This document shows, one piece after another, positions 1 through 64,000 of a stretch of 64,000 nucleotides of DNA. The notes under the pieces were generated by a model. It worked only from the letters and a program-made list of their open reading frames with translations. It did no database searches and was not told the DNA's origin. Source of the stretch: Actinomycetota bacterium (GTDB lineage: Bacteria > Actinomycetota > Actinomycetes > Streptosporangiales > Streptosporangiaceae); NCBI GenBank assembly GCA_021324595.1, contig JAJPIV010000104.1, forward strand, positions 1 to 64,000. The letters run 5' to 3'. The translations under genes were made by a program, and so were the position numbers. Within the stretch, counting starts at the first letter, position 1, and the number at the start of each line of letters is the position of its first letter.

Positions 1-1
1 G

Positions 2-82
2 CTGGCCATGGCCGCCGCCATCTGGCACAACTGGCAGCTCACCACAACCGGCCTGCGATCCCTGATCGCCTACGACCACTGA
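2..82 (+). pseudogene. C-terminal end of an IS5-like transposase (cut by window edge)
   Basis: The first 26 codons read through to a TGA at 80-82. The peptide ends in IWHNWQLTTTGLRSLIAYDH. This resembles the C-terminus of actinobacterial IS5-type DDE transposases, which commonly end in a WHN and a SLxAYDH motif (family assignment from memory). The rest lies outside the window, so it could be an intact element or a remnant. It is the left-most sign that the first 3 kb is accessory DNA. Confidence 0.5.
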
Positions 83-289
83 ATCCATAAGGAATCACTC
101 ATCTAGGACTCACCGGACTCAACCATCCCTGTGCCACGAAGTCTGACGCACGACACCGCGACCGGATCGCCGCGCCGCACGGCGAGCTGGGCGCCGCCCG
201 GCTCACCAGCGGCGCCTCGCAGACACCGTCCACGATGTCGCCCGCCAGCATCATGGGGCCGCGCTGAGCTGAGTCTCGCTAGCGGCACG
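83..289. other. Unassigned DNA between two transposase ends
   Basis: No reading frame here resembles a known protein. Open frames on both strands are short and of low-complexity high-GC composition. The stretch separates the IS5-like transposase end from the IS256-like remnant and probably contains the terminal DNA of one or both elements, but no pair of terminal inverted repeats could be matched. Confidence 0.4.
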
Positions 290-513
290 GGGCCGTACCC
301 CGCCGAGCACTGGATCCACCTGCGCGCGACCAGCTCGATGAGTCCGCCTTCCCGGCGGTCAGGCTCCGGGCCACGGTCACCAAGGGCCACGGGTCGAAGC
401 TCTTCGTCAACGGCAAGCTGGCCGAACGGCCCGGCGAGTCCTCACCAGGCGAGGTCAGCAGCTCGCCGCCGGCGGCCGAGGACAACGTCCCGGACGCCGC
501 TGAAAGGTCTTGA
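290..513 (+). pseudogene. Decayed C-terminus of an IS256-family (mutator) transposase
   Basis: One frame from about 290 reads YPAEHWIHLRATSS, matching the conserved IS256-family stretch that precedes the NPIESTF segment. After a frameshift near 336 a second frame reads FPAVRLRATVTKGHGSK, then jumps to a typical C-terminal end, FVNGKLAERPGES, before stopping at 511-513. In intact family members about 40 residues separate the GSR/GSK and the GKLVERP parts, so an internal deletion is present as well. It is non-functional and marks past insertion next to the restriction genes. Confidence 0.7.
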
Positions 514-648
514 TCCACAGGTATTGACAATTACTCCCCGGGTGGCCGTCGGTTGCTGTCCGTATCATCGGTCCGTGTTGACAGCGACGATGCCGGTCAC
601 GGCCCGGCGACCTTGGCCAGCAGTACCGGCGGTCCGGGGATTTGCAGC
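514..648 (+). promoter_or_regulatory. Upstream region of the restriction-modification genes
   Basis: This 135-base stretch holds two TTGACA hexamers (524-529 and 578-583), locally more AT-rich than their surroundings. Neither has a convincing -10 box at 16-19 bases. A TATCAT at 563-568 lies at the wrong distance from both. The region probably contains the promoter of the methyltransferase gene, but the exact elements cannot be assigned. Confidence 0.25.
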
Positions 649-2376
649 ATGACGGCGTGGCAGGTGACCTTCGACTTGGGTCTTGACGTGCCCGCACCCC
701 ATGCGAGGCGGAGCCGACTGCCTGCGTCTGCTGGGTCTGCGGAGCCGGGAGGCGTGGTGTATACCCGGCAGTGGGTCGTGGATCTGATCCTGGATCTGGC
801 GGGTTACCGGCCTGAGGTCGATCTGGCGACGAAGCTGGCGGTGGAACCTGCTGCGGGCGCGGGGGCTTTCCTTGTTCCGATGATCCGCCGGCTCCTGGAG
901 TCTGCCAACGCCCATGGCCGCCGGGCGGCTGACCTGAGCTCCTCGATCGCGGCGTTCGAGCTGGACGCTGCCGCGGCACGGCAGGCCATGGCCCTGGCGG
1001 AGGAGGAGCTGCGGCGGCACGGCCTAGCCGACCGGGAGGCGCGGGAGCTGGCTGGCGGCTGGGTCCGGACAGGTGATTATCTGCTGCGGCCTGCCGGGGG
1101 GCGGCGCGCAGATTTCGTGGTCGGGAACCCGCCGTATATCCGTTACGACGACGTCCCGCCGGAGGCGCTGGAAGAATACCGGCGCCGGTACCCGTCGATG
1201 ACCGGCCGCGGTGACATCTATGTCGGGTTCATCGAGGCCGGGCTGCGTCAGCTGGCTTCCGGCGGGGCACTCGGCTTCATCTGCGCGGACCGGTGGATGC
1301 GGGCCGCCTACGGCGCGGAGCTGCGGCGGATGATCGCACCGCCGTTCACGGTGGAGGCGGTGGTCGAGATGCACGACGCGCCCGCGTTCGAGGAGGAGGT
1401 CGCCGCGTACCCGGCCGTGGTCGTCATCCGCCGCGACGCCCCGGCCCCGGGGCGCGTGCTGGTGGCCAGCGCATCCGCCGGGGCCGGGCCGCTGCCGGGC
1501 GGGGGATCGCTGGCGGACGCGGTGACCGGCCTGGCGCGGGACGGGCGCGGTAGCGTGCCCGGGTTCTCGGCGACGTTCGCTGACCGGTGGTTCCGGGGCG
1601 CCGGGCCGTGGCCGTCGCTGGAGCCGGCCCGGCTGCGGCTGCTGCAACGGCTGGAGGCGGGCTTCGGACCGCTGGAAGACGACCGGACGGGCACGAAGAT
1701 CGGCATCGGGGTGGCGACCGGCGCGGATCAGGTGTTCATCACCACCGACCCGGACGCCGCGGAACCGGACCGGATGGTGCCGCTGGCCATGACTGCTGAC
1801 ACCCGGGATGGGGTGCTGCGCTGGTCCGGGCACTACCTGCTCGACCCGTGGCAGGACGGCGGCCTGGTGGACCTGGCCGCCTATCCGCGGCTCCGCGCCC
1901 GGCTACAGAGCCGCCGCGCCGAGCTGGCGCGGCGGAGCGTCGCCCAGCGGATGCCCGGAGACTGGTACCGGACCATCGACCGGGTCAAGCACGACCTGAC
2001 CGGGACGCCGAAGCTGTATTTTCCCGACATGAAGCTCGCCAGCCACCCGGTCCTGGACCGCGGCGAGACCTACCCGCACCACAACCTGTACTACCTGACC
2101 TCCCGGGTATGGGACCTGGAGGTCCTCGGCGGGCTGCTGCTGTCCCGCGTCGCGCAGCTGTTCGTCGAGGCGTACTGCGTGCGGATGCGCGGCGGCACGC
2201 TACGGTTTCAGGCTCAGTACCTGCGCCGGATCCGGGTCCCTGACCCGGACGCCATCCCGCAGGAGGTGCGGGAGCGGCTCCGCCGCGCGTTCCGGGCCCG
2301 GGACACCGCGGCGGCGACCGAGGCCGCCATCGAGGCGTATGGGATCGGGGACGACGCCCGGGCGCTGGTGTGCTAG
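649..2376 (+). CDS. N6-adenine DNA methyltransferase of a XhoI/PaeR7I-type system
   Basis: The 575-residue product is a type II N6-adenine methyltransferase with Eco57I/TaqI-like architecture. The SAM-binding motif I is seen as VEPAAGAGAF (about 65-74). The catalytic NPPY is at 160-163, followed by IRYD. The C-terminal half looks like a TaqI-type target-recognition domain. ATG 649 is chosen because sequence upstream of it is low-complexity and family-like sequence starts just after it; an earlier in-frame start at 553 exists. The gene overlaps the downstream endonuclease gene by 7 bases, so the two are co-translated. By context it should methylate the adenine of CTCGAG, protecting host DNA from the partner enzyme; the specificity is inferred. 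Confidence 0.85.
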   Translation: MTAWQVTFDLGLDVPAPHARRSRLPASAGSAEPGGVVYTRQWVVDLILDLAGYRPEVDLATKLAVEPAAGAGAFLVPMIRRLLESANAHGRRAADLSSSIAAFELDAAAARQAMALAEEELRRHGLADREARELAGGWVRTGDYLLRPAGGRRADFVVGNPPYIRYDDVPPEALEEYRRRYPSMTGRGDIYVGFIEAGLRQLASGGALGFICADRWMRAAYGAELRRMIAPPFTVEAVVEMHDAPAFEEEVAAYPAVVVIRRDAPAPGRVLVASASAGAGPLPGGGSLADAVTGLARDGRGSVPGFSATFADRWFRGAGPWPSLEPARLRLLQRLEAGFGPLEDDRTGTKIGIGVATGADQVFITTDPDAAEPDRMVPLAMTADTRDGVLRWSGHYLLDPWQDGGLVDLAAYPRLRARLQSRRAELARRSVAQRMPGDWYRTIDRVKHDLTGTPKLYFPDMKLASHPVLDRGETYPHHNLYYLTSRVWDLEVLGGLLLSRVAQLFVEAYCVRMRGGTLRFQAQYLRRIRVPDPDAIPQEVRERLRRAFRARDTAAATEAAIEAYGIGDDARALVC

Positions 2377-3089
2377 CCGGACTGGAGCAGCGGTTCCAGG
2401 CCGCGGTGCAGGCATTCTGGGACACCCGGGACCGGCAGCAGCAGGCTCAGGTCGCCGCCGGGAACATCGACGCTGGAGCCCGCGGGGCGGTCACCGGAGG
2501 GGCGCAGATGGGCGCCCTGGAGGTCCTGCTCACCGACGTCCTCATCGCTGCGGGCCTGCCTCCCTCAGACATCCGGGCCCGGACCGCGCTGGAGCTGCCC
2601 GGCTACTACCGGCCCGAGAAGAAATGGGACCTCCTCGTCGTATCCGGCGGGCAGCTCGTCCTGGCAGTGGAGTTCAAGTCCCAGGTCGGCCCCAGCTTCG
2701 GGAACAACTTCAACAACCGGGCCGAGGAAGCGATCGGCAACGCCGAGGACATCTGGGCCGCCTACCGCGAGGGCCGGTTCGGCCGCTGCCAGCCGCCCAT
2801 GCTCGGCTATTTCTTCCTCCTCGAGGACTGTCCCAGGATCCACCAGCCCATCGGGGTCGCCGAACCATACTTCACCGTCGACCCGGCGTTCCGCGGTGCC
2901 TCCTACGCCCGGCGCTACCAGGTGCTCTGCGAGCGGCTCGTCCTGGAACGCAAATACACCACCGCCTGCCTCACCCTCGCCACCAGATCCAGCCCGACCA
3001 GCGTCACCTTCCCCACGCCCTCGCTGAGCTTCCGGCAGTTCGCTGCCACCGCAGACGCCCACGCCCGGGCCTTCATCAACTCACAGTGA
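2370..3089 (+). CDS. XhoI/PaeR7I-family type II restriction endonuclease
   Basis: The 239-residue protein matches the XhoI (PaeR7I) endonuclease family. The hallmark is a PD-(D/E)xK-type core: Asp87, then Glu101-Phe-Lys103 in VEFKSQ, followed by a family stretch containing GPSFGNNFNNR. Length fits the family (about 240-250 residues). Translation starts at GTG 2370, overlapping the end of the methyltransferase gene, which favours balanced synthesis of the pair. Family members cleave CTCGAG; this specificity is inferred from homology. At least ten CTCGAG sites are visible in this window (for example 22378, 26118, 26430, 26481), so a working enzyme would require the partner methylase. No controller (C) protein gene is present. 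Confidence 0.88.
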   Translation: MLAGLEQRFQAAVQAFWDTRDRQQQAQVAAGNIDAGARGAVTGGAQMGALEVLLTDVLIAAGLPPSDIRARTALELPGYYRPEKKWDLLVVSGGQLVLAVEFKSQVGPSFGNNFNNRAEEAIGNAEDIWAAYREGRFGRCQPPMLGYFFLLEDCPRIHQPIGVAEPYFTVDPAFRGASYARRYQVLCERLVLERKYTTACLTLATRSSPTSVTFPTPSLSFRQFAATADAHARAFINSQ

Positions 3090-3257
3090 CCGTTCCGGAA
3101 GCGAGGCCGGGTCGGCTGTGGCGGCTATCTCGCCTGCTGCGGTCGCCGCGTCTGCGCGGATATCTGGCTGCCGAAGTCCCGCAGCCCGGAACGCCCGTCC
3201 CCGGCCAGCCCCCGGCAACCAGCACCGGAGCCCGGGTTGGCACAATGGGCACTTCAG

Positions 3258-3331
3258 TGGGGCGGGTGGGGATCGAACCCACGACCGGCGGATTATGAGT
3301 CCGCTGCTCTGACCGGCTGAGCTACCGCCCC
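3258..3331 (-). tRNA. tRNA-Met (anticodon CAT)
   Basis: On the minus strand a complete 74-base cloverleaf is visible: acceptor stem GGGGCGG paired with CCGCCCC, D-stem GCTC/GAGC, anticodon stem GCGGA/TCCGC with loop CTCATAA, T-stem GTGGG/CCCAC with TTCGATC loop, and discriminator A. The CCA end is not encoded. The CAT anticodon means elongator Met, or Ile2 if the C34 is modified to lysidine; general similarity to actinobacterial elongator Met tRNAs favours Met. The gene borders the restriction island, a usual position for integration hot spots. Confidence 0.93.
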
Positions 3332-3472
3332 CTGGGCACCGACGAGCCGCACCTTACCGCAGCGCGCACAGGCCACGCCGATAGGCAGCTGGCACCACGT
3401 CGTCCCGCCGGAGCGGAGGAGGCCTGCGCGCGATCGCACCCGCCGCGGGCGCGGGGGCGGCCAGCCCTGCCG

Positions 3473-4072
3473 CTACCGGACGCTGAGCTGCATCGCCATG
3501 GCGTGCTCAACCAGGGCGATCAGGACCTCCTTGGTGGAGGCACGGCTCCGCGCGTCGCATTGCAGGATCGGGACGTTCCGGCCGAGCGACATCGCCTCGC
3601 GCACGTCATCCATCGCGTGCGGGAAGTCGCCGAAGAAGCCGTTGATGGCCACGATGAACGGGAGGTTCGCCGACTCGAAGTAGTCGACGGCCGGGAAGGA
3701 GTCGGCGAGCCGCCGCGTGTCGACGAGCACGACGGCGCCGATCGCGCCCTGGATCAGATCGTCCCACATGAACCAGAACCGATGCTGACCTGGCGTCCCG
3801 AACAGGTACAGGACCAGGCCGGCGTCCAGGGTCACCCGGCCGAAGTCCATCGCGACCGTGGTGGTCGTCTTGTCCGGGGTGTGCGACAGGTCGTCCACCC
3901 CGTCGCTGACCGCCGTCATCACTGCCTCGGTGGTCAGCGGGGTGATCTCGGAAACCGATCCCACGAACGTGGTCTTGCCCGCCCCGAACCCGCCAGCCAC
4001 GACGATCTTGACAGACGTCACCGCGGCGTCTGCGTCGACGCCGGGGACGGACTTAGAGCTTGCGAAGTCCAC
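3473..4072 (-). CDS. cvnD: Conservon GTPase, CvnD-like small G protein
   Basis: A 199-residue Ras-like GTPase of the type found as the last gene of actinobacterial conservons. The P-loop GGFGAGKTT (about 27-35), a switch-region TTTVAMDFG and a typical G3-like FGTPGQHRFWFMWDD segment are visible. Translation starts at GTG 4072, which overlaps the end of the DUF742 gene by 20 bases, so synthesis is coupled. Family knowledge: CvnD binds and hydrolyses GTP and associates with CvnB and CvnC at the membrane sensor kinase CvnA, in a system likened to eukaryotic GPCR-G protein signalling. The P450 gene that follows cvnD in some conservons is absent; a tRNA gene lies downstream. Confidence 0.9.
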   Translation of the reverse strand: MDFASSKSVPGVDADAAVTSVKIVVAGGFGAGKTTFVGSVSEITPLTTEAVMTAVSDGVDDLSHTPDKTTTTVAMDFGRVTLDAGLVLYLFGTPGQHRFWFMWDDLIQGAIGAVVLVDTRRLADSFPAVDYFESANLPFIVAINGFFGDFPHAMDDVREAMSLGRNVPILQCDARSRASTKEVLIALVEHAMAMQLSVR

Positions 4073-4550
4073 TCAGCACCCTTTCCAGGAGGTTCAGATC
4101 CGGTCGGCCGTGAGCATGGTCGGCCTGGTGGACCCGCACCAGTCCCTCCATGGCCATGTCCCCGATCAGGACGCGCGCGACGCCGAGCGGCATCCGCAGG
4201 ACGGCGGAGATCTCCGCGACCGATCGCCAGTCCCGGCAGTAGCCGAGGATCGACTGGCATTCCGGGCTCAACACAGACAGATCGTGGGCCTCGTAGTGCG
4301 ATGCGGACACCATGGCCTCGATCTGGAGATGGTAACTGGGCTTGGTCCGCCCCCCGGTCACCGCGTACGGCCGGACCAGAGTGCTCGCCTGCTCCTCGGA
4401 GCCGAAGGCCGGCGCCGCATCGGGCATGCTGACGTCCTCGGGCAGGTAGGTGCCCTCGGAGCCACCACGGCGGAGCGACCGGTGACTCTCCGGACCGGGT
4501 CCGGACATGCCGCCGTCCGCCATCCACTCATCATGGCGCGGAACCGACAC
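4053..4550 (-). CDS. cvnC: DUF742 conservon protein, CvnC-like
   Basis: This 165-residue protein carries the DUF742 signature: STLVRPYAVTGGRTKPSYHL (about 56-75) followed by a helical domain with SPECQSILGYCRDWRSVAE and PLGVARVLIGDMA, which resembles a winged-helix fold. The first 50 residues are disordered. GTG 4550 is preferred because a GGGAG lies 8 bases upstream; an ATG at 4523 is a weaker alternative. It sits between the roadblock gene (15 bases away) and the GTPase gene (overlapping). Family members scaffold the GTPase to the membrane kinase; DNA binding has been suggested from the fold but is not shown. Confidence 0.9.
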   Translation of the reverse strand: MSVPRHDEWMADGGMSGPGPESHRSLRRGGSEGTYLPEDVSMPDAAPAFGSEEQASTLVRPYAVTGGRTKPSYHLQIEAMVSASHYEAHDLSVLSPECQSILGYCRDWRSVAEISAVLRMPLGVARVLIGDMAMEGLVRVHQADHAHGRPDLNLLERVLSGLRKL

Positions 4551-4565
4551 CGTTCGCTCCCGTCG

Positions 4566-4997
4566 CTACCGGCCGGCGCCAGGCCAGCTCGGGGGGGCCG
4601 AACCACGCACGTCGGGTGTCAGGACGCTCCCCACCCGCTCGACCATCAGGGCCATCTCGTAGGCAACCAGGCCCATGTCGCAATCGGCGGACGCGAGCAC
4701 CGCCAGGCTCGACCCGTCGCTGATCGCCATCACGATCAGCAGCCCGCGCTGCATCTCCACCACCGTCTGGGAGACGGCGCCGCCTTCGAACACCCGCGCC
4801 GCGCCCTGGGTCAGGCTGGTCAGACCCGAGGTCACGGCCGCGAGCTGGTCAACCCGGTCGGCCGGGAACCCCTGCGAGAAGGCCATCGGCAGCCCATCGG
4901 CCGACACGACGATGGCATGCGCGACCGACGGCACCCGCTCGACGAAGTTCGTGACCAGCCAGTTCAGATCCTGTGCCGGACGGGTTAGCGGACTCAC
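4566..4997 (-). CDS. cvnB: Roadblock/LC7 domain protein, CvnB-like
   Basis: A 143-residue roadblock/LC7 protein. The typical beginning DLNWLVTNFVERVPSVAHAI and the segments VSADGLPMAFS and GLTSLTQGAARVF are visible. A GGAAGGAG ribosome-binding site precedes the GTG start at 4997. Roadblock proteins act as GTPase partners; in conservons CvnB is thought to modulate CvnD. It follows the kinase gene by 128 bases and belongs to the same minus-strand operon. Confidence 0.9.
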   Translation of the reverse strand: MSPLTRPAQDLNWLVTNFVERVPSVAHAIVVSADGLPMAFSQGFPADRVDQLAAVTSGLTSLTQGAARVFEGGAVSQTVVEMQRGLLIVMAISDGSSLAVLASADCDMGLVAYEMALMVERVGSVLTPDVRGSAPPSWPGAGR

Positions 4998-5125
4998 CGG
5001 CGCTCCTTCCTGTCATGACGGGTGCTTGGCGCAGCAACGCCATCGGCCTCATGCGCGGGCAGCCGGCCTCCTGGCGTCCCGCCCGCACATCGCAGAACTA
5101 GCATGACTATGTCAACGCCCTCATG

Positions 5126-8100
5126 TCACCCATCACCCGGAACGTCCCTGATGGCATCGCCCTTCTCCGCCGCTCCGGCGGCCCGGCCTTCTCGCACCCC
5201 CCGCTGAAGGCTGGCGAACCGTTCCCGCGTGGCAGCCGGGGACCGCAGCGGGGCCGACGCGGCCGGCGCATCCGCCGCGGTTCCCGGGATGAGGTTCGCC
5301 CGCGGCACTCGCCTGGGCAGGCCGGCGGCCGTTGTCCCGCCCGACGACGGGGCGGCCGCCGCCTCGGCGGCACGCCAGCCCGCGTCGGCGGGTGACGACC
5401 AGCCTGCCGTGGCCTGAACCCCTACGCCGCCGCCCTGCCAGTCCATCGACGGCCTGCCACGGCGGAACCAGTCGGATTCGACAGCTTCGAAGATCGGCAG
5501 CCTGTTCTCGTCGCCGGCCGGGACGGCCGGGGGCACGATCACCTCACCGCCCGGGGTGCCGAAGGACGACGAGGGCGAACGGAACGCCCCGCCCAGGCGG
5601 ACGCCGGCCACCGGCGCCCCGGCCACGGGAGCGGATGGCTGCTCCTGGCCCCAGACTGACGTCGCCGGGCGGCTCTCGCCTGTCCACGTGAGCGGGCGGG
5701 CCGGGGCGCCGCGCGGCCCGGCCTCCGGCTCTGGCACGGCGTCCGCCTGCGTGGCTCCCGCGCCGGGCCGACCGGGCCCGCGCCCGATCGCCGGCAGCGG
5801 GCCGGTGGTCCTGGCCCGGCCCGGATGGGGCCCGGCGCCCGGGATCCGGTGCGGGATGCCGGTGCCGTTGCCCTCGGTCGGCGACGCGGGGGTGAAACGC
5901 GGGGCCCTGGCGGCCGCGACCTCCTGCTCGGCCGAGGAGCGCAGCTTCTCCCCCGGCCACTCGCCGCCGGCCCTGGCGCCGAAGCGGGCGCTCGGCCGGG
6001 AGGGCGCGACCGGCTCCAGCGCCGCCCGCGCGACCTGCCCGGACAGGACGCTCGGCGACCCGGGCTTGACCCCGCTCTCGCGGACGATGACCTCGTCAGG
6101 CAGCCACACCAGCGCGGTCAGGCCCGCGCCGGCGGCCGGGCGGAGGCGGACCCGGATGCCATGCCGTGCCGCCAGCCGGGCGACCACGAACAGGCCCATC
6201 CGCCGGGACACGGCCACGTCCACCACTGGCGGGTTGTCCAGCCGCCAGTTCGCGTGGGCCATCTCCTCGGCGCTCATCCCGACTCCCTGGTCGGTGATGT
6301 CGAGCAGCACGCCGCCGCTGCTGAGCAGGTGGCCGGAGACGCTCACGGGCGTCTCCGCCGAGGAAAACGACGTCGCGTTCTCGGCGAGCTCGGCGAGCAG
6401 GTGGACGACATCGCTGACCGCGGGGCCGCGGACCAGGATCCCGGGCTGGACGTTGAGCGTCACCCGCTCGTACTGCTCGATCTCGGAGATCGCGGCCCGC
6501 AGCACGTCCACGAGCGGCACCGGCTGGTTCCACCGCCGCGACGACTCATGGCCGGCCAGGACCAGCAGGTTCTCCGAGTTGCGCCGCATCCGGGTGGCGA
6601 GGTGATCCATCTGGAACAGGCTGGCCAGCCGCTCCGGATCCTGCTCGCCCTGCTCCAGGTCGTCGATCAGGCGGATCTGGCGCTCGACGAGCGACTGGCT
6701 GCGGCGGGACAGGTTGACGAACATCGCGTTCACGTTGCCGCGCAGCGCCGCCTCGTTGGCCGCCAGCCTGATCGCCTCGCGGTGAACCTGGTCGAACGCC
6801 CGCGCGACCTCGCCGATCTCGTCGAAGGAGTCGACGTCGATCGGCTCGATGTCGGTCACGACGTCCGAGCCCTCGGCCTCGCTCATGCGGCGGACCGCCT
6901 CGGGCAGCCGCACGCCGGCCACGTCGAGGGCGCCCGCCCGCAGGCGGCGCAGCGGCCGGACCATCGACCGGCCGACGATCACCGTGAGGATCAGCGCGAT
7001 CACCAGGATCAGCAGCACGGCGGCGCCGACGACCAGCGCCGCCCTGATCGCGTCGGCGCGCAGCACGCTTGCCCGGCCGATGATCTGCGACGCGAGCCGC
7101 TGCTCGACCGACGCCATCTGGATGTCGATCGGATTCGACATGTGCCCGTACCAGTCGGCCGGGCTGGTCGAGTCGCCGGCGAGCGAGCCCTGCTGCTTCT
7201 GCGCCAGCGAGATCGCCTGGAGCTCGTCCGAGCTCGCCAGGTAGGCGACCGGGCTCACGCTGGCGTCCCACAGCCGCTGCTGAGCCACGTTCGCGGAGAT
7301 GTTGAACTGGCCGAGGTTGCTCTGCTGGGCCGACTGCGCGGCCTCCAGCGCGGTGAGCTGGCCGGGGCCGAACCCGCCCTGCAGCAGCGCGTCGACCAGG
7401 ATCGCGCGCTGCTCGGAAGCCGCCTCCTGCATGGCGGCGACCAGGCCGAGCACCTGGACGGCCTGGGCGAGCGCCGGGTCGTTCGACTCCTGGGCGATCT
7501 GGCTGTTCAGCGCGAGGACGTCATCGATCAGCTGGGCGTAATCCTGCACGACCACGAGCACGGGGAGCCTGGTGCGGAGGGCGGCGTCCCGCAGGAACGG
7601 CAGCCGGGCCAGCGAGCTCAGCGCGGTCGCGGCGGCCTGCCGCGCCTGCGGCGAGTAGCCGCCGCCGATCTGGGCGGCGAGCGCGCGCACCCGCGCGGCG
7701 TCCTGGTTGGTCGTGGAGAACGCCTGGCCGATGACCGACAGCTGGAGCGCGGCCTGGCCCGGGTGCCCGGACAGCTCGGACTGCCGGCCGCCCAGCGGCA
7801 TGCCGATGAAGACCGCGATCTGGTCGCGCTCGTCCTCCAGCGCCTGGGCGAGGTTGACGATGTCCCGGCCGAGGGTGGCCAGGGTCTGCACCCGCTGGTA
7901 GGCCAGCGCGTTGCGGGCCGATGAGGTGACGCTGATGGCGCCCAGGGCGATCGCGCTGGCGGTGGGGATGATGACGAGCAGCATCAGCCGCGAGCGCACC
8001 CGCCAGTTCCTCAGCCGCCGCCGCGAGTTGCGCCGCCGCTCCGCCGGAGCGGCGTCCTCGGTGGATCCGGCCTGGCCGGCCGGGACCCCGGCCGGCGGCT

Positions 8101-8227
8101 GCTGCGGCTGGCCCGTGGTCACGGGCTGAGATGCCGCGGGATCGCCGCCGGCGCGGCCGGGTGCCGCCTTGGTCCGTGTCCGCACAGTCCCCGCGCCTCT
8201 CAGCCGCCCGCCGCGGCGAACCCGCAC
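5126..8227 (-). CDS. cvnA: Conservon sensor histidine kinase with nitrate/nitrite-sensor-like domain, CvnA-like
   Basis: A 1033-residue membrane kinase. Order: basic N-terminal tail, first membrane segment (about 80-100), a large extracytoplasmic helical domain of the nitrate/nitrite-sensing type (about 100-390), second membrane segment (about 395-415), HAMP, a dimerisation region with DHLATRMRRNSENLLVLAG carrying the probable phospho-acceptor His, an HATPase with ITDQGVGMS, and a long Pro/Ala/Gly-rich tail from about 700. The GTG at 8227 is used; a GTG at 8185 behind GAGAGG is an equally good start. It heads the cvnABCD operon. No response regulator is adjacent, as usual for conservons, where the output goes to CvnB-D. 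The stimulus is unknown. Confidence 0.88.
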   Translation of the reverse strand: MRVRRGGRLRGAGTVRTRTKAAPGRAGGDPAASQPVTTGQPQQPPAGVPAGQAGSTEDAAPAERRRNSRRRLRNWRVRSRLMLLVIIPTASAIALGAISVTSSARNALAYQRVQTLATLGRDIVNLAQALEDERDQIAVFIGMPLGGRQSELSGHPGQAALQLSVIGQAFSTTNQDAARVRALAAQIGGGYSPQARQAAATALSSLARLPFLRDAALRTRLPVLVVVQDYAQLIDDVLALNSQIAQESNDPALAQAVQVLGLVAAMQEAASEQRAILVDALLQGGFGPGQLTALEAAQSAQQSNLGQFNISANVAQQRLWDASVSPVAYLASSDELQAISLAQKQQGSLAGDSTSPADWYGHMSNPIDIQMASVEQRLASQIIGRASVLRADAIRAALVVGAAVLLILVIALILTVIVGRSMVRPLRRLRAGALDVAGVRLPEAVRRMSEAEGSDVVTDIEPIDVDSFDEIGEVARAFDQVHREAIRLAANEAALRGNVNAMFVNLSRRSQSLVERQIRLIDDLEQGEQDPERLASLFQMDHLATRMRRNSENLLVLAGHESSRRWNQPVPLVDVLRAAISEIEQYERVTLNVQPGILVRGPAVSDVVHLLAELAENATSFSSAETPVSVSGHLLSSGGVLLDITDQGVGMSAEEMAHANWRLDNPPVVDVAVSRRMGLFVVARLAARHGIRVRLRPAAGAGLTALVWLPDEVIVRESGVKPGSPSVLSGQVARAALEPVAPSRPSARFGARAGGEWPGEKLRSSAEQEVAAARAPRFTPASPTEGNGTGIPHRIPGAGPHPGRARTTGPLPAIGRGPGRPGAGATQADAVPEPEAGPRGAPARPLTWTGESRPATSVWGQEQPSAPVAGAPVAGVRLGGAFRSPSSSFGTPGGEVIVPPAVPAGDENRLPIFEAVESDWFRRGRPSMDWQGGGVGVQATAGWSSPADAGWRAAEAAAAPSSGGTTAAGLPRRVPRANLIPGTAADAPAASAPLRSPAATRERFASLQRGVREGRAAGAAEKGDAIRDVPGDG

Positions 8228-8419
8228 GTCAGAGAGACCGGCGGTGGAAGCGACGACATGGGCGCACCCCTTCCAGTGAGGACTCCGCCAGCCCGGCCCG
8301 GCGGCGAGCCGGCGCGGGATGGCTGAGAGGCGAGCCGCTGGCGTCCCGCCGGGCCAGCGTCACGGCGTACACCAATCACCGGACGGCCGGCGATATGCAC
8401 CCTCACGGCATCTCCCGAC

Positions 8420-8436
8420 GGCAGTAGGGTACTGCC
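8420..8436. promoter_or_regulatory. Hyphenated palindrome, probable operator
   Basis: GGCAGTA-GGG-TACTGCC is a perfect 7-3-7 inverted repeat located between the divergent cvnA and substrate-binding protein genes. It lies 32 bases upstream of a TATAAT box reading toward the binding-protein gene. It is a good candidate for a dimeric regulator site; the regulator is not identifiable from this window. Confidence 0.5.
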
Positions 8437-8467
8437 TAACATCACCCCTCGTCACCCGAACTGTCCG

Positions 8468-8473
8468 TATAAT
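8468..8473 (+). promoter_or_regulatory. Consensus -10 box TATAAT for the binding-protein gene
   Basis: A perfect TATAAT is striking in DNA this GC-rich. Spacing puts the transcript start near 8480, about 38 bases before the GTG at 8518. No good -35 hexamer is seen at 8445-8450, which suggests dependence on an activator, perhaps acting through the palindrome just upstream. Confidence 0.5.
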
Positions 8474-8517
8474 CATCGGAACTTGCCACCCGCTTCAGCC
8501 TGCCCGAAGGAGCCCCG

Positions 8518-9546
8518 GTGAGGTTTGCACGGGCCGGAGCCCGCCCACAGCTGCGGCCGGCACGCATCAGGCCAGGGAGCGCGCTGCTCCTGGCGGCCGC
8601 CACGGCCGCGTCGCTCGCCGCCGGCTGCCAGGGTCCCGGCCGGGGTGGCGGCGGGCCCCAGGTCCCGATCACCGTGGCGGCCATTCGCGGGGTGGACAAC
8701 GCGCCGCTCTACTTCGGCGTGCGCAACGGCACGTTCGCCCGGGCCGGGCTGGATGTCACCATCCGCCAATTCGGCTCGGTGCCCCAGGAGCTGACCGCGC
8801 TCAGCAACGGCAGCGCGGACATCGCGGCCGGTGATTACGTCGACTTCTTCTACCAGGTCTCCAAGAGCAGCCATCCGTTCCTGCGGATCATCGCCGACGG
8901 CTACCACGCCGCGCCCGGGATGATCGAGGTGCTCACCTACCCGGGCTCGGGCATCACGTCGCCGCAGGGCCTGGTCCACCGCACGGTGGGAACGCCGCCC
9001 TCCCAGGGGATTCCGGTCGGCAGCGGCAGGCCATACAGCACCGAGACGCTCGCCGCCCAGTCCGTGCTCACCAATGACGGCGTCGACCCCACCCAGGTGA
9101 AGTGGCGGCCGATGCCGACCGCGGCGCTGATCGGCGCCCTCGCGGCGCACCGGGTCGCCGCGATCCTGGTGCCCGAGCCGTACATCTTCGAGGCCGAGAC
9201 CAGCATCGGCGCCATCCCGGTGCTCGACGCGGCCAGCGGCGCGACCGCGAGCCTGCCGCTGTCCGGCTACTTCGCCACCGCGTCCTTCATCCGCCAGCAC
9301 GCGCAGGCAGTGGCGGATTTCCAGGCGGCCCTTGAGCAGGCCCAGGCCGACGCCGCTCTCGCCACGCCAGTGCGCTCGGAGCTGGCGACCCAGCCGGGCA
9401 TGACCCGGCAGGCCGCCGAGCTGATCACGCTCGGCGACTACCCGACCTCGCTGAACGTCGGCAGCATCGCCCGGGTGGCCAGCCTGATGTTCAACTTCGA
9501 GATGCTGACCCCCGCGATCAACGTGTCCAGCCTGGTCGTCCGCTGA
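8518..9546 (+). CDS. ABC transporter substrate-binding lipoprotein (NMT1/SsuA/ThiY-like)
   Basis: The 342-residue protein begins with a basic N-region and hydrophobic stretch ending in a lipobox (SLAAGC), so it is probably a membrane-anchored lipoprotein. The mature part resembles NMT1/SsuA-type periplasmic-binding proteins, with PLYFGVRNGTFARAGLDV and NGSADIAAGDYVDFFY segments. Such proteins bind sulfonates, thiamine precursors or nitrate-like ligands; the ligand cannot be read from sequence. GTG 8518 follows an AAGGAG ribosome-binding site. No permease or ATPase gene is adjacent, so this is an orphan binding protein. Confidence 0.75.
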   Translation: MRFARAGARPQLRPARIRPGSALLLAAATAASLAAGCQGPGRGGGGPQVPITVAAIRGVDNAPLYFGVRNGTFARAGLDVTIRQFGSVPQELTALSNGSADIAAGDYVDFFYQVSKSSHPFLRIIADGYHAAPGMIEVLTYPGSGITSPQGLVHRTVGTPPSQGIPVGSGRPYSTETLAAQSVLTNDGVDPTQVKWRPMPTAALIGALAAHRVAAILVPEPYIFEAETSIGAIPVLDAASGATASLPLSGYFATASFIRQHAQAVADFQAALEQAQADAALATPVRSELATQPGMTRQAAELITLGDYPTSLNVGSIARVASLMFNFEMLTPAINVSSLVVR

Positions 9547-9556
9547 GCTTGACTCT

Positions 9557-9598
9557 GTACCTGCGTTCTCCGGCCCGGTACCTGCGTTCTCAGGCCCG
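9557..9598. repeat. 21-bp tandem duplication
   Basis: Two adjacent copies of a 21-base unit beginning GTACCTGCGTTCTC differ at one base (C or A at unit position 15). It lies just after the binding-protein gene and at the broken end of a transposase scrap, reading as a duplicated 7-residue GPENAGT in the minus frame. Confidence 0.85.
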
Positions 9599-9670
9599 GC
9601 CAGCTCATCCGCCCGCGCGGTGAAGCGGCCGTGCAGCTCACGGCGGAACGCGGCCAGGCGGCCCAGCGTG
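9599..9670 (-). pseudogene. Short scrap of an IS701-like transposase N-terminus
   Basis: The minus strand encodes LAAFRRELHGRFTARADEL, very similar to the opening of actinobacterial IS701-type transposases, where an FRRELxxCxTxRADALFELxDA pattern is common (from memory). The match stops after about 20 residues at the 21-base duplication. No other part of the element is recognisable, so this is a relic or a chance match. Confidence 0.35.
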
Positions 9671-9993
9671 GCACGCCGGACCTCAGCGCCGCCACCGCGC
9701 TCCGCGCCAGGCCCGACATCTCCCCGGCCCATGCCAGGCTGTACGCCACGGCCACGGCCTTGGCCTTCACGTTCTCGCTGCGAACCCGAAGATCATCATG
9801 CGGTGGCCGCGTCACGTCACGGCGACACACCGGACAAGACCGGCGATCTCAGAAAGCTGGACGCCAGAGGTTCAGCAACAAGCTGAGGCGGGAAGCACGC
9901 CCGCTCCCTCGCAGGGCACGGGCCCGCTCCTCGCGGGGTGCCCGCCCGCCATCGCAGGGCGCCGCGCCCCCTTTCCCCGGCAGCAGGGCCCCG
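9671..9993. other. Non-coding stretch with no recognised gene
   Basis: Open frames exist on both strands, but none has protein-like composition or a recognisable domain. The right part (9900-9990) is rich in loosely repeated CGCAGGG-type words. It separates the transposase scrap from the end of the minus-strand lipoprotein gene. Confidence 0.4.
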
Positions 9994-11268
9994 TCAGGTT
10001 CCCCACACCGGCTTGGGGTAGAGCATCTTGACCGATCCCGGGAAGCCGACCGGCAGCACCTGCACGAAGTTGCCGTTCTGCCACTGGGAGACGAAGCCGG
10101 TGGCCAGGTTGTTCCGGCCGAGCGAGTCGAAGAGCACCGGTCCCTGGACCGTCTGCAACGGGGTCTTCAGGCCATGCAGGTACCTGATGATCGCGGCGTT
10201 GCTGGTGCCGTGCGTGGCCCGTTCCGCGTCCGCGGCGACCTCGCCCACCGAGAACGCCTCGGCCACGTCCGCGTTGACGTCCGCGTCGGTGCCGCCGTAC
10301 TTGGCGATGTACTCCTCGACCATGGCGGTGCTCAGCGCGTTCGCGTAGCTGCCGTACCAGCCGGTCGGCACCATCATCCCGTTGGCGTTCGCCTTGCCGA
10401 CCGGGTTGAGGAACGCCTGCCCCTGGTCGGGCCCGGAGGCGGCGATGAACAGCTTGGGCGTGTAGTGCTGCTGCTCGAACACCTGCATGAAGGTGGCGAC
10501 GGTCGGCACGTCGGTGGAGCCGAGCACCACGATCTGCGCGCCCGAGGCCGCGACCGCCTCGGCCGGCTTCTTGTAGGCGGACTGCTTCTCCGGGAAGACC
10601 CGGTAGTACACGGTCCTGATGCCGAGCTGGGACAGCGCCCGCTTGGCCTCCTGGACGGCCGGGGTCGCGAACGGGTCGTCGGCGCTCGGGTACGCGGCGG
10701 TCTTCGGCCGTGCGCTCGGCGGCAGTGAGGCCAGCCAGTTCACCAGCGGCTTCATGTAGTCGATGACCGGCAGGCTCGGGTCGAACACATTGTGGTGCTT
10801 CTCGTTCGACGGCGCCGTGAACACCGTCTCCGCGCCGCCCGCGCCCTCGATCATCGCGTAGCCGTACTTGGCGGCCTCGGGCGCCGCCTGCGCGGTCAGC
10901 AGGGAGGAGAACGGGCCGAACGTCAGGGCGACATGGTCGACGGTGATCAGCCGCTGGTAGTCGGTGACGACCTTGGTCGGCGAGCTGTTGTCGTTGAGGA
11001 TGATCAGCTTGACCGGCCTGCCGAGCAGCCCGCCGTGCGCGTTCACGTCGCTCTGCCAGAGCCGGTACCCCTGCTCGAACGCCACCCCGTCGGCCTGGAA
11101 CATGCCGGTCAGCGGCAGCGATATCCCGATCACGATCGGCTGGGCGCCGGATGCGGCTGATCCGCCGGCGACGCCGCCGGTTCCGCAGCCCGCGAGCGGG
11201 AGAGCGGCGGCGATGGCCGTGGCTGCCAGGAGTGATGCGCGGCGCCGAGGTCTCATTGGCCAGATCAT
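9994..11268 (-). CDS. ABC transporter substrate-binding lipoprotein (branched-chain amino-acid type)
   Basis: A 424-residue type I periplasmic-binding protein of the Leu/Ile/Val family. Signal region MRPRRRASLLAATAIAAALP is followed by lipobox LAGC. The mature part starts with PIVIGISLPLTGMFQADG and contains LLGRPVKLIILNDNSSP and VALTFGPFSSLLT, characteristic of this family. ATG 11268 is chosen because GGAGGGG precedes it; a second ATG at 11256 directly precedes the signal peptide. As with the preceding lipoprotein, no permease or ATPase genes accompany it. The ligand could be an amino acid, amide, urea or aromatic acid. Confidence 0.8.
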   Translation of the reverse strand: MIWPMRPRRRASLLAATAIAAALPLAGCGTGGVAGGSAASGAQPIVIGISLPLTGMFQADGVAFEQGYRLWQSDVNAHGGLLGRPVKLIILNDNSSPTKVVTDYQRLITVDHVALTFGPFSSLLTAQAAPEAAKYGYAMIEGAGGAETVFTAPSNEKHHNVFDPSLPVIDYMKPLVNWLASLPPSARPKTAAYPSADDPFATPAVQEAKRALSQLGIRTVYYRVFPEKQSAYKKPAEAVAASGAQIVVLGSTDVPTVATFMQVFEQQHYTPKLFIAASGPDQGQAFLNPVGKANANGMMVPTGWYGSYANALSTAMVEEYIAKYGGTDADVNADVAEAFSVGEVAADAERATHGTSNAAIIRYLHGLKTPLQTVQGPVLFDSLGRNNLATGFVSQWQNGNFVQVLPVGFPGSVKMLYPKPVWGT

Positions 11269-11541
11269 CCTTCCCCTCCACGCGGTGGCGTTCCCAGCCG
11301 GCCGCCCGCCCGCGGCGCCGCCCGGACGCCGAGCGCCTGCGGGGAAGGGCACGCAGAGCCTGCCGCGCGGCCATCGGCCTGGCGCCCGCCGGGTGAGCGG
11401 GTCACGCCGCCGGCCGCCGCATGCCGCGCTGGGCTTGCCATGCCGTCTGGCGCACGCGACGCGCGCCGCCGCGCGGTCGCTCGGTGGGGCTACCATACTG
11501 CACCTTTGCGCAGATAAGCCCGCCCAACGGCGAAAGCGGGG

Positions 11542-12705
11542 CTATCTCGCCAGGCCGAGCTCGCGTGCGATGATGAGCCGCTGGACCTCCGAGGTCCCCT
11601 CGCCGATCTCCAGCACCTTCGCATCGCGGTAGAAGCGCGCGACGGGGAACTCGTTCATGTACCCGTAGCCGCCGAAGACCTGCGTGGCGTCGCGCGCGTT
11701 CGCCATCGCCGCGTCCGACGCGGTCAGCTTGGCGATCGCCGCGGCCTTCTTGACCGGCTCTCCAGCCACCAGCCGGGCGGCCGCGTCCCACCACGCCAGC
11801 CGGGCGGTGGTCGCCCGGGCCTCCATGTCAGCGATCTTGAACTGGATCGCCTGGTAGTGGCCGATCGCGTGGCCGAACGCGGTCCGCTCCCCCGCGTACC
11901 GCACGCTCTCATCCACGCAGCCCTGGGCCAGCCCGGCCGCCAGCGCCGCGATCGCGATCCTGCCCTCGTCCAGGATGCGCAGGAACTGCGCGTAGCCGCG
12001 GCCCCGCTCACCGAGCAGGTTGCCGTGCGGCACCCGGCACCCGGAGAACGACAGCTCCCTGGTGTCCGAGGCGCGCCAGCCGATCTTGGAGTATTCCCGT
12101 CCCACGGCCAGTCCCGGCGTGCCCGCCGGCACCATGATCGAGGAGATCTCGGGCCGGCCGTGCGGTCCCGCCCGGCCGGTGATCGCCAGCACCGTGATCA
12201 CCGAGGTGATCGAGGTGCCGGAGTTGGTGATGAACGACTTGCTCCCGTCGATCACCCAGTCCCCGCCGTCCAGCCGCGCGGTGGTGCGCATGCCGCCGGG
12301 GATGTCCGAGCCGCCCCCAGGCTCGGTGAGGCCGAACGCGGCCAGCCGTTCCCCGGCCAGCAGCGGCGGCAGCCACGCGGCGCGCTGCTCGGGCGTCCCG
12401 AACAGGAAGATGGGCATCGCCCCGAGGGCCACCGCGGCCTCCAGCGTGATCGCCACCGAGGAGTCCACCCGGCCGAGCTCGTGCAGCGCCAGGCAGAACG
12501 CGAAGTAATCGCCGCCCATGCCGCCGTGCTCCTCGGGGAACGGCAGCCCGAACAGCCCGAGCTTGCCCATCTTCGCCACGATCTCGTACGGGAACTCGCC
12601 CCGCTCGTAGTAGCCGCCGATCACCGGGGCGACCGCGTCCGTGGCGAACTCCCGGACCGTCCGTCGGAGAGCCTCATGCTCGTCATTGAGTCTGAAGCCG
12701 ATCAC
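11542..12705 (-). CDS. Acyl-CoA dehydrogenase
   Basis: A 387-residue FAD-dependent acyl-CoA dehydrogenase of full length. Visible family segments are FGLTEPGGGSDIPGG (about 130-145), WVIDGSKSFITNSGT, QVFGGYGYMNEFPV and, near the end, EIGEGTSEVQRLIIAREL; the Glu in the last segment is at the usual catalytic position of the isovaleryl/short-chain group. It would oxidise an acyl-CoA to the 2,3-enoyl-CoA and pass electrons to ETF. The chain-length preference is not evident. GTG 12705 lies 6 bases from a TAGCAT -10 box, implying a leaderless mRNA. Confidence 0.92.
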   Translation of the reverse strand: MIGFRLNDEHEALRRTVREFATDAVAPVIGGYYERGEFPYEIVAKMGKLGLFGLPFPEEHGGMGGDYFAFCLALHELGRVDSSVAITLEAAVALGAMPIFLFGTPEQRAAWLPPLLAGERLAAFGLTEPGGGSDIPGGMRTTARLDGGDWVIDGSKSFITNSGTSITSVITVLAITGRAGPHGRPEISSIMVPAGTPGLAVGREYSKIGWRASDTRELSFSGCRVPHGNLLGERGRGYAQFLRILDEGRIAIAALAAGLAQGCVDESVRYAGERTAFGHAIGHYQAIQFKIADMEARATTARLAWWDAAARLVAGEPVKKAAAIAKLTASDAAMANARDATQVFGGYGYMNEFPVARFYRDAKVLEIGEGTSEVQRLIIARELGLAR

Positions 12706-12711
12706 GGTGCG

Positions 12712-12717
12712 ATGCTA
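12712..12717 (-). promoter_or_regulatory. -10 box TAGCAT of a leaderless acyl-CoA dehydrogenase mRNA
   Basis: On the minus strand TAGCAT fits the actinobacterial TANNNT -10 pattern and ends 6 bases before the GTG at 12705, the spacing expected when transcription begins at the start codon. No ribosome-binding site is present. Confidence 0.45.
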
Positions 12718-12740
12718 CCGGCCCGTCACCGGGCCGGCGC

Positions 12741-12746
12741 TAGGCT
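12741..12746 (+). promoter_or_regulatory. -10 box TAGGCT of a leaderless FHA-protein mRNA
   Basis: TAGGCT (TANNNT) ends 6 bases before the ATG at 12753. With the mirror-image arrangement for the acyl-CoA dehydrogenase gene, the two start codons lie only 47 bases apart and the promoters must overlap upstream of their -10 boxes. Confidence 0.45.
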
Positions 12747-12752
12747 GAGGGC

Positions 12753-13253
12753 ATGGTGACCTGTCCGGCCTGCGCCGCCCACGTCGGCCCCAACGACCTG
12801 ATCTGCTTCACCTGCGGGGCCAACCTGCCGATGTCGGATGTCGCCGACGATGAGCCGCTTCCCGTGACCGTCGCGCAGAAGGCCATCTCGGCCGACAGGG
12901 CGCGCACGATCTCCTCCGCCGTGCTGCGGATCAGCTTCCCGGCCGGGGACGTGGAGGTCCCGGCCGGCACGTCCGTGCTGCTCGGCCGCGATCCTGCCGA
13001 GTCGCTCGTCGCCGCCGCGTTCGAGGGGTGCGAGAACGTCTCGCGGCGCCACGCGACGGTCACGGTCGACGACCACGGCCACGCCACGATCCGGGACGAG
13101 CACTCGACGAACGGCACGTTCGTCAACGGCGACCGGCTGCTGCCCGGCATCGAGGTCCGGCTGGTGGACGGCGACACCGTGCGGCTGGCCGCCGACGTGA
13201 CCGGGCGGGTCGCGATCCCGCACGCCGAGCCCGATCCGGCGGCGCTGGCCTAG
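12753..13253 (+). CDS. Zinc-ribbon FHA-domain protein
   Basis: 166 residues. The N-terminus is a zinc ribbon, Cys4-x2-Cys7 and Cys18-x2-Cys21. A linker follows, then an FHA domain (about 65-150) with the phosphothreonine-binding hallmarks SVLLGRDP, NVSRRHATV and STNGTFVNGDRL. FHA domains bind phosphothreonine peptides, so the protein is likely an adaptor downstream of a Ser/Thr kinase; no kinase gene is nearby. It ends 17 bases from a convergent hypothetical gene. Confidence 0.88.
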   Translation: MVTCPACAAHVGPNDLICFTCGANLPMSDVADDEPLPVTVAQKAISADRARTISSAVLRISFPAGDVEVPAGTSVLLGRDPAESLVAAAFEGCENVSRRHATVTVDDHGHATIRDEHSTNGTFVNGDRLLPGIEVRLVDGDTVRLAADVTGRVAIPHAEPDPAALA

Positions 13254-13269
13254 CGGACCCAGGGCACGA

Positions 13270-13866
13270 TCATGCCGGCGGCTGCTCCGCCCGGCGCGCG
13301 AACCAGGGCAGGCCCGCCTCGCCTGCCAGGAACCACGGCCGGTACGGGCCGTCCGGTGGCGGGGTCCCGGCCAGCCCGGCCCGCTCGCCCGCCGGTTGCC
13401 ATCCCCAGCCGGGCGAGTCACGCCCCGGCCCCGTCGGCGCGCCAGGACCGCCCAGCGGCCAGCCCCGGCCGGCTGCCCCGGACGCAGCCGTCCAGTCCCC
13501 GGCGTGCCAGTCCCCGGCGTGCCAGTCCCCGGCGTCCCCGTGCCCGGCGTGCCAGTCCCCGGCGTCCCCGTGCCCGGCGTCCCCGCCCATCGCATCCGTG
13601 CCCGCGGCCATCGGGCCCGCGGCCTCCGCCGCCCGGCCGCGGGAGCGCACCCGGTCCGGCGCCGACGGATGGTTGGCGCCGAGGCCCTCCAGCCGCCGCC
13701 GCAGCTCGCCGAGGAGCTCATCGGGCTCCCGGGCGCGCCCATCCGGCACCCACGCCCGCCGGTCCGGCCCCCACGCCCGCCGGTCCGGCGGGCCGACCTC
13801 GCCCATGTCCGCATCGCCTGGCCGGGCCCGCCGCGCGGGCGGGCACGGCCCGTCCATCGCCCGCAT
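13270..13866 (-). CDS. Hypothetical protein with Gly-Asp-Trp-His repeats
   Basis: I do not recognise this 198-residue protein. It begins with low-complexity sequence, has one helical stretch DELLGELRRRLEGLGANHPS (about 55-74), then a repeat block made of GDAGH and GDWHA units, then a Gly/Pro-rich tail with YRPWFLAGEAGLPWF. The conserved-looking ends suggest a real gene, and the middle block is encoded by a 15-base tandem array. Start ATG 13866 is the best available, with no clear ribosome-binding site; ATG 13857 is equally possible. Opposite-strand frames here are shadows of the repeat. Confidence 0.45.
   Translation of the reverse strand: MRAMDGPCPPARRARPGDADMGEVGPPDRRAWGPDRRAWVPDGRAREPDELLGELRRRLEGLGANHPSAPDRVRSRGRAAEAAGPMAAGTDAMGGDAGHGDAGDWHAGHGDAGDWHAGDWHAGDWTAASGAAGRGWPLGGPGAPTGPGRDSPGWGWQPAGERAGLAGTPPPDGPYRPWFLAGEAGLPWFARRAEQPPA
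13492..13584. repeat. 15-bp tandem array, about six units
   Basis: Six consecutive 15-base units of the type CCAGTCCCCGGCGTG, alternating with CCCGTGCCCGGCGTC variants, lie inside the minus-strand hypothetical gene and give its five-residue repeats. Because the unit is a multiple of three, copy-number change would lengthen or shorten the protein without frameshift. Confidence 0.9.
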
Positions 13867-14056
13867 GGTCAGATTCTGCCCGCTGGCGCGGGTGCGCGGG
13901 AGCCGTCCCCGCACGGCGCGCGGACCCGCCGCGCGCGGGCCGACGTCGCGCTCCCGAGCGCGGGGCGCCCGGCAACGTCGCCTCGCCAGCTCTTTGTCCG
14001 GATGCGTGATCATGGCATGATGCGCGCAGGTCTCAGTGACGACAGGGGAGGACGCA

Positions 14057-15532
14057 GTGACCCATGCCGGACTCAGACGGAACGCCATCGGCCTGCGCGA
14101 GGTCCTGTTCCAGAGCATCACCGACATGGCACCCGGCGCCGCGATCGCGGCGTCGATCCCGGCGGGAGTCGCCTTCGCCGGCGGTTCCCTGCCGCTGGCC
14201 GTCGTGTTCGCCCTGATCGCCTGCCTGTTCTCGGCGTGGAGCATCGGCGAGCTCGCGCGCGAGCTGCCCGCCGCCGGATCGATGGCCACGTACGCGGCGC
14301 GCGGCATCCATCCCGCGGCCGGCTTCCTCGTCGCCTGGGGATACGTCCTGGTGGGCTGGCTGATCCCGCCGCTCGTGCTCACCCAGCTCGGGTTCACGGT
14401 GGCCACCACCTTGCACGATGAGATCTCGGGCTACCCGGCGAACCTGTGGTGGCCATGGGCCGTCCTCGGAGCGCTGATCGTGTTCGCCGTCGGCTACGCC
14501 GGCATCCAGACCTCGGCGAGGTTCGGCACGATCCTCGGGATCTTCGAGATCGCGGTCTTCGTGGTCATGGGCTTCCTGCTCATCGTCCACGCCGGGAGCC
14601 GCAACACGCTCTCGGTGTTCACGACCCGCTACACGCCGCCGGGATTCCGCGGCCTGTCCGGCGTGATCGCCGGATCGGTGTTCACCATCCTGGCCTTCGG
14701 CGGCTTCGAGAGCGCGGGCCCGCTCGCCGAGGAGGCCCGCAACCCGCGGCGCACGGTGCGGCTCGCCATCCTGCTCGCGACCCTGTCGATCGGGGCGCTG
14801 TACGTCTTCACGACGTACGCCGCGGACGTCGCGTTCGGCCCGGCCGGATTCACCGGCTTCACCACCGGTACCGGCAACGCCTCGTGGGAGGGCCTGGCCA
14901 GGGCGTTCTACGGCCTGTTCTGGATCCTGGTCTTCCTCGCCATCGTGAACTCCACGATCGCCAACTCCAACGCCGGCGTGAACGTGTCCAGCCGGACCGC
15001 GTTCGCCATGGGCCGGATCCGCGCGTTCCCGCCCTTCCTCGGCGTGGTCAGCGCCAGGCACCGCTCGCCGGTCAACGCGATCATCCTGGCCACGGTGATC
15101 ACGCTCGGCGTCACCCTGGGCCTGGGCGCCGGCTACGGCCCCGGCACGTCGTTCGCGATGATCGGCACCGCGCTGGTGATCGTGCTCGTGGCGGTCTACA
15201 TACTCATGAACGTGGCCTGCATCGGGTTCTTCGCCCGGAGCCGGGCCCACCGATTCAGCCCGGTGTCGCACCTGCTGGTCCCGGTGCTCGGCATAGCCGC
15301 GTTCATTCCCGCCTGGTGCAGCGGCGCGGGGATCAAGATCCCCGGGGCGAGCTTCATCTCGCCGCTGACCCCCCCGCTGAGCTACATGGGCCCGGCGGTC
15401 GGCGCGTGGATGGTCCTCGGCGTCATCTACCTTGCCTACCTGTACCTGAGGGACCCGCGGCGGGTCACGCAGGTGGGCCTGGTGCACCTGGACGCTCCGG
15501 CCGACGCGTCCACCCGTAAGGTGACGACATGA
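14057..15532 (+). CDS. APC-family amino-acid/amide permease
   Basis: A 491-residue integral membrane protein with about 12 hydrophobic segments. Near the N-terminus AIGLREVLFQSITDMAPGAA and later GGFESAGPLAEEARNPRR are typical of the APC superfamily (amino acid-polyamine-organocation transporters). GTG 14057 is chosen because AGGGGAGG lies a few bases upstream; a GTG at 14036 in the same frame has no such signal. The stop codon overlaps the ATG of the acetamidase gene (ATGA), so the permease likely imports the substrate, or exports or re-imports the product, of that enzyme. Confidence 0.88.
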   Translation: MTHAGLRRNAIGLREVLFQSITDMAPGAAIAASIPAGVAFAGGSLPLAVVFALIACLFSAWSIGELARELPAAGSMATYAARGIHPAAGFLVAWGYVLVGWLIPPLVLTQLGFTVATTLHDEISGYPANLWWPWAVLGALIVFAVGYAGIQTSARFGTILGIFEIAVFVVMGFLLIVHAGSRNTLSVFTTRYTPPGFRGLSGVIAGSVFTILAFGGFESAGPLAEEARNPRRTVRLAILLATLSIGALYVFTTYAADVAFGPAGFTGFTTGTGNASWEGLARAFYGLFWILVFLAIVNSTIANSNAGVNVSSRTAFAMGRIRAFPPFLGVVSARHRSPVNAIILATVITLGVTLGLGAGYGPGTSFAMIGTALVIVLVAVYILMNVACIGFFARSRAHRFSPVSHLLVPVLGIAAFIPAWCSGAGIKIPGASFISPLTPPLSYMGPAVGAWMVLGVIYLAYLYLRDPRRVTQVGLVHLDAPADASTRKVTT

Positions 15533-16545
15533 GCGACCTTGAGGTGATCAGCTTCCGGCCGGAGCCCGGCCAGTACGCCTGGACGTTCGGCGGCGTCGCG
15601 CCGGTCGCCCGGGTGCGCGCCCCCGCCGTGCTGGAGGTCTACACCGAGGATGCCTTCGCCGGGCGGGTGCGCAGCGAGAATGACCTGGTCTCACAGGTCT
15701 GCCAGTTCCCGTTCGTGAACCCCCAGACCGGCCCGTTCTACATCGAGGGCGCCGAGCCCGGTGACACCGTCGCCGTGCACTTCGTCTCGATCACCCCGGC
15801 CAGGGACTGGGGCGCCTCGACCACGATCCCGCTGTTCGGGGCGCTGACCGGGACCCACGCCACCGCGCTCCTGAACGACCCGCTGCCGGAGCTGGTGTGG
15901 ATGTACCAGCTCGACCGGTCCGCGAACACGTGCCGGTTCACGGCGCGCCACGGCGAGTTCACCGTGGACCTGCCGATGAACCCGATGCACGGGACCGTCG
16001 GCGTCGCGCCGGCCAACCTCGAGGCGCGCAGCGCGCTGGTGCCCGACGCGTTCGGCGGGAACATGGACACCCCCGAGATGCGCGCGGGCACCACCTGCTA
16101 CCTGGGGGTGAACGTCGAAGGCGCGCTGCTGTCGCTGGGAGACGGCCACGCCCGGCAGGGCGAGGGCGAGACCTGCGGGGTGGCGGTGGAGACCGCGATG
16201 AACACGGTCATGGTGGTGGACCTGATCAAGGGTGTCCCCTGCCCGTGGCCGCGGCTGGAGACCGACGAGCACATCATGACCGCGGGCTCGGCCAGGCCCC
16301 TGGAGGACGCGTTCCGCATCGCCCAGACCGAGCTGGTGCTCTGGCTGGCCGGGCAGTACGGACTGCACCCGATGGACGCCTACCAGCTCGTCAGCCAGGC
16401 CGTCGAGGCCCCGCTGGCGAACGTCGTCGATGTGAACTACACCTCCGTCGCCAGGCTGCCCAAGCGGTACCTGCCGGCGGGCGAGCTGATGGGAGGGGCG
16501 CACGCCAGGCTCCGCGAGCTCGGCCGCCAGCACTCGGGCGGCTGA
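15529..16545 (+). CDS. Acetamidase/formamidase family protein
   Basis: 338 residues, matching the FmdA/AmdA family, which hydrolyses formamide, acetamide or related short amides to ammonia and the acid. Visible family segments are FVNPQTGPFYIEGAEPGD, NPMHGTVGVAP and the Gly/His-containing LSLGDGHARQGEGE, which carries probable metal ligands. It is translationally coupled to the upstream APC permease through a 4-base overlap. The pair suggests use of a small amide or amine as nitrogen source. The exact substrate is not evident. Confidence 0.9.
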   Translation: MSDLEVISFRPEPGQYAWTFGGVAPVARVRAPAVLEVYTEDAFAGRVRSENDLVSQVCQFPFVNPQTGPFYIEGAEPGDTVAVHFVSITPARDWGASTTIPLFGALTGTHATALLNDPLPELVWMYQLDRSANTCRFTARHGEFTVDLPMNPMHGTVGVAPANLEARSALVPDAFGGNMDTPEMRAGTTCYLGVNVEGALLSLGDGHARQGEGETCGVAVETAMNTVMVVDLIKGVPCPWPRLETDEHIMTAGSARPLEDAFRIAQTELVLWLAGQYGLHPMDAYQLVSQAVEAPLANVVDVNYTSVARLPKRYLPAGELMGGAHARLRELGRQHSGG

Positions 16546-16732
16546 CCAGGCCCTGGCGCGGGCAGCCCGAGGAAGCGCAGCACGTCCGCCCCGTCCGCCC
16601 GCAGCGCGCCGGCGAACGGCGGAGCACGCCGCCTGCTCCCGGCCGACGACCGGCCCTCGCGCCACGCGCCGCTCGGCCGTGGCCCGGCCGAGCAGGTGGA
16701 CCATGCAGCGCCGCGCGACCACGCCTGCCTGC
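16546..16732. other. Intergenic stretch, nothing recognised
   Basis: No supported gene or clear signal between the end of the formamidase gene and the truncated phosphoesterase fragment. Confidence 0.4.
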
Positions 16733-17122
16733 TCATCCGTCACCGGCCCGTCGTCGCCCGGCCACCGGCAACCTCACCCGGGCGGGCCACCCGGCCTCGG
16801 CTGCGCCGCCAGATCCACGTGATCGGGCAGTGCCGCCGGGCTTCCGGTTCGAGCCGCTGCCGTCGTCCGCGTCCCAGGTGACGATCAGCAGGCTGTCGTG
16901 GGTCATCGCCCAGCGCGCGTACCCGCGAAGGTGCGTGCGCAGCCACGCGTCGCCCGCCGCGACCGGGCAGTCGTGCATGTCGTGGCACAGGTTGGGGATC
17001 ACGAGCGACACGGTCGGCGGCGATGCGAAGCTCCCCGCCGGGAAGCGGCGCAGCGGCAGGCTCACCGAGCGCGGCAGCGCGGCGAAGTCGTCAGGCGGCG
17101 CTCCGGTGCCGGGCCGGCCTCA
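16733..17122 (-). pseudogene. Internal fragment of a phosphoesterase (acid-phosphatase-like) gene
   Basis: The minus strand contains PPDDFAALPRSVS, VSLVIPNLCHDMHDCPVAAG, DAWLRTHLRGYARWAMTHDS and LLIVTWDADD in one open frame. These are the consecutive C-terminal motifs of the phosphoesterase family PF04185 (AcpA/phospholipase C-like). The N-terminal two thirds, including the catalytic start of the domain, are missing. After SNRKPGGT the sequence no longer matches the family, so the C-terminus is lost too. No start codon fits a functional protein. It is a relic of a once-complete gene. Confidence 0.7.
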
Positions 17123-17125
17123 CGC

Positions 17126-17425
17126 CTATGCCGCGCATTCCCGGCACACCGGCCCGCCGCTCTCGGTCCGGGCAAGCTGGCTCCTGTGGTGCACGAGGAA
17201 GCAGCGCGAACAGGTGAACTCGTCCGCCTGCCTCGGGATCACCCGGAACGACAACTCCTCGTTGGACAAGTCCGCCCCGGGCAACTCAAGCGACTCCGCA
17301 ACATCGTCAGGGTCGATGTCGATCGTCGTCGCCGACTTGTCCAGCCGGCGGGCCTGCAACTCCTGAAGGCTGTCCTCGGTGAGCTCCTCGTCGGTCTTCC
17401 GCGGGCTGTCGTAGTCAGTGGCCAT
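17126..17425 (-). CDS. DUF4193 zinc-ribbon protein
   Basis: A 99-residue conserved actinobacterial protein. It starts MATDYDSPRKTDEELTEDSL, continues with an acidic linker, and ends in a C-terminal zinc ribbon with FTCSRCFLVHHRSQL and VCRECAA (two CxxC pairs). ATG 17425 is preceded by GAAGAGGTG at good spacing, and homologues start here; the frame is open further upstream but that part is not protein-like. Function unknown. In many actinobacteria this gene is highly expressed and has been linked to global regulation, which is family knowledge only. Confidence 0.9.
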   Translation of the reverse strand: MATDYDSPRKTDEELTEDSLQELQARRLDKSATTIDIDPDDVAESLELPGADLSNEELSFRVIPRQADEFTCSRCFLVHHRSQLARTESGGPVCRECAA

Positions 17426-17638
17426 CGCTGGCACCTCTTCCATCGTTAGAAGTCGTCGCGCGAGTGCAACGCTCTGGCGGCCCCGGTTGTGCCCGATTCC
17501 GGCGGGGAATTCTGTCACGTTCCCCTGGCGAGGCGCTTCTAACCTGGCCCGGCCGGTGGTCGTGTCGCGCGCGCTCACGCCCGGATCACCAGTAACCGCC
17601 ACATCGGGCACGCGGGCCGCGCCGGCGCCCCGGGGAAG

Positions 17639-18478
17639 TCAGGCGTCGCGCTCGGGGTCGAGGCCGGCCAGGAGGTCGTGCAGCTCGCGGAAGAGCCCGG
17701 GCCCGGCGCCGAGCGTCATCGACGGCCCCGGCGGCCGCCCGGCCAGGCCGGCGACCACGGCCCCGGCCTCGCGGGCGATCAGGCTGCCCGCGGCGATGTC
17801 CCAGTACTGCACGCCGCGCTCGTAGTAGCCGTCCACGTTCCCGGCGGCCAGCGCGCACAGGTCCACCGAGCAGGCGCCATTCCGCCTGATGTCCCTGACC
17901 CTCGGCAGCACGGCGCTGACCACCTGGCCCTGCACCCTGCGCCGGCCGGGGTCGTAGCCGAACCCGGTGGCGATCAGCGCGCGCGCCAGCGGCACGTTCC
18001 GGTTGCAGGCCAGCGGCGCGCGCACGGCCGGCAGCCCGTCGGCCCCGGCCGCGGCGGACAGGCTGGCCCGCCACGCCCCGCCGCCCCGCACGGCCCCGTA
18101 GATCGCGTCGCGCCGGGGCGCGCAGACCACGCCGGCCACGACCTGCCCGGACACCTCGGCGGCGATGCTCACCGCCCAGTCGGGCAGGCCGTACAGGTAG
18201 TTGACCGTGCCGTCGAGCGGGTCGACGATCCAGCGCACTGCCGCGGCCGGGCCGGTCTGGCCGCCCTCCTCGCCGAGGATCGCGTCATGCGGGCGCTGCG
18301 CGAGCAGCCGCTCCCTGATCAGGCGCTCGGACGCCCGGTCCATCTCGGTGACCACGTCGGTCGGGCTGGTCTTGGTGCCCACGACGGCCGGGCGGCCGTG
18401 AGCGGCATCCAGCAGGCCGGCGGCCTCGCGCGCCACCGCGCAGGCGAGCGCCAGCAGCGCGCCCGGATCGGGCGCCAT
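17639..18478 (-). CDS. Inositol monophosphatase family protein
   Basis: A 279-residue Mg-dependent phosphatase of the IMPase/FBPase superfamily. Motif residues seen: KTSPTDVVTEMD (about 36-47), LGEEGG, the signature WIVDPLDGTVNYLYGLP, and WDIAAGSLIAREAGA near the C-terminus, which together make the metal site. Likely substrates are inositol-1-phosphate, histidinol phosphate or 3'-phosphoadenosine phosphate; the sequence does not decide. ATG 18478 starts 2 bases after the ferrochelatase stop, so the two genes form an operon. Confidence 0.9.
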   Translation of the reverse strand: MAPDPGALLALACAVAREAAGLLDAAHGRPAVVGTKTSPTDVVTEMDRASERLIRERLLAQRPHDAILGEEGGQTGPAAAVRWIVDPLDGTVNYLYGLPDWAVSIAAEVSGQVVAGVVCAPRRDAIYGAVRGGGAWRASLSAAAGADGLPAVRAPLACNRNVPLARALIATGFGYDPGRRRVQGQVVSAVLPRVRDIRRNGACSVDLCALAAGNVDGYYERGVQYWDIAAGSLIAREAGAVVAGLAGRPPGPSMTLGAGPGLFRELHDLLAGLDPERDA

Positions 18479-18480
18479 GG

Positions 18481-19533
18481 TCACTGCCCGGCCAGCGCCC
18501 GGCCCGCCGAGCGGTCCGGGCCGGCGCCGCAGCATCCCGCACGGCACATCGCGGTGGCGACGGGGCCGAGCGCGTCAAGGACCGTGCCCGGGTCCGCCGA
18601 GGCAAGCCCGCCGACCAGTGAGGTGATCATGGACACGAAGCCGGGGTCGCTGCCCGGGGTCCGCGCCCTGACCAGCTCAAGCCGCAGGTCCCGGGCCACC
18701 TGCGCGGCCTGCACGTCGAGGTCGAAGACCACCTCCATGTGGTCGCTGACGAAGCCGATCGGCACGAGCGCCACTGCCCGCCCGCCGGCCTGCGCGATCT
18801 CGGCGAGGCAGTCGCTCACGTCCGGCTCGAGCCAGCGCGCCGAGGGCGGGCCGCTGCGGCTCTGATAGGCCAGCCGCCAGCGGGACCGCCCCAGGGCCGC
18901 GGCCACCTCCGCGGCCACCTCGGCGAGCTGCGCCGGGTACGCCCCGCCGGCCGGGCCGCTGGCCGCCGCCATCGACTCGGGGATGCTGTGCGCGGTGAAG
19001 ACCAGCTCCGCGTCGTCGCGCAGGTGCGCCGGCAGCCGCCCGATCGCCTCCCTCGCAGCCCTGGCAAAGCAGCCGGTGAACCCCGGATGACGGTAGTACG
19101 GCGGGATCTTGGTGATCCGCGGCGCGCGGCCGCCGGCGGCCGCCCGCGCCCGGTCGATGTCATCGAGGTACTGCCGGCAGCTCGAGTACGAGCTGTACGC
19201 CGAGGTCGCGAATGCGATCGCGTGCCGGACGCCGTCGGCGGCCATCGCGGCGAGCGTGTCGGCCAGCATGGGGTTCCAGTTCCGGTTTCCCCAGTAGACC
19301 GGCAGATCGATGCCCGCGGCCGCGAAGTCCTTCTCGATGGCGCCGATCAGGTCCCGGCACAGGGCGTTGATCGGGCTGACTCCGCCGAACCGGTGGTAGT
19401 GCTCGGCCACCTCGGCCAGCCGCTCCTGCGGCACGTCCCGGCCCGCGGTCACGTTTCGCAGGAACGGCATGACATCCCCTGGTCCCTCCGGGCCGCCGAA
19501 GGACACGAGGAGGAACGCGTCGTACTCCGCCAT
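18481..19533 (-). CDS. hemH: Ferrochelatase (coproporphyrin type)
   Basis: A 350-residue ferrochelatase that inserts Fe2+ into coproporphyrin III (actinobacterial pathway) or protoporphyrin. Seen: DAFLLVSFGGPEGPGDVMPF at the start, YWGNRNWNPMLADTL, and FTAHSIP containing the catalytic His. Near the end DALGPVATAMCRAGCCGAG holds three cysteines, and a further Cys lies in FTGCF. Actinobacterial ferrochelatases use such cysteines to bind a [2Fe-2S] cluster. The start is ATG 19533; another ATG 12 bases upstream is in frame. It forms an operon with the inositol-phosphatase-like gene. Confidence 0.93.
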   Translation of the reverse strand: MAEYDAFLLVSFGGPEGPGDVMPFLRNVTAGRDVPQERLAEVAEHYHRFGGVSPINALCRDLIGAIEKDFAAAGIDLPVYWGNRNWNPMLADTLAAMAADGVRHAIAFATSAYSSYSSCRQYLDDIDRARAAAGGRAPRITKIPPYYRHPGFTGCFARAAREAIGRLPAHLRDDAELVFTAHSIPESMAAASGPAGGAYPAQLAEVAAEVAAALGRSRWRLAYQSRSGPPSARWLEPDVSDCLAEIAQAGGRAVALVPIGFVSDHMEVVFDLDVQAAQVARDLRLELVRARTPGSDPGFVSMITSLVGGLASADPGTVLDALGPVATAMCRAGCCGAGPDRSAGRALAGQ

Positions 19534-19597
19534 GCCGCCATCCAATCAGGACTCCGGAGGCGGACCGGGCCGGGAGGGGCGGATAGCCCCGGCGGCC

Positions 19598-20743
19598 TCA
19601 GCGGTACTCGGCCGCGTACCTGGCGGCCAGGGCCAGCACCTGGCTGACGTACCAGGTGGCGTGGTTGTACGCGAAGATCGCCTGGCGCAGCCCCGCCAGC
19701 GTGCCGCTGGCCGCGCCGTCCGCGCAGAGCATGCGCGCGGCCGAGGGCACCGCGTCGAGCGGGTTCATGATGTCCGGCGGGCCGGACGGCCCGAAGCCGT
19801 CGATGCCCCAGGCCGCCCAGGTGGCGGGCAGGAACTGCATCGGGCCGAGCGCGCCCGCCGGGGACGGGCCCATGTTCTGCCCGTCGCCGCTTTCGATCTG
19901 CCCGATCGCGGCCAGCACCGTCCAGGAAAGGGCGGGGCAGTAGCGTGCCGCCGAGGCGCGGAACAGCTGCAGGTAGCCGGTGATCGGGCCGGGGCGGGCA
20001 GGTGCCGCGGGCAGCCGCGGGCGGCGGAGCACCACGATGCCGGCGCGCCGGCCAAGGACGGCCCGCACCCGGGCGAGCAGCGCAGTGATGGCCGGGCCCG
20101 GCGCGCTGATCAGCACCGCGACCCGGGGGACCAGGCCGAGCCGGCGCGACATCGCCTGGTCGACGACCAGGTCGATTCCCGCGATGCCAAAGGCCGCCGA
20201 CCCTGCGTAGGCGGCGCGCAGCACCGCTCCCCCGGCCAGGCGGTAGCTCGACCCTGGGCGCAGCCCCAGCCGGAGGGCGGCGGCGCGCGAGGCGACCAGG
20301 CGTCCCGAGGCCAGCGCGGTCCACAGGCGCTGATCCGAGGCCACGGGGAGCGGCACCCACGACCGGAACCGGCCCGGGCTGACGCCGACCACGCTCGCCT
20401 GCCGGCCTGCCACCCGGACCCGCGCGCCGTCGATCGCCAGCACCGCCCGCACCCCGGTGATCGCCCGGAGGCGGCCCACCTGCTCCGCCGAGATCCCGGT
20501 GGGCACCACGACCAGCAGGTCCGGCAGGATGATGCCGCGCAGCTGGGCGGCACCGCCGGCCGCGGGCGCGCCTTGCTGCCGCCCGCCGTCTCGCCACGGG
20601 ACCGGCCCGGGCACGGTCAGCGCGCCGGGGGCCGCACCGCTCGCCCCGAGCACGGCCAGCGTCACGACGGCCGCGAGGCTCGCCGCCGCCCGCGGCGGCG
20701 CCCCCAGCCGCCGCCGGGCGGCCCGTCCCGGCAAGGTGTCCAT
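19598..20743 (-). CDS. Secreted lytic murein transglycosylase
   Basis: A 381-residue secreted protein. Basic residues and a hydrophobic segment (about 10-40) form a signal peptide or anchor. A middle domain of unknown fold (about 70-240) follows. The C-terminal SLT-type transglycosylase domain has the catalytic Glu in IGQIESGDGQNMGPSPAG and the family stretches LGPMQFLPATWAAWG and IFAYNHATWYV. It cleaves peptidoglycan to 1,6-anhydro-muropeptides. A TAGCCT -10-like box (minus, 20753-20758) ends 9 bases before the ATG, so the mRNA leader is very short. Confidence 0.88.
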   Translation of the reverse strand: MDTLPGRAARRRLGAPPRAAASLAAVVTLAVLGASGAAPGALTVPGPVPWRDGGRQQGAPAAGGAAQLRGIILPDLLVVVPTGISAEQVGRLRAITGVRAVLAIDGARVRVAGRQASVVGVSPGRFRSWVPLPVASDQRLWTALASGRLVASRAAALRLGLRPGSSYRLAGGAVLRAAYAGSAAFGIAGIDLVVDQAMSRRLGLVPRVAVLISAPGPAITALLARVRAVLGRRAGIVVLRRPRLPAAPARPGPITGYLQLFRASAARYCPALSWTVLAAIGQIESGDGQNMGPSPAGALGPMQFLPATWAAWGIDGFGPSGPPDIMNPLDAVPSAARMLCADGAASGTLAGLRQAIFAYNHATWYVSQVLALAARYAAEYR

Positions 20744-20899
20744 GGCGCACCCAGGCTAACCCGGCATTCCCGGGATGGCACAAGGGCAGCGCCAGCCGGG
20801 CAACGGGGCGGGCCGCGGACCGCCAGGCGCGGCACGGCGTGCCCCGGGGACGAATCGCCTTGGCTGCCCAGATACGGTCTGCTGGGGAGGTTCCGGGCA

Positions 20900-22222
20900 A
20901 TGTCGCAGGTGGGCGAGCGGCGGCGCGGCCGGGAGGGGCAGGCCGGCGGCCGGAGCCGCTACCTTGACATCCTGCGTCTGCCCGGCGCGCTCGCGTTCTC
21001 CGGCTCGGCGTTCGTCGGCCGGATGTCGATGTCCATGTACGGGCTCGGCACGGTGCTCCTCATCGTCGCGGTCACCGGCCGCTACGGCCCGGCGGGCACC
21101 GTCGCCGCCACCGGGTCGCTGGGCTACGCGCTGAGCGCCCCGGTCGTCGCCGCGCTGAGCGACCGGTTCGGCCAGCGCCCGGTCCTGCTGCGGCAGGCAG
21201 CGGTCTTCGCGGCCAGCGCCACGGCGTTCATCGCGAGCGCACAGCTGCGCGCCCCGCTGTGGCTCCTGCTGGCCACCGGCACGCTGGCCGGGGCATCCAT
21301 GCCCTCCCTCGGCGGCATGGTGCGCAGCCGATGGAGCGCGCTGCTCAGCGGCGAGCCGCGCCGCCTGCAGACGGCGTTCGCGCTGGAGTCCGTGAACGAC
21401 GAGCTGATCTTCGTCGTCGGCCCCGCGGTGGTGACCCTGCTGGCCACGCAGTGGCTGCCCGCCTCGGGGGTCGCGGTCGCGAGCATGCTCGCCGCCGCCG
21501 GGACCCTGCTGTTCGCGCTTCAGCGGCGGACCGAGCCGGGCCCGCGGCGGGCGCGAGGGGGCCGGGACGGCGACGTCCCCCGCGCCGGCCTGCCGTCACG
21601 GCGTGCCCGGCGGCGGATGCCCGGGCGGCCGAGCCTGCCCGCGGCCGGCCTGACCGTCCTCGCCCCGGTCTTCCTCGTGCTCGGCGCCATGTTCTCCGCC
21701 ATCGACCTGAGCACGGTCGCCTTCGCGAGCCAGCTGGGCCACCGGCCGGTCGCCGGCCTCGTCCTGGGCAGCTACGCGGTCGGCAGCGCGGCCGGGGGGC
21801 TGTGGTACGGGAGCAGGCACTGGCGGGCGCCGCTCGGCAGGCGGCTGGTGATCACGATGGCCCTGACGGCGGCGGGCGTCTGCACCTTCTGGTCGATGCC
21901 CGGCCTGCTGGCGCTCGCCGCCGTCGGCTGCGTCACCAGCATGTCCGTCGCGCCGACGCTGATCGCCGGCTACGCGATCCTGGAGCGCCAGGCGCCGGCG
22001 CGCCGGCGGACCGAGGCCATGTCCTGGCTCAGCTCCACGGTCTCGGTCGGCGTGGCACTCGGCTCTGCCGTCGCCGGCCGGCTGATCGACCTGGGCGGGG
22101 CGCGCCTGGGCTTCGGGTGCGCCGCGGCGTTCGGCGTGGCCTCCGCCCTCGTGTGCCTGGCGGGCCGGTCCCGCCTGGCCACCCCGCCGGGCACGCCCGG
22201 CGCGCCGATCGGCCCTGGCTGA
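20900..22222 (+). CDS. Major facilitator superfamily transporter
   Basis: 440 residues with about 12 membrane segments. The A-motif-like SDRFGQRPVLLRQA lies after the second segment, and GGMVRSRWSALLSGEPRRLQ in the central part is typical of actinobacterial drug-efflux-like MFS proteins. ATG 20900 is chosen because GGGGAGG sits upstream and the basic region plus first helix follow. The gene is divergent from the transglycosylase gene. A TACGGT (20873-20878) could be its -10 box. Substrate unknown. Confidence 0.85.
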   Translation: MSQVGERRRGREGQAGGRSRYLDILRLPGALAFSGSAFVGRMSMSMYGLGTVLLIVAVTGRYGPAGTVAATGSLGYALSAPVVAALSDRFGQRPVLLRQAAVFAASATAFIASAQLRAPLWLLLATGTLAGASMPSLGGMVRSRWSALLSGEPRRLQTAFALESVNDELIFVVGPAVVTLLATQWLPASGVAVASMLAAAGTLLFALQRRTEPGPRRARGGRDGDVPRAGLPSRRARRRMPGRPSLPAAGLTVLAPVFLVLGAMFSAIDLSTVAFASQLGHRPVAGLVLGSYAVGSAAGGLWYGSRHWRAPLGRRLVITMALTAAGVCTFWSMPGLLALAAVGCVTSMSVAPTLIAGYAILERQAPARRRTEAMSWLSSTVSVGVALGSAVAGRLIDLGGARLGFGCAAAFGVASALVCLAGRSRLATPPGTPGAPIGPG

Positions 22223-22356
22223 CCGAGCGCCGCCTTCCCGAGGTGAGCATGGTCGTGTTGCCAGCGCCCGGGCCGGGCCGGCCGGGCCGCGAGGGCCGGG
22301 CAGCGGCCGGCCAGCCGCCGGTAATGGCGGCCCGCCCGCCGCGCCGCCCGGCACGG

Positions 22357-23196
22357 TCACGGCAGGCTGGCCACCACCTCGAGCGCGCGGCGCGCGGCGG
22401 TGACGTCGTGAACGCGGAAGACCCGGGCGCCCAGCAGCGCCGAGATCGCCAGGGCCGCCACCGTACCCTCGGCCCGCTCGCTCGTGGGCAGGCCGAGCGT
22501 CTCGCCGACGAAGTCCTTGTGGGAGACGGCGACCAGGACCGGCCACCCGGTGGCGCTCATCTCGCCGAGCCTGCGGGTGATCTCCAGCGAGTGCCAGGTC
22601 GTCTTGCCGAAGTCGTGCGCGGGGTCGATCAGGATCGACTCGCGCGGCACCCCGGCGGCCACCGCCCGCGCTGCCAGGCCGGTGACGGCCTCGGTGGCCT
22701 GCCGCACCACGTCCTGGTAGGCGGGCCGGAACGGGCCGGTGCGGGGCGCCATCGGCCCAGCGTGCGCGCAGACCAGGCCCAGGCCGTGCGCGGCCGCCAC
22801 CTCGGCCAGGCCGGGATCGGCACCGCCCCAGGTGTCGTTGATCAGGTCCGCGCCCGCCCGGGCCACCGCCTCGCCGACCTCGGCGCGCCAGGTGTCCACG
22901 CTGATCACCACCTCGTCGTCGCGGGCGCGGAGCGCGGCGACCAGGCCGGCCACCCGGTCGATCTCCTCCGCCGGGCTGACCTCGGGACCTGGCCCCGCCT
23001 TGACCCCGCCGACGTCGATGATCTGGGCGCCGGCCGCCCTGGCGCGCTCGGCCGCCGCGAGGGCGGCATCGAAGCCGAAGGTCGCCCCGGCGTCGAAGAA
23101 CGAGTCCGGGGTCCGGTTGACCACCGCCATGATCGCGAACGACCCCGGAGGCCACCGCTGGCCGCGCAGCCGCAGCGCCGTGCCGTCCGGGCTCAC
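22357..23196 (-). CDS. folP2: Dihydropteroate synthase homologue, FolP2 type
   Basis: A 279-residue TIM-barrel protein with DHPS motifs FAIMAVVNRTPDSFFDAGAT, IIDVGGVKAGPG, ISVDTWRAEV, LINDTWGGADP and LIDPAHDFGKT. These specific variants (VVNRTPDSFFD, NDTWGG, DPAHDFGKT) match mycobacterial FolP2 rather than FolP1. Family knowledge: FolP2 does not act as a folate-pathway DHPS in the mycobacteria tested, so its true role is open. GTG 23196 is supported by TATCGT ending 6 bases upstream, giving a leaderless start. It is divergent from guaB1. Confidence 0.85.
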   Translation of the reverse strand: MSPDGTALRLRGQRWPPGSFAIMAVVNRTPDSFFDAGATFGFDAALAAAERARAAGAQIIDVGGVKAGPGPEVSPAEEIDRVAGLVAALRARDDEVVISVDTWRAEVGEAVARAGADLINDTWGGADPGLAEVAAAHGLGLVCAHAGPMAPRTGPFRPAYQDVVRQATEAVTGLAARAVAAGVPRESILIDPAHDFGKTTWHSLEITRRLGEMSATGWPVLVAVSHKDFVGETLGLPTSERAEGTVAALAISALLGARVFRVHDVTAARRALEVVASLP

Positions 23197-23202
23197 CCGC
23201 CC

Positions 23203-23208
23203 ACGATA
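23203..23208 (-). promoter_or_regulatory. -10 box TATCGT of leaderless folP2 mRNA
   Basis: TATCGT on the minus strand (TANNNT) ends 6 bases before the GTG at 23196. This spacing makes the start codon the probable transcription start and decides the choice of start for the gene. Confidence 0.45.
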
Positions 23209-23236
23209 GCCCGGCTCGCCGGCCGGGTGGCCGTGA

Positions 23237-24697
<1,461 letters not shown>

Positions 24698-24850
24698 CCC
24701 GGCGCCGGACCGCCGGCGCGCCGGGTTGCCCGGCCCGGTCCGCGCTGCGATGCTGGGCGATGCGGCCGGGCCGGCGCCTCAGGCCCCCGGCCGCCCGCTG
24801 AGCCGCCCCGGCGTCCGCTCGCGCGCGCCATGCCGCCGTCGTGGAGGGTC

Positions 24851-25828
24851 ATGTACGGACAGCGCTGCCCCCGCCGCGCGCCCGCGGCCCGGCGAGCCCG
24901 CGGCGCCGCCGCGGGAGCCGCCTGCCTGGCCGCCACGGCCCTGCTCGCGGCGCCCTCGCTCGCCGCCGCCCCGGCGGCCGGGCAGGCCGCGGTCCTCGCG
25001 GGCGCGGTCGGCCGCGGCGGGCCCGCCGGCCAGCCGCGGGGGATCGCGGCGGCCGCTGCCGCGATCGCGGACGAGCGGACCGGCCGGCGCCTGTGGGCGC
25101 GCCACCCGGACCGCACCCTGCCGGTCGCCAGCCTCACCAAGGTCATGACCGCCTACGTCGTGCTCACGCGCGGGCGCATCGGCAGGTACGTCACCATCAC
25201 CCGCGCCGACGTCCGCTACGTCGGCTGCTGCATCGCGAGCGCCGGGCTGCGCGCGGGGGACGTCCTCACGGCCCGGCAGCTTCTCTACGCGATGCTGCTG
25301 CCCTCCGGCGCCGACGCGGCCCGGGCGCTCGCGGAGGCCTACGGCCCGGGAATCGCGGCATTCGTCGCGAGGATGAACGCCGCGGCCCGCCGGCTGCACC
25401 TGACCGGCACCCGCTTCACGAATTTCGACGGGGTGCCCGCCAGCGACGAGTCGACGCCGGCCAGCCTGCTCCGGCTGGGCGAGGCCGCGATGCGCCTGCC
25501 GTTCTTCCGCGCGGTGGTCCGCGCCCGGTGGCACCGGCTGCGGGCCGGGCGGCTGCACCACGCCTACCTCTGGCGGAACCGGAACCTCCTGCTCGGGCGC
25601 TACCCGGGCGCGATCGGCATCAAGACCGGCTGGACCCCGGCGGCCGGGGAATGCCTGCTCTTCGCGGCCGTGCGGGGGCACCGGGAGCTGATCGGGGTGG
25701 TCCTCGACAGCGCGCCGACCGACTCGGGCGAGACCTTCGTCGCGGCGGCCCGCCTGCTCGACTGGGCGTTCGGGGCCCGCCAGCCCGCCGCCCGGCCGGC
25801 GATGCCAGCGCACGGCCCGCTGGACTGA
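24851..25828 (+). CDS. D-alanyl-D-alanine carboxypeptidase (PBP5-like)
   Basis: A 325-residue exported serine peptidase (S11 family). A signal peptide occupies about 1-45. The SxxK motif is SLTK in VASLTKVMTAYVVL. The second motif is SGA in LLPSGADAARAL, where most PBP5 proteins have SGN. The third motif is KTG in IGIKTGWTPAAG. The enzyme trims the terminal D-Ala of peptidoglycan stem peptides. ATG 24851 is preceded by GGAGGG at ideal distance; an ATG 21 bases upstream lacks one. It ends at the tandem repeat before the two-component genes. Confidence 0.85.
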   Translation: MYGQRCPRRAPAARRARGAAAGAACLAATALLAAPSLAAAPAAGQAAVLAGAVGRGGPAGQPRGIAAAAAAIADERTGRRLWARHPDRTLPVASLTKVMTAYVVLTRGRIGRYVTITRADVRYVGCCIASAGLRAGDVLTARQLLYAMLLPSGADAARALAEAYGPGIAAFVARMNAAARRLHLTGTRFTNFDGVPASDESTPASLLRLGEAAMRLPFFRAVVRARWHRLRAGRLHHAYLWRNRNLLLGRYPGAIGIKTGWTPAAGECLLFAAVRGHRELIGVVLDSAPTDSGETFVAAARLLDWAFGARQPAARPAMPAHGPLD

Positions 25829-25878
25829 CCCCGGCCGCCTGGCTGACCCCGGCCGCCTGGCTGACCCCGGCGCCGGGC
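25825..25878. repeat. 18-bp tandem repeat after the carboxypeptidase gene
   Basis: Two perfect copies (25825-25842, 25843-25860) and one partial copy of CTGACCCCGGCCGCCTGG straddle the stop codon of the carboxypeptidase gene. The stop itself lies in the first unit, so slippage would not alter the protein. Confidence 0.9.
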
Positions 25879-25921
25879 GGCGCGCCGCCCGGGGCGGGCC
25901 TGAGGCCCGCGGCCCCTGGCC

Positions 25922-25927
25922 TACCCT
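25922..25927 (+). promoter_or_regulatory. -10 box TACCCT of the two-component operon
   Basis: TACCCT (TANNNT) ends 7 bases before ATG 25935, and no ribosome-binding site is present, so the response-regulator mRNA is probably leaderless. Confidence 0.4.
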
Positions 25928-25934
25928 CGGTGGC

Positions 25935-26621
25935 ATGACAGCGCAATTTGCCGCCCGGGCACCGGGCGCGGGCGCGAGCGTGCTGGTCGTCGAGGACGAC
26001 CCGGGCATCGCCACGCAGCTCGTGCGCGGCCTGACCCGGGGGGGCTACCAGGTGGACCACGTCACCACCGGCGCGGAGGCCCTCGCCCGCGGCGTGCCCG
26101 ACGTGGTGCTGCTCGACCTCGAGCTGCCCGACGGCGACGGGGTGAACGTCTGCCGGGCGCTGCGCGAGCGCTCGCCCGTCGCGATCATCGTGGTGACCGC
26201 CTACGGCGAGGAGGCCGACCGGGTCAACGCGCTCGACGCCGGCGCCGACGACTACCTCGTCAAGCCGTTCGGCCTGGCCGAGCTCCAGGCCAGGATCCGC
26301 GCCGTTCTCCGGCGGGTAAGGCCGGGTGGCGAGGTCATCCGGCATGGCCCGCTGACCGTGGACCTGCGCACGAAGAAGGTCACCGTGAACGGCCGGGACG
26401 TGGCGCTGACGCCCAAGGAGTTCGACATCCTCGAGTGCCTGGCGCTCGACCCGGGCCGGGTCGTCGGCCGGCAGGAGGTGCTCGAGTCCGCCTGGGACTC
26501 CCACTGGTACGGGCCGACCAAGGTGCTCGACGTGCACGTGGCCGCGCTGCGCCGCAAGCTCGGTGTTCCCGGGCTGATCGAGACCGTCTACGGGCGCGGG
26601 TTCCGGCTCGGCGAGGTCTGA
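25935..26621 (+). CDS. OmpR-family response regulator
   Basis: 228 residues. The receiver domain (about 15-130) has the acidic pair in VLVVEDDPG, the phospho-acceptor Asp in VVLLDLELPDGDG, the Thr in IIVVTAYGEE, and Lys in YLVKPFG. The C-terminal winged-helix domain (about 135-225) ends in KVLDVHVAALRRKLGVPGLI and ETVYGRGFRLGEV. It is the partner of the kinase encoded 1 base downstream. Its probable target is the CTGAA-N6-CTGAA repeat at 28017-28032 in front of the redox operon (inferred from position and site type). Confidence 0.92.
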   Translation: MTAQFAARAPGAGASVLVVEDDPGIATQLVRGLTRGGYQVDHVTTGAEALARGVPDVVLLDLELPDGDGVNVCRALRERSPVAIIVVTAYGEEADRVNALDAGADDYLVKPFGLAELQARIRAVLRRVRPGGEVIRHGPLTVDLRTKKVTVNGRDVALTPKEFDILECLALDPGRVVGRQEVLESAWDSHWYGPTKVLDVHVAALRRKLGVPGLIETVYGRGFRLGEV

Positions 26622-26622
26622 G

Positions 26623-28011
26623 ATGGCGCGCCGGATCGCGCTGGTCGTCACCGCCCTGATCGCGTTGCTGCTCGGCGTCGTGGCCGTCCCCCTCGGCCTG
26701 ATCACCGCCGCCCAGGACCGGCACGACTTCCGTGACGAGACGCTCGCCGCCGCCGCCGCGGTCGCCAGCGTCGCCGAGGAGCACCTGGACGATCACGCAG
26801 GCGGCCCGGGGCTGGCCCGGGCGATCAGCGAGCTCGAGCGCCAGGGCGACCGGGTCGCGGTCTACGACCCCGCCGGGCGCTGGCTGGCGGGGGCCCGGCC
26901 GATCGCGGGGATCTCGCCCGCCCTGATCGGCCGGGCGCTGGCTGCCGCCGGGCCGACGACCTACCCGGTCACCGACCGGCTGGTCGTCGTCGCGCCCGTG
27001 ATCCGGGACGAGACGTCGCTGCGGGTGGGCGTGCTCGTGCTGTCCCGGTCCACCGAGGCGCTCGACCACCGGCTCGTGGCGCTGTGGGCCTGGCTGGCCG
27101 TGGTCGCCGTCGCGGGGCTGGTCGCCGCGGCGCTGATCGCGACCGCGCTGGCGCGCTGGGTGGGCCGGCCGCTCGGCGCCCTGGAGGCCGCCGCCCAGCG
27201 GCTCGGCGACGGCGCCCTCGGCGCCCGCGCCCAGGCCCGGTCCGGCCCGCGGGAGGTGCGCAGGCTGGCCGACAACTTCAACCAGATGGCGGCCCGCCTG
27301 GAGGCGCTGGTAGACGGCCACCAGGCGATGATGGCCGACGTCTCGCACCAGCTGCGCACCCCGCTGGCCGCGCTGCGGCTCCGGCTGGACGTGCTGGCGC
27401 AGGAGTCCCCGGCCGCCATCGCCGAGGAGCTGGCGGGCGCGCAGGAAGAGGTGGCCAGGCTCTCCCGGATGGTCGACGGGCTGCTCACCGTGGCGCGCGC
27501 GGAGAACGCCTCGGCGCCGGCCGTCCCGGTCGCCGTGGAATCGGTGATCCGGGACCGGGTGGCCGCCTGGCGGCCGGCCGCCGACGAGAAGTCGGTCAGC
27601 CTGGACTCGCTGGTGCTGGAGCCGCTCACCGCCAGGATGGGGGATGGCCACCTGGAGCAGGTGCTCGACAACCTGCTCGCCAACGCGGTCGAGGCGGCCA
27701 GGCCCGGCGGCCAGATCCGGGTCAGCGCGGCGCCGGCTGACCGCCGGGTGCGGATCACCGTGGCCGACGACGGGCCCGGCATGAGCCCGCAGCAGCGGCG
27801 CGCGGCATTCCGCAGATTCGTGACGAGCACTCCGGGCGGCACCGGCCTGGGCCTGGCGATCGTGCACCGGCTGGTGACGTCCAACGGCGGGACGGCGCAG
27901 CTGTCCGACACCCCGGGCGGCGGCCTGACGGTGACGATCGACGTGCCCGCGGCCACGCGGGACCGCCTGCCGCGCCGGCCGGGCATGGCAGCCGCCGGCC
28001 GCGATCTTTAG
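26623..28011 (+). CDS. Membrane sensor histidine kinase
   Basis: A 462-residue kinase. The first membrane segment is at about 5-28, an extracytoplasmic sensor part follows to about 145, and a second membrane segment at about 148-175. HAMP comes next, with NFNQMAARLEALVDGHQAMM, then the H-box MADVSHQLRTPLAALRLRL with the phospho-acceptor His. The HATPase contains VLDNLLANAVEAARPGG, VADDGPGMS and GGTGLGLAIVHRL. It follows the response regulator by 1 base. The small periplasmic domain has no recognisable ligand-binding fold. The neighbouring redox operon suggests it monitors the cell envelope or redox state; this is inference. Confidence 0.92.
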   Translation: MARRIALVVTALIALLLGVVAVPLGLITAAQDRHDFRDETLAAAAAVASVAEEHLDDHAGGPGLARAISELERQGDRVAVYDPAGRWLAGARPIAGISPALIGRALAAAGPTTYPVTDRLVVVAPVIRDETSLRVGVLVLSRSTEALDHRLVALWAWLAVVAVAGLVAAALIATALARWVGRPLGALEAAAQRLGDGALGARAQARSGPREVRRLADNFNQMAARLEALVDGHQAMMADVSHQLRTPLAALRLRLDVLAQESPAAIAEELAGAQEEVARLSRMVDGLLTVARAENASAPAVPVAVESVIRDRVAAWRPAADEKSVSLDSLVLEPLTARMGDGHLEQVLDNLLANAVEAARPGGQIRVSAAPADRRVRITVADDGPGMSPQQRRAAFRRFVTSTPGGTGLGLAIVHRLVTSNGGTAQLSDTPGGGLTVTIDVPAATRDRLPRRPGMAAAGRDL

Positions 28012-28016
28012 CGGTT

Positions 28017-28032
28017 CTGAAGGTTTCCTGAA
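28017..28032 (+). promoter_or_regulatory. Probable response-regulator site, CTGAA-N6-CTGAA
   Basis: Two direct CTGAA repeats 11 bases apart (28017-28021 and 28028-28032) lie inside a wider inverted repeat CGGTTC...GAACCG. An 11-base direct repeat is the usual binding pattern of OmpR/PhoB-type regulators. The site is just downstream of the kinase gene and 73 bases before the first gene of the redox operon, so it likely controls that operon. Confidence 0.5.
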
Positions 28033-28104
28033 CCGTGTGCCCATGCTCGGTCGGGCATGCTGGATGACCGGAAGCCCGCACCCCCACCGCGAGGAGGATG
28101 CCGC

Positions 28105-28446
28105 ATGCCATGGCCACGGGAGAGCGCGATCGAGCGCCGTGACGGGCATCTCGCCCGCGCGCGCCGCCTCTCGGTGGGGATCGCCGCGGGCGCCGCGGCC
28201 GCGTCGGTGATGCTCGCCGCCGCGCTGGGCTCCGCGCTTCCCGGGCACTCGGTGACGACCGGTGCCCCGGGTGGCCAGGCAGGCACGGGCAGTCACGGCA
28301 CCGCCGCGGGCCAGGGCGGCTCCGGCCAGGGCGGCGCAGGCCAGGGGACCGGTTCGGGCGGCGGCCAGGGATCGGGCCTCGCTCCCCCGCAGCAGGCGCC
28401 CACCTCGGCCCCGGCGCCGCCGGTCGTCACCTCGGGCGGGTCGTGA
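28105..28446 (+). CDS. Small Gly-rich membrane-anchored protein
   Basis: 113 residues: a charged start, one hydrophobic segment (about 23-45), then a Gly/Gln/Ser-rich, low-complexity exported tail ending in a Pro-rich stretch. No domain recognised. The start ATG 28105 has GAGGAGG 7 bases upstream. Its position as first gene behind the response-regulator site and directly before the ferric-reductase-like gene suggests an accessory envelope subunit or a chaperone-like anchor of the redox complex; this is inference. Confidence 0.7.
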   Translation: MPWPRESAIERRDGHLARARRLSVGIAAGAAAASVMLAAALGSALPGHSVTTGAPGGQAGTGSHGTAAGQGGSGQGGAGQGTGSGGGQGSGLAPPQQAPTSAPAPPVVTSGGS

Positions 28447-28486
28447 CCGAGGCCGGCGATGCCCATCGCCGCCGGGCAGCGCGGCC

Positions 28487-29599
28487 ATGAGCGGGATCGC
28501 GCACGCGGGCCAGCCGCTCGCCGTGCCGGCCGTGGTGGGTCCCAGCATGCTGTGGTACATCACCCGTGCGACCGGGATCGTGGCGCTGGTGCTGCTCACC
28601 GGGACGGTCATGCTCGGGGTGATCGGGACGGCCCGGGCCGCGTCGCAGCGCTGGCCGCGGATCGTGACCGCGAGCCTGCACCAGAACCTCGGCCTGACCG
28701 CCGCCGCGCTGGTCGGCGTCCACGTCGTCACCACGGTCCTGGACCCGTTCGCCCCGATCGGGCTGGTGTCGGCGTTCATACCGTTCAGCTCGCCGTACCG
28801 GCCGCTGTGGCTCAGCCTCGGCACGGTGGCGTTCGACCTGCTGCTGGCCGTGCTGGTGACCAGCCTGCTCCGCGACCGCCTCAGCCACCGCGCCTGGCAG
28901 GCGGTGCACCTGCTGGTCTACGCCTGCTGGCCGGCCGCCCTCTGGCACGGGCTCGGCACCGGCACCGATTCCCGGCTGCCGTGGGTGCTGGCGATCGACC
29001 TGGCCTGCATGGCCGCGGTGGCCTGGGCGGCCTGGTGGCGCCTGTCGCTGGCCGCCAGCCCGGCCGTGCGCGGCACCGGGCTGACCGCGCTGGCCGTGCT
29101 CCCCGTGCTGACCGCCGCCTTCGTGATCGAAGGGCCGCTGCGCCCCGGCTGGGCGCTCCGGGCGGGCACGCCGCCGGCGCTGCTCGGCCGGGCGCCGGCC
29201 ACCGCCGCCGACGGGAGCGGCACCTCCGGCGGCGCCGGCCGCGCCGCGGTGCGGCTGGTGAACGCCCGGTTCACCGGGACGGTCACGGTGACGGCCGGCC
29301 CTGGCGAGCACCGGCGGACGGTCACGATCACCGGCCGCACGGTCGTCGCGCCCGCCGAGCGCATCGCGATCGTCCTGCACGGCGCGCCATCGGGCGGCGG
29401 CGTGTCGCTGACCGACGGGACCGTCCGCATCGGGGGGGCGGGCGCGCCGGCCTGGTCGGGGCCGGTCGTGGCCCTGGCCGGGGCGGACCTGGTGGCCAGC
29501 GTCTCCGGGCCCGGGGGGCGGCGGCAGGCCCGCTTCACGCTGGCGATCAGCGGCAGGTCGGTCACCGGCACGGTCAGCCTGCTGACGGGGGGCGAATAG
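28487..29599 (+). CDS. Ferric-reductase-like transmembrane haem protein
   Basis: A 370-residue protein with about six membrane helices in the first 225 residues and a soluble beta-rich domain at the C-terminus (about 240-370). Two His pairs at the spacing of bis-haem ferric-reductase-like domains are seen: His65 and His79 (HQNLG...VGVHVV) and His141 and His154 (VHLL...LWHGLG), with a further His134. No FAD/NADPH reductase domain is fused, unlike FRE/NOX proteins. The flavin function is probably supplied by the NuoF-like protein encoded 3 bases downstream. ATG 28487 is taken as start. Confidence 0.8.
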   Translation: MSGIAHAGQPLAVPAVVGPSMLWYITRATGIVALVLLTGTVMLGVIGTARAASQRWPRIVTASLHQNLGLTAAALVGVHVVTTVLDPFAPIGLVSAFIPFSSPYRPLWLSLGTVAFDLLLAVLVTSLLRDRLSHRAWQAVHLLVYACWPAALWHGLGTGTDSRLPWVLAIDLACMAAVAWAAWWRLSLAASPAVRGTGLTALAVLPVLTAAFVIEGPLRPGWALRAGTPPALLGRAPATAADGSGTSGGAGRAAVRLVNARFTGTVTVTAGPGEHRRTVTITGRTVVAPAERIAIVLHGAPSGGGVSLTDGTVRIGGAGAPAWSGPVVALAGADLVASVSGPGGRRQARFTLAISGRSVTGTVSLLTGGE

Positions 29600-29602
29600 G
29601 CG

Positions 29603-30964
29603 GTGGCCAGTCACGCGGGCCGGGCCGTGGCCACCGAGGCGGCGCTGGCGGCCGGAGCCGCCGCCCGCCGGGCGGCGCGCGCGGGGATCACGAGCAGGCT
29701 CACCGCCGGATGGCATGAGGCCGGCGGGCCGGCCACCCTGCGCGAGCACCTGCAGCGGTACGGCCCGCTGCCGCAGCCGGGCAGGAACCGCGCGCTGATC
29801 GACGCGGTCACCGCGGCCGGCCTCACCGGCCGCGGCGGCGCGGGCTTCCCCACCGGCATCAAGATGCGGGCCGTGGCCTCGCGCCGCGGCCCCGCCGTCG
29901 TGGTCGCGAACGGCATGGAGAGCGAGCCGGCCAGCGAGAAGGACAAGGCCCTGCTCGCCCGGGCGCCGCACCTGGTCCTCGACGGCGCCGTGCTGGCAGC
30001 CAGCGCGGTGGGCGCCGACTCGGTCCACGTGTGCCTCCCCCGGGGCAGGCGCCGGCTGGCCGAGGCCGTCGAGGACGCCGTGGCCGAGCGGGAGCGGGCG
30101 GGCCTGGACCCGGTCGCGATCGCGGTCCGGGCCCTGCCGCACTGGTACGTCTCCAGCGAGGAGTCCGCGCTCGTGCACTGGCTGAACGGCGGCGAGGCCA
30201 AGCCGACCGCGGTGCCGCCGCGGCCGTACGAGAAGGGCGTCGGCCAGCGCCCCACGCTGGTGGACAACGTGGAGACGCTCGCGCACGTCGCGCTCATCGG
30301 CAGGTACGGGCCCGCCTGGTTCCGCCGGGCGGGCCTGCCCGACGCGCCGGGCACCATGCTCGTCACCGTCGCCGGGGCGGTGCGGGCGCCCGGCGTCTAC
30401 GAGATCGAGGCCGGCACGCGGGTCGGCGACATCCTCGCGATGAGCGGCATGGCGGTGGACGCAGGCCCGGTCCTGGTCGGCGGTTACTTCGGCACCTGGC
30501 ACCACGCCGAGGAGGTGGCCGGCGTCCCGATGGCGCCCGGGCCGCTGCGGGCGATCGGAGCCTCGCCGGGGACGGGCGCGCTGTTCCCCCTGCCCGCCGA
30601 CTGCTGCGGCCTCGCCGAGACCGCCCGGGTGCTCGCCTGGCTGGCCGGCCAGGGAGCGGGCCAGTGCGGGCCGTGCGTGTTCGGCCTGCCCGCGATCGCC
30701 GACGACTTCGCCCAGCTCGCCGCGGGGCGGCCGAAGGGGCCGGTGCTGGACCGCCTGGACCGCCGGCTCGGCCAGGTCGGCGGGCGCGGTGCCTGCCGGC
30801 ACCCGGATGGCGCCGTCCGGCTGGCCAGGTCCGCGCTGTCCGCGTTCGCCGCCGACGTGCGCTCCCACCTGTCGAGGCGGGCGTGCCTGGCCGCCTGGCG
30901 CGGGCAGCCGCGCCAGGGCGTGCTGCCGGTTCCCCGCCCGGCAGGGGACGGGGAGTGGCTGTGA
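29603..30964 (+). CDS. NuoF-like FMN/iron-sulfur NAD(P)H-dehydrogenase subunit
   Basis: 453 residues related to the 51-kDa subunit of complex I. The FMN/NADH-binding loop GRGGAGFPTGIKM is at about 76-88; later ANGMESEPASEKDK, SSEESALVHWLNGGEAK and GQRPTLVDNVETLAHV are family hallmarks, followed by an SLBB-like part. The [4Fe-4S] motif is unusual: Cys355-x2-Cys358 and Cys398 are present, but the first of the usual three clustered cysteines is replaced by Ala352. Cys334 and Cys335 nearby might substitute. It would take electrons from NAD(P)H and pass them to the ferredoxin encoded downstream. GTG start at 29603; its last codons overlap the ferredoxin start. Confidence 0.82.
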   Translation: MASHAGRAVATEAALAAGAAARRAARAGITSRLTAGWHEAGGPATLREHLQRYGPLPQPGRNRALIDAVTAAGLTGRGGAGFPTGIKMRAVASRRGPAVVVANGMESEPASEKDKALLARAPHLVLDGAVLAASAVGADSVHVCLPRGRRRLAEAVEDAVAERERAGLDPVAIAVRALPHWYVSSEESALVHWLNGGEAKPTAVPPRPYEKGVGQRPTLVDNVETLAHVALIGRYGPAWFRRAGLPDAPGTMLVTVAGAVRAPGVYEIEAGTRVGDILAMSGMAVDAGPVLVGGYFGTWHHAEEVAGVPMAPGPLRAIGASPGTGALFPLPADCCGLAETARVLAWLAGQGAGQCGPCVFGLPAIADDFAQLAAGRPKGPVLDRLDRRLGQVGGRGACRHPDGAVRLARSALSAFAADVRSHLSRRACLAAWRGQPRQGVLPVPRPAGDGEWL

Positions 30965-31218
30965 GGAGCCGGCTGGCCGTGAACCCGATCGCCTGCACCG
31001 GGCACGGGCTGTGCGCCGACCTGCTGCCCGAGCTGGTCGGGCTGGACGAATGGGGCTACCCGATGCTCGATGGCGCGCCGGTCCCGGGCGAGCTGATGGC
31101 GCTCGCCCGGCGCGCGGTCCGCCTCTGCCCGACGCTCGCGCTCAGGCTGGAGCCGGCCGCGCCCGGCGCCGGCCGGCGCCGCCCGGCGGCCGGCTCGGAC
31201 TGGAGGGTGATGCCGTGA
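30961..31218 (+). CDS. [3Fe-4S]-type ferredoxin
   Basis: 85 residues with Cys12-x5-Cys18 (ACTGHGLC) and Cys56-Pro (RLCPTLAL), the three-cysteine pattern of small [3Fe-4S] ferredoxins. The first motif retains the common HG between the cysteines. GTG 30961 overlaps the NuoF-like stop (GTGA) and its own stop overlaps the next ATG (TGATG). It should shuttle electrons between the flavoprotein and a membrane haem protein of the operon. Confidence 0.82.
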   Translation: MRSRLAVNPIACTGHGLCADLLPELVGLDEWGYPMLDGAPVPGELMALARRAVRLCPTLALRLEPAAPGAGRRRPAAGSDWRVMP

Positions 31219-31856
31219 TGAACGTGCGGACCATGCCCCGGCACCGCAAGGCCCCGGCCGGCCGGGCCGGCGGGGCCGAGGGAAACGAGCGCCTGACCGC
31301 CATGACCGGGGCCGTGCTGCTCGTCCTCCTGGCCGCCGAGGGCGTCACGATCGCGTTCAAGCACCAGCTCCTCGCCGAGCACTTCTTCATCGGCATGCTG
31401 CTCGTCGGCCCGGTGCTGGTGAAGCTCGGCTCGACCATGTACCGGTTCGCCCGGTACTACACCGGCGCGGCGCCCTACGTGCGCAAGGGGCCGCCCGCGC
31501 CCCTGCTGCGGCTGCTCGGCCCGGTGATCGTCGTGACGTCCGCGGGCGTGATCGGCTCCGGCGTGGCGCTGGCGTTCGTCCGGCCCGGGCCGTCGATCTG
31601 GCTGGTGGCGCACAAGGGCTTCTTCGTGCTCTGGTTCTGCGCGATGACCGTTCACGTGCTGTATTACGCGCCGAGGCTGCCGAGCCTGCTCGGGCGCGGG
31701 TCGAAGGCGCGGTACCGGGCCCGCGCCGCGCTCGCCGGGGCCGGGCGGCGGTGGGCGCTGCTGACCGCATCGCTGGCCGTCGGCCTGATCCTCGCGCTCA
31801 GCACCTACCACCTGGCCGGCGGCTGGGACCGCTACCTGTCCCACGGCGGCGGCTGA
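31218..31856 (+). CDS. Cytochrome b561-like membrane protein
   Basis: 212 residues with four to five hydrophobic helices after a basic N-terminus. Candidate haem ligands are seen in FKHQLLAEHFF near the first helices and in the AHKGFFVLWFCAMTVH segment, where two His are 14 positions apart on one helix. The layout resembles the cytochrome b/b6 or b561 families, but it is divergent. It completes the operon and may be a second membrane electron acceptor. ATG 31218 shares a base with the ferredoxin stop; GGAGG lies upstream. Confidence 0.75.
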   Translation: MNVRTMPRHRKAPAGRAGGAEGNERLTAMTGAVLLVLLAAEGVTIAFKHQLLAEHFFIGMLLVGPVLVKLGSTMYRFARYYTGAAPYVRKGPPAPLLRLLGPVIVVTSAGVIGSGVALAFVRPGPSIWLVAHKGFFVLWFCAMTVHVLYYAPRLPSLLGRGSKARYRARAALAGAGRRWALLTASLAVGLILALSTYHLAGGWDRYLSHGGG

Positions 31857-31903
31857 GCCCCCGGGCCCGCCCCGGCCGCGCGCAGGCCGGGCTCTCGGGC
31901 AGG

Positions 31904-31944
31904 CACCTCGGCGGATGACCGTCCGCGGCCACTTCGCCGAGGTG
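31904..31944. terminator. Bidirectional hairpin between convergent genes
   Basis: A 10-base perfect stem (CACCTCGGCG with CGCCGAGGTG) encloses a 21-base loop that can form a smaller CGGA/TCCG helix. It lies between the end of the redox operon and the end of the aldehyde dehydrogenase gene, where both transcripts need to stop. There is no U-tract, as is common in actinobacteria. Confidence 0.55.
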
Positions 31945-31999
31945 AGCGCGATGGCCGGCACCGGTGAAGCCCGCGGCCGCAAGCGGCGCGGCCGGCGCG

Positions 32000-33364
32000 T
32001 CAGGGGGCGATCAGCACGGTTCGGGACTCGGTGTAGAACTCGCGCGCGGCCAGGCCCTGCTCCCGCGGGCCGTAGCTGGAGTCCTTCGAGCCGCCGAAGG
32101 GAGCGTGGAAGTCGACCCCGGAGGTCGGCGCGTTGACCCGGATCATCCCGGCCTCCAGCGACCGGGTCAGCCGGAGCGCCTGCCCGAGATCCTGGGTGAA
32201 GACGGCCGCGACGAGGCCGTAGCGCACCGCGTTGGCGATCTCCACGGCCTGCTCGGCCGTGCCGGCCCGGATCAGCGCGGCCACCGGCGCGAACACCTCC
32301 TCGCTGGCCAGCGGCCCGGCCGGGGAGTCCAGCTCGACCAGGGTCGGCGCGAGGTAGTACCCCGGCCCGGCGAGCGCCCGGCCGCCGGTCAGCACCCGGC
32401 CGCCGGATCCGGCGACCGCGTCCAGCGCGGACCGCCTGGCCCGGTCGTCGATCACCGGGCCGACCAGCGTGGCCTCGTCGGCCGGGTCGACCACCCGCAG
32501 CGCCTCGACGGCGGCGGCGAGCGCGTCCCGCAGCGCCCCGTACGCCTCGTCGACGACGATGACCCGGCTGGTCGCCGTGCACTTCTGCCCCGCGTATCCC
32601 ATCGCCGCGTAGGCGATCGCGGCCGCGGCCCGCTCCACGTCGGCGTCGGCGAGCACGACGGACGGGTTCTGCCCGCCCATCTCCGCCTGCACCCGGCAAC
32701 CTCGGGCGGCGGCCCGGGCGCTGATCTGCCTGCCGACCGCGGAAGAGCCGGTGAACGAGACCGCGGCGACGTCCGGGTGATCGATCAGCGCGCCGGCGGT
32801 CTTAGCGCCGCCGAGCACCACCTGGAACGTGTCCTGCGGCAGGTGCTCCGCGAGGATCTCGGCCAGCAGCAGCGCGGTCGCCGACGCCGCGCCCGCCGGC
32901 TTGAGCAGCGTCGCGTTGCCGTAGGCCAGGCTGGGCGCCGCCTTCCAGAGGGGGATCGCGACCGGGAAGTTCCACGGGGTGATCAGGGCGGCCACCCCGA
33001 CCGGCACCCGCCGCGCCATGAGCAGCTGGCCGGCGCCGGCGGCGGGCAGGGTCTGGCCGTCCGGCCCGAGGGCGGCCTGGGCGTAGTAGCGCAGGATCGC
33101 CACGCCGCGGGCGACCTCCCCGCGGGCCTCCGACAGCGGCTTGCCGACCTCGCGGACCACCAGGCCGGTCACCTCGTCCGCCCGGCGCTCCAGCGCGGCG
33201 GCCGCGTCGTGCAGCGCGCCGGCCCGGGCCGCGCCCGGCGCCTCCCGCCATTGCCGCGCCGCCCGGGCGGCCCGGGTGACCGCCGCGCCAGCCCCGGCGG
33301 GCCCGGCCTCGTCCCACTCGCCGAGCACGTCCGCCGGGTCGTGCGGGTTGACGCTGGTGAACAT
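32000..33364 (-). CDS. NAD(P)-dependent aldehyde dehydrogenase
   Basis: A 454-residue ALDH. Seen: WNFPVAIPLWKAAPSLAYGN (cofactor region), FTGSSAVGRQI, the catalytic Glu in QAEMGGQNPSVVL, the catalytic Cys in GQKCTATSRVIV, and LASEEVFAPVAAL. It resembles alpha-ketoglutarate semialdehyde and succinate semialdehyde dehydrogenases. In this locus, with a sugar-acid-type dehydratase and sugar importer, oxidation of a ketoacid semialdehyde in a non-phosphorylative sugar pathway is a reasonable inference. ATG 33364 has AGGAAGG upstream; the gene follows the zinc dehydrogenase by 49 bases. Confidence 0.88.
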   Translation of the reverse strand: MFTSVNPHDPADVLGEWDEAGPAGAGAAVTRAARAARQWREAPGAARAGALHDAAAALERRADEVTGLVVREVGKPLSEARGEVARGVAILRYYAQAALGPDGQTLPAAGAGQLLMARRVPVGVAALITPWNFPVAIPLWKAAPSLAYGNATLLKPAGAASATALLLAEILAEHLPQDTFQVVLGGAKTAGALIDHPDVAAVSFTGSSAVGRQISARAAARGCRVQAEMGGQNPSVVLADADVERAAAAIAYAAMGYAGQKCTATSRVIVVDEAYGALRDALAAAVEALRVVDPADEATLVGPVIDDRARRSALDAVAGSGGRVLTGGRALAGPGYYLAPTLVELDSPAGPLASEEVFAPVAALIRAGTAEQAVEIANAVRYGLVAAVFTQDLGQALRLTRSLEAGMIRVNAPTSGVDFHAPFGGSKDSSYGPREQGLAAREFYTESRTVLIAP

Positions 33365-33413
33365 GTGCCTGCCTTCCTGTCGTGACGGCGGGGCCGGCGG
33401 CCCGGGCCGGGGA

Positions 33414-34430
33414 TCAGCGGACCTGCAGCAGCACCTTGCCCCGCGGCCCGCCGCCGCCCGCGCCGGCCCCGCCGCGCAGCGCCGCGACCGCCTGCTCCCA
33501 CCCGGCCAGCTGGTACCGGTGCGTCACCAGGATGCCGGGCCTCAGCTGGCCCGAGTTGAGCAGGGCCACGACCGCGCGCCAGGCGGCCGGGGTGTAGCTG
33601 AAGCTGCCGAGGATCGCCAGGTCGTCGTTGACCACCTGGTCGGCGGCGAGCGGCACGGCCTGGCCGTGCGGCGGCAGGCCGAGCAGCAGCACCGTCCCGC
33701 CGCGCCGGGCCTGGCCCAGCGCGGTGCCGACCGCCGCGGCCGTCCCGGCGGCCTCGACCACCAGGTCGAACCCGCCGCGCCCGGCGCCGCCGGGATCGCG
33801 CGTGGTGAAGCTGCTCGCCCCCGCCGCCAGGGCGAGCGCCTCCTGCTCGCCCCGCCGCCCCGCCACCGCGATCCGCGCTGGCGACCACAGCCGCAGCAGG
33901 AGCACGGCGAGCAGCGCGACCGTGCCGTCGCCGATCACCAGCACCTGGCTGCCCGGTGTCACGCCGGCCCGGGCCAGCCCGCGGTAGACGACCGCCGCGG
34001 GCTCGGTGAGCACGGCGTCCTCGGCGGCCACCCCCGCGGCGACCGGGTGGGCCAGCGCCGCGGGCACCGTGATCTGCGTGGCCGCCGCCCCGTCGCGGGT
34101 GAACCCGATCTCGTCGTAGGTGTCGCACAGGTTGGCCTCGCCGGCCGCGCACCTGGCGCAGTGGCCGCAGCCGACGATGCCCTCGACGACCACCCGGCGG
34201 CCGGCCAGCGCGGAGCCGCCGGCCACGACGCCGGTCCACTCGTGGCCGACCACGACCGGGTACCTGACGTAGGCGGGATCGAGGGCGCCGTCGATGATCT
34301 CCAGGTCGGTGCCGCAGAGGCCGACGAGGTCCGGCTCGACCAGCAGCTCACCCGGCCCCGCGGCCAGGGCCTGGCGCGGCGCGAGCAGCACCTCGCCGGG
34401 GGCCGTCACCAGGAGCGCCGCGTGCGTCAC
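33414..34430 (-). CDS. Zinc-dependent medium-chain dehydrogenase
   Basis: A 338-residue MDR-family dehydrogenase. Catalytic zinc ligands appear in GLCGTDLEI and VVGHEWTG; the structural zinc site is CGHCARCAAGEANLC; the cofactor fold is LVIGDGTVALLA. The short length and threonine-dehydrogenase/sorbitol-dehydrogenase-like features suggest a polyol or sugar dehydrogenase. Its ATG overlaps the IclR gene stop (ATGA), so it is co-expressed with the regulator and the aldehyde dehydrogenase. Confidence 0.87.
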   Translation of the reverse strand: MTHAALLVTAPGEVLLAPRQALAAGPGELLVEPDLVGLCGTDLEIIDGALDPAYVRYPVVVGHEWTGVVAGGSALAGRRVVVEGIVGCGHCARCAAGEANLCDTYDEIGFTRDGAAATQITVPAALAHPVAAGVAAEDAVLTEPAAVVYRGLARAGVTPGSQVLVIGDGTVALLAVLLLRLWSPARIAVAGRRGEQEALALAAGASSFTTRDPGGAGRGGFDLVVEAAGTAAAVGTALGQARRGGTVLLLGLPPHGQAVPLAADQVVNDDLAILGSFSYTPAAWRAVVALLNSGQLRPGILVTHRYQLAGWEQAVAALRGGAGAGGGGPRGKVLLQVR

Positions 34431-35338
34431 CGCGGGGTCCTGGCCGGCCCGGCGGGGAAGGTGAGCTCGGCGTAGCTCACCCCGCCGAGCAGCCGGGAGA
34501 TCTTGTCGGCGGCCCGGCGGACGGCCCGGCCGAGCTCGTTCACCTTCCAGCCCGGCAGGTCGCCCTTGATCCCGGTGACGCTGACCGCCCCGGCGCAGCC
34601 GCCGCCGTGCTCGAAGAACGCCGCGCCGACGCAGAACACGCCGTCGGCGTCCTCCTCGTCGTCCACCGCGAAGCCGTGGTGGCGGACCCCGGCCAGGCCC
34701 ACCATGAGGGTGTCCAGGTCGGTGATCGTGTGCGCGGTGCGGGCCGGCATGCCCGACGCCTCGCAGATCTCCCGCACCCGCTCGGGCGGCAGCGTGGCCA
34801 GGATGGCCTTGCCGGCCGCGGAGGCATACGGCACCTCCCGCTGGCCCAGCGGGGTGTAGAACCGCACGCTCCCCGGCCCGTCCACCCGCTCGATGAAGAC
34901 CGGGTACCCCTCGTCGCAGACTGCCACCCGCGCGGTCATCTTGGTCAGCTCAGCCAGCTCGGCCAGGACCGGGCGGCAGATGTCCCCGAGCGGGAGCTGG
35001 TTGCGGGCGATGTCGCCCAGCCTGATCAGCGCGGTGCCGAGCGTGTAGCGCGGCCCCGGCCTGGCGTCCCGCAGCAGGCCGAACGCGGCCAGGGTGCGCG
35101 CCAGGGCGAGCGTGGTGCTCTTGGATGTGCCAAGCTCCCTGGCCAGGCGGCTGAGCGGCAGGCCCTCCGGCGGCCCGCCCGCCACGATGTCCAGCAGCCG
35201 CAGCGCCCGGGCGACGCTGCGCACCCGGTACCGGTCGGCGACGTCGAGCCCGCCGGCGTCGCCTCCGTCCTCGCCCGGCGGCCATGACGGCAGCGAGGAG
35301 AGCGGGGCGGCCGCCTGCCTGCCGCGCGCTGCGGTCAC
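34427..35338 (-). CDS. IclR-family transcriptional regulator
   Basis: A 303-residue regulator: N-terminal winged-helix (about 36-95, VRSVARALRLLDIVAGGPPE and LGTSKSTTLALARTL) and C-terminal IclR effector domain (RVAVCDEGYPVFIERVDG, YASAAGKAILATLPPE). GTG 35338 with AGGGGG upstream is chosen over an in-frame start 36 bases earlier. It heads a minus-strand operon and probably also controls the divergent catabolic operon. The palindromes at 35408-35422 and 35461-35475 are candidate sites. Its ligand would be a sugar-acid intermediate, by analogy with KdgR-like proteins. Confidence 0.88.
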   Translation of the reverse strand: MTAARGRQAAAPLSSLPSWPPGEDGGDAGGLDVADRYRVRSVARALRLLDIVAGGPPEGLPLSRLARELGTSKSTTLALARTLAAFGLLRDARPGPRYTLGTALIRLGDIARNQLPLGDICRPVLAELAELTKMTARVAVCDEGYPVFIERVDGPGSVRFYTPLGQREVPYASAAGKAILATLPPERVREICEASGMPARTAHTITDLDTLMVGLAGVRHHGFAVDDEEDADGVFCVGAAFFEHGGGCAGAVSVTGIKGDLPGWKVNELGRAVRRAADKISRLLGGVSYAELTFPAGPARTPR

Positions 35339-35378
35339 GGAACGTCCCCCTTCGTGTCCGGCGTCCCACCGCACGCAC

Positions 35379-35407
35379 TATATGAAACCGGTAACAGCCC
35401 TTGACAA
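35379..35407 (-). promoter_or_regulatory. Promoter of the iclR operon
   Basis: On the minus strand, TTGTCA (35402-35407), a 17-base spacer and CATATA (35379-35384) form a good sigma-70-type promoter. Its -35 box is the other strand of the opposing promoter's TTGACA (35401-35406), shifted by one base, so polymerase can bind only one side at a time. Confidence 0.5.
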
Positions 35408-35429
35408 GAGGGTGAGTCCCTCGTTTAGC
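35401..35429 (+). promoter_or_regulatory. Promoter of the sugar catabolic operon
   Basis: Consensus TTGACA (35401-35406), a 17-base spacer and TTTAGC (35424-35429). The transcript start would fall at or next to GTG 35437, giving a leaderless mRNA. Confidence 0.5.
35408..35422. promoter_or_regulatory. Operator candidate GAGGG-N5-CCCTC
   Basis: A perfect 5-5-5 inverted repeat fills the spacer between the -35 and -10 boxes of the plus-strand promoter. A protein bound here would block that promoter. IclR is the obvious candidate. Confidence 0.4.
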
Positions 35430-35436
35430 TGCCAGC

Positions 35437-36624
35437 GTGATTCTACATCACGCAACGGCATTCGGTGATACCGAACGTCGTCGGGAGCGCAGCGTCGCCC
35501 GGGCCGCGGCGGCCCGGGGTCGGCTGCTGGCCTGGCTGGCCGCCCGGGGCCTGCCCGGGGTGGTGCTCACCGGCCCCGCCGCCGTCTCCTGGGCGTCCGG
35601 CGGCACCGGCCCGCCGGTCGACCGGACCGCGGCGGTGGACCTCACCTGGGTCGTGGCCACGCCGGGGGCGTGCACCCTGATCACCACCAACGTGGAGGCC
35701 GCGCGCCTGCGGCAGGAGTACGACCCGCCCGCGCACGGGTTCACCGGGATTGCCGAGGTTCCCTGGCACGACCCGGCCGCCTTCGTGGCAGCGGCGGCCG
35801 ACCTGGCGGGCGCCGCCCCCGCGGGCCTGGCCAGCGACGGGCACCCCGCGTTCGGCGCCGACGCGTCGCAGGACCTGACCGCGCTGCGCCTCGCGCTGTC
35901 CCCCGCCGAGCAGGCCGACCTCGCCGACCTCGGCGCCGACGCGGCACGGGCGGTGCAGGAGGCGCTCGCGGCCTGGCAGCCGGGCGAGCGCGACCTGGAC
36001 ATCCAGGCCCGGTGCGCCGCGCTGCTCGAGGCCGCCGGCGCCGACGCGCCCGTGCTGATCGTGGGCGGCGACGACAGGCTGGACCGCTTCCGGCACCCGA
36101 TGGCCGCCGGCGCGCCGGTGCGCCGCCTGGCGATGGCCGTCGTGGTCGCCCGGCGGCACGGCCTGCATGCCGCGGCCACCAGGTTCGCCTCCGCCGGGCC
36201 GCTGGACGGCGGGCACGCGGCGCTGCGCGCCCGCGTGCTCGCGATCGAGGACGCCGTGCTCGCCGCGTGCGTCCCGGGCGCCACCTACGGCCAGGTGCTG
36301 GCCGCGCTGGACCGCGCCTACGCGGCAGCCGGCGCGCGAAGCGGGTGGACCGGTCACTACCAGGGCGGGCCCATAGGATTCGCCCAGCGCGAGTTCGAGA
36401 TCGCCCCCGGCCAGGCCGCCTCGCGCTGGCACCGCGAGCCGGTGGCGGCCGGCCATGCGGTGGCCTGGAACCCCAGCCTGCCCGGCGGCGCGAAGGCCGA
36501 GGACACCTACCTGGTGGACGGCGCCGGGGGGCTGAGGCGCGTCACGGCCGCGCCGGGCTGGCCGGCCGAGGCAGGAGGCGGGCGGGCCGGGCCCCGCCCG
36601 GGAGTGCTGGAGGTGGGCGGGTGA
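35437..36624 (+). CDS. M24 (creatinase/aminopeptidase P)-like protein lacking metal ligands
   Basis: A 395-residue protein with an N-terminal creatinase-like domain (about 20-160) and a C-terminal pita-bread domain. The region that carries the two metal-binding Asp residues in active members reads VVVARRHGLHAAATR, with both Asp absent. GHYQGG keeps a His, and PGGAKAEDTYLV keeps the last Glu, but the preceding Glu-Pro is Asn-Pro. It is therefore probably not a metallopeptidase. Together with the U32-like partner (GTGA overlap) and the dehydratase it likely has a sugar-acid role, possibly an unrecognised lactone or aldol step; this is inference. The GTG start at 35437 matches a leaderless transcript. 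Confidence 0.7.
   Translation: MILHHATAFGDTERRRERSVARAAAARGRLLAWLAARGLPGVVLTGPAAVSWASGGTGPPVDRTAAVDLTWVVATPGACTLITTNVEAARLRQEYDPPAHGFTGIAEVPWHDPAAFVAAAADLAGAAPAGLASDGHPAFGADASQDLTALRLALSPAEQADLADLGADAARAVQEALAAWQPGERDLDIQARCAALLEAAGADAPVLIVGGDDRLDRFRHPMAAGAPVRRLAMAVVVARRHGLHAAATRFASAGPLDGGHAALRARVLAIEDAVLAACVPGATYGQVLAALDRAYAAAGARSGWTGHYQGGPIGFAQREFEIAPGQAASRWHREPVAAGHAVAWNPSLPGGAKAEDTYLVDGAGGLRRVTAAPGWPAEAGGGRAGPRPGVLEVGG
35461..35475. promoter_or_regulatory. Second operator candidate TTCGG-N5-CCGAA
   Basis: A perfect 5-5-5 inverted repeat 24 bases inside the start of the M24-like gene. Its centre lies 53 bases from that of the first palindrome, about five helical turns, compatible with looping or cooperative binding. 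Confidence 0.35.
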
Positions 36625-37574
36625 CCCGAGGAACCGGCGATCGGCAGCTGACCGGCGCCGCGGTGCTGGCGCTCAGCGGGCTCGCGGCCGAGCCCGCCGG
36701 CCCGCCCAGCAGCGCGCGGTTCCCCGACGGCGCCCACTTCCGGATCGAGATCCCCAGCGTGGAGGGGCCCGCGGTGCTGCGCGCGGTGGTCGCCGAGGCC
36801 GCCGCGCGCCGGATCACGGTCAACCGGGTGTCCCAGGGCAGCGGCGCGATGCTGCTGTCGTCCGCCGAGCTCGCCGAGATGGCCAGGGTCGGCGCCGATC
36901 ACGGCATCGAGGTCTCGCTGTTCGTCGGCCCGCGCGAGGAGTGGGACATCGGCCGGGCGGCGGCCTCCCCCGACGGCCAGGTCTTCGCCGGGCGGCTGCG
37001 CGGGGCGCGCCAGCTGCGGTACGCGCTGGACGACATCTCCCGCGCCGCCGAGCAGGGGATCCGCGGGTTCCTCATCGCCGACCCCGGCCTGCTCGAGCTC
37101 GTGACCGGGATGCAGGCGGCCGGCCAGCTGCCCGCCTCGATCGTCTGGAAGGTGTCCGCGGTCCTCGCGCCGTCGAACCCGCTGAGCTTCCGCCAGCTCG
37201 AGCGCCTCGGCGGGTCCACGATCAACGTCCCCGCCGACCTCACGCTCGGCCAGATCGCCGAGATCCGCGCGCTCAGCTCGCTGCCGATCGACCTGTACGT
37301 AGAGGCGCCGGACGCGATGGGCGGGGTGGTCCGCGGCCACGAGGCCGCCGACCTGATCTGCGTGGCCGCGCCGATGTACGTCAAGTTCGGCCTGCGCAAC
37401 TCCCGCCTGCTGTACCCCAGCGGGGCGCACCTGGTCCACGAGGCGGTGGCGATCGCCCGGGAGAAGGTCCACCGGGCCGCGGTCGCGCTGGAGTGGATCG
37501 AGCGCAACGGCGCCGAACTCACCCAGTCGGCTCCCGGCGCGCCTGGCCTCGGCGTCCCAGAGCCGCCGCGATGA
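36621..37574 (+). CDS. U32-like TIM-barrel protein of unknown activity
   Basis: 317 residues that resemble the peptidase U32 group in fold: alternating strands and helices, IEIPSVEGPAVLRAVVAEA, STINVPADLTLGQIAEIRA and LPIDLYVEAPDAMGGVVRGH. The cysteine-rich U32 signature is missing; the only nearby Cys is in ADLICVAAPMYVK. It starts at GTG 36621 and ends overlapping the dehydratase ATG. Position in a sugar-acid operon suggests a carbohydrate-related lyase or accessory role rather than protein cleavage. I cannot name the reaction. Confidence 0.6.
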   Translation: MTRGTGDRQLTGAAVLALSGLAAEPAGPPSSARFPDGAHFRIEIPSVEGPAVLRAVVAEAAARRITVNRVSQGSGAMLLSSAELAEMARVGADHGIEVSLFVGPREEWDIGRAAASPDGQVFAGRLRGARQLRYALDDISRAAEQGIRGFLIADPGLLELVTGMQAAGQLPASIVWKVSAVLAPSNPLSFRQLERLGGSTINVPADLTLGQIAEIRALSSLPIDLYVEAPDAMGGVVRGHEAADLICVAAPMYVKFGLRNSRLLYPSGAHLVHEAVAIAREKVHRAAVALEWIERNGAELTQSAPGAPGLGVPEPPR

Positions 37575-39382
37575 GCAGCGGGAACGGGCCTCGCGCCCGC
37601 CCGCCGGCCCCGCATCCGGCCGCGGCGGGGGCGGCGGCGAGCGCCGCCGGGCGGCTGGCGCTGCGCAGCGACGGCTGGCTGGCCGGCGACGACGAGGTCG
37701 CCCTGGCGCACCGGGTCGCCCTGGCCAGCGCCGGGGTCACCGCCGGGCGCGAGGGCGGGCCGGTGATCGGCATCGCGAACTCGGCAAGCCAGCTCAACCC
37801 GTGCAACCTGCCCCTGCGCGACCTGGCCGGGGCGGTGCGCGCGGGGATCGAGGAGGCGGGCGGCGCGGCGGCCGAGTTCCCGGTGATCTCGCTCGGCGAG
37901 GACCTGATGAAGCCGACCGCGATGCTCTACCGGAACCTGCTCGCCATCGAGGTCGAGGAGATGGTCCGCGCCAACCCGCTGGACGGCCTGGTCATCCTCG
38001 CCGGGTGCGACAAGTCCGTGCCGGGCGCGCTGATGGGAGCGGTCAGCGCGAACGTCCCCACGGTCCTGGTGACCGCCGGGGCCCGGCCGCCGGCCCGGTT
38101 CCGGGGACGGCGGGTCGGCACCGGCACCGGCCTGTGGCGGCTGTGGGACGAGCGGCGGGCCGGGCGGCTGGACGACGCGGCATGGGCCGAGCTCGAGCGC
38201 TGCCTCGCCTGCGGCCTCGGGACCTGCAACACGATGGGCACGGCCTCGACGATGGCGCTGCTGTCCGAGGTGCTCGGCTTCATGGTCCCCGGGTCGGCGT
38301 CGATCCCCGCGGGCGATCCGCGCGCCATCCCGGCTGCCCGGCAGGCCGGCCGCGTCGCGGTCGACGCCGTCGCGCACGGCCGGCGCCCGCAGGACATCCT
38401 GACCCCGGCCGCGCTCGCCAACGCGATCACCGCGCTGCACGCGGCGGCCGGCTCGACCAACGCGGTGATCCACCTGGCTGCCCTCGCGGGCCGGGCCGGG
38501 GTGACCTTCCGGCTGGACGACGTCGGCCGCCTGGGCGCGGCGGTGCCGGTGCTCGCCGATGTCGAGCCGTCCGGGTCGCGCCTGGTGCAGGACTTCGACG
38601 CCGCCGGCGGCGTGCCCACCCTGCTGCGCGAGCTGGCCGGGGCCGGGCTGGTCGAGGCGGCGGCGCGCACCGTCACCGGCGCCAGCGTCGGCGAGATCGC
38701 GGCCGCCGCCCGGCCGGCCGCCCCGGGCGGCGCGATCCGCCCGGCCGGCTCCCCGCTGCGGGAGAACGGCGCGTTCGCCGTGGTCCGCGGGTCGCTGGCA
38801 CCGGACGGCGCGGTGATCAAGACCTCCGCGGCCAGCCCCGCGCTGCTGACGCACCGCGGCCCCGCGGTGGTGTTCCGCGGCTACGCGGACATGCGGGCCC
38901 GGATCGACGACCCGGGGCTGCCGGTCACCGCGGACAGCGTGCTCGTGCTCGCCGGATGCGGGCCGGCCGGGGCCGGGATGCCCGAGTGGGGCATGATCCC
39001 GATCCCGGCCCGGCTGGTCCGCCAGGGCGTCACCGACATGGTCCGCGTCACCGACGCGAGGATGAGCGGCACGAGCTTCGGCACCGTCGCGCTGCACGCG
39101 GCGCCCGAGGCGGCGGTCGGGGGCCCGCTCGCCCTGGTCCGCGACGGCGACCCGGTCATCCTGGACGCCCGGTCCGGCGTCCTGGACCTCGACGTGCCCG
39201 CCGCCGAGCTGGCCCGGCGCCGCGCCGCCTGGTCGCCGCCGGGGCCGGCGCACCTGCGCGGCTGGCCCGCGCTGCACGCCCGGCACGTCACCCAGGCACC
39301 CGACGGGTGCGACCTGGACTTCCTGCGGGCGCCGACAGCGGCGCACCGGATCTTCATCGAGCCAGTCATCGGGCGCTCCTGA
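37571..39382 (+). CDS. IlvD/Edd-family sugar-acid dehydratase
   Basis: A 603-residue dehydratase. Three cysteines of the iron-sulfur cluster are seen in NPCNLPLRDL, GCDKSVPGALMG and CGLGTCNTMGTAS. Length and context favour a sugar-acid dehydratase (arabonate, xylonate, gluconate-like) over the branched-chain amino-acid enzyme. It would convert an aldonate to its 2-keto-3-deoxy form. The ATG overlaps the upstream stop (ATGA); an importer gene follows 29 bases downstream. Confidence 0.87.
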   Translation: MSSGNGPRARPPAPHPAAAGAAASAAGRLALRSDGWLAGDDEVALAHRVALASAGVTAGREGGPVIGIANSASQLNPCNLPLRDLAGAVRAGIEEAGGAAAEFPVISLGEDLMKPTAMLYRNLLAIEVEEMVRANPLDGLVILAGCDKSVPGALMGAVSANVPTVLVTAGARPPARFRGRRVGTGTGLWRLWDERRAGRLDDAAWAELERCLACGLGTCNTMGTASTMALLSEVLGFMVPGSASIPAGDPRAIPAARQAGRVAVDAVAHGRRPQDILTPAALANAITALHAAAGSTNAVIHLAALAGRAGVTFRLDDVGRLGAAVPVLADVEPSGSRLVQDFDAAGGVPTLLRELAGAGLVEAAARTVTGASVGEIAAAARPAAPGGAIRPAGSPLRENGAFAVVRGSLAPDGAVIKTSAASPALLTHRGPAVVFRGYADMRARIDDPGLPVTADSVLVLAGCGPAGAGMPEWGMIPIPARLVRQGVTDMVRVTDARMSGTSFGTVALHAAPEAAVGGPLALVRDGDPVILDARSGVLDLDVPAAELARRRAAWSPPGPAHLRGWPALHARHVTQAPDGCDLDFLRAPTAAHRIFIEPVIGRS

Positions 39383-39411
39383 CGGCGGCCCGGCACAGAA
39401 AGGAAAGATCC

Positions 39412-40704
39412 GTGAGGGGATGGAAGATGGCGGCCGCCACGGCGGCGGCCGCGCTGCTGGCCGCCGGCTGCGGCAGCGGCGGCAGCGGGCCGGCGTCCGG
39501 CCCGGTCACGATCACGATCTGGCACAACTACGGCACCGAGCAGAACGCGACCGCGCTGAACAACCTGGCCAAGGCGTTCCACGCGCTGCACCCCGGGATC
39601 ACGGTCAAGGTGGTCAGCCAGGACGCCAGCAACTACTTCGCCCAGCTCCAGGCGGCGGCGATCTCCCGCAACGGGCCGGACCTGGCGGTGATGTGGACCG
39701 GGCTGTTCACGCTCCAGTACAAGAGCTTCCTCACCAACCTCAAGGGCGAGATACCGGCGGCGGACCTGGCCAGGATCGACCCGACCGCGCTGAAGTGGAC
39801 CTCGGACGGCTTCAACGCCGCCAACGGGCCGTACGTGATCCCGCTGGAGGACCAGTTCTACATCGGCTTCTACAACAAGGCCGACTTCGCCAAGGCCGGG
39901 GTCACCTCGGTGCCGGCCGACTGGAGCCAGCTGTTCGCCGCCTGCGCCAAGCTGAGGAAGGCCGGCTTCACCCCGATCGTGTACGGCAACGGCGGCCAGC
40001 CGCTCGGCGCCACGTTCTACCCCTGGTACGACATGAGCTACATGATGATCGGGGCCTACTCGGTGAAGCAGTGGCAGGGCCTGTACAGCGGCCAGATCCC
40101 GTGGACCTCGCCGGCGATCAGGGCCCAGCTATCGACCTGGGCGCGGCTGCACAGCAGCGGCTGCACCAACCCGGACGTGGTCACCAACACCAACAACCTG
40201 GGCCAGTTCGAGAGCGGCAAGGCCGCGATGATGATCGACGGCACCTGGGACACGCAGAAGTTCACCAGCGCCCTCGGCGGCAAGGTCGCCGCGTTCGTCC
40301 CGCCGTTCTCGCCGACCCCGATCAAGGGCGTGGTGGACTTCGCCGGCGACGGCATCGCGCAGATGAGCTACAGCCAGCACCCCAGGCAGGACGCGATGTT
40401 CCTGGAGTTCATGACCACGCCGGAGGCGGCCAGGATCATCAACGCGGCCGGGCTGATCCCGGCCATCGTCGGGACGAGCACGTCCAACCCCGTCAACCAG
40501 CAGATGCTGGACTTCGTGAGCCAGGACCACATGATCCCGTACCCGATGCTCGACAACGTGGTGCAGGGCAACGTGGTGAACACCGGCTCGAAGTTCCTGC
40601 CGTCGGTGCTCGGCGGCCGGGTCTCGGTCCAGGCCGCCCTGTCGGCGATGCAGACCACGCTGCAGCAGCTTCCGGCCAGCCAGCGCGGCAACACGTTCCC
40701 GTGA
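39412..40704 (+). CDS. Sugar ABC transporter substrate-binding lipoprotein
   Basis: A 430-residue type 1 sugar-binding protein (MalE/UgpB-like). The signal peptide ends with lipobox LLAAGC. Typical stretches include TITIWHNYGTEQNATALNNL, FHALHPGITVKVV and AMMIDGTWDTQKF. GTG 39412 is preceded by AAAGGAAAGA. It delivers the substrate to the two permeases encoded downstream. The ligand is probably a monosaccharide or sugar acid used by the dehydratase pathway. Confidence 0.9.
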   Translation: MRGWKMAAATAAAALLAAGCGSGGSGPASGPVTITIWHNYGTEQNATALNNLAKAFHALHPGITVKVVSQDASNYFAQLQAAAISRNGPDLAVMWTGLFTLQYKSFLTNLKGEIPAADLARIDPTALKWTSDGFNAANGPYVIPLEDQFYIGFYNKADFAKAGVTSVPADWSQLFAACAKLRKAGFTPIVYGNGGQPLGATFYPWYDMSYMMIGAYSVKQWQGLYSGQIPWTSPAIRAQLSTWARLHSSGCTNPDVVTNTNNLGQFESGKAAMMIDGTWDTQKFTSALGGKVAAFVPPFSPTPIKGVVDFAGDGIAQMSYSQHPRQDAMFLEFMTTPEAARIINAAGLIPAIVGTSTSNPVNQQMLDFVSQDHMIPYPMLDNVVQGNVVNTGSKFLPSVLGGRVSVQAALSAMQTTLQQLPASQRGNTFP

Positions 40705-41606
40705 TCGCTGCCGCCCGGAGCAGGTCGTCCCGGCTCGCCGCCCGCAGGCGGCGGGCCGGGATCCTGCTCAGCCTGCCCGCGGTCGCCCTGGTCGTCGCGC
40801 TGCTCGGGGTGCCGATCGGGCAGGCGGTCTACTACTCGATGACGATCTGGAACGGCATCACGGCCACCTGGGTCGGCCCGAGCGCGTACGCCTCGACGTT
40901 CACCGACCCGATCTTCTGGCGGGTCCTGGAGAACAACGCGCTGCTGCTGCTCGCGGTCCCGTTCGCGATCGGCATCCCGCTGGTGATCGCGGCGCTGCTC
41001 AACGAGCATGTCCGCGGCTGGCGGTTCTTCCGCTCGGTCTACTTCCTGCCGACCGCGATCTCCTGGGTCGTGATCGGCATGTTCGCGCTGCGCTTCTTCT
41101 CCGCGACCGGCGTCCTCAACCAGGTGCTCGCCCATTTCGGGCTCGGCCCGTCGGCGACCGACATGCTGGCCGGGGAGACCAGCGCCCTGGCGGCGCTGGC
41201 GATCACCTTCGTCTGGTCGATGATCGGCACCAACACGATGATCTTCCTGACCGGCATGGCCACCCTGGACCCGACGCTGATCGAGGCCGCCCGGGTGGAC
41301 GGCCTGTCCCGGTGGCAGATCTTCTTCCGGGTGCAGCTGCCGCTGCTGACCAGGTTCGTCCAGTTCGCGTTCGTGATCACGGTGATCAGCGCGTTCTCCG
41401 CGCTGTTCAGCCTGATCTTCGTGATGACCGGCGGCGGTCCGGGGTTCGGCACCACCACGCTGGAGTTCTTCGTCTACCAGACCGGCTTCCAGCAGGTCCA
41501 GTTCGGCACCGGGGCGCTCTACGGGATCATCCTGTTCGTGATCATGGCCCTGGTCGGCCTGGTGCAGCTGCGGCTGATCAGGCCCTCCGACGGGGAGGGG
41601 TGGTAG
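40701..41606 (+). CDS. Sugar ABC transporter permease (MalF-like)
   Basis: 301 residues, six membrane helices, and the cytoplasmic loop [20 protein letters not shown] that contacts the ATPase (EAA motif). The GTG start overlaps the stop of the binding-protein gene (GTGA). First of two permeases of this importer. Confidence 0.92.
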
Positions 41607-41608
41607 CC

Positions 41609-42451
41609 GTGGCGGCGCACCCCGGCCGGCGCCCCCTCGGGCCGCGCCTGCGGCGCCACGTCTGGGCGTGGGCCTTGTTCGCCATCATGATCGTCATCGC
41701 GGTGGTGATGCTGTACCCGTTCTGGTACATGGCGGACAACGCGTTCCGCAGCCCGGGCCAGTTCGACCGGCAGAGCGGCCACTCGCTGGCGGGCTGGTCG
41801 GAGCTGTTCGCGAACCTCCCGGTCGCCAGCCAGATGCTCAACTCCACGCTGGTGTGCGCCGCGGCGATCGCGATCATCCTGGTGGTCTCGACGAGCTCGG
41901 GCTTCGCGTTCGCCAAGCTCCGCTTCCGGGGCAGCGGCACGGTCTTCCTGCTCGTGGTCTCCGCGCTCATGGTGCCGCTGCAGTCGATCATCATCCCCGA
42001 GTACGTCAACCTGGCCAAGCTCGGCCTGACCAACTCCTACGCGGGCGCGGTCCTGGTCTACGCGGCGCTCGGCACGCCGTTCGCCACCTTCCTCATGGCC
42101 ACCTACTACCGCGGCATCTCCGACGAGCTCATCGAGGCCGCGATCATCGACGGGCTCGGCTACGAGCGGACGTTCCTGCGGATCGCGCTCCCGCTGTCGC
42201 TGCCGGCCATCGCGACCGTGACCGTGCTGCAGTTCATCCAGATCTGGGACGACCTGCTGGTCGGGCTGCTGTTCCTGCCGCCCGGCCAGCGGACGATCAC
42301 CGCGGGCCTGGCCACGCTCTCGGCGGGGCGGACCACGAGCATCCCCGCGCTCATGGCCGGCTCGCTGATCAGCGCGGTGCCGGCGATCGTGGTCTACCTG
42401 ATCTTCCAGCGCCATCTGGTCAAGGGGCTGACCCTCGGAATGGGAAGGTAG
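41609..42451 (+). CDS. Sugar ABC transporter permease (MalG-like)
   Basis: 280 residues with six helices and EAA loop [23 protein letters not shown] 41609 follows GGGGAGGGG and lies 2 bases after the preceding stop. Second permease of the importer. Confidence 0.92.
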
Positions 42452-42459
42452 GGGCGGGC

Positions 42460-43668
42460 GTGTCGCGGATCGAACTCGACTCGGTCACCAAGCGGTTCCC
42501 CGACGGGACGACGGCGGTGCGCGCGCTCGACCTGCGGGTCGGCGACGGCGAGCTGCTCGTGCTGGTCGGGCCGTCCGGCTGCGGCAAGACCACCGCGCTG
42601 CGGATGATCGCGGGCCTGGAGGCGGTCACCTCGGGCACGATCAGCATCGACGGCGTGGTGGTCAACGACGTCGAGCCCCGCCACCGGGACATCGCGATGG
42701 TGTTCCAGAGCTACGCGCTCTACCCGCACCTGTCGGTCTACGAGAACATGGCGTTCAGCCTGCGCTACCGGGGCGCGCGCAAGAGCGAGATCCAGGCCCG
42801 GGTCGCCGAGGCCGCGCGGATCCTCGAGCTCGAGCCGTACCTGAGGCGCAAGCCGCGGGAGCTGTCCGGGGGGCAGCGGCAGCGCGTCGCCATGGGCCGG
42901 GCGATCGTCAGGCAGCCGCGGGCGTTCCTCATGGACGAGCCGCTGTCGAACCTGGACGCGAAGCTGCGGGTGCAGATGCGGGCCGAGATCGCCCAGCTGC
43001 AGCGTTCGCTGGGGACGACCACGGTCTACGTGACCCACGACCAGACCGAGGCGATGACGCTGGGCACCCGGGTCGCCGTGCTCTCCGGCGGCGTGCTCCA
43101 GCAGGTCGCGCCGCCGACCGAGCTGTACCGGCGCCCGGCCAACCTGTTCGTGGCCGGCTTCATCGGCTCCCCGCCGATGAACCTGATCGACGCCCGGCTG
43201 GAGCGCGGGGACGGCGGCCCGCTGGTCGTGTTCGGGCCGCACCGGCTGCGCGTGCCGCCGTCGGTGCTGGCCGGCCACTCCGGCCTGGACCGGTACCTCG
43301 GCGAGCCGGTCGTGGTGGGCATCCGGCCCGAGCACCTGGCCGACGCCGCGCTCGCCGGCGCCCCGCCCGCCGGCCCCGCGGGCGGACCGGCGCCCGGCGG
43401 GCCGGCCGCGGGCGAATCGGTGATCGAGCTGCCGATCAGCCTGCGCGAGGAGCTCGGCTCGGAGGTTCACCTGCACGCCACGATCGGCGCGGCCGCCCAC
43501 GCCGGCGCCGCGGGCGACGGCGACGACGTCCGGTCGCTTGCCACGATCGTCGCCCGGGCCGACCCTCGGTCCCGCATCGCCGAGGGCACGATCGCCAGGC
43601 TCGTGGTGGACGCCGCCGAGCTGCACTTCTTCGACCCCGCGACCGGCGCGAGCATCCGGGACGGCTGA
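42460..43668 (+). CDS. Sugar ABC transporter ATPase (UgpC/MsmK-like)
   Basis: 402 residues. The Walker A is GPSGCGKTT, the signature [15 protein letters not shown], Walker [13 protein letters not shown], and the H-loop [11 protein letters not shown]-terminal regulatory OB-type domain (about 240-400) is typical of the MalK group and contains a Gly/Pro/Ala-rich insert. GTG 42460. Often such ATPases serve several sugar importers; here it is encoded with its own permeases. Confidence 0.93.
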
Positions 43669-43709
43669 CTGCCGGGGGCCTGCCGGGGTAGGCCCGGCGG
43701 CCCCGGCAG
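43669..43709. terminator. Hairpin between the sugar operon and amt
   Basis: A 9-base perfect stem CTGCCGGGG with CCCCGGCAG starts right after the ATPase stop codon and encloses a 23-base region able to form an inner GCC-rich helix. The flanking genes converge, so it may serve both. Confidence 0.55.
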
Positions 43710-43736
43710 CCAGGTCCGCCGGGCCACCTCCTGGCC

Positions 43737-45188
43737 CTAGCCGCCGTCCCTGCCCAGCGGCTTGCCGCCCGAGGTCACCAGCACCTTGCCGTCGTCGGTC
43801 ACCAGCTCGTGGTGATGGTGGTGAGCCGGGACCGGGCCGCCGGGGATGTCGCCGAACACCGGCTCGGCCTCCGGCTCCTCCATCGGGTAGGCGACCTCCC
43901 CGTGGACCTGGACGTCGCCGGCGGCCAGCACCGCGTCCGGCTCGCGCAGCTTCATGAACAGCCCGATGCCGCGCAGGATCAGGAACGTGACCAGGCCGTC
44001 CCACGCGATCACGGTCAGGGCCGCCCCGGCCTGGATCAGCAGCTGCCGCGGGTGCCCGTAGAGCAGGCCGGCGGCCGTCACGCCGGGGGTCCGGCCGGCG
44101 CCTAGGTAGACGATCATCCTGGGGTCGGCCAGCAGGCCGACCAGCAGGCCGCCGAGCAGCCCGGCGAACCCGTGCGTGTACACCACGCCGAGCGCGTCGT
44201 CCACCTTGTTGAACGGCCAGACCTTCTTCGGCAGGTAGGCGAACAGCACCCACACCACCGCCGAGTCCACCAGGCCGATGACCATCGCGCCGACGCCGTT
44301 GACGTAGCCGGCCGCGGGGGTGATGCCGACGAGTCCGCAGATCATGCCGTTCACGCCGCCCAGGAAGGTCGGCTTCTTGTGCTCGCTGAGCAGCATGTCC
44401 ATGACGATCCAGGTCATCATCGCGACCGCGGTGGCGAGGTTGGTGTTGACGACCGCGGCGGCCGCGTCCGCCCCGGCGAAGTACGGGTCGCCCCCGTTGA
44501 ACCCGTTCCAGCCGAGCCACAGGATGCCCGCGCCGACCGCGGCGAACGGCAGGCTGTTGGGAGTGGCCTTCTCCCGGTCCCGCCGCAGCCGCGGGCCGAC
44601 CACGGCCGCCGCGACGAACCCGGAGACCCCGGCGGCCAGGTGGATCACGTAGCCGCCGCTGTAGTCCAGCGCGCCCTGGCCGGCCCAGAAGCCGCCGCCC
44701 CAGAGCAGGAACGCGTTGACCGCGTAGGCGAACGTGATCCACAGCGGCACGAAGAGCAGCCAGACCTTGAACCGGATGCGGCCGATCACGCTGCCGATGA
44801 ACAGGATCGGGGTGATCGCCGCGAACACGAACTGGAAGTAGACCAGCGAGCCCTCCGGGAACCGGAACCTCGGCATCAGGCCGCCGAGCAGCGGGATGCC
44901 GGCCCGCGCCTGCTCCCCGGCCTGGCCGACGACCGGGCCGGGCCTGCCGACGAACGTGTGGATCCACGGCGGCCCGAAGCCCATCTTGAACGCCCACAGC
45001 ACCCACGCGATGAGCGTCAGGCAGAAGGCGCTGAACACCATCATCATCGTGTTGACGGCCCATTTCCTCTGCACCACGCCGGCGTAGAGCACGGCGAGCG
45101 CGGGGATGCTCATCAGCCCCACGAGCGTCGCGGCGGTGAGCTGCCAGGCGTTGTCGCCCGGGCTGAGCCAGGCGGGATAGGGGTTCAC
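43737..45188 (-). CDS. amt: Ammonium transporter, Amt family
   Basis: A 483-residue Amt protein with about 11 membrane helices. Seen: AWQLTAATLVGLMSIPALAV, FIGSVIGRIRF, ILWLGWNGFNGG and the His in YTHGFAGLLGGLLVG. The cytoplasmic tail is long and ends in a His-rich segment (PAHHHHHELV). GTG 45188 has a GGGAGG site; the frame stays open for 55 codons upstream but is low-complexity. No glnK/glnD genes follow, unlike the usual amtB-glnK-glnD cluster, so this may be a second ammonium transporter. Confidence 0.9.
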   Translation of the reverse strand: MNPYPAWLSPGDNAWQLTAATLVGLMSIPALAVLYAGVVQRKWAVNTMMMVFSAFCLTLIAWVLWAFKMGFGPPWIHTFVGRPGPVVGQAGEQARAGIPLLGGLMPRFRFPEGSLVYFQFVFAAITPILFIGSVIGRIRFKVWLLFVPLWITFAYAVNAFLLWGGGFWAGQGALDYSGGYVIHLAAGVSGFVAAAVVGPRLRRDREKATPNSLPFAAVGAGILWLGWNGFNGGDPYFAGADAAAAVVNTNLATAVAMMTWIVMDMLLSEHKKPTFLGGVNGMICGLVGITPAAGYVNGVGAMVIGLVDSAVVWVLFAYLPKKVWPFNKVDDALGVVYTHGFAGLLGGLLVGLLADPRMIVYLGAGRTPGVTAAGLLYGHPRQLLIQAGAALTVIAWDGLVTFLILRGIGLFMKLREPDAVLAAGDVQVHGEVAYPMEEPEAEPVFGDIPGGPVPAHHHHHELVTDDGKVLVTSGGKPLGRDGG

Positions 45189-45412
45189 TCTTGCCTCCCT
45201 GGGCGCGGAGCGAAGGGCGGGCTGGGGGGCCAGGCGACGCTGACAGGCACCGCCCCGCTGCCTCTTCGGCGTCGATCGGTACCGCTCCTGTCTCCCACGC
45301 CCGGGTTTCCCGCGCGTTTCCGGGCCGTTACGTCCCTGGACCTCCCGCCACAACCGGCGCCGCCTGGCCGCGGCAGATCAGGTGCCGGCGCTCGGCGCGA
45401 TCGCCCGGCGGC

Positions 45413-45478
45413 GGCTGGCCGGCGGCGGCTGGCCGGCGGCGGCTGGCCGACGGCGGCTGGCCGGCGGCGGCTGGCCGG
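45413..45478. repeat. 14-bp tandem array in the amt upstream region
   Basis: Five units of GGCTGGCCGGCGGC (one base change in the third) lie 225-290 bases upstream of the amt start. The unit is not a multiple of three, which argues against coding and suggests a slippage-prone promoter or spacer region. Confidence 0.85.
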
Positions 45479-45547
45479 ACCGGTGTCAGCCGCCGGCCGT
45501 ACGGTGGGGCCATGACCGCGCCCGCCGCGGGCCCGCGGCAAGGAAAC

Positions 45548-45587
45548 GATATATCTTGACGCGATCACGATGGTGAGATATATCTTG
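45548..45587. promoter_or_regulatory. Double PadR-like operator GATATATCTTG
   Basis: Two exact copies of GATATATCTTG (45548-45558 and 45577-45587) are 29 bases apart. The core GATATATC is itself a palindrome and very AT-rich for this genome. Such ATAT-centred paired sites are typical upstream of ABC-2 exporters controlled by PadR-family repressors. No padR gene is in the window, so the regulator is encoded elsewhere or the assignment is wrong. Confidence 0.55.
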
Positions 45588-45667
45588 GCACCGCGCGGAT
45601 CCAGAGGAGCCCGCGAGCCAGGCCGGATGCCGCCGCTGCGGCAGCGCACGTGAGGGGAGACGACTGG

Positions 45668-46780
45668 ATGTCTGAGGCTGGACCTGACCCGGCGATCGCC
45701 GTGGAGGGCCTGACCAAGTCCTTCGGGCAGGTGCGCGCGCTGCGCGGCATCGACCTGTCGGTGCCCCGCGGCAGCGTGCTGGGCGTCCTCGGCCCCAACG
45801 GGGCGGGCAAGACCACGGCGGTCCGGATCCTCACCACCTTGCTGGCCCCCGACGGGGGGCGCGCCACCGTGAATGGCTACGACGTGGTCCGGCACGCCGC
45901 CGCGGTCCGCCGCTCGATCGGGCTGTCCGGCCAGGCGCCCGCGATCCAGGAGGAGCTGACCGGGCGGGAGAACCTCGAGATCATCGGCCGCCTGTATCAC
46001 CTGAGCTGGGCCGAGGCCCGCAGCCGGGCCGGGGAGCTGCTGGAGCAGTTCGACCTCACCGAGGCGGCCCGCCGGCCCGCCAAGACCTACTCCGGCGGCA
46101 TGCAGCGCAGGCTCGACCTCGCCGCCAGCCTGGTCGGCCGGCCAAGCGTGCTCTTCCTCGACGAGCCGACGACCGGGCTGGACCCGCGGTCGCGCCTGGG
46201 CATGTGGGACATCATCCGCTCGCTGGCCGCCAGCGGGACGACGATCCTGCTGACCACGCAGTACCTGGACGAGGCCGACGAGCTCGCGGACGCGATCGTG
46301 GTGATCGACCATGGCCGGGTCATCGCCGAGGGCACCGCAGAGCAGCTCAAGAGCCGGATCGGCGGCGACGTCCTGGAGTTCACGGTCCCGGACCGCGCCA
46401 GGCTCGGCGACGCGGTCGCCGCGGTCAAGCGGGTCGGCGGGGCCGAGCCGCACGCGGACGCCGAGGCGGGCCTGATCACCGTCGGCGTCGGCAGCCGCGG
46501 GTCCGAGGCTCTGATCGAGGCGGTGCGCGCGCTCGACGGCGCCGGGGTGACGACCCGGGGCCTGGCATTGCGGCGGCCGTCGCTGGACGACGTGTTCCTC
46601 GCGCTGACCGGACACGCGGCGGAGGAGGACGGGCAGCCGCCGGGCCGGCGCGGGCGCGGGCGCCGGGCGGGCGGCCCGGGCGGGCGCGCCGCCGGCTGGC
46701 AGGACGGGCGCGGCGGTGAGCGACAGCTCGCTGGCCGGGCCGCGGGGCGAAGGCCCGGCATCGACCAGGGAGGTGAGTGA
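45668..46780 (+). CDS. DrrA-type ABC exporter ATPase
   Basis: A 370-residue ATPase of the daunorubicin-resistance group. Walker A GPNGAGKTT, signature YSGGMQRRLDL, Walker B VLFLDEPTTGLDP and H-loop LTTQYLDEADEL are seen. The DrrA-type C-terminal domain follows, then a Gly/Arg-rich tail of about 50 residues. ATG 45668 is favoured by GAGGGGAGA 8 bases upstream. Stop and the next start overlap (TGATG). Confidence 0.92.
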   Translation: MSEAGPDPAIAVEGLTKSFGQVRALRGIDLSVPRGSVLGVLGPNGAGKTTAVRILTTLLAPDGGRATVNGYDVVRHAAAVRRSIGLSGQAPAIQEELTGRENLEIIGRLYHLSWAEARSRAGELLEQFDLTEAARRPAKTYSGGMQRRLDLAASLVGRPSVLFLDEPTTGLDPRSRLGMWDIIRSLAASGTTILLTTQYLDEADELADAIVVIDHGRVIAEGTAEQLKSRIGGDVLEFTVPDRARLGDAVAAVKRVGGAEPHADAEAGLITVGVGSRGSEALIEAVRALDGAGVTTRGLALRRPSLDDVFLALTGHAAEEDGQPPGRRGRGRRAGGPGGRAAGWQDGRGGERQLAGRAAGRRPGIDQGGE

Positions 46781-47592
46781 TGACCGCCGTCGCGGCAGTC
46801 CGGGTGGCCGAGCCCGGCCTGCTCACTCGCGCCCGCTGGTCGCTGAGCGACACGCTCGCGATCACGCGGCGCAACATGCTCGTCTGGATGCGGGTGCCCG
46901 CCTACATCGTGTTCACCGTGGTGCAGCCGGTGATGTTCGTGCTGATGTTCCGGTACGTCTTCGGCGGGGCCATTCCGGTGAACGTGCCGGGCGGCTACGT
47001 GAGCTTCCTGATGCCCGGGATCATCGGGCAGACCGCCGCGTTCGCCAGCTTCGGCACGGCGATCGCGCTGGCGATGGAGCTGCAGAAGGGCGTGATCGAC
47101 CGGCTGCGGTCGATGCCGATGGCGCGCTCGGCGGTGCTCGCCGGGCGGCTGGTCGCCGACACCGCCCGGATGACGCTGACGATCCTGATCCTCGTCGGGA
47201 TCGGCTACGCGGTCGGCTTCCGGTTCCGCGGCGGAGTGCTGCCGGCCATCTGGATGGTCCTGCTCGCGATCGTGGTCGGGCTGGCGTTCTGCTGCGTCGC
47301 GGCGTTCACCGGGCTGGCGATCGGCGACGAGGAGTCGGTCCAGGCGTTCGGGATGATCTGGCTGTTCCCGCTGACGTTCGTCAGCTCGGCGTTCGTGCCG
47401 ATCCCGACGATGCCCGGCTGGCTCCAGGCGTTCGCGAACAACCAGCCGGTGACCTTCGCGGTGAACACGATGCGGGCGCTCGCCCTCGGCGGGCCGGTCG
47501 AGGCGAACCTGCTGAAGACCCTCGCCTGGCTGGCCGGGATCTTCATCGTGTTCGCGCCGCTGGCGGTCCGCGCTTACAAGCGCGCCAGCTGA
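46780..47592 (+). CDS. DrrB-type ABC-2 exporter permease
   Basis: A 270-residue permease with six predicted helices; RNMLVWMRVPAYIVFTVVQP and LRSMPMARSAVLAGRL are typical for DrrB-like proteins. Forms the exporter with the preceding ATPase. Substrate unknown; homologues pump drugs, glycolipids or sugars. Confidence 0.92.
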   Translation: MTAVAAVRVAEPGLLTRARWSLSDTLAITRRNMLVWMRVPAYIVFTVVQPVMFVLMFRYVFGGAIPVNVPGGYVSFLMPGIIGQTAAFASFGTAIALAMELQKGVIDRLRSMPMARSAVLAGRLVADTARMTLTILILVGIGYAVGFRFRGGVLPAIWMVLLAIVVGLAFCCVAAFTGLAIGDEESVQAFGMIWLFPLTFVSSAFVPIPTMPGWLQAFANNQPVTFAVNTMRALALGGPVEANLLKTLAWLAGIFIVFAPLAVRAYKRAS

Positions 47593-47607
47593 CCGGCCTG
47601 GCGGGGC

Positions 47608-47638
47608 GAGCGGCGGCCCCTGACCGGGGCTTCCGCTC
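47608..47638. terminator. Hairpin between drrB and the SDR gene
   Basis: GAGCGG (47608-47613) pairs with CCGCTC (47633-47638); inside, CCCC pairs with GGGG across a 5-base loop, separated by a 3x3 internal loop. It lies where the exporter operon and the convergent SDR gene end. Confidence 0.5.
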
Positions 47639-48557
47639 ACCCCGGGCCGGCGCCGCCGGCCAGCCGGGCCTGCATGCGGCGCATGCCGCGCAGCCACCGC
47701 TCCCGGTCGCCGGCCCGGCGCTGCTCGTAGGCCGCGACCTGCGGGTGCGGCAGGATCAGGAACCGGTCCCGCGCCAGCCCGTCGATCGCGCAGGCGGCCA
47801 CCTGCCCGGGGCTCAGCACGCCGTCGACCGCCGCCTGCCGCGAGACGCTGCCGGCGGCCAGCCCCGGCACGACTCCCCCGCCGGCTCCTCCGCCGGCGGG
47901 CGGGCCGCTCACCCCTTCCGGGCCCGGGGCCGCCGGCCAGCCAGAACCGCCGAGCGCCGCGGTCTCCCGCAGGCTGGTCACGCCCAGGTTCGTGCTCACC
48001 GCCTGCGGGCACAGGCAGGAGACGCCGATCCCCCGGTCGCCGTAGGTGATCGACAGCCACTCGGCCAGCGCCACCGCCGCGTGCTTGGTCACCGCGTAGG
48101 GCGCGGAACCCAGCTGGGTCAGCAGGCCCGCCGCGGACGCGGTGATCAGCAGGTGGCCCCGGCCGCGGGCCAGCATCCCGGGCAGCACCGCGCGCGCGGC
48201 GTAGACGTGGGCCTGGACGTTGACCGCCCAGATCCTCGACCACGCCTCGTCGGGCACCTCGACGCCGCCGGCCACGATGATCCCGGCGTTGGAGCAGAAC
48301 AGGTCGATCCGGCCGAACTCGTCCGCCGCCCGCGCGGCCAGCGCGGCGACGTCGGCCTCGCGGGTCACGTCCGCGGCGACCGCGATCGCCCGGGCGCCCC
48401 GGCCCGCGGCCTCCGCCGTCACCTGTTCCGCGCCCGCGGCATCCACGTCGGCGACGACCAGCCCGGCCGCGCCGCCGTCCGCGAGGGCCAGGCACAGCGC
48501 GCGGCCGATCCCGCTCGCCCCGCCGGTGACCACCGCGGCGCAGCCCTCGACCCGCAT
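47637..48557 (-). CDS. Short-chain dehydrogenase/reductase
   Basis: A 306-residue SDR. NAD(P)-binding VTGGASGIGRAL (about 12-23), the NAG motif in LFCSNAGII, and the catalytic Tyr-Lys in YAVTKHAAV are seen, with a preceding Ser in TASAAGL. The segment after about 200 is Gly/Pro-rich and the C-terminus has a basic tail. Substrate unknown. Confidence 0.88.
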   Translation of the reverse strand: MRVEGCAAVVTGGASGIGRALCLALADGGAAGLVVADVDAAGAEQVTAEAAGRGARAIAVAADVTREADVAALAARAADEFGRIDLFCSNAGIIVAGGVEVPDEAWSRIWAVNVQAHVYAARAVLPGMLARGRGHLLITASAAGLLTQLGSAPYAVTKHAAVALAEWLSITYGDRGIGVSCLCPQAVSTNLGVTSLRETAALGGSGWPAAPGPEGVSGPPAGGGAGGGVVPGLAAGSVSRQAAVDGVLSPGQVAACAIDGLARDRFLILPHPQVAAYEQRRAGDRERWLRGMRRMQARLAGGAGPG

Positions 48558-48587
48558 GTCAGATCCCTCCCGCCCGGCGCCCGGGCG

Positions 48588-49469
48588 CTAGGCAGCCGGA
48601 TTCGTGACCGAGACCGGCCCGGGCTCCGCGGTCCCGGGCCCGGATCCGGCCGGACGGCCTGCCGCGGGGGCGGACGCGCCGCCGGCCCCCGCGCCGCCTG
48701 CGGCCGCGGCCACGCGCCCGCCCCCGGCCGATGCGCGCACCCACTCGCCGATCCGCCGGATCAGCTGCGGCCCCGCCCCCGACTCCGCGTGGCCGAAGCC
48801 CGGGACGATCCACAGCTCCTTCGGGTCGCCGGCCGCGTCGTAGATCCGCTGGGCGTGATCGACCGGGAAGTACTCGTCCCGGTCGCCGTGGACCACGAGC
48901 AGCGGCACCGGCGCGATCCGGGCGGCCGCCTCCGCGGGCGGCAGCGGGACGGGATCCCACCGGCCGTTGCTGATCCTGGTCTTGAGCACGGTCCGGGTGA
49001 TGAGCCGGCCGAGCCGGCGCTCGACCGCCAGGTGCACCAGGCGCATCTGCCTGGTGCCCCGGAAGTACCACTGGCCCGGGCCGCTGACGGAGACGACCGC
49101 ATCGACGCCTCCGATCAGCCCGGCGTGCCGGAGCACGACCGAAGCGCCCATGGAGAAGCCCACCGTGGCGATCCGCTGGTATCCGAGCTCCCTGGCGTAG
49201 CCCACCGCCACGTCGAGGTCCTTGATCTCCTTGTCCCCGAGCGTGGAGACGCCACCGGACCGGCCGTGGCCGCGGAAGTCAAAGGTGATCACGCCGCCGA
49301 ACCGGCTCAGCCCGGTCGCGGCCCGCCAGACCGCGCCGTGCTGCCAGTTCAGCGTGAACCCGTGCGCCAGCACGATGCCGAGGCCAGGGTCACCGGGCAG
49401 GTGCGCCGCGTCGATCGGGACGCCGTCATCGGTGACGATGGTCCTCGCGTATGGCACGGGCTTGCTCAT
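48588..49469 (-). CDS. Alpha/beta hydrolase
   Basis: A 293-residue alpha/beta hydrolase. The oxyanion stretch LAHGFTLNWQHG, nucleophile elbow GFSMGAS (Ser at about 106), acid Asp in LLVVHGDRDEYFPV and His in VPGFGHAESG form a complete triad. A Gly/Ala/Pro-rich C-terminal tail follows. It lies 30 bases upstream of the SDR gene in the same direction, so the two may act on one compound. Confidence 0.88.
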   Translation of the reverse strand: MSKPVPYARTIVTDDGVPIDAAHLPGDPGLGIVLAHGFTLNWQHGAVWRAATGLSRFGGVITFDFRGHGRSGGVSTLGDKEIKDLDVAVGYARELGYQRIATVGFSMGASVVLRHAGLIGGVDAVVSVSGPGQWYFRGTRQMRLVHLAVERRLGRLITRTVLKTRISNGRWDPVPLPPAEAAARIAPVPLLVVHGDRDEYFPVDHAQRIYDAAGDPKELWIVPGFGHAESGAGPQLIRRIGEWVRASAGGGRVAAAAGGAGAGGASAPAAGRPAGSGPGTAEPGPVSVTNPAA

Positions 49470-49568
49470 GGGTACATTCTGCGCGACGCGCCGCCGCGCG
49501 GCGCCGGGCGACCGGCGCCGGCGGCTCGTTCCCCCCGCTCTCCTCGCGGGCCCCGCCGGCCGAGGTGC

Positions 49569-49574
49569 GACAAT
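49569..49574 (+). promoter_or_regulatory. Possible -10 box of leaderless proA
   Basis: GACAAT ends 6 bases before GTG 49581 and no ribosome-binding site is seen; the same arrangement occurs before guaB1. Confidence 0.25.
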
Positions 49575-49580
49575 GGGCCA

Positions 49581-50837
49581 GTGCCCAGCGACGAGGTGAT
49601 CGGGATCTGCCGTCGGGCGCGCGCGGCGGCCGCGGTGACCCGGGAACTGAACACCCAGCCGAAGGACGCGGTGCTGCTGCGGCTCGCCGAGGCGATGGAC
49701 GCCAGCCGCGAGCGGCTGACCTCGGCGAACGCCGCCGACCTGGCGGCCGCGCGGTCCGGCGGGCTGTCACCGGCCTTGATCGACCGGCTGACCCTGACCG
49801 ACGCCCGGATCTCCGGCATGGTCCGCGCGATCCGGGCGGTGGCCAGCCTGCCCGATCCGGTCGGCCAGGTGGTCCGCGGCGGCACCCGGCCGAACGGATT
49901 GCTGATCGAGCAGGTCCGGGAGCCGCTCGGCGTGGTCGCGGTCGTCTACGAGGCCAGGCCGAACGTCACCGCCGACGTCGCCGCGCTCTGCCTGAAGTCG
50001 GGGAACGCCGCCGTGCTCCGCGGCTCATCGGCCGCCGCCGCCACGAACGGCGCGATCGCCGACCTGATCGGCGAGGTGCTGGCCGGGCAGGACGAGGTCC
50101 CGGCCGACGCGGTGCAGCTCATCCGCGACAACTCCCGCGACGCCGTGCTCCAGCTGCTCACCGCGGAGGAGTACGTGGACCTGCTGGTGCCGCGCGGGGG
50201 CCCGGGGCTGATCGAGACCGTGCGCGAGCATGCCACGGTCCCGGTCGTGATCGACGGGGACGGGAACTGCCACGTGTACGTGGACGCCTCCGCCGACCCG
50301 GCGATGGCCACCTCGGTCATCGTGAACGCCAAGACGTCGAGGCCCGGCGTGTGCAACGCCGCCGAGACGCTGCTGGTGCACGAGGCCATCGCCGGCGCAT
50401 GGCTCCCCGGCGCGCTCGACGAGCTCCGCAAGCTCGGCGTCACGATCCGCGGTGACGAGCGGGTCCGCGCCATCTGGCCGGAGGCGGAGCCCGCGACCGA
50501 GGCGGACTGGGCGACCGAGTACCTCGACCTGATCCTCGCCGTGCGGGTGGTCGCCAGCCTGGACGAGGCGCTCGCCCACATCGCGCGCTGGGGAACGCGC
50601 AACTCCGAGGCGGTGATCGCGCAGGACATCGCGGTCGCCCGGCGGTTCGCCCGCGCCGTCGACTCCGGAAGCGTGTTCGTGAACTGCTCGACGCGGTTCT
50701 CCGACGGCGGCGAGTTCGGCTACGGGCTCGAGATCGGGATCTCCACCCAGAAGCTCCACGCCCGCGGCCCCATGGGCCTGGAGGCGCTCACCTGCGTCAA
50801 GAACGTCACCTGGGGCACCGGCCAGGTCCGGGTCTAG
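49581..50837 (+). CDS. proA: Glutamate-5-semialdehyde dehydrogenase (gamma-glutamyl phosphate reductase)
   Basis: A 418-residue ProA of full length. Seen: LGVVAVVYEARPNVTADVAA, GNAAVLRGSSAA, LLVPRGGPGLI, the catalytic Cys in RPGVCNAAETLLV and FGYGLEIGISTQKLHARGP. It reduces gamma-glutamyl phosphate to the semialdehyde in proline synthesis. It is convergent with proB, not co-directional as in many genomes. Confidence 0.94.
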   Translation: MPSDEVIGICRRARAAAAVTRELNTQPKDAVLLRLAEAMDASRERLTSANAADLAAARSGGLSPALIDRLTLTDARISGMVRAIRAVASLPDPVGQVVRGGTRPNGLLIEQVREPLGVVAVVYEARPNVTADVAALCLKSGNAAVLRGSSAAAATNGAIADLIGEVLAGQDEVPADAVQLIRDNSRDAVLQLLTAEEYVDLLVPRGGPGLIETVREHATVPVVIDGDGNCHVYVDASADPAMATSVIVNAKTSRPGVCNAAETLLVHEAIAGAWLPGALDELRKLGVTIRGDERVRAIWPEAEPATEADWATEYLDLILAVRVVASLDEALAHIARWGTRNSEAVIAQDIAVARRFARAVDSGSVFVNCSTRFSDGGEFGYGLEIGISTQKLHARGPMGLEALTCVKNVTWGTGQVRV

Positions 50838-50884
50838 CCGGCAGGCCAGCGCCGGCCCCGCCCGAACCGGCCCCGCCCGCCAGG

Positions 50885-52447
50885 TCAGTGCCCGGCCTGG
50901 AAGACGACCAGCGAGTCGCGGTGGATCGCGTGGATGTCGCGGATCGCGGCGCGCGCCGGCGAGGCCGGATCGACCTTGCCGGACAGGAACGACCCCTCGG
51001 CCAGGACTGCCGCGCAGGCCCTGGGCTGAGCCAGCATGAGCGCGTCGGTCAGCAGCCTGACGCGCTCCCGGCCGAACGAGCCCAGCGCCGCGAGCGCGTT
51101 CACCGCCGCCGGCGACCGGCCGGCCGCGAGGTCGGCGACGTCCTCGAACCGCTCAGGGTCGAGCAGGTCGCCGGGCCCGGGCCGGCCGGCGCCGCCGCCC
51201 GTGGCCCGGGCGGCCGGGGCGTACCTCACCCGGAACAGCACCGAGATCACGTCGGCCACCTGGTCCGGTGACAGCGCGCGCATCAGCCGCAGGGCCGCCG
51301 ATGGCATCGCCACCGACCCGCGGCCGATCAGCCGCTCCGGGTGCCGCACGTCGGTCAGCTCCACCACCGCGCCGGCCTCGAAATCCCCGTCCACCCGCTT
51401 GACGCCGGACAGGAACAGCGTGCTGCCCGCGCGCAGGCTCTGCTCGGCCTCCCGGTTGATTCCGATCGAGCCCACCGGGTAGGCAATCCCGCCGATCCAG
51501 CGATCCGCTGGTGCCAGGTGCCCCGCGGCCGCCCGCACCACCGTTCCCGTCCGCACCCGCGGGCTCAGGCTCCTGGCCACCACGTCGGCGCCGCGCGCTG
51601 GCCCGATCACGCACTCGATGCCGCAGTAGGCTGCGCGCGCGGCCGCGTTCAGCTTGGACCGCATGCCGCCCCTGCCCTCGCCCGGCGCAACGATCCGCAG
51701 CGCCCTGGCCTGCTCGGGGGTGAGCCGGGCGAGTCGCTCCCGCATCGCCTGGTCGGCGTACACGCCGCGGACGTTGGTGAGGAACGCCAGCCGCGACGCC
51801 TGCGCCGCCACGGCCACCGCGACGGCGATCTGATCGTTGTCCAGCTCCGATTTGGGGTCGGTCGTGTCATTGCCGTTGACGATCGGCAGCAGTCCCTGGG
51901 CCAGCGCCGAGGTGAGCACGCTTCCCACGTCCCGCATGGCCCACGGCGAGTCCAGGTCGCTGCGGGAGAGCAGGATCTGGCAGACCTCGACGCCGACCGC
52001 GGCGGCGAGCTGCCGGTAGAGGGCCATCAGCGCGGGCTGGCCGACCGAGGCGGCGAGCGCGACGCCGAGCGGACCGGACGTGTCCGCCGCCCGGTACCGG
52101 TCCAGCGTCGCCTCCAGCGAGGCGACCGCCGCGGCGCCAGCGGCCTGGCCCGGGCCGGCGCCCGGAGGTGGCGGTCCGGCAGCCGCCGAGGCGGCGGACA
52201 ACTGCCCCACCGACGCCCGCACGGCGTCGAGCAGCCGCGCGAGCTCGGGGCCGGCCCGCGCGGTGGGCCCCTCGAATGCGAGCAGCCGGCGGCCGAGCCT
52301 CGCGGCACCCGATGTGACCAGGATCACCTCGTGGCCGTCGCGCTGCGCGCTCGCGATCTGCGTGACCAGGTCGGCGATGACGTCGAGCGCCAGGCCCTCG
52401 CCGCTGGCGATCGAGCTCGATCCGAGCTTGACGACCAGCCGCGTCAT
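50885..52447 (-). CDS. proB: Enlarged glutamate 5-kinase homologue
   Basis: A 520-residue protein where typical ProB has about 370. The kinase part has KLGSSSIASGEG (start), VTSGAARLGRR, a Pro/Ala-rich insert of about 65 residues (60-125), then GNDTTDPKSELDNDQIAV, where the usual NENDT reads NGNDT, and GGMRSKLNAA. A PUA-like domain follows (about 310-400). The last 110 residues have no counterpart in standard ProB. It should phosphorylate glutamate for the adjacent ProA. ATG 52447 is chosen because the family begins there; earlier in-frame codons are low-complexity. Confidence 0.85.
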   Translation of the reverse strand: MTRLVVKLGSSSIASGEGLALDVIADLVTQIASAQRDGHEVILVTSGAARLGRRLLAFEGPTARAGPELARLLDAVRASVGQLSAASAAAGPPPPGAGPGQAAGAAAVASLEATLDRYRAADTSGPLGVALAASVGQPALMALYRQLAAAVGVEVCQILLSRSDLDSPWAMRDVGSVLTSALAQGLLPIVNGNDTTDPKSELDNDQIAVAVAVAAQASRLAFLTNVRGVYADQAMRERLARLTPEQARALRIVAPGEGRGGMRSKLNAAARAAYCGIECVIGPARGADVVARSLSPRVRTGTVVRAAAGHLAPADRWIGGIAYPVGSIGINREAEQSLRAGSTLFLSGVKRVDGDFEAGAVVELTDVRHPERLIGRGSVAMPSAALRLMRALSPDQVADVISVLFRVRYAPAARATGGGAGRPGPGDLLDPERFEDVADLAAGRSPAAVNALAALGSFGRERVRLLTDALMLAQPRACAAVLAEGSFLSGKVDPASPARAAIRDIHAIHRDSLVVFQAGH

Positions 52448-52651
52448 CGCGCTGCGCCCTGGTGCCGCGCCTGGTCCGCCGGGCCCGCGGCGCGGCACGC
52501 GCCGCCGGCCGCCCGCGGCGCGTGCCGCGCCGCGGGCGGCGCGAGGCGCCGCCGTGCGGAGATAACCGCGCCTGCGCGGGCGATGGCCATGAGCCGCACT
52601 CTAGCCGCACCAGACGGGCAGGCCGCATGCCGCCGGTGGCATGATCTGCGG

Positions 52652-52678
52652 GTGCCGTCTCGCCAGGCGCCGCCGTGA
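52652..52678 (+). other. Possible eight-codon leader reading frame before nfo
   Basis: GTG 52652 starts an eight-codon frame whose TGA (52676-52678) overlaps the GTG start of the nuclease gene. A CATGAT -10-like box ends 6 bases before it. It may be a leaderless coupling peptide, or chance. Confidence 0.2.
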
Positions 52679-53556
52679 TCACCCGCCGGGCCGCTCCGCG
52701 CTCAGCGCGCCCCGTGGGCGTCCATGTCCCGGTTGCCGCGGGGCTCGCATCCGCCGGGCTGGGCTATGCGGCCGGCGTCGGCGCCGAGGTCATGCAGGTC
52801 TTCGTCGGCAACCCGCGCACCTGGACCCCGGGCGAGGGGGACGAGCGGGAGATCCGGGCGCTGCGCGCCCATGTCGAGGCGACCGGCTTGCCGGTGTTCG
52901 TCCACTCGCCTTACCTGGTCAACGTCGGCTCGCCGGCTGACGCCGTCCGGGCGCGCTCGGCGGCCCTGCTCGCCCAGAGCCTGCTCCGCGCGCGCGAGAT
53001 CGGCGCCCGGGGGGTCGTCGTGCATACCGGCTCATCGGTCACCGCAGACCGGGACGCGGGGCTCCGCCGGGCCCGCGAGGCGCTGCTTCCGGTGCTGGAC
53101 GCGATGCCCGGCGGCGGCCCGCCGGTCCTGCTTGAGCCGATGGCCGGGCAGGGGCACATGCTCTGCGCGGCCGCCGGCGAGATCGGGCCGTACCTGGCGG
53201 CCCTTGACTGGCACCCGCAGGCGCAGCTGTGCCTGGACACCTGTCACCTGTTCGCGGCGGGACATGACCTGACCGCGGCCGGGGGGGTTGATGCGGTGTT
53301 CAGCGAGCTCGGGCAGGCAGGGATCGCGCGGCTGCGGCTCATCCACGCCAACGACGCCAGGGACCGCTGCGGGTCCCGGCGCGACCGCCACGAGAACGTC
53401 GGCAAGGGGGAGATCGGCCTGCGGCCGTTCTGGGAGCTCCTGCACCATCCGGCCACGGCGGGCGTCGCGTTCGTGGCCGAGACGCCGGGAGGCAGGGAAG
53501 GCCACCGGCGCGACATCGCCACTCTCAAGCGCCTGCGGAGCCGGCCGGCGCCCTGA
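52675..53556 (+). CDS. nfo: Endonuclease IV (AP endonuclease)
   Basis: A 293-residue endonuclease IV. Seen: VGVHVPVAAGLASAG, VFVHSPYLVN, VLLEPMAGQG with the metal Glu, CLDTCHLFAAGHDL, LIHANDARDRCGSRRDRHEN and a final FVAETPGG. It cleaves 5' to abasic sites with zinc ions in base-excision repair. GTG 52675 gives the normal start; the frame is not extended upstream by family sequence. Confidence 0.9.
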   Translation: MITRRAAPRSARPVGVHVPVAAGLASAGLGYAAGVGAEVMQVFVGNPRTWTPGEGDEREIRALRAHVEATGLPVFVHSPYLVNVGSPADAVRARSAALLAQSLLRAREIGARGVVVHTGSSVTADRDAGLRRAREALLPVLDAMPGGGPPVLLEPMAGQGHMLCAAAGEIGPYLAALDWHPQAQLCLDTCHLFAAGHDLTAAGGVDAVFSELGQAGIARLRLIHANDARDRCGSRRDRHENVGKGEIGLRPFWELLHHPATAGVAFVAETPGGREGHRRDIATLKRLRSRPAP

Positions 53557-53574
53557 GGCCTGAGGCCTCGGCGC
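53548..53574. terminator. Hairpin at the end of nfo
   Basis: GCGCC-CT-GAGGCC pairs with GGCCTC-GGCGC around a TGA loop; the only defect is the 2-base bulge. It overlaps the stop codon of nfo. The opposing marR gene ends about 115 bases away. Confidence 0.5.
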
Positions 53575-53688
53575 TCGCCGCTGACGATCCGCCCGGCCCC
53601 GGCGCCACCGGAGCGGCACCTGCCCCGGCTCGCGCCGCGGGGCCGCGCAGCGGGCGGCCCCGGCTGCCGCCGGGTCCGCGGGTGCCGG

Positions 53689-54114
53689 TCAGACCGCGTT
53701 GTCGCGCAGGCGGGTGAGCAGCTCCCGCAGCCGGGTGAGCTCATCATCGGTGAACCCGCCGCGCAGCCGGCCGTCGAACGCCGCTGCCGCCTCCCGCAGC
53801 CGCGCGTGGAGCGCCTCACCCTCGGTGGTGAGCTCGACCAGGTGCACCCGCCGGTTCCTCGGGTCGCGCCGCCGCGTGACAAGCCTGGCCGCCTCCATCG
53901 CATTCAGGTGGTGCGTGAGGGTGGCGTCCTGGATGCCGACCTGCTCCGCCAGCTCGCGCTGGCTCGCGGCATGGCCGTCCGTCAGCGCGACCAGCACGTG
54001 CCAGACCGGCAGCGATCCGCCCTCGGCAGCCAGGCACTCATCGAACGCCCGGCTCACCACCTTGCTCACCTGGGCGACGTACAGGCCGATCGGCGGCGCC
54101 GCCGGGCTATGCAT
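53689..54114 (-). CDS. MarR-family transcriptional regulator
   Basis: A 141-residue winged-helix protein: SQRELAEQVGIQDATLTHHL (recognition helix region, about 53-72) followed by the wing with LVTRRRDPRNRRVHLVELTTEG and a C-terminal dimer helix. ATG 54114 is preferred to an earlier in-frame codon because the first residues upstream are not protein-like. An AT-rich palindromic region at 54135-54162 directly upstream is a likely autoregulatory site. Confidence 0.9.
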   Translation of the reverse strand: MHSPAAPPIGLYVAQVSKVVSRAFDECLAAEGGSLPVWHVLVALTDGHAASQRELAEQVGIQDATLTHHLNAMEAARLVTRRRDPRNRRVHLVELTTEGEALHARLREAAAAFDGRLRGGFTDDELTRLRELLTRLRDNAV

Positions 54115-54134
54115 GAGCGCCAGCGTACAGCACC

Positions 54135-54162
54135 ATATCAATTTACCTTAAATATTAGATAT
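54135..54162. promoter_or_regulatory. AT-rich operator/promoter of marR
   Basis: ATATC...GATAT (54135-54139 with 54158-54162) encloses a perfect ATTTA-CCT-TAAAT repeat (54141-54153). The stretch is strikingly AT-rich compared with the rest of the window and lies 20-50 bases upstream of the MarR start, matching both promoter and dimeric MarR-type site. Confidence 0.45.
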
Positions 54163-54346
54163 ACATCTATTCCCGGCATCACTCCGGCTCGGGGTTCCGT
54201 CCCCTGCGCCGACGTCGCCCCGCCGGACGGGCCGGCCGTCCTCCGCCTCCCCCGCTGCGCCACGCCCGGCGGCTCACCAGGCTGGTGCCGCCGGCCGGCC
54301 GCGCATCCGGACGGAGGGTGCAGACAGGAGAATAGCACTGGATGTC

Positions 54347-54363
54347 CGTTTCAGTCAGTGAAA
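54347..54363. promoter_or_regulatory. Palindrome GTTTCA-N5-TGAAAC
   Basis: A perfect 6-5-6 inverted repeat, 34 bases upstream of the lacI promoter -35 box. Its sequence differs from the AGCGCT-centred sites, so another regulator is likely, possibly an activator. Confidence 0.4.
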
Positions 54364-54397
54364 CATAACATTCAGGTAACAGAATCGTCGCTCGCCC

Positions 54398-54426
54398 TTG
54401 CCGCTGAGTTTGCGCAGTCCTACATT
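54398..54426 (+). promoter_or_regulatory. Promoter of the lacI-transport operon
   Basis: TTGCCG (54398-54403), 17 bases, TACATT (54421-54426). The transcript would begin near 54433, immediately before operator 1. Confidence 0.5.
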
Positions 54427-54435
54427 GCTGCCAAC

Positions 54436-54453
54436 TGGGAAAGCGCTTACCCA
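54436..54453. promoter_or_regulatory. LacI-type operator 1
   Basis: TGGGAAAGCGCTTACCCA is an 18-base palindrome with a single mismatched pair and the central AGCGCT common for actinobacterial LacI-family regulators such as CebR. It overlaps the expected transcription start, so binding represses. Confidence 0.65.
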
Positions 54454-54481
54454 CAGGTCCGGCTGCTGTCCTGGCCGCTCA

Positions 54482-54495
54482 AGTAAGCGCTTACT
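54482..54495. promoter_or_regulatory. LacI-type operator 2
   Basis: AGTAAGCGCTTACT is a perfect 14-base palindrome with the same core. Its centre is 44 bases from that of operator 1, about four helical turns, allowing a tetramer or two dimers on one face. Confidence 0.65.
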
Positions 54496-54551
54496 GGCAC
54501 AGCGGCTACTGGCACAGCGGCTACTGGCACAGCGGCTACTGGCACAGCGGC
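54492..54551. repeat. 15-bp tandem repeat, four perfect units
   Basis: TACTGGCACAGCGGC is repeated four times without a change, beginning inside operator 2 and ending 47 bases before the lacI start. It lies in the mRNA leader. Perfect identity suggests a recent expansion. Confidence 0.92.
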
Positions 54552-54598
54552 GCGGGACGAAGCCGGCCCGCGACCGCCCCGGCCGCCAAGGGAGCGCG

Positions 54599-55684
54599 AT
54601 GGCCGAGCAGGACCGGAGCATCCAGTCTCCGCCGACGATCTACGATGTCGCGCGCGCCGCGGGAGTCTCGATCGCCTCGGTGTCCCGGGTCCTGAACGGC
54701 AACCGCAACCCCCGCCAGGAGACCCGGGAACGGGTGCTCCGCGCGGTCGCCGACCTCGGCTTCGTCCCGGACGGCGCGGCCCGGGCGTTGTCCGCTCGCC
54801 TCAAGGAGGTCGTCGGCGTCGTGTTCCGCCGCGTCCCCTGGCAGCTGACCAGCGAGGGCTCCTTCGCCGAGGAGGACGAGAGCCTCCAGTTCACCGACGT
54901 GATCAACCGGGGCATCGAGGTGGCCGCGCAGCGGCAGGGCTACAACCTGCTGGTCGGATCGGTCGGCGTGGACGACCAGGACGCGCACCGCCGGATCATG
55001 ACCATGGCCCGCAAGAGCGACGGCCTCATCCTGCACGACCGCGCGGTCCATCCCTCCAGGCTCGCGCAGATCGCCCGGCAGGTGCCCGTCGTCACGCTGG
55101 CAGGCATCGCGAGCCCGGTGACCGCCAACGTGCGCGGAGACAACGGCGCCGGGATGACCGAGCTGGCCAGGCACCTGCTGCTGGACCACGGCTACCCGAC
55201 CATCGCGTACCTCGCGGGCCATGCGGACAGCCCCGACAACCTGGCCCGGCGGGAGGCGCTGGCGCGGGAGGCGGCACGCGCGAGGGCGCTGTTCGCCGAC
55301 GGGCCGCGCTGGCAGGGCAACTACTACGCGGCCGGCGGCGCGAGGGTCATCGCGCTGCTGCTAGCCGACAAGATGCCGCTCCCCCGCGCCATCGCCTGCG
55401 CCAACGACCAGACCGCGATCGGCGTGCTGCACGCGCTGAGCCGGCACGGCATCGACGTTCCCGGGGAGGTCGCGGTCACCGGCTTCGACGACATCCCGGT
55501 CGCGCGCCACCTGCACCCGCGCCTGACCACGGTCCGCCAGCCCATCCAGGAGCTCGGCGCCACCGCATTCGACGTCCTGCGGTCCATGATCGGCAGCCGG
55601 GACCGCGCCGGGCGGGAGATCGTCCTGCCGACCACGCTGGTCCTGCGCGAGAGCTGCGGCTGCACGGCCGGCGGGAGGCAGTGA
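54599..55684 (+). CDS. LacI-family transcriptional regulator
   Basis: A 361-residue regulator. The helix-turn-helix is IYDVARAAGVSIASVSRVLN (about 14-33) with hinge helix GAARALSARL; the sugar-binding domain includes LLLDHGYPTIAYLAG, FTDVINRGIEVAAQRQGYNL, ACANDQTAIGVLHAL and VTGFDDIPVARHLHPRLTTV. ATG 54599 has AAGGGAG upstream. The frame runs upstream through the 15-base repeats, which is why a longer product might be predicted wrongly. It is the first gene of the operon and most likely represses itself and the importer via the two AGCGCT operators; a beta-glucoside-like sugar is the expected inducer. Confidence 0.9.
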   Translation: MAEQDRSIQSPPTIYDVARAAGVSIASVSRVLNGNRNPRQETRERVLRAVADLGFVPDGAARALSARLKEVVGVVFRRVPWQLTSEGSFAEEDESLQFTDVINRGIEVAAQRQGYNLLVGSVGVDDQDAHRRIMTMARKSDGLILHDRAVHPSRLAQIARQVPVVTLAGIASPVTANVRGDNGAGMTELARHLLLDHGYPTIAYLAGHADSPDNLARREALAREAARARALFADGPRWQGNYYAAGGARVIALLLADKMPLPRAIACANDQTAIGVLHALSRHGIDVPGEVAVTGFDDIPVARHLHPRLTTVRQPIQELGATAFDVLRSMIGSRDRAGREIVLPTTLVLRESCGCTAGGRQ

Positions 55685-56664
55685 TGCGGCTCGTGGCCAG
55701 GCGGCTCGCCCTCTACCTCGTCACCGCGCTGGTGGCCATCACGGTGAACTTCTTCATCCCCCGGCTCATGCCCGGGAACCCGGTCGAAGCGGCGATCGGC
55801 CAGATGCGATCCCGGGTCACCCCGCAGACGATCGCCGCGCTGGACCTCCAGTACGGGCTGAACACCAGGCTCAGCCTCTGGGGCCAGTACCTTCACTACT
55901 GGCACCAGCTCCTGCACGGCGACCTGGGGGTCTCGTTCAGCGCCTACCCGGCCACGGTGGCGAGCGTCATCCGGGCGGCCCTGCCGTGGACGATCGGCCT
56001 GGTCGGCACCGCCACCGTGATCAGCTTCGCGCTCGGCACGCTGACCGGGATCGCCGCGGCCTGGCGGCGCGGAAGCTGGCTCGACAGCCTGCTGCCCGCG
56101 ATGACGTTCTTCCAGGCCGCGCCGTACTTCTTCGTCGCGATCCTGGCGGTCGCGCTGTTCGCGACCAAGCTCGGCTGGTTCCCGCAGAACTCCGGCTACG
56201 ACACCACCACGCTCAACCCGGGCCTGACCTGGCCCTTCATCGCGAGCCTGATCGACCACGCGGTCCTGCCCGCGCTCACCATCGTGGTCGGCTCCGTCGC
56301 GGGCTGGGTCATCGGCATGCGGAACATGATGCTCACCACGATGGACGAGGACTACGTCCTCATCGCCCGCGCCAAGGGGCTGCGCACCGCACGGGTGATC
56401 GCCTACGCGGCCCGGAACGCGATCCTGCCCAGCGTGTCGGGGTTCTCGCTGGCGATCGGCTTCGTGGTGTCGGGCGCGCTGCTCACCGAGATCGTCTTCT
56501 CCTACCCGGGCATCGGATACGTGCTCTACCAGGCCATCGGGAGCGAGGACTACCCGCTGCTGCAAGGGATCTTCCTGGTCGTGACGTTCGCGGTGCTGGC
56601 CGCGAACCTGCTCGCGGACTTCGCCTACGCGTTCCTCGACCCCCGTACCAGGCAGGAGGGATGA
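55684..56664 (+). CDS. ABC transporter permease, DppB-like
   Basis: A 326-residue permease of the peptide/opine/nickel group. The start RLVARRLALYLVTALVAITV is typical for DppB; the EAA-like loop contains EDYVLIARAKGLRTARVIAY. ATG 55684 overlaps the lacI stop (TGATG) and has GGGAGG. Such permeases also import cello- and xylo-oligosaccharides. Confidence 0.92.
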   Translation: MRLVARRLALYLVTALVAITVNFFIPRLMPGNPVEAAIGQMRSRVTPQTIAALDLQYGLNTRLSLWGQYLHYWHQLLHGDLGVSFSAYPATVASVIRAALPWTIGLVGTATVISFALGTLTGIAAAWRRGSWLDSLLPAMTFFQAAPYFFVAILAVALFATKLGWFPQNSGYDTTTLNPGLTWPFIASLIDHAVLPALTIVVGSVAGWVIGMRNMMLTTMDEDYVLIARAKGLRTARVIAYAARNAILPSVSGFSLAIGFVVSGALLTEIVFSYPGIGYVLYQAIGSEDYPLLQGIFLVVTFAVLAANLLADFAYAFLDPRTRQEG

Positions 56665-56667
56665 CCG

Positions 56668-57726
56668 ATGTCCCTTGCCCCCGGAGTCCCCATGGCCGCA
56701 CAGCCGGCGCCGTCGCTGCCGGGCCGGGGCCACGCCCGCATGCTCCGGCTGCCGAGGTCGCTGAAGATCCGGGTCGGCCTGGGGATGGCGGTGTTCTTCA
56801 CCATCGTGGCGGTCATCGGCCCGTGGATCGCCCCGTACAACCCGAGCGCGAGCCTGTCCACGACCTCGGGAGTGCCGCAGCCTCCCTCGGCCGCGCACTG
56901 GCTGGGCACCACCCAGGTCCAGCAGGACGTCCTGTCCCAGCTGCTCGCGGGCGGGCGGAGCACCATCCTGGTCTCGCTGGTGGCCGGGGCGGTCGCCACG
57001 ATCCTGGCGATCGCCTTCGGCGTCACCGCCGGATACGCCGGCGGCTGGCTGGACGACCTGCTCTCCATGCTCGCCAACGTGTTCCTGGTGATGCCCGCGC
57101 TCCCGCTGCTCATCGTGATCTTCGGGTTCCTGTCCCGCACCGCCAGCCCCAACGACGTGCTCATCGGGCTGGTCATCAGCGTCACCGGCTGGGCCTACGG
57201 CGCGCGGGTGATGCGGGCGCAGACCCTGTCGCTGCGCGGGCGGGACTTCGTCCTCGCCGCCCGGATCGCCGGCGAGCGAGCCTGGCGGATCATGGCCTTC
57301 GAGATCCTGCCGAACCTGGTCCCGGTCGTCGCCACCTCATTCCTGTTCACCGTGATCTACGGCGTCGGGACCTACACGGCGCTGTCGTTCCTCGGCGTCA
57401 TCAGCGTCGCGCACTGGAGCTGGGGCACGATGCTGTACTGGGCGCAGAGCGCCCAGGCCGCCCAGCAGGTGCACATCGAATGGTGGTGGTTCCTGCCGCC
57501 AGGCCTGGCCGTCGGGCTGTTCGGCACCGCGCTGGCCCTGCTCAACTTCGGCATCGACGAGTTCGTCAATCCCCGGCTGAGGGCCGCTGGCCTCACGGGC
57601 CGGCCCCGGCGCGCCCGCCCGGACCGCCGGGCCGGGCGGGCCGGCCCCGGCGGACGGCCACGGCCTGACCGCCCGCGCGCGGCAGCCGGGGGCGCCCCGG
57701 CGCCACGAGGAGGCCAGGCCGCATGA
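56668..57726 (+). CDS. ABC transporter permease, DppC-like
   Basis: A 352-residue permease; GVTAGYAGGWLDDLLSMLAN and RDFVLAARIAGERAWRIMAF are characteristic of DppC. The last 45 residues are an Arg/Pro/Gly-rich tail not usual for the family. Starts 3 bases after dppB; its end overlaps the next start. Confidence 0.9.
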   Translation: MSLAPGVPMAAQPAPSLPGRGHARMLRLPRSLKIRVGLGMAVFFTIVAVIGPWIAPYNPSASLSTTSGVPQPPSAAHWLGTTQVQQDVLSQLLAGGRSTILVSLVAGAVATILAIAFGVTAGYAGGWLDDLLSMLANVFLVMPALPLLIVIFGFLSRTASPNDVLIGLVISVTGWAYGARVMRAQTLSLRGRDFVLAARIAGERAWRIMAFEILPNLVPVVATSFLFTVIYGVGTYTALSFLGVISVAHWSWGTMLYWAQSAQAAQQVHIEWWWFLPPGLAVGLFGTALALLNFGIDEFVNPRLRAAGLTGRPRRARPDRRAGRAGPGGRPRPDRPRAAAGGAPAPRGGQAA

Positions 57727-59018
57727 GCACTCCCGCGGGCCCCGGCCCCGGCGCGGGCCCCGGCCCCGGCGCGGGCCCCGGCCCGGGCGCGGGCCCCGGC
57801 CCGGGCGCGACCGGCGATGCCCTGCTGGCAATCCGCGGCCTGTCGGTCGACTACGGTTCAGGTCCGGCCGCGATCCGGGCCGTGGTCGCAGCCGACCTCA
57901 CGCTTCACCGGGGCGAGGTGCTCGGCCTGGCCGGAGAGAGCGGAAGCGGGAAGTCCACGCTCGCCTTCGCGATCGCCAGGCTGCTGCGGCCGCCCGCCGT
58001 GGTGACCGGCGGGCAGGTGCTGTTCCGCCCCCTGCCCGGGCGGGAGGGCACGGCGGCCGCCGGCGCCGACGGCCAGGGCCCGCGGGACGGGGGCGCGGCC
58101 GGCCCGGTCCCCGCGGCGGTGGACCTGCTCCGCCTGCGGGACAGGGACCTGCGGGCACTGCGCTGGGATCAGCTCGCGATCGTGCTGCAGAGCGCGATGC
58201 ACGCGCTCAACCCGGTGATGACGATCGGCGCGCAGCTCACCGACGTGCTGGCCGCGCACCGGCCCGCCATGACCCGGGCGGCCAGGCGGGCCCGGGCGGC
58301 CGAGCTGCTCGAGCTCGTCGGCATCCCGGCCGCCAGGCTGACCAGCCACCCGCACGAGCTTTCCGGCGGCCAGCGGCAGCGCGTCATGATCGCCATGGCA
58401 ACCGCGCTCCGCCCGCAGATCCTGATCATGGACGAGCCCACGACCGCGCTGGACGTCGTGACCCAGCGCGAGATCCTCACCGAGCTCGTGGCCCTGCGGG
58501 AACGGCTCGGGTTCGCTGTCCTGTTCATCACCCATGACCTGTCGCTGCTGATCGAGATCGCCGACACCATCGCGGTGATGTACGCGGGCCGGCTGGTGGA
58601 GCAGGCGCCCGCGGGCCAGCTCTACCGGGCCCCCCGCCACCCGTACACGCTGGGGCTGCTGACATCGTTCCCGCCGCTGCACGGCCCGCGCTCGCGCCTG
58701 ACCGGCATCGGCGGCTCACCTCCCGACCTGCGTCAGCTGCCGGCCGGCTGCGTCTTCCACCCGCGCTGCCGGTTCGCGATGGACCGCTGCCGCACCGAGG
58801 CGCCGCCGCTCCTGCCGCCCGGGCCGGGCGCGCGCGTGGCCGCGTGCTGGCTGCACCACGAGGGCGCGCAGGTGCCGGAGGAGCTCAGGCGGCCGGACGA
58901 CGCCCCGACACGTGATCACGGCGGGCAGGTCCCCCGCGCCGAGCACCATGGCCGGGCGCCGCGCTCCGGCACGGCCGCCCGTGCGCCGGGCCCGGTCGGC
59001 GACCGGAGCAGGCCGTGA
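57723..59018 (+). CDS. ABC transporter ATPase, DppD-like
   Basis: 431 residues. The N-terminus is a GPGPGA repeat (about 5-29) encoded by a tandem array, followed by the ATPase: Walker A GESGSGKSTL, signature [14 protein letters not shown], Walker B ILIMDEPTTALD. The C-terminal oligopeptide-transporter domain has GCVFHPRCRFAMDRC with its cysteine cluster. A Gly/Asp/Pro-rich insert lies between Walker A and the Q-loop. Overlaps both neighbouring genes by 4 bases. Confidence 0.92.
   Translation: MSTPAGPGPGAGPGPGAGPGPGAGPGPGATGDALLAIRGLSVDYGSGPAAIRAVVAADLTLHRGEVLGLAGESGSGKSTLAFAIARLLRPPAVVTGGQVLFRPLPGREGTAAAGADGQGPRDGGAAGPVPAAVDLLRLRDRDLRALRWDQLAIVLQSAMHALNPVMTIGAQLTDVLAAHRPAMTRAARRARAAELLELVGIPAARLTSHPHELSGGQRQRVMIAMATALRPQILIMDEPTTALDVVTQREILTELVALRERLGFAVLFITHDLSLLIEIADTIAVMYAGRLVEQAPAGQLYRAPRHPYTLGLLTSFPPLHGPRSRLTGIGGSPPDLRQLPAGCVFHPRCRFAMDRCRTEAPPLLPPGPGARVAACWLHHEGAQVPEELRRPDDAPTRDHGGQVPRAEHHGRAPRSGTAARAPGPVGDRSRP
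57735..57806. repeat. 18-bp tandem array, four units, in dppD
   Basis: Four units of GCGGGCCCCGGCCCCGGC (the last two with one base change) encode the GPGPGA repeat at the start of the DppD-like ATPase. The unit is a multiple of three, so length changes keep the frame. Confidence 0.92.
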
Positions 59019-60139
59019 GCGGCCCTGCCGCCGGCGGCACTGCCGCCCGGGGTGGCGCCCCGGGCGGTGACGTGCCGCTGCTCCAGGCGCGCGGGCTCAC
59101 CAGGAACTTCCGGGTCCGGGCGAGCCGGGCGCGCCCCGGGGGCGGCCTCGTGCGGGCAGTCCAGGATGTCACCGTCGCCCTGCCGCGGGCAGCGATCATC
59201 GCGATCGTCGGGGAGAGCGGGTCGGGGAAGTCGACGCTGGTCAAGCTGCTCGCCCGGCTGATCCGGCCGACCAGCGGGACGCTGTTGCTCGACGGGGCGC
59301 CCTTGCCGCGCTCGTCGCGGGGGCGGCGGGAGTTCGCCCGGCAGGTGCAGCTGGTCCTGCAGGATCCGTTCTCCTCCCTCAACCCGGTCCATGACGTCCG
59401 CTACCACCTGGCCAGGCCGCTCAGGATCCACCGCCTGGCGCGCACCCGCCCGGAGCTCGACCGGGCCGCCGACGGGCTGCTCGAACGGGTGGCCCTGACG
59501 CCGCCGGGCCAGTTCCGCGGCAAGTACCCGCACGAGCTGTCCGGCGGCCAGCGGCAGCGGGTCGCGATCGCCCGCGCCCTCGCCGTCAGGCCGCGCGTGC
59601 TGCTCGCCGACGAGCCGGTCTCGATGCTCGACGTCTCCGTCCGGCTCGGGGTGCTCAACCTCCTTGCCGACCTGCGCGAGCGTGACGGCCTGGCGATCGT
59701 CTACGTGACGCACGACATCGCATCGGCCCGCTACCTCGCCGACGCGATCTGCGTCATGTACGCGGGCCGGATGGTCGAGTCGGGCCCCGCCGCCGTGGTC
59801 ACCGACGCGCCGGCCCACCCCTACACCCAGCTGCTGATCGGCGCTGCCCCGGACCCCGATCGCCCGGCCGCCGCCAGGCTCACGCCAGGAGACGCCGCGA
59901 CCGGGCCGGCCATCCCGGCCGGCGGGTGCCCGTTCCGCCCGCGCTGCCCCCACGCGATGCGGGTCTGCGCCGATGCCGTCCCCGCCCTGGCCGATCTCGG
60001 CGGCGGCCATGCCAGCGCCTGCTGGCTGCACGCCGACGGCCTGAGCGCCGCCGAGCGCTCCGCGCTCGGCCGGGGCGAACGAGCCGCCGGGCTCGCCCCC
60101 GGCCGCCGGGCCGCCCGGCCCCGGAGGGAGGCGCGATGA
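59015..60139 (+). CDS. ABC transporter ATPase, DppF-like
   Basis: 374 residues. Walker A GESGSGKSTLVKLLA, signature [16 protein letters not shown], Walker B VLLADEPVSMLD; C-terminal domain with GGCPFRPRCPHAMRVC. The second ATPase of the importer; GTG start overlaps the dppD stop. Confidence 0.92.
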   Translation: MSGPAAGGTAARGGAPGGDVPLLQARGLTRNFRVRASRARPGGGLVRAVQDVTVALPRAAIIAIVGESGSGKSTLVKLLARLIRPTSGTLLLDGAPLPRSSRGRREFARQVQLVLQDPFSSLNPVHDVRYHLARPLRIHRLARTRPELDRAADGLLERVALTPPGQFRGKYPHELSGGQRQRVAIARALAVRPRVLLADEPVSMLDVSVRLGVLNLLADLRERDGLAIVYVTHDIASARYLADAICVMYAGRMVESGPAAVVTDAPAHPYTQLLIGAAPDPDRPAAARLTPGDAATGPAIPAGGCPFRPRCPHAMRVCADAVPALADLGGGHASACWLHADGLSAAERSALGRGERAAGLAPGRRAARPRREAR

Positions 60140-60223
60140 ACGGACCCGGCTGACGACATCCGCGCTCGCCGGACGCGCCTTCGGCGGCACACGACGCACG
60201 CGACGCACCCGGCCCGTGGCCCC

Positions 60224-60347
60224 CACGGCCGTGACCCGCACGGCCGTGACCCGCACGGCGGCGGCCCGCCGGCCCGGCCGGCCCGGCGCCGCACCAGTAC
60301 TCGACAGACCCCCACGGTCACACAAGACAGGCCGGCATGAGCCGGCC
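60224..60347. repeat. 15-bp repeats and a 7-bp hairpin before the binding-protein gene
   Basis: In the gap between dppF and the binding-protein gene, CACGGCCGTGACCCG occurs twice in tandem (60224-60253). Further on, GGCCGGC-ATGA-GCCGGCC (60330-60347) is a perfect hairpin ending 21 bases before the next ATG. It may protect the 5' end of a processed mRNA for the binding protein, which is usually needed in excess over the membrane parts. Confidence 0.6.
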
Positions 60348-60368
60348 GGGCACATTGGAGTCTAGGCA

Positions 60369-62048
60369 ATGCACCGACCGATCCTGAAGAGCCTGGTCAT
60401 GGCGAGCGCGCTCGCCCTGGCGGCGGCGGCCTGCAGCAGCTCGCCGGCGTCCTCGGGGAAGCAGGCCAAGCCGCTGGTCATCGTCGACAACACCGGGCAG
60501 ACCTACACCAGGTCGTTCAACCCCTTCGTGTCGACCTCGCTCGGCAACGAGGTCAACTCCACCGCGCTCTACTACGAGCCGCTGCTGCTGTTCAACATCA
60601 TGCGCCCCACCCAGCCGCCGATCCCGTGGCTGGCGACGGCCTACTCCTGGTCCGACGGCGGCAAGACGCTCACGCTCACGATCCGCAAGGGCGTCAGGTT
60701 CAGCGACGGCACCCCGATGACCGCCTCCGACGTGGCGTTCAGCTTCAGCCTGCTGAAGCTGCACCCGAACCTCACGCCGGTCGCCCCGCCGCCGGTCCCG
60801 CTGACCGCGACCGCGACGAGCCCCACGACGGTCGTGCTCAGGTACAGCCAGCCCGAGTACGCGAACCTCTTCCTGATCGGCGGCATGTACGTCGTCCCCG
60901 AGCACATCTGGAAGGGCATCGCCAACCCGGCGACGTTCACCGATCCGAACCCGGTCGGCACCGGGCCGTACGTGGTGTCGCAGTTCTCGGCGCAGAAGTT
61001 CACCCTCACGCCCAACAGGCACTACTGGGACAAGGCGAGCGTCAGGGTGCCGTCGATCGTCTTCCCGGACTACATCAGCAACGACACGGCGAACCCGGCC
61101 CTTGAGGACGGGCTGATCGACTACGCCGGCAACGACGTCAGCAACGTGCAGGAGAACTTCCTGAACAAGAGCCCGGACTTCCACACCTGGACCGCGAGCA
61201 AGCCGTGGTTCTCCGACAACAACGTGGTGACGCTGTGGCTGAACGTCACAAGGCCGCCGCTCAACGACCCGAAGGTCCGGCTCGCGATCAGCGCCGGCAT
61301 CGACCGGCAGCAGCTGTCCGTCCAGGGAGAGACCGGCTACGAGCCGCCCGCGACCTCGTCGAGCGGCCTGCTGCTCCCGGTGGACAACGCGCTGCTCGAC
61401 CCGGCCTACGCCGGCAACCTGTCGCCCACCTCCGACCCGGCCAAGGTGGCGGCGATCCTGACCAGCGATGGCTGGAAGAAGGTCAACGGCAAGTGGACGA
61501 AGAACGGCAGGACGATCAAGTTCTCGATCGAGGACCCGTCCTCCTACACCGACTACGCGACCGATGCCCAGCTCATCGCCAACCAGCTGAACGCCGAGGG
61601 CTTCGAGGTGTCCTTCGACGGCGTCCAGGCCAACCAGTGGTACGCGGACTACCCCGTCGGCAACTTCGACGCCATGATCCACTGGGGCACCCAGGGCCCG
61701 AACCCGTACTACTACTTCCAGAACTGGCTCGACGACAGCCAGTCCGCGCCGATCGGCAAGCCGGCCGCCAGCGACTGGGGCCGGTTCCGGGACCCGCAGG
61801 CGCAGGCCGCGCTCGCCCAGTTCGCCAGCACGGACAACCCCGCGGCCCAGCGGGCGGCGCTCGACACCCTGCAGAAGATCGTCGCCACGCAGGCGCCGGT
61901 CATCCCGTTGCTGTACGGCGCGGCCTGGTACGAGTACTCGACCAAGAACTACACGGGGTGGCCGACGGCGGCCAACCCGTACATGAACCCGGTCCCGAAC
62001 TCGCCGTACCTGCTCTACACCGTCCTGCACCTCAAGCCGGTCGGCTGA
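60369..62048 (+). CDS. Extracellular substrate-binding lipoprotein, family 5
   Basis: A 559-residue binding protein of the oligopeptide/oligosaccharide group (SBP_bac_5). Signal peptide ends with lipobox LAAAAC. Typical segments are LTIRKGVRFSDGTPMTASDV, TGPYVVSQF and the aromatic NTGQTYTRSFNPF at the start. ATG 60369 has GGAG at 9 bases. Genome context (LacI, GH3) favours beta-linked oligosaccharides over peptides as ligand; family 5 proteins of this kind are known from thermophiles and other actinobacteria. Confidence 0.92.
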   Translation: MHRPILKSLVMASALALAAAACSSSPASSGKQAKPLVIVDNTGQTYTRSFNPFVSTSLGNEVNSTALYYEPLLLFNIMRPTQPPIPWLATAYSWSDGGKTLTLTIRKGVRFSDGTPMTASDVAFSFSLLKLHPNLTPVAPPPVPLTATATSPTTVVLRYSQPEYANLFLIGGMYVVPEHIWKGIANPATFTDPNPVGTGPYVVSQFSAQKFTLTPNRHYWDKASVRVPSIVFPDYISNDTANPALEDGLIDYAGNDVSNVQENFLNKSPDFHTWTASKPWFSDNNVVTLWLNVTRPPLNDPKVRLAISAGIDRQQLSVQGETGYEPPATSSSGLLLPVDNALLDPAYAGNLSPTSDPAKVAAILTSDGWKKVNGKWTKNGRTIKFSIEDPSSYTDYATDAQLIANQLNAEGFEVSFDGVQANQWYADYPVGNFDAMIHWGTQGPNPYYYFQNWLDDSQSAPIGKPAASDWGRFRDPQAQAALAQFASTDNPAAQRAALDTLQKIVATQAPVIPLLYGAAWYEYSTKNYTGWPTAANPYMNPVPNSPYLLYTVLHLKPVG

Positions 62049-62059
62049 GCGCGGCCGGC

Positions 62060-64000
62060 ATGACAACTCCGCACCACGCGCGCCGCCCGCCCGGCCGGGT
62101 TGCCGGCCGGGCGGGCGGCCCGGCCGGCAACCCGGCCTCGGACCAGGCAATCACGGCCCGCCCGCCGCGCGGGCAGGCCCCCGGCGGCCGGGACCTGCGC
62201 GACCTGGTCTCCTCGCTCTCGCTGCGCGAGAAGGTCGATTTGCTCACCGGCGCGGACAGCTGGACGACCCGGGCGGCGCCGGCCATCGGCCTGCGGCAGA
62301 TCGTGATGTCGGACGGCCCGGCCGGGGCGCGGGGCACCAGGCTGGATGAGCGGCACCCGTCGACCAGCCTGCCGTGCCCGTCGGCGCTCGGCGCCACCTG
62401 GGATCCGGAGCTCGTGCGCGAGCTCGCGTTCGCGCTCGGGACCGAGGCCCGGGCCAAGGGCATCGACGTCCTGCTCGGCCCGACGATCAACCTCATGCGC
62501 ACCCCGCTCGGCGGGCGCGGCTTCGAGTGCTTCTCCGAGGATCCCCTGCTGACCTCCCGGATCGCGGTCGGCTACGTGCGCGGGCTCCAGGCGGCGGGGG
62601 TCGCCGCGACGGCCAAGCACTTCGTGGCCAACGACTCGGAGACGGGCCGGCGCGGCTACGACGCCAGGGTCAGCGAGGAGGCACTGCGCGAGGTCTACCT
62701 CGCCCCGTTCGAGGCGTCCGTGCGCGAGGCCGGAGTCGCCGTGGTCATGGCGGCCTACAACAAGGTCAACGGCGTGCCGATGACGCGGAACGCGCGCCTG
62801 CTCGCCCAGGTGCTCAAGGGCGAGTGGCGCTTCGGCGGGGTGGTGACCTCCGACTGGGGGGCCGCGGCCGAGACGGCGGAGACCGCGCTGGCCGCCGTGG
62901 ACCTGGTGATGCCGGGGCCGGACGGGCCATGGGGCGAGCGGCTCGCCCAGGCGGTCACCGACGGGCTGGTCGGCGCCGACGTGATCGATGACAAGGTGCT
63001 GCGCCTGCTGGGCCTCGCCGTCCGGGTCGGCGCGCTGGATCACCGGCCGGGCGCGGCGCGGGCGGCCGGCCCGCCGGGGCGGCGGCTCGTCGATCCCGGG
63101 CTGCTCCGGCGGGCCACGGCGGCCTCGTTCGTGCTGCTGAGCAACCCGGCCGGGATCCTGCCGCTGGCGGCCGGCCGCCTGCGGCGCCTGGCCGTGATCG
63201 GTCCCGGCGCGCTCCGCCCGACCATCCAGGGCGGCGGCAGCGCGGTCGTCGTCCCCGCCGCCGTCTCCGTGCCGGCCGCCGCCCTGGCGGCCCGCCTCGC
63301 CGGGCAGGCGCAGGTGAGCGTCGCCGAGGGCTGCCGGATCTGGGACGCTGTTCCCGAGCCGCCCGCAGGCTCGCTGCGCGACCCGGTGACCGGCGAGCCC
63401 GGCCTGCGGCTGGAGTTCCGCGATGCCGCGGGCCGCGTGATCCGCGGCGAGCACCGGGAGGCGTCCGCCTTCGCCTGGTGGGACGGGCTCCCGCCCGGCG
63501 TCGGCTGGGGCGAGCCGGGCAGCATCGTGCTGCGCGCGGTGTTCCGCCCGCAGGTCAGCGGGCCGCACTGCGTCGGGGGCGCCGGAGTGGGCTGGCTGCG
63601 GCTGACCGTGGACGGCGAGACGGTCGCCGACCGCCCCACCCCCACCCCGGCCGACCCGGTCGAGGCGATGACCAGGCCCGGCCGGGTGCGGGCCGGGGTG
63701 GAGCTCCGGGCGGGCCGTGACGTCGGCGTGGAGCTGCAGCTGTCGCCGGCCGCGGACGGCGCGGGCCCGCTGACCGTGCGGCTCGGGATCGCGCCGGCGG
63801 CCGCCGACGATGACCTCCTGGCGGAGGCGGTCCGGGCGGCCCGGGGCGCGGATGCCGCGGTCGTCATCGTCGGATCCGCCGAGCTGACCGAGAGCGAGGG
63901 ATTCGACCGGCCCGGCCTGGCCCTGCCGGGCCGGCAGGACGAGCTCGTGCGGTCGGTGGCCGAGGCGTGCCCGGCGACGATCGTGGTCGTCAACGCCGGC
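62060..64000 (+). CDS. Glycoside hydrolase family 3 beta-glycosidase (3' end outside window)
   Basis: 647 codons are visible, open to the window end. The GH3 N-terminal barrel has LGPTINLMRTPLGGRGFEC, AKHFVANDSETGRR and the nucleophile Asp in GGVVTSDWGAA. A PA14-like insertion (about 450-570) follows, then the GH3 C-terminal domain begins with ADAAVVIVGSAELTESEG. It is thus a barwon-type, PA14-bearing beta-glucosidase. No signal peptide, so it acts in the cytoplasm on imported oligosaccharides. ATG 62060 is the only start before the domain but lacks a ribosome-binding site. Confidence 0.88.
   Translation, partial: MTTPHHARRPPGRVAGRAGGPAGNPASDQAITARPPRGQAPGGRDLRDLVSSLSLREKVDLLTGADSWTTRAAPAIGLRQIVMSDGPAGARGTRLDERHPSTSLPCPSALGATWDPELVRELAFALGTEARAKGIDVLLGPTINLMRTPLGGRGFECFSEDPLLTSRIAVGYVRGLQAAGVAATAKHFVANDSETGRRGYDARVSEEALREVYLAPFEASVREAGVAVVMAAYNKVNGVPMTRNARLLAQVLKGEWRFGGVVTSDWGAAAETAETALAAVDLVMPGPDGPWGERLAQAVTDGLVGADVIDDKVLRLLGLAVRVGALDHRPGAARAAGPPGRRLVDPGLLRRATAASFVLLSNPAGILPLAAGRLRRLAVIGPGALRPTIQGGGSAVVVPAAVSVPAAALAARLAGQAQVSVAEGCRIWDAVPEPPAGSLRDPVTGEPGLRLEFRDAAGRVIRGEHREASAFAWWDGLPPGVGWGEPGSIVLRAVFRPQVSGPHCVGGAGVGWLRLTVDGETVADRPTPTPADPVEAMTRPGRVRAGVELRAGRDVGVELQLSPAADGAGPLTVRLGIAPAAADDDLLAEAVRAARGADAAVVIVGSAELTESEGFDRPGLALPGRQDELVRSVAEACPATIVVVNAG
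62095..62135. terminator. Perfect 17-bp hairpin at the start of the GH3 gene
   Basis: CCGGGTTGCCGGCCGGG pairs without mismatch with CCCGGCCGGCAACCCGG across a 7-base loop. It begins 46 bases after the binding-protein stop and 35 bases after the GH3 ATG. It could end or protect the binding-protein mRNA and reduce expression of the hydrolase. Confidence 0.6.

Follow-up and report, generated by a model that had tools for sequence, protein, structure and literature searches.

Seven consecutive genes occupy positions 25935 to 31856 of the DNA analysed here, a stretch of 64,000 nucleotides (the window) within the 4.09 Mb draft genome of a soil actinobacterium. All seven had been proposed from the sequence-only reading that preceded this analysis, and all are present in this span, co-directional on the plus strand; corrected starts were assigned to the small protein (28105), the ferric-reductase-like protein (28487), the ferredoxin (GTG, 30961) and the b561-like protein (ATG at 31218, or GTG at 31215). 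The genes and associated features are:

25935..26621, + strand: response regulator (RR) of the OmpR/PhoB family, with Response_reg and Trans_reg_C domains; 81-92% identity in syntenic loci
26623..28011, + strand: membrane sensor histidine kinase (HK), with HAMP, HisKA and HATPase_c domains; adjacency to the RR conserved
28017..28032, + strand: putative RR box, a direct repeat CTGAA-N6-CTGAA (11-bp period) between the kinase and tail genes
28105..28446, + strand: small membrane-anchored tail protein, with GAGGAGG upstream of the start and a conserved C-terminal tail
28420..28446, + strand: codons of the tail PVVTSGGS-stop, conserved among genus members
28487..29599, + strand: ferric-reductase-like (MsrQ-like) bis-haem membrane protein (Fre; PF01794), with a C-terminal beta-rich domain
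29603..30964, + strand: NuoF-like FMN/Fe-S protein, presumed NAD(P)H dehydrogenase (Complex1_51K, SLBB, NADH_4Fe-4S)
30961..31218, + strand: single-cluster ferredoxin (Fd), GTG start (Fer4_15; CTGHGLC...CP)
31218..31856 (ATG), or from a GTG start at 31215, + strand: b561-like small membrane protein with three invariant His

Pfam and NCBIfam models matched the RR, the HK, Fre (Ferric_reduct, PF01794), the NuoF-like protein (Complex1_51K/SLBB/NADH_4Fe-4S) and the ferredoxin (Fer4_15), and returned no match for the small protein or the b561-like protein. The locus is flanked by a D-Ala-D-Ala-carboxypeptidase-like gene and a convergent aldehyde dehydrogenase gene, both named from reading the sequence only. 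Genes overlap only at the NuoF/Fd (4 bases) and Fd/b561 (1-4 bases) junctions, with a gap of 3 bases between Fre and NuoF, which makes the earlier description of overlapping starts in the last three genes roughly right; the fixed stoichiometry drawn from it does not follow, gene overlaps being no proof of such.

The full seven-gene order is kept in two other genomes of the genus (loci L033 and L045), with identities of 60-92% for the enzymes and regulators and 39-45% for the small protein, and partly in L019/L066, L065, L022, L023, L024 and L046, so that chance does not explain the arrangement. Two-component genes recur beside the core with non-orthologous pairs. Between the kinase and tail genes lies the CTGAA repeat, CTGAAGGTTTCCTGAA, the only place in the window that matches CTGAA-N6-CTGAA when up to one mismatch is allowed, against 0.61 expected by chance. 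Nine related loci carry a similar sequence, altered in some of them, at the corresponding position, among them the loci in which the b561 gene directly follows the kinase gene; this would fit a control site for a PhoB/OmpR-type response regulator.

Alignment of 12 homologues revealed four invariant His in Fre (65, 79, 141 and 154) in two pairs, supporting its designation as a bis-haem protein. Its transmembrane (TM) bundle aligns structurally with cytochrome b561, STEAP4, SpNOX and NOX5 (Z about 12), and a Pfam search gave only PF01794, with no flavin/NAD domain; the predicted lack of a flavin domain was thus borne out on a NOX/STEAP/b561 haem-bundle fold. Fre shares the haem-binding TM bundle and four His with the NADPH oxidase/ferric reductase (FRD) superfamily, but has no fused FAD/NAD domains and would instead receive electrons from separate NuoF-like and ferredoxin proteins. 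In the NuoF-like protein (PF10589 match, 1.2e-11) the FMN/NAD, SLBB and FeS domains resemble those of complex I NuoF, and in the alignment its FMN/NAD site retains both GRGGAGFPTG and ExEP. It scores 187.6 against the NuoF equivalog cut-off of 558.65 bits, and unlike complex I NuoF it does not keep all four N3 cysteines: Cys355, 358 and 398 are retained, the first is Ala352 here and never Cys in homologues, and the ten homologues compared all share an additional Cys335. Loss of the first Cys and gain of Cys335 suggest that cluster ligation differs from that in complex I. The ferredoxin carries three Cys in the pattern CTGHGLC...CP, an established pattern of [3Fe-4S] ferredoxins, which suggests a cluster of that type. 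Together, the Fre fold and the NuoF FMN/NAD site support the regulated path earlier envisaged, from NAD(P)H through FMN/FeS and ferredoxin to membrane haem and outwards, the direction of flow from NAD(P)H to the outside being probable. Nothing at the locus supports a methionine-sulfoxide repair partner as acceptor. Nor is the core of the system undescribed: clusters pairing PF01794 with a NuoF-like protein have been reported (PMC8238504), and the chain of Fre, NuoF-like protein and ferredoxin belongs to a type already predicted, namely the NuoF branch of "MsrQ-like" flavinylation systems (PMC8238504).

The b561-like protein is a module separable from this core, perhaps a quinol site or a second point of entry or exit. 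A search of 299 genomes from the order recovered it in 15. In L034 and L035 it accompanies RR-HK with no Fre/NuoF, in L036 and L037 neither is beside it, and most ApbE-Fre-NuoF-Fd clusters lack it. It gave no reliable sequence match in Pfam or the PDB, and its AlphaFold model (pLDDT 80) yields fold matches at the level of a common bundle only (Z up to 9.3, led by designed bundles).

The small protein comprises an Arg-rich N-terminus, one TM helix, a low-complexity linker of Gly, Ala, Ser and Pro, and the C-terminus PVVTSGGS. The linker diverges in length and sequence among genus orthologues, and the C-terminus PVV[S/T]SGGS-COOH is kept; over its last eight codons, five genus members show 44 synonymous and 4 nonsynonymous pairwise differences. 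A degenerate DNA pattern for PVV[ST][ST]GG[ST] has three matches in the genome (contigs C23, C46 and C86) and none when reversed as a control. The stop-anchored tail pattern matches nine of 299 family genomes, with true tails in six. In 25 of 27 tail proteins the stretch preceding the TM segment carries more positive charge than the one following it, which indicates an N-in orientation with the tail outside; by this predicted topology the C-terminus is mostly extracytoplasmic. The sequence-only reading, in proposing the Gly-rich protein as part of the acceptor site, pointed in the right direction, and missed both the conserved C-terminal motif and the link to ApbE described below. We found no earlier description of such tail proteins in the literature outside subscription papers.

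No ApbE is encoded within the window cluster. The host genome carries two further copies of the core, on C23 and C54, each with a tail protein directly upstream of ApbE. The order in both is small protein, ApbE, Fre, NuoF, Fd; the two-component pair is divergent on C23 (L031), and another such pair follows Fd on C54 (L032). A third ApbE is encoded on C88, apart from any core. The bridge locus L041 places RR/HK/tail/Fre facing tail/ApbE/Fre/NuoF/Fd/b561. Interrogation of 396 genomes with a NuoF profile, on which family members scored clearly above true NuoF, led to thirteen clusters that were examined, most with ApbE. The protein upstream of ApbE (or of the core) was mostly a small, anchored, low-complexity one, ending in sequences that include SVVSGGS, TAVSGGS, TAFSGGS, VVVTGGS, VVATGGS, DASSNAS and VYSSGS; one group deviated with TTTTxCYxxPSGxxxC and one with TTRTFAS.

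A second sample was drawn with a profile of the long ApbE alone from 395 genomes of the class, taking the best 29 loci besides the host's own copies, 27 of them with upstream sequence. Upstream hydrophobic low-complexity proteins were found in 22 of the 27; 21 of these end in [ST].?[GA]S, mostly as [S/T]GGS, and one (L144) in SSNAS, a locus already included in the first set as L116 and so not independent. Among the remainder, L149 has an internal TSGGSGVT and four of the 27 lack a tail protein. The strict ending [ST][GSR]GS is found on 39 of the 6567 stop-to-stop ORFs in these loci, and 29 of the 39 fall within the 120 ORFs that pass filters for hydrophobicity and composition, the set that holds the tail proteins.

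A tree resolves the 14 ApbEs that go with tail clusters, the lone C88 copy counted among them, and the 5 from FMN_bind clusters into two groups with 100/100 support. Long-clade ApbEs contain the PF02424 domain above cut-off and have Asn where the Asp of ADALATA is usual; the active-site His and Ser align, and the Asp so replaced corresponds to Vc_ApbE Asp285 on an assumed mapping. No signal peptide is evident on them by eye, so that flavinylation might have to precede export. The host genome encodes no FMN_bind (PF04205) protein, and 12 of 21 cluster genomes (some assemblies being incomplete) have ApbE and no FMN_bind; DUF2271 is likewise absent from all twelve. Classical operons in the same genomes encode a Fre with a FAD/NAD domain, an anchored linker-FMN_bind protein bearing [V/I]SGA[T/S]YTS (e.g. 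VSGATYTS) and, in most cases, an ApbE of the short type. Anchor and linker recur in the tail protein, which has only a motif-like tip and stands in place of the FMN_bind protein, VSGGS resembling VSGAT.

ApbE transfers FMN to an [S/T]GA[S/T] motif (PMC8238504, PMC12052999); seven residues suffice, and flavinylation tags work best at chain termini (PMC12052999). Relative to this motif, the tail reads [S/T]-G-G-S, with Gly for Ala and Ser for Thr. The position six residues before the acceptor, usually Asp, is Val or His in most tails and Asp in one (DASSNAS), a description of tails that were partly selected by pattern. The Asp of D-x-x-[S/T]-G-A-[S/T] has a published effect that is minor, and substitutions at motif sites, by other residues, cut flavinylation by up to about half (PMC12052999). 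The conserved C-terminal motif and the ApbE link suggest a covalently flavinylated tail, and we infer that the protein is a putative ApbE substrate, a domain-less natural flavin tag that would take electrons from Fre.

We therefore favour, as the rather more probable account, a two-component-regulated transmembrane electron-export chain in which an ApbE-flavinylated tail protein serves as outer acceptor. NAD(P)H would reduce the FMN/FeS NuoF-like protein, ferredoxin would hand electrons to the cytoplasmic side of bis-haem Fre, and Fre would move them across the membrane to the small tail protein. The latter would be held in the membrane by its TM helix, would form a tether that is probably disordered, and would receive FMN at its C-terminal [S/T]GGS from a dedicated ApbE; the gene for that enzyme is adjacent in the paralogous clusters and, for the window copy, would lie in another part of the genome. 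The tethered flavin could then pass electrons to acceptors in solution or in the cell wall, Fe(III) or similar oxidants being the most plausible. The sequences themselves show the gene content and synteny, the ligands of the haems, the conservation of the tail and its association with an ApbE clade set apart from others; the direction of electron flow, flavinylation of the terminal Ser, the final acceptor and RR control through the CTGAA repeat are predictions built upon them. Extended to the phylum, the proposal is of widespread actinobacterial domain-less flavoproteins, in which anchor, disordered tether and a terminal Ser flavinylated by a co-evolved ApbE clade at [S/T]GGS provide a swinging flavin that relays electrons from the bis-haem protein to the cell wall; we regard this wider claim as evenly poised.

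A less likely account, which nevertheless deserves weight, keeps the core chain and denies the tail its flavin: the small protein would serve to anchor or to dock, its [S/T]GGS tip binding Fre, ApbE or a partner that is secreted, and the target of the long ApbE would be Fre or an unlinked protein. The departure of the motif from D-x-x-[S/T]-G-A-[S/T], the Asn for Asp in the long ApbE clade and the different end in one cluster group are in keeping with it, and the near-universal C-terminal position with terminal Ser would suggest recognition of a chain end. In L031, L063 and L149, however, the motif is internal, not terminal, and a free carboxylate is thus not required. Moreover, [S/T]-G-G-S parallels [S/T]-G-A-[S/T], and in most clusters Fre is the only other exported part, with an extracytoplasmic domain that is absent in many.

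Two further readings can be set against the proposed flavinylated tail. Were this an ordinary MsrQ-like flavinylation system of the NuoF subtype, with FMN_bind encoded elsewhere and the Gly-rich protein incidental, the core would fit the published description (PMC8238504); the lack of any PF04205 protein in the host genome or 11 other cluster genomes, and the linkage of tail protein to ApbE across the phylum, make this very unlikely. The dedicated seven-protein complex, in which a flavin-free acceptor site near the haem is built from the Gly-rich protein together with the beta domain of Fre, and b561 is obligatory, draws on the seven-gene synteny within the genus and is close to what the sequence-only reading had claimed. 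It appears highly improbable: the beta-rich domain is missing from most Fre homologues, including that of syntenic L045, which removes it as a general acceptor site, and a fixed seven-subunit assembly is contradicted by b561-like proteins that occur with two-component genes only or alone, and by Fre, NuoF and Fd occurring together in most ApbE clusters without b561. A weak likeness of the beta domain to CBM2-type chitin/cellulose-binding beta-sandwiches (Z about 7, model confidence about 50) was set aside as evidence.

The proposed flavinylated-tail system is best compared with the NuoF subset of MsrQ-like systems (Meheust et al. 2021, PMC8238504), with which it shares the PF01794 bis-haem protein, a NuoF-like (PF10589) cytosolic donor, occurrence in Actinobacteria, a predicted flow from NAD(P)H to the outside and, in the host's paralogous clusters, ApbE. 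It differs in having a domain-less anchored tail protein instead of FMN_bind, a separate ferredoxin, two-component genes and an extra b561-like protein, and in that ApbE is adjacent in the C23 and C54 paralogues and not in the window copy. A haem membrane protein, an anchored VSGA[T/S] flavoprotein and ApbE also come together in the classical Fre(FNR)-FMN_bind-ApbE operons of actinobacteria (L134-L139), but there Fre has its own FAD/NAD domain, FMN_bind is a folded domain and ApbE is of the short clade. With ApbE substrates and the synthetic Flavin-tag (Tong et al. 2021, reviewed in PMC12052999) the tail shares a short C-terminal [S/T]-G-x-[S/T] on an unstructured end; it is, in contrast, natural and membrane tethered, has Gly for Ala and no Asp, and is putatively modified.

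The core being already known, the new part of the system is the anchored tail protein with its ApbE clade. Meheust et al. reported that 4% of genomes (670) have ApbE without a known substrate and that less prevalent ApbE substrates remain unidentified (PMC8238504). Their survey dropped genes lacking a predicted signal peptide, a filter that could have hidden clusters of this type (PMC8238504). A short tail that is conserved and goes with an ApbE clade of its own offers a concrete candidate for such a substrate and, if the assignment is true, would account for some of the orphan-apbE genomes left unexplained in 2021. If flavinylated, the tail would be a natural counterpart of the engineered Flavin-tag, would imply that a flavoprotein can work outside the cytoplasm without a folded domain to bind its flavin, and would render an electron-export role in these Actinomycetota directly testable.

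Relatives of the NuoF-like protein also occur in other settings, mostly without ApbE nearby, as Fre with fused NuoF-Fd in large actinobacterial genomes and as NuoF-Fd beside catabolic genes, so that NuoF alone is no marker of the system. A tail protein is also encoded on C86 of the host genome, where it has no redox neighbour.

The NuoF-like family (window 29603-30964) has lost the first cysteine of N3, the FeS cluster of complex I NuoF, and carries an extra, invariant cysteine (Cys335); judged from sequence, ligation of its cluster may be rearranged. Clusters of NuoF-like and ferredoxin genes that adjoin catabolic-looking genes (Rieske-type, amidohydrolase-like) at compared loci L115, L121 and L123-L131 show that this NuoF family is also put to a different use. 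The b561-like family (window 31218-31856; L034-L043), which is without a Pfam model, is marked by GPPxxLRxLGP and three invariant histidines, and its genes are often adjoined by two-component genes. A short distance upstream of the response-regulator gene lies a short tandem repeat (window 25825-25875; units CTGACCCCGGCCGCCTGG).

The ferric-reductase-like protein, Fre, bears a domain, found in only some homologues, with a low-confidence likeness to CBM2-type beta-sandwiches:

29240-29599, + strand: beta-rich C-terminal domain of Fre

Long-clade ApbE genes (L031, L032, L064, L041) encode Asn, within ANxxxTA, at the position that Asp occupies, within ADALATA, in ApbE of FMN_bind operons. A small membrane-anchored orphan protein on contig C86 of the source genome (L063:8586-8933; GPVVTSGGSGVTATV internal), with no redox genes in its neighbourhood, is possibly a further substrate of the modification proposed for the tail proteins. 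Variant tail proteins upstream of ApbE (L098, L101, L102, L103) end in a different conserved tip, TTTTxCYxxPSGxxxC, with a cysteine pair.

Follow-up and report, generated by a model that had tools for sequence, protein, structure and literature searches.

The locus raises a simple question: a two-component gene pair is followed by a redox operon, and a direct repeat lies between them, so is this repeat the operator through which the pair controls the operon? We examined it in the window, the whole 64,000-nucleotide stretch analysed here, which belongs to a 4.09 Mb draft genome of 168 contigs (Table 1). The earlier note had proposed a CTGAA-N6-CTGAA box with 11-base periodicity. Inspection confirmed this box, CTGAAGGTTTCCTGAA, at 28017-28032, with the starts of both CTGAA motifs 11 bp apart. 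It is the sole exact match in the window, against none in 100 dinucleotide shuffles; the 4.09 Mb genome holds two exact matches and none to the reversed-pattern control, the second copy lying at C61:10867 and overlapping open reading frames. Both CTGAA motifs are real, but the array has a third repeat, CTTTA, 11 bp upstream, making the proposed box the right-hand two-thirds of a full unit CTTTA-N6-CTGAA-N6-CTGAA at 28006-28032. The proposed box sits in the 93-bp gap between the kinase and the small protein, and the first repeat of the array crosses the kinase stop codon. The half-site gTTCtGAAc is a near-palindrome by itself. Tandem direct half-sites with a period of about 11 bp, as expected of an OmpR/PhoB-type operator, are present both in the window and in its relatives.

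Table 1. Features of the regulator-redox locus in the window
Feature	Position	Strand	Remark
D-Ala-D-Ala carboxypeptidase	24830-25828		precedes regulator in gene order
OmpR/PhoB-type response regulator (receiver + winged helix)	25935-26621	+	proposed binder of the array
Membrane histidine kinase (HAMP, HisKA, HATPase_c)	26623-28011	+	cognate kinase
Repeat 1, CTTTA	28006-28010	+	CTTAA, CTTTA or CTGAA in relatives; overlaps kinase stop TAG 28009-28011
Inverted repeat, 6 bp, CGGTTC/GAACCG	28012-28035	.	around repeats 2 and 3
Repeat 2, CTGAA	28017-28021	+	
Repeat 3, CTGAA	28028-28032	+	
-10-like hexamer CATGCT (NANNNT)	28056-28061	+	23 bp past repeat 3
Ribosome-binding site GAGGAGG	28091-28097	+	7 bp before ATG 28105; read directly
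Small one-helix protein	28105-28446	+	first operon gene; C-terminal TSGGS tail
Ferric-reductase-like (MsrQ-like) transmembrane haem protein	28487-29599	+	
NuoF-like NADH/FMN/4Fe-4S protein	29603-30964	+	
4Fe-4S ferredoxin	30961-31218	+	
Small membrane protein	31218-31856	+	last operon gene; no Pfam match

Searches for the regulator covered 60 relatives and 297 family genomes; of the latter, 33 were positive at E<=1e-70. Adding G045, a further genome of the same class, and Streptacidiphilus fuscans (L089) to these 33 yielded 34 loci which, together with the window, were oriented on the regulator; L089 is the only one used of 80 related loci, the remaining 79 showing 49% identity or less. Arrays adjoining the regulator, the kinase or the redox operon were called with a CTGAA-N6-CTGAA seed allowing at most one mismatch and then by eye. 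The earlier note had staked its reading on conservation of the box in orthologous loci, and an array was found in 26 of the 35 regulator-bearing loci, a count that carries shared kinship, as related genomes are not independent. Thirteen arrays, including that of the window, lie just after the kinase in the same direction, and the other 13 lie upstream of the regulator on the opposite strand. In this second group the divergent gene mostly belongs to a redox operon, with ferric reductase and/or NuoF homologues found in L076, L081, L082, L083, L085, L086 and L087. The array thus stays with both regulator and redox operon as the genes are rearranged, and when the redox genes are divergent it moves to them and faces them. 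Leave-one-out scores of the arrays range from 17.4 to 45.0, and away from the main arrays most of the approximately 314 kb scanned scores below about 12. The higher-scoring exceptions include register-shifted or opposite-strand copies, a second L045 array and some hits in nine loci negative in the seed search. Possible second arrays were seen in L083 (21.4), L085 (17.3) and L081 (12.2), all with NANNNT at +23.

This distribution bears on whether the repeat is merely a by-product of a conserved kinase 3' end or part of an RNA hairpin or terminator, as the overlap of repeat 1 with the kinase stop and the 6-bp inverted repeat of the window might suggest. The motif persists across different reading frames, the kinase stop codon shifting through it from outside repeat 2 in the window to inside repeat 2 in L037 and L043, and in 13 loci it lies far from the kinase end. 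The inverted repeat, in which the earlier note saw the box nested, is genuine in the window, where CGGTTC (28012-28017) pairs with GAACCG (28030-28035) at all six positions, but it is not conserved: the perfect 6-bp form is retained in 3 of the 26 array-bearing loci and at least 4 bp in 4. It is therefore probably incidental and outside the conserved signal, and can be dismissed as a functional element. In addition, no T-run follows it. Kinase coding constraint and a terminator are largely refuted by the divergent loci, and we regard this explanation as barely credible.

The conserved array is accompanied by a fixed promoter element. In 24 of the 26 array loci an NANNNT hexamer stands exactly 23 bp past repeat 3, while every other offset between 10 and 49 gives fewer than 3 of the 26; the exceptions are L037, which is 1 bp off, and L076. 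The A and T of the hexamer are invariant in the 24-site alignment. Clade A contributes 12 of 13 loci at +23 with no choice of register involved. Most clade-B sites show a degenerate repeat 3. Their two clear repeats are separated from the hexamer by 34 bp, which exceeds the usual distance by a single 11-bp unit; the gap is best read as holding a degenerate third repeat. Less weight falls on clade B than on clade A, because the clade-B register, a choice of two lying 11 bp from each other, was picked with knowledge of the -10. Among held-out arrays, the -10 was found at +23 in five of the seven examined, the failures being L242 (1 bp off) and L244. Conservation among orthologues at a fixed distance from a promoter, a mark of OmpR/PhoB-type operators, is thus seen here.

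In the window, no -35 consensus was found at 28033-28038, and transcription would be predicted to start at about 28068. If the -10 hexamer is taken to span -12 to -7, the three repeats occupy roughly -62 to -36 and share one helix face. Repeats abutting the -35 region are the class II activation geometry of OmpR-family regulators, so phosphorylation-dependent activation of the redox operon would be expected. The regulator itself carries a receiver domain (PF00072, 3.3e-26) and a winged-helix domain (PF00486, Trans_reg_C, 9.9e-22), placing a regulator of the appropriate class next to the array.

Taken together, we propose, with a probability of about 0.83, that the neighbouring OmpR-type regulator uses the array as its operator, through which phosphorylation-driven class II activation of the redox operon takes place. 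Upon stimulation by its presumed signal, the membrane kinase would phosphorylate the regulator. The phosphorylated regulator would bind head-to-tail to CTTTA, CTGAA and CTGAA, which lie 11 bp apart on a single DNA face. The final half-site would abut the -35 region of a promoter that has CATGCT as its -10 and lacks a -35 hexamer, and the bound regulator would recruit RNA polymerase and switch on the redox operon. The sign of regulation does not follow from binding geometry alone, and the third repeat abuts the promoter; the regulator might instead repress the operon until dephosphorylated, or switch mode. We consider this unlikely, since the array lies upstream of the -10 rather than over it, a -35 consensus that could be blocked is absent, and the rigid array-promoter spacing, judged on geometry only, fits an activator. 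If activated through the upstream pair, a class of actinobacterial electron-transfer operons would have a concrete regulator, operator and promoter assigned to it. The mechanism itself is a standard response-regulator switch, and the operator can be used to locate further redox operons and to approach the question of the kinase signal.

The specificity of the array was assessed by running a promoter profile, built from sequence only (61 bp, 24 sites), on whole genomes; its E-values are rough owing to a shortened calibration. At E<=1e-3 it matched 28 places, comprising 23 training sites and five held-out ones, in 24 of the 33 regulator-bearing genomes; in 24 family genomes lacking the regulator it matched none, the best value there being 0.0023. 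The nine regulator-bearing genomes with no match at this threshold are seven of genus g75 plus G036 and G139. The held-out matches comprise L037, G003:C92, G079:C241 (by eye, before a ferric-reductase-like protein and an FMN-binding-looking protein), G207:C48 (by eye, ahead of an operon encoding ApbE-like and NuoF-like proteins) and G100:C546, for which no clear target was seen by eye. Two held-out arrays, L241 and L243, precede redox operons unlinked to the regulator. Ferric-reductase homologues gave eight matches in the regulator-less genomes; because only 6 of these 24 genomes have one, the absence of profile matches cannot alone separate the regulator from the redox operon. Six of the eight loci were scanned and contained no array (best score 7.3). 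The array is tied to the regulator by L041, L042 and L080, which have both regulator and array but in whose stretches redox genes were not detected.

These data also bear on the idea that a different regulator uses the array at the same promoters. OmpR-type paralogues are many in each genome, the window's own genome holding 28 matches to the regulator. The array nevertheless tracks the presence of the neighbouring regulator (24 of 33 genomes with it, 0 of 24 without) and stays beside it whatever the partner operon, even in the three loci just mentioned. Another binder is therefore improbable, more so than repression, and the neighbouring regulator is preferred. The claim of the earlier note that the redox operon is the direct target of the upstream pair accordingly draws support from the conserved array, the +23 spacing, the way in which the array follows regulator and redox operon, and the clean regulator-less genomes; direct binding would be its predicted step, and g75, with altered repeats, and g14/g15, with arrays facing nucleoside genes, depart from it.

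Such departures were found at several loci. In L042 the array faces a cytidine deaminase, and L041 and L080 look similar by eye; the regulator of g14/g15 may have switched target. An apparent nucleoside ABC transporter follows the regulator pair in these genera (L041, L042, L080). The divergent gene of L044 encodes a DoxX-Rieske protein. A minus-strand array in L045 precedes a small protein-ferric reductase-regulator-kinase operon yet faces away from it, and the weaker second array (+179) faces the operon. The L088 stretch gave no ferric-reductase match; its first gene past the array resembles, by eye, the DUF2231 protein of L081. The seed search was negative in 9 of the 35 loci (L040, L073, L074, L075, L077, L078, L079, L084 and L089), and a profile scan of these recovered arrays with a -10 in L084 and L089 only. 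L077 was a misfit, and L040, L073, L074, L075, L078 and L079 showed, by eye, no convincing CTGAA-type array in that scan. In genus g75 the regulator is 74-79% identical and the flanking repeats are changed, indicating that the array is not universal and was apparently lost or altered there. The window regulator's own promoter has no array. In Streptacidiphilus fuscans, a named and cultured species of another lineage, L089 carries two arrays, at 7868 and 10239, with NANNNT at +23, one directly following the kinase and preceding a small protein-ApbE-ferric reductase-NuoF-ferredoxin operon. Both arrays precede genes for small one-helix-type proteins.

Within its own genome the window site stands out, with E-values of 5e-7 (profile R1) and 1.1e-10 (profile R3) against next-best values of 0.47 and 0.0785, both on C69 upstream of a methyltransferase. 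This C69 site (C69:1471-1497, L231), which lies before a class I methyltransferase, is probably a real second site of the regulator, judging from its conservation. It reads CTTAA-N6-CTGAA, with TAGCCT or TAGCGT at +23 in the own genome and in the G002 and G004 orthologues. Sites of this type (L231, L239, L250, L254) are kept in the genus, three of the four with the +23 hexamer and that of G003 (L254) 1 bp off; the G003 paralogue L251 has no such site, and L252 scores only 15.4 and L253 only 12.2. Looser matching in the own genome (CTKAA-N6-CTKAA, one mismatch) was discarded, because 52 matches against 43 in the reversed control carry no signal.

The regulator's nearest named relative is from Streptacidiphilus, on which ground the genome is taken to belong to Actinomycetota. 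Of the 25 best curated equivalogs shown, the regulator itself passes none, scoring below the cut-off against CseB (178.3 of 350 bits) and MtrA (176.6 of 300). Residue 197 in its recognition helix (residues 190-200, 26502-26534) is Val in all 35 close loci; among 22 distant loci it is Thr in 21 and Ala in one. By alignment, this residue would correspond to Thr194 of PhoB. PhoB Thr194 contacts thymines, according to the available portion of PMC3973317. One ancestral change may underlie the correlation between residue 197 and the half-site, and a simple rule based on this residue fails for g75, which combines the same Val with changed repeats. Seventeen of the more distant regulators came from a phylum search, mostly from other classes; 14 of their stretches hold a ferric-reductase homologue, in 12 cases divergent from the regulator. 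No CTGAA-type array adjoins the regulator in the 22 distant loci, and by eye several have 11-bp repeats of the CTTTRCC kind, such as CTTTGCC and CTTAACC. We tentatively suggest, at somewhat less than even odds, an undescribed two-component system for envelope electron transfer (MsrQ-like/ApbE/NuoF-like) across Actinomycetota, whose operator drifted from the CTTTRCC to the CTGAA type with a Thr-to-Val change in the regulator.

The operon likely encodes an NADH-to-envelope electron route, as its domains (Ferric_reduct, 2e-08; Complex1_51K, 9.3e-34) indicate. Based on this domain content and on the MsrQ-like clusters in the portion of PMC8238504 available, electrons would flow from NADH through the FMN and iron-sulphur centres of the NuoF-like protein to the ferredoxin, the membrane haem and the envelope. 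The ferric-reductase-like protein has a C-terminal extension without a Pfam match, which is probably extracytoplasmic. A TSG[GAS][ST] tail recurs on the small one-helix proteins heading the operons, in 10 proteins from nine loci (the window, L039, L079, L081, L082, L083, L085, L086 and L087), with a TTTGGS variant in Streptacidiphilus (L089); it is a possible modification or docking motif.

In the open-access literature, where one listing was too broad to exhaust, we found neither this operator nor a two-component control of such redox operons described. CutR was considered as a known relative and set aside, as its site in the available text of PMC12802291, TAWATAAA, is unlike the CTGAA array. 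The MsrQ-like flavinylation clusters of Actinobacteria combine a PF01794 haem protein with a NuoF-like subunit in 31 clusters, and the excerpted text of PMC8238504 does not mention two-component control. Similarly, the window operon has a PF01794 membrane protein and an NAD(P)H-oxidising partner, and its relatives carry ApbE (by eye in L089), whereas ApbE and FMN_bind were not found among the window operon proteins tested; three ApbE matches lie elsewhere in the genome.

Two described operators come closest. The CopR operator of Corynebacterium glutamicum is TGAAGATTTnnTGAAGATTT, which PMC3140484 reports to be the sole functional site of its genome, with phosphorylation raising the affinity of CopR. 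Like its window counterpart CTGAAGGTTTCCTGAA, it is an 11-bp direct repeat with TGAA cores beside the regulator gene; unlike the window array it has two repeats rather than three and drives copper genes, none of which was seen in the window operon. The window regulator scores 143.1 bits against the 279.2 cut-off of the heavy-metal subfamily cztR_silR_copR. The PmrA box, CTTAAG-N5-XTTAAT in the available portion of PMC3973317, likewise has head-to-tail half-sites with an 11-bp period, and CTTAA is among the two commonest first repeats in our set, but it comprises two half-sites instead of three, and the later repeats of the window type are CTGAA. Against PmrA the regulator reaches 154.6 bits, the cut-off being 330. 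By profile test the regulator thus falls in neither family, and its operator resembles those of both CopR and PmrA in period and core.
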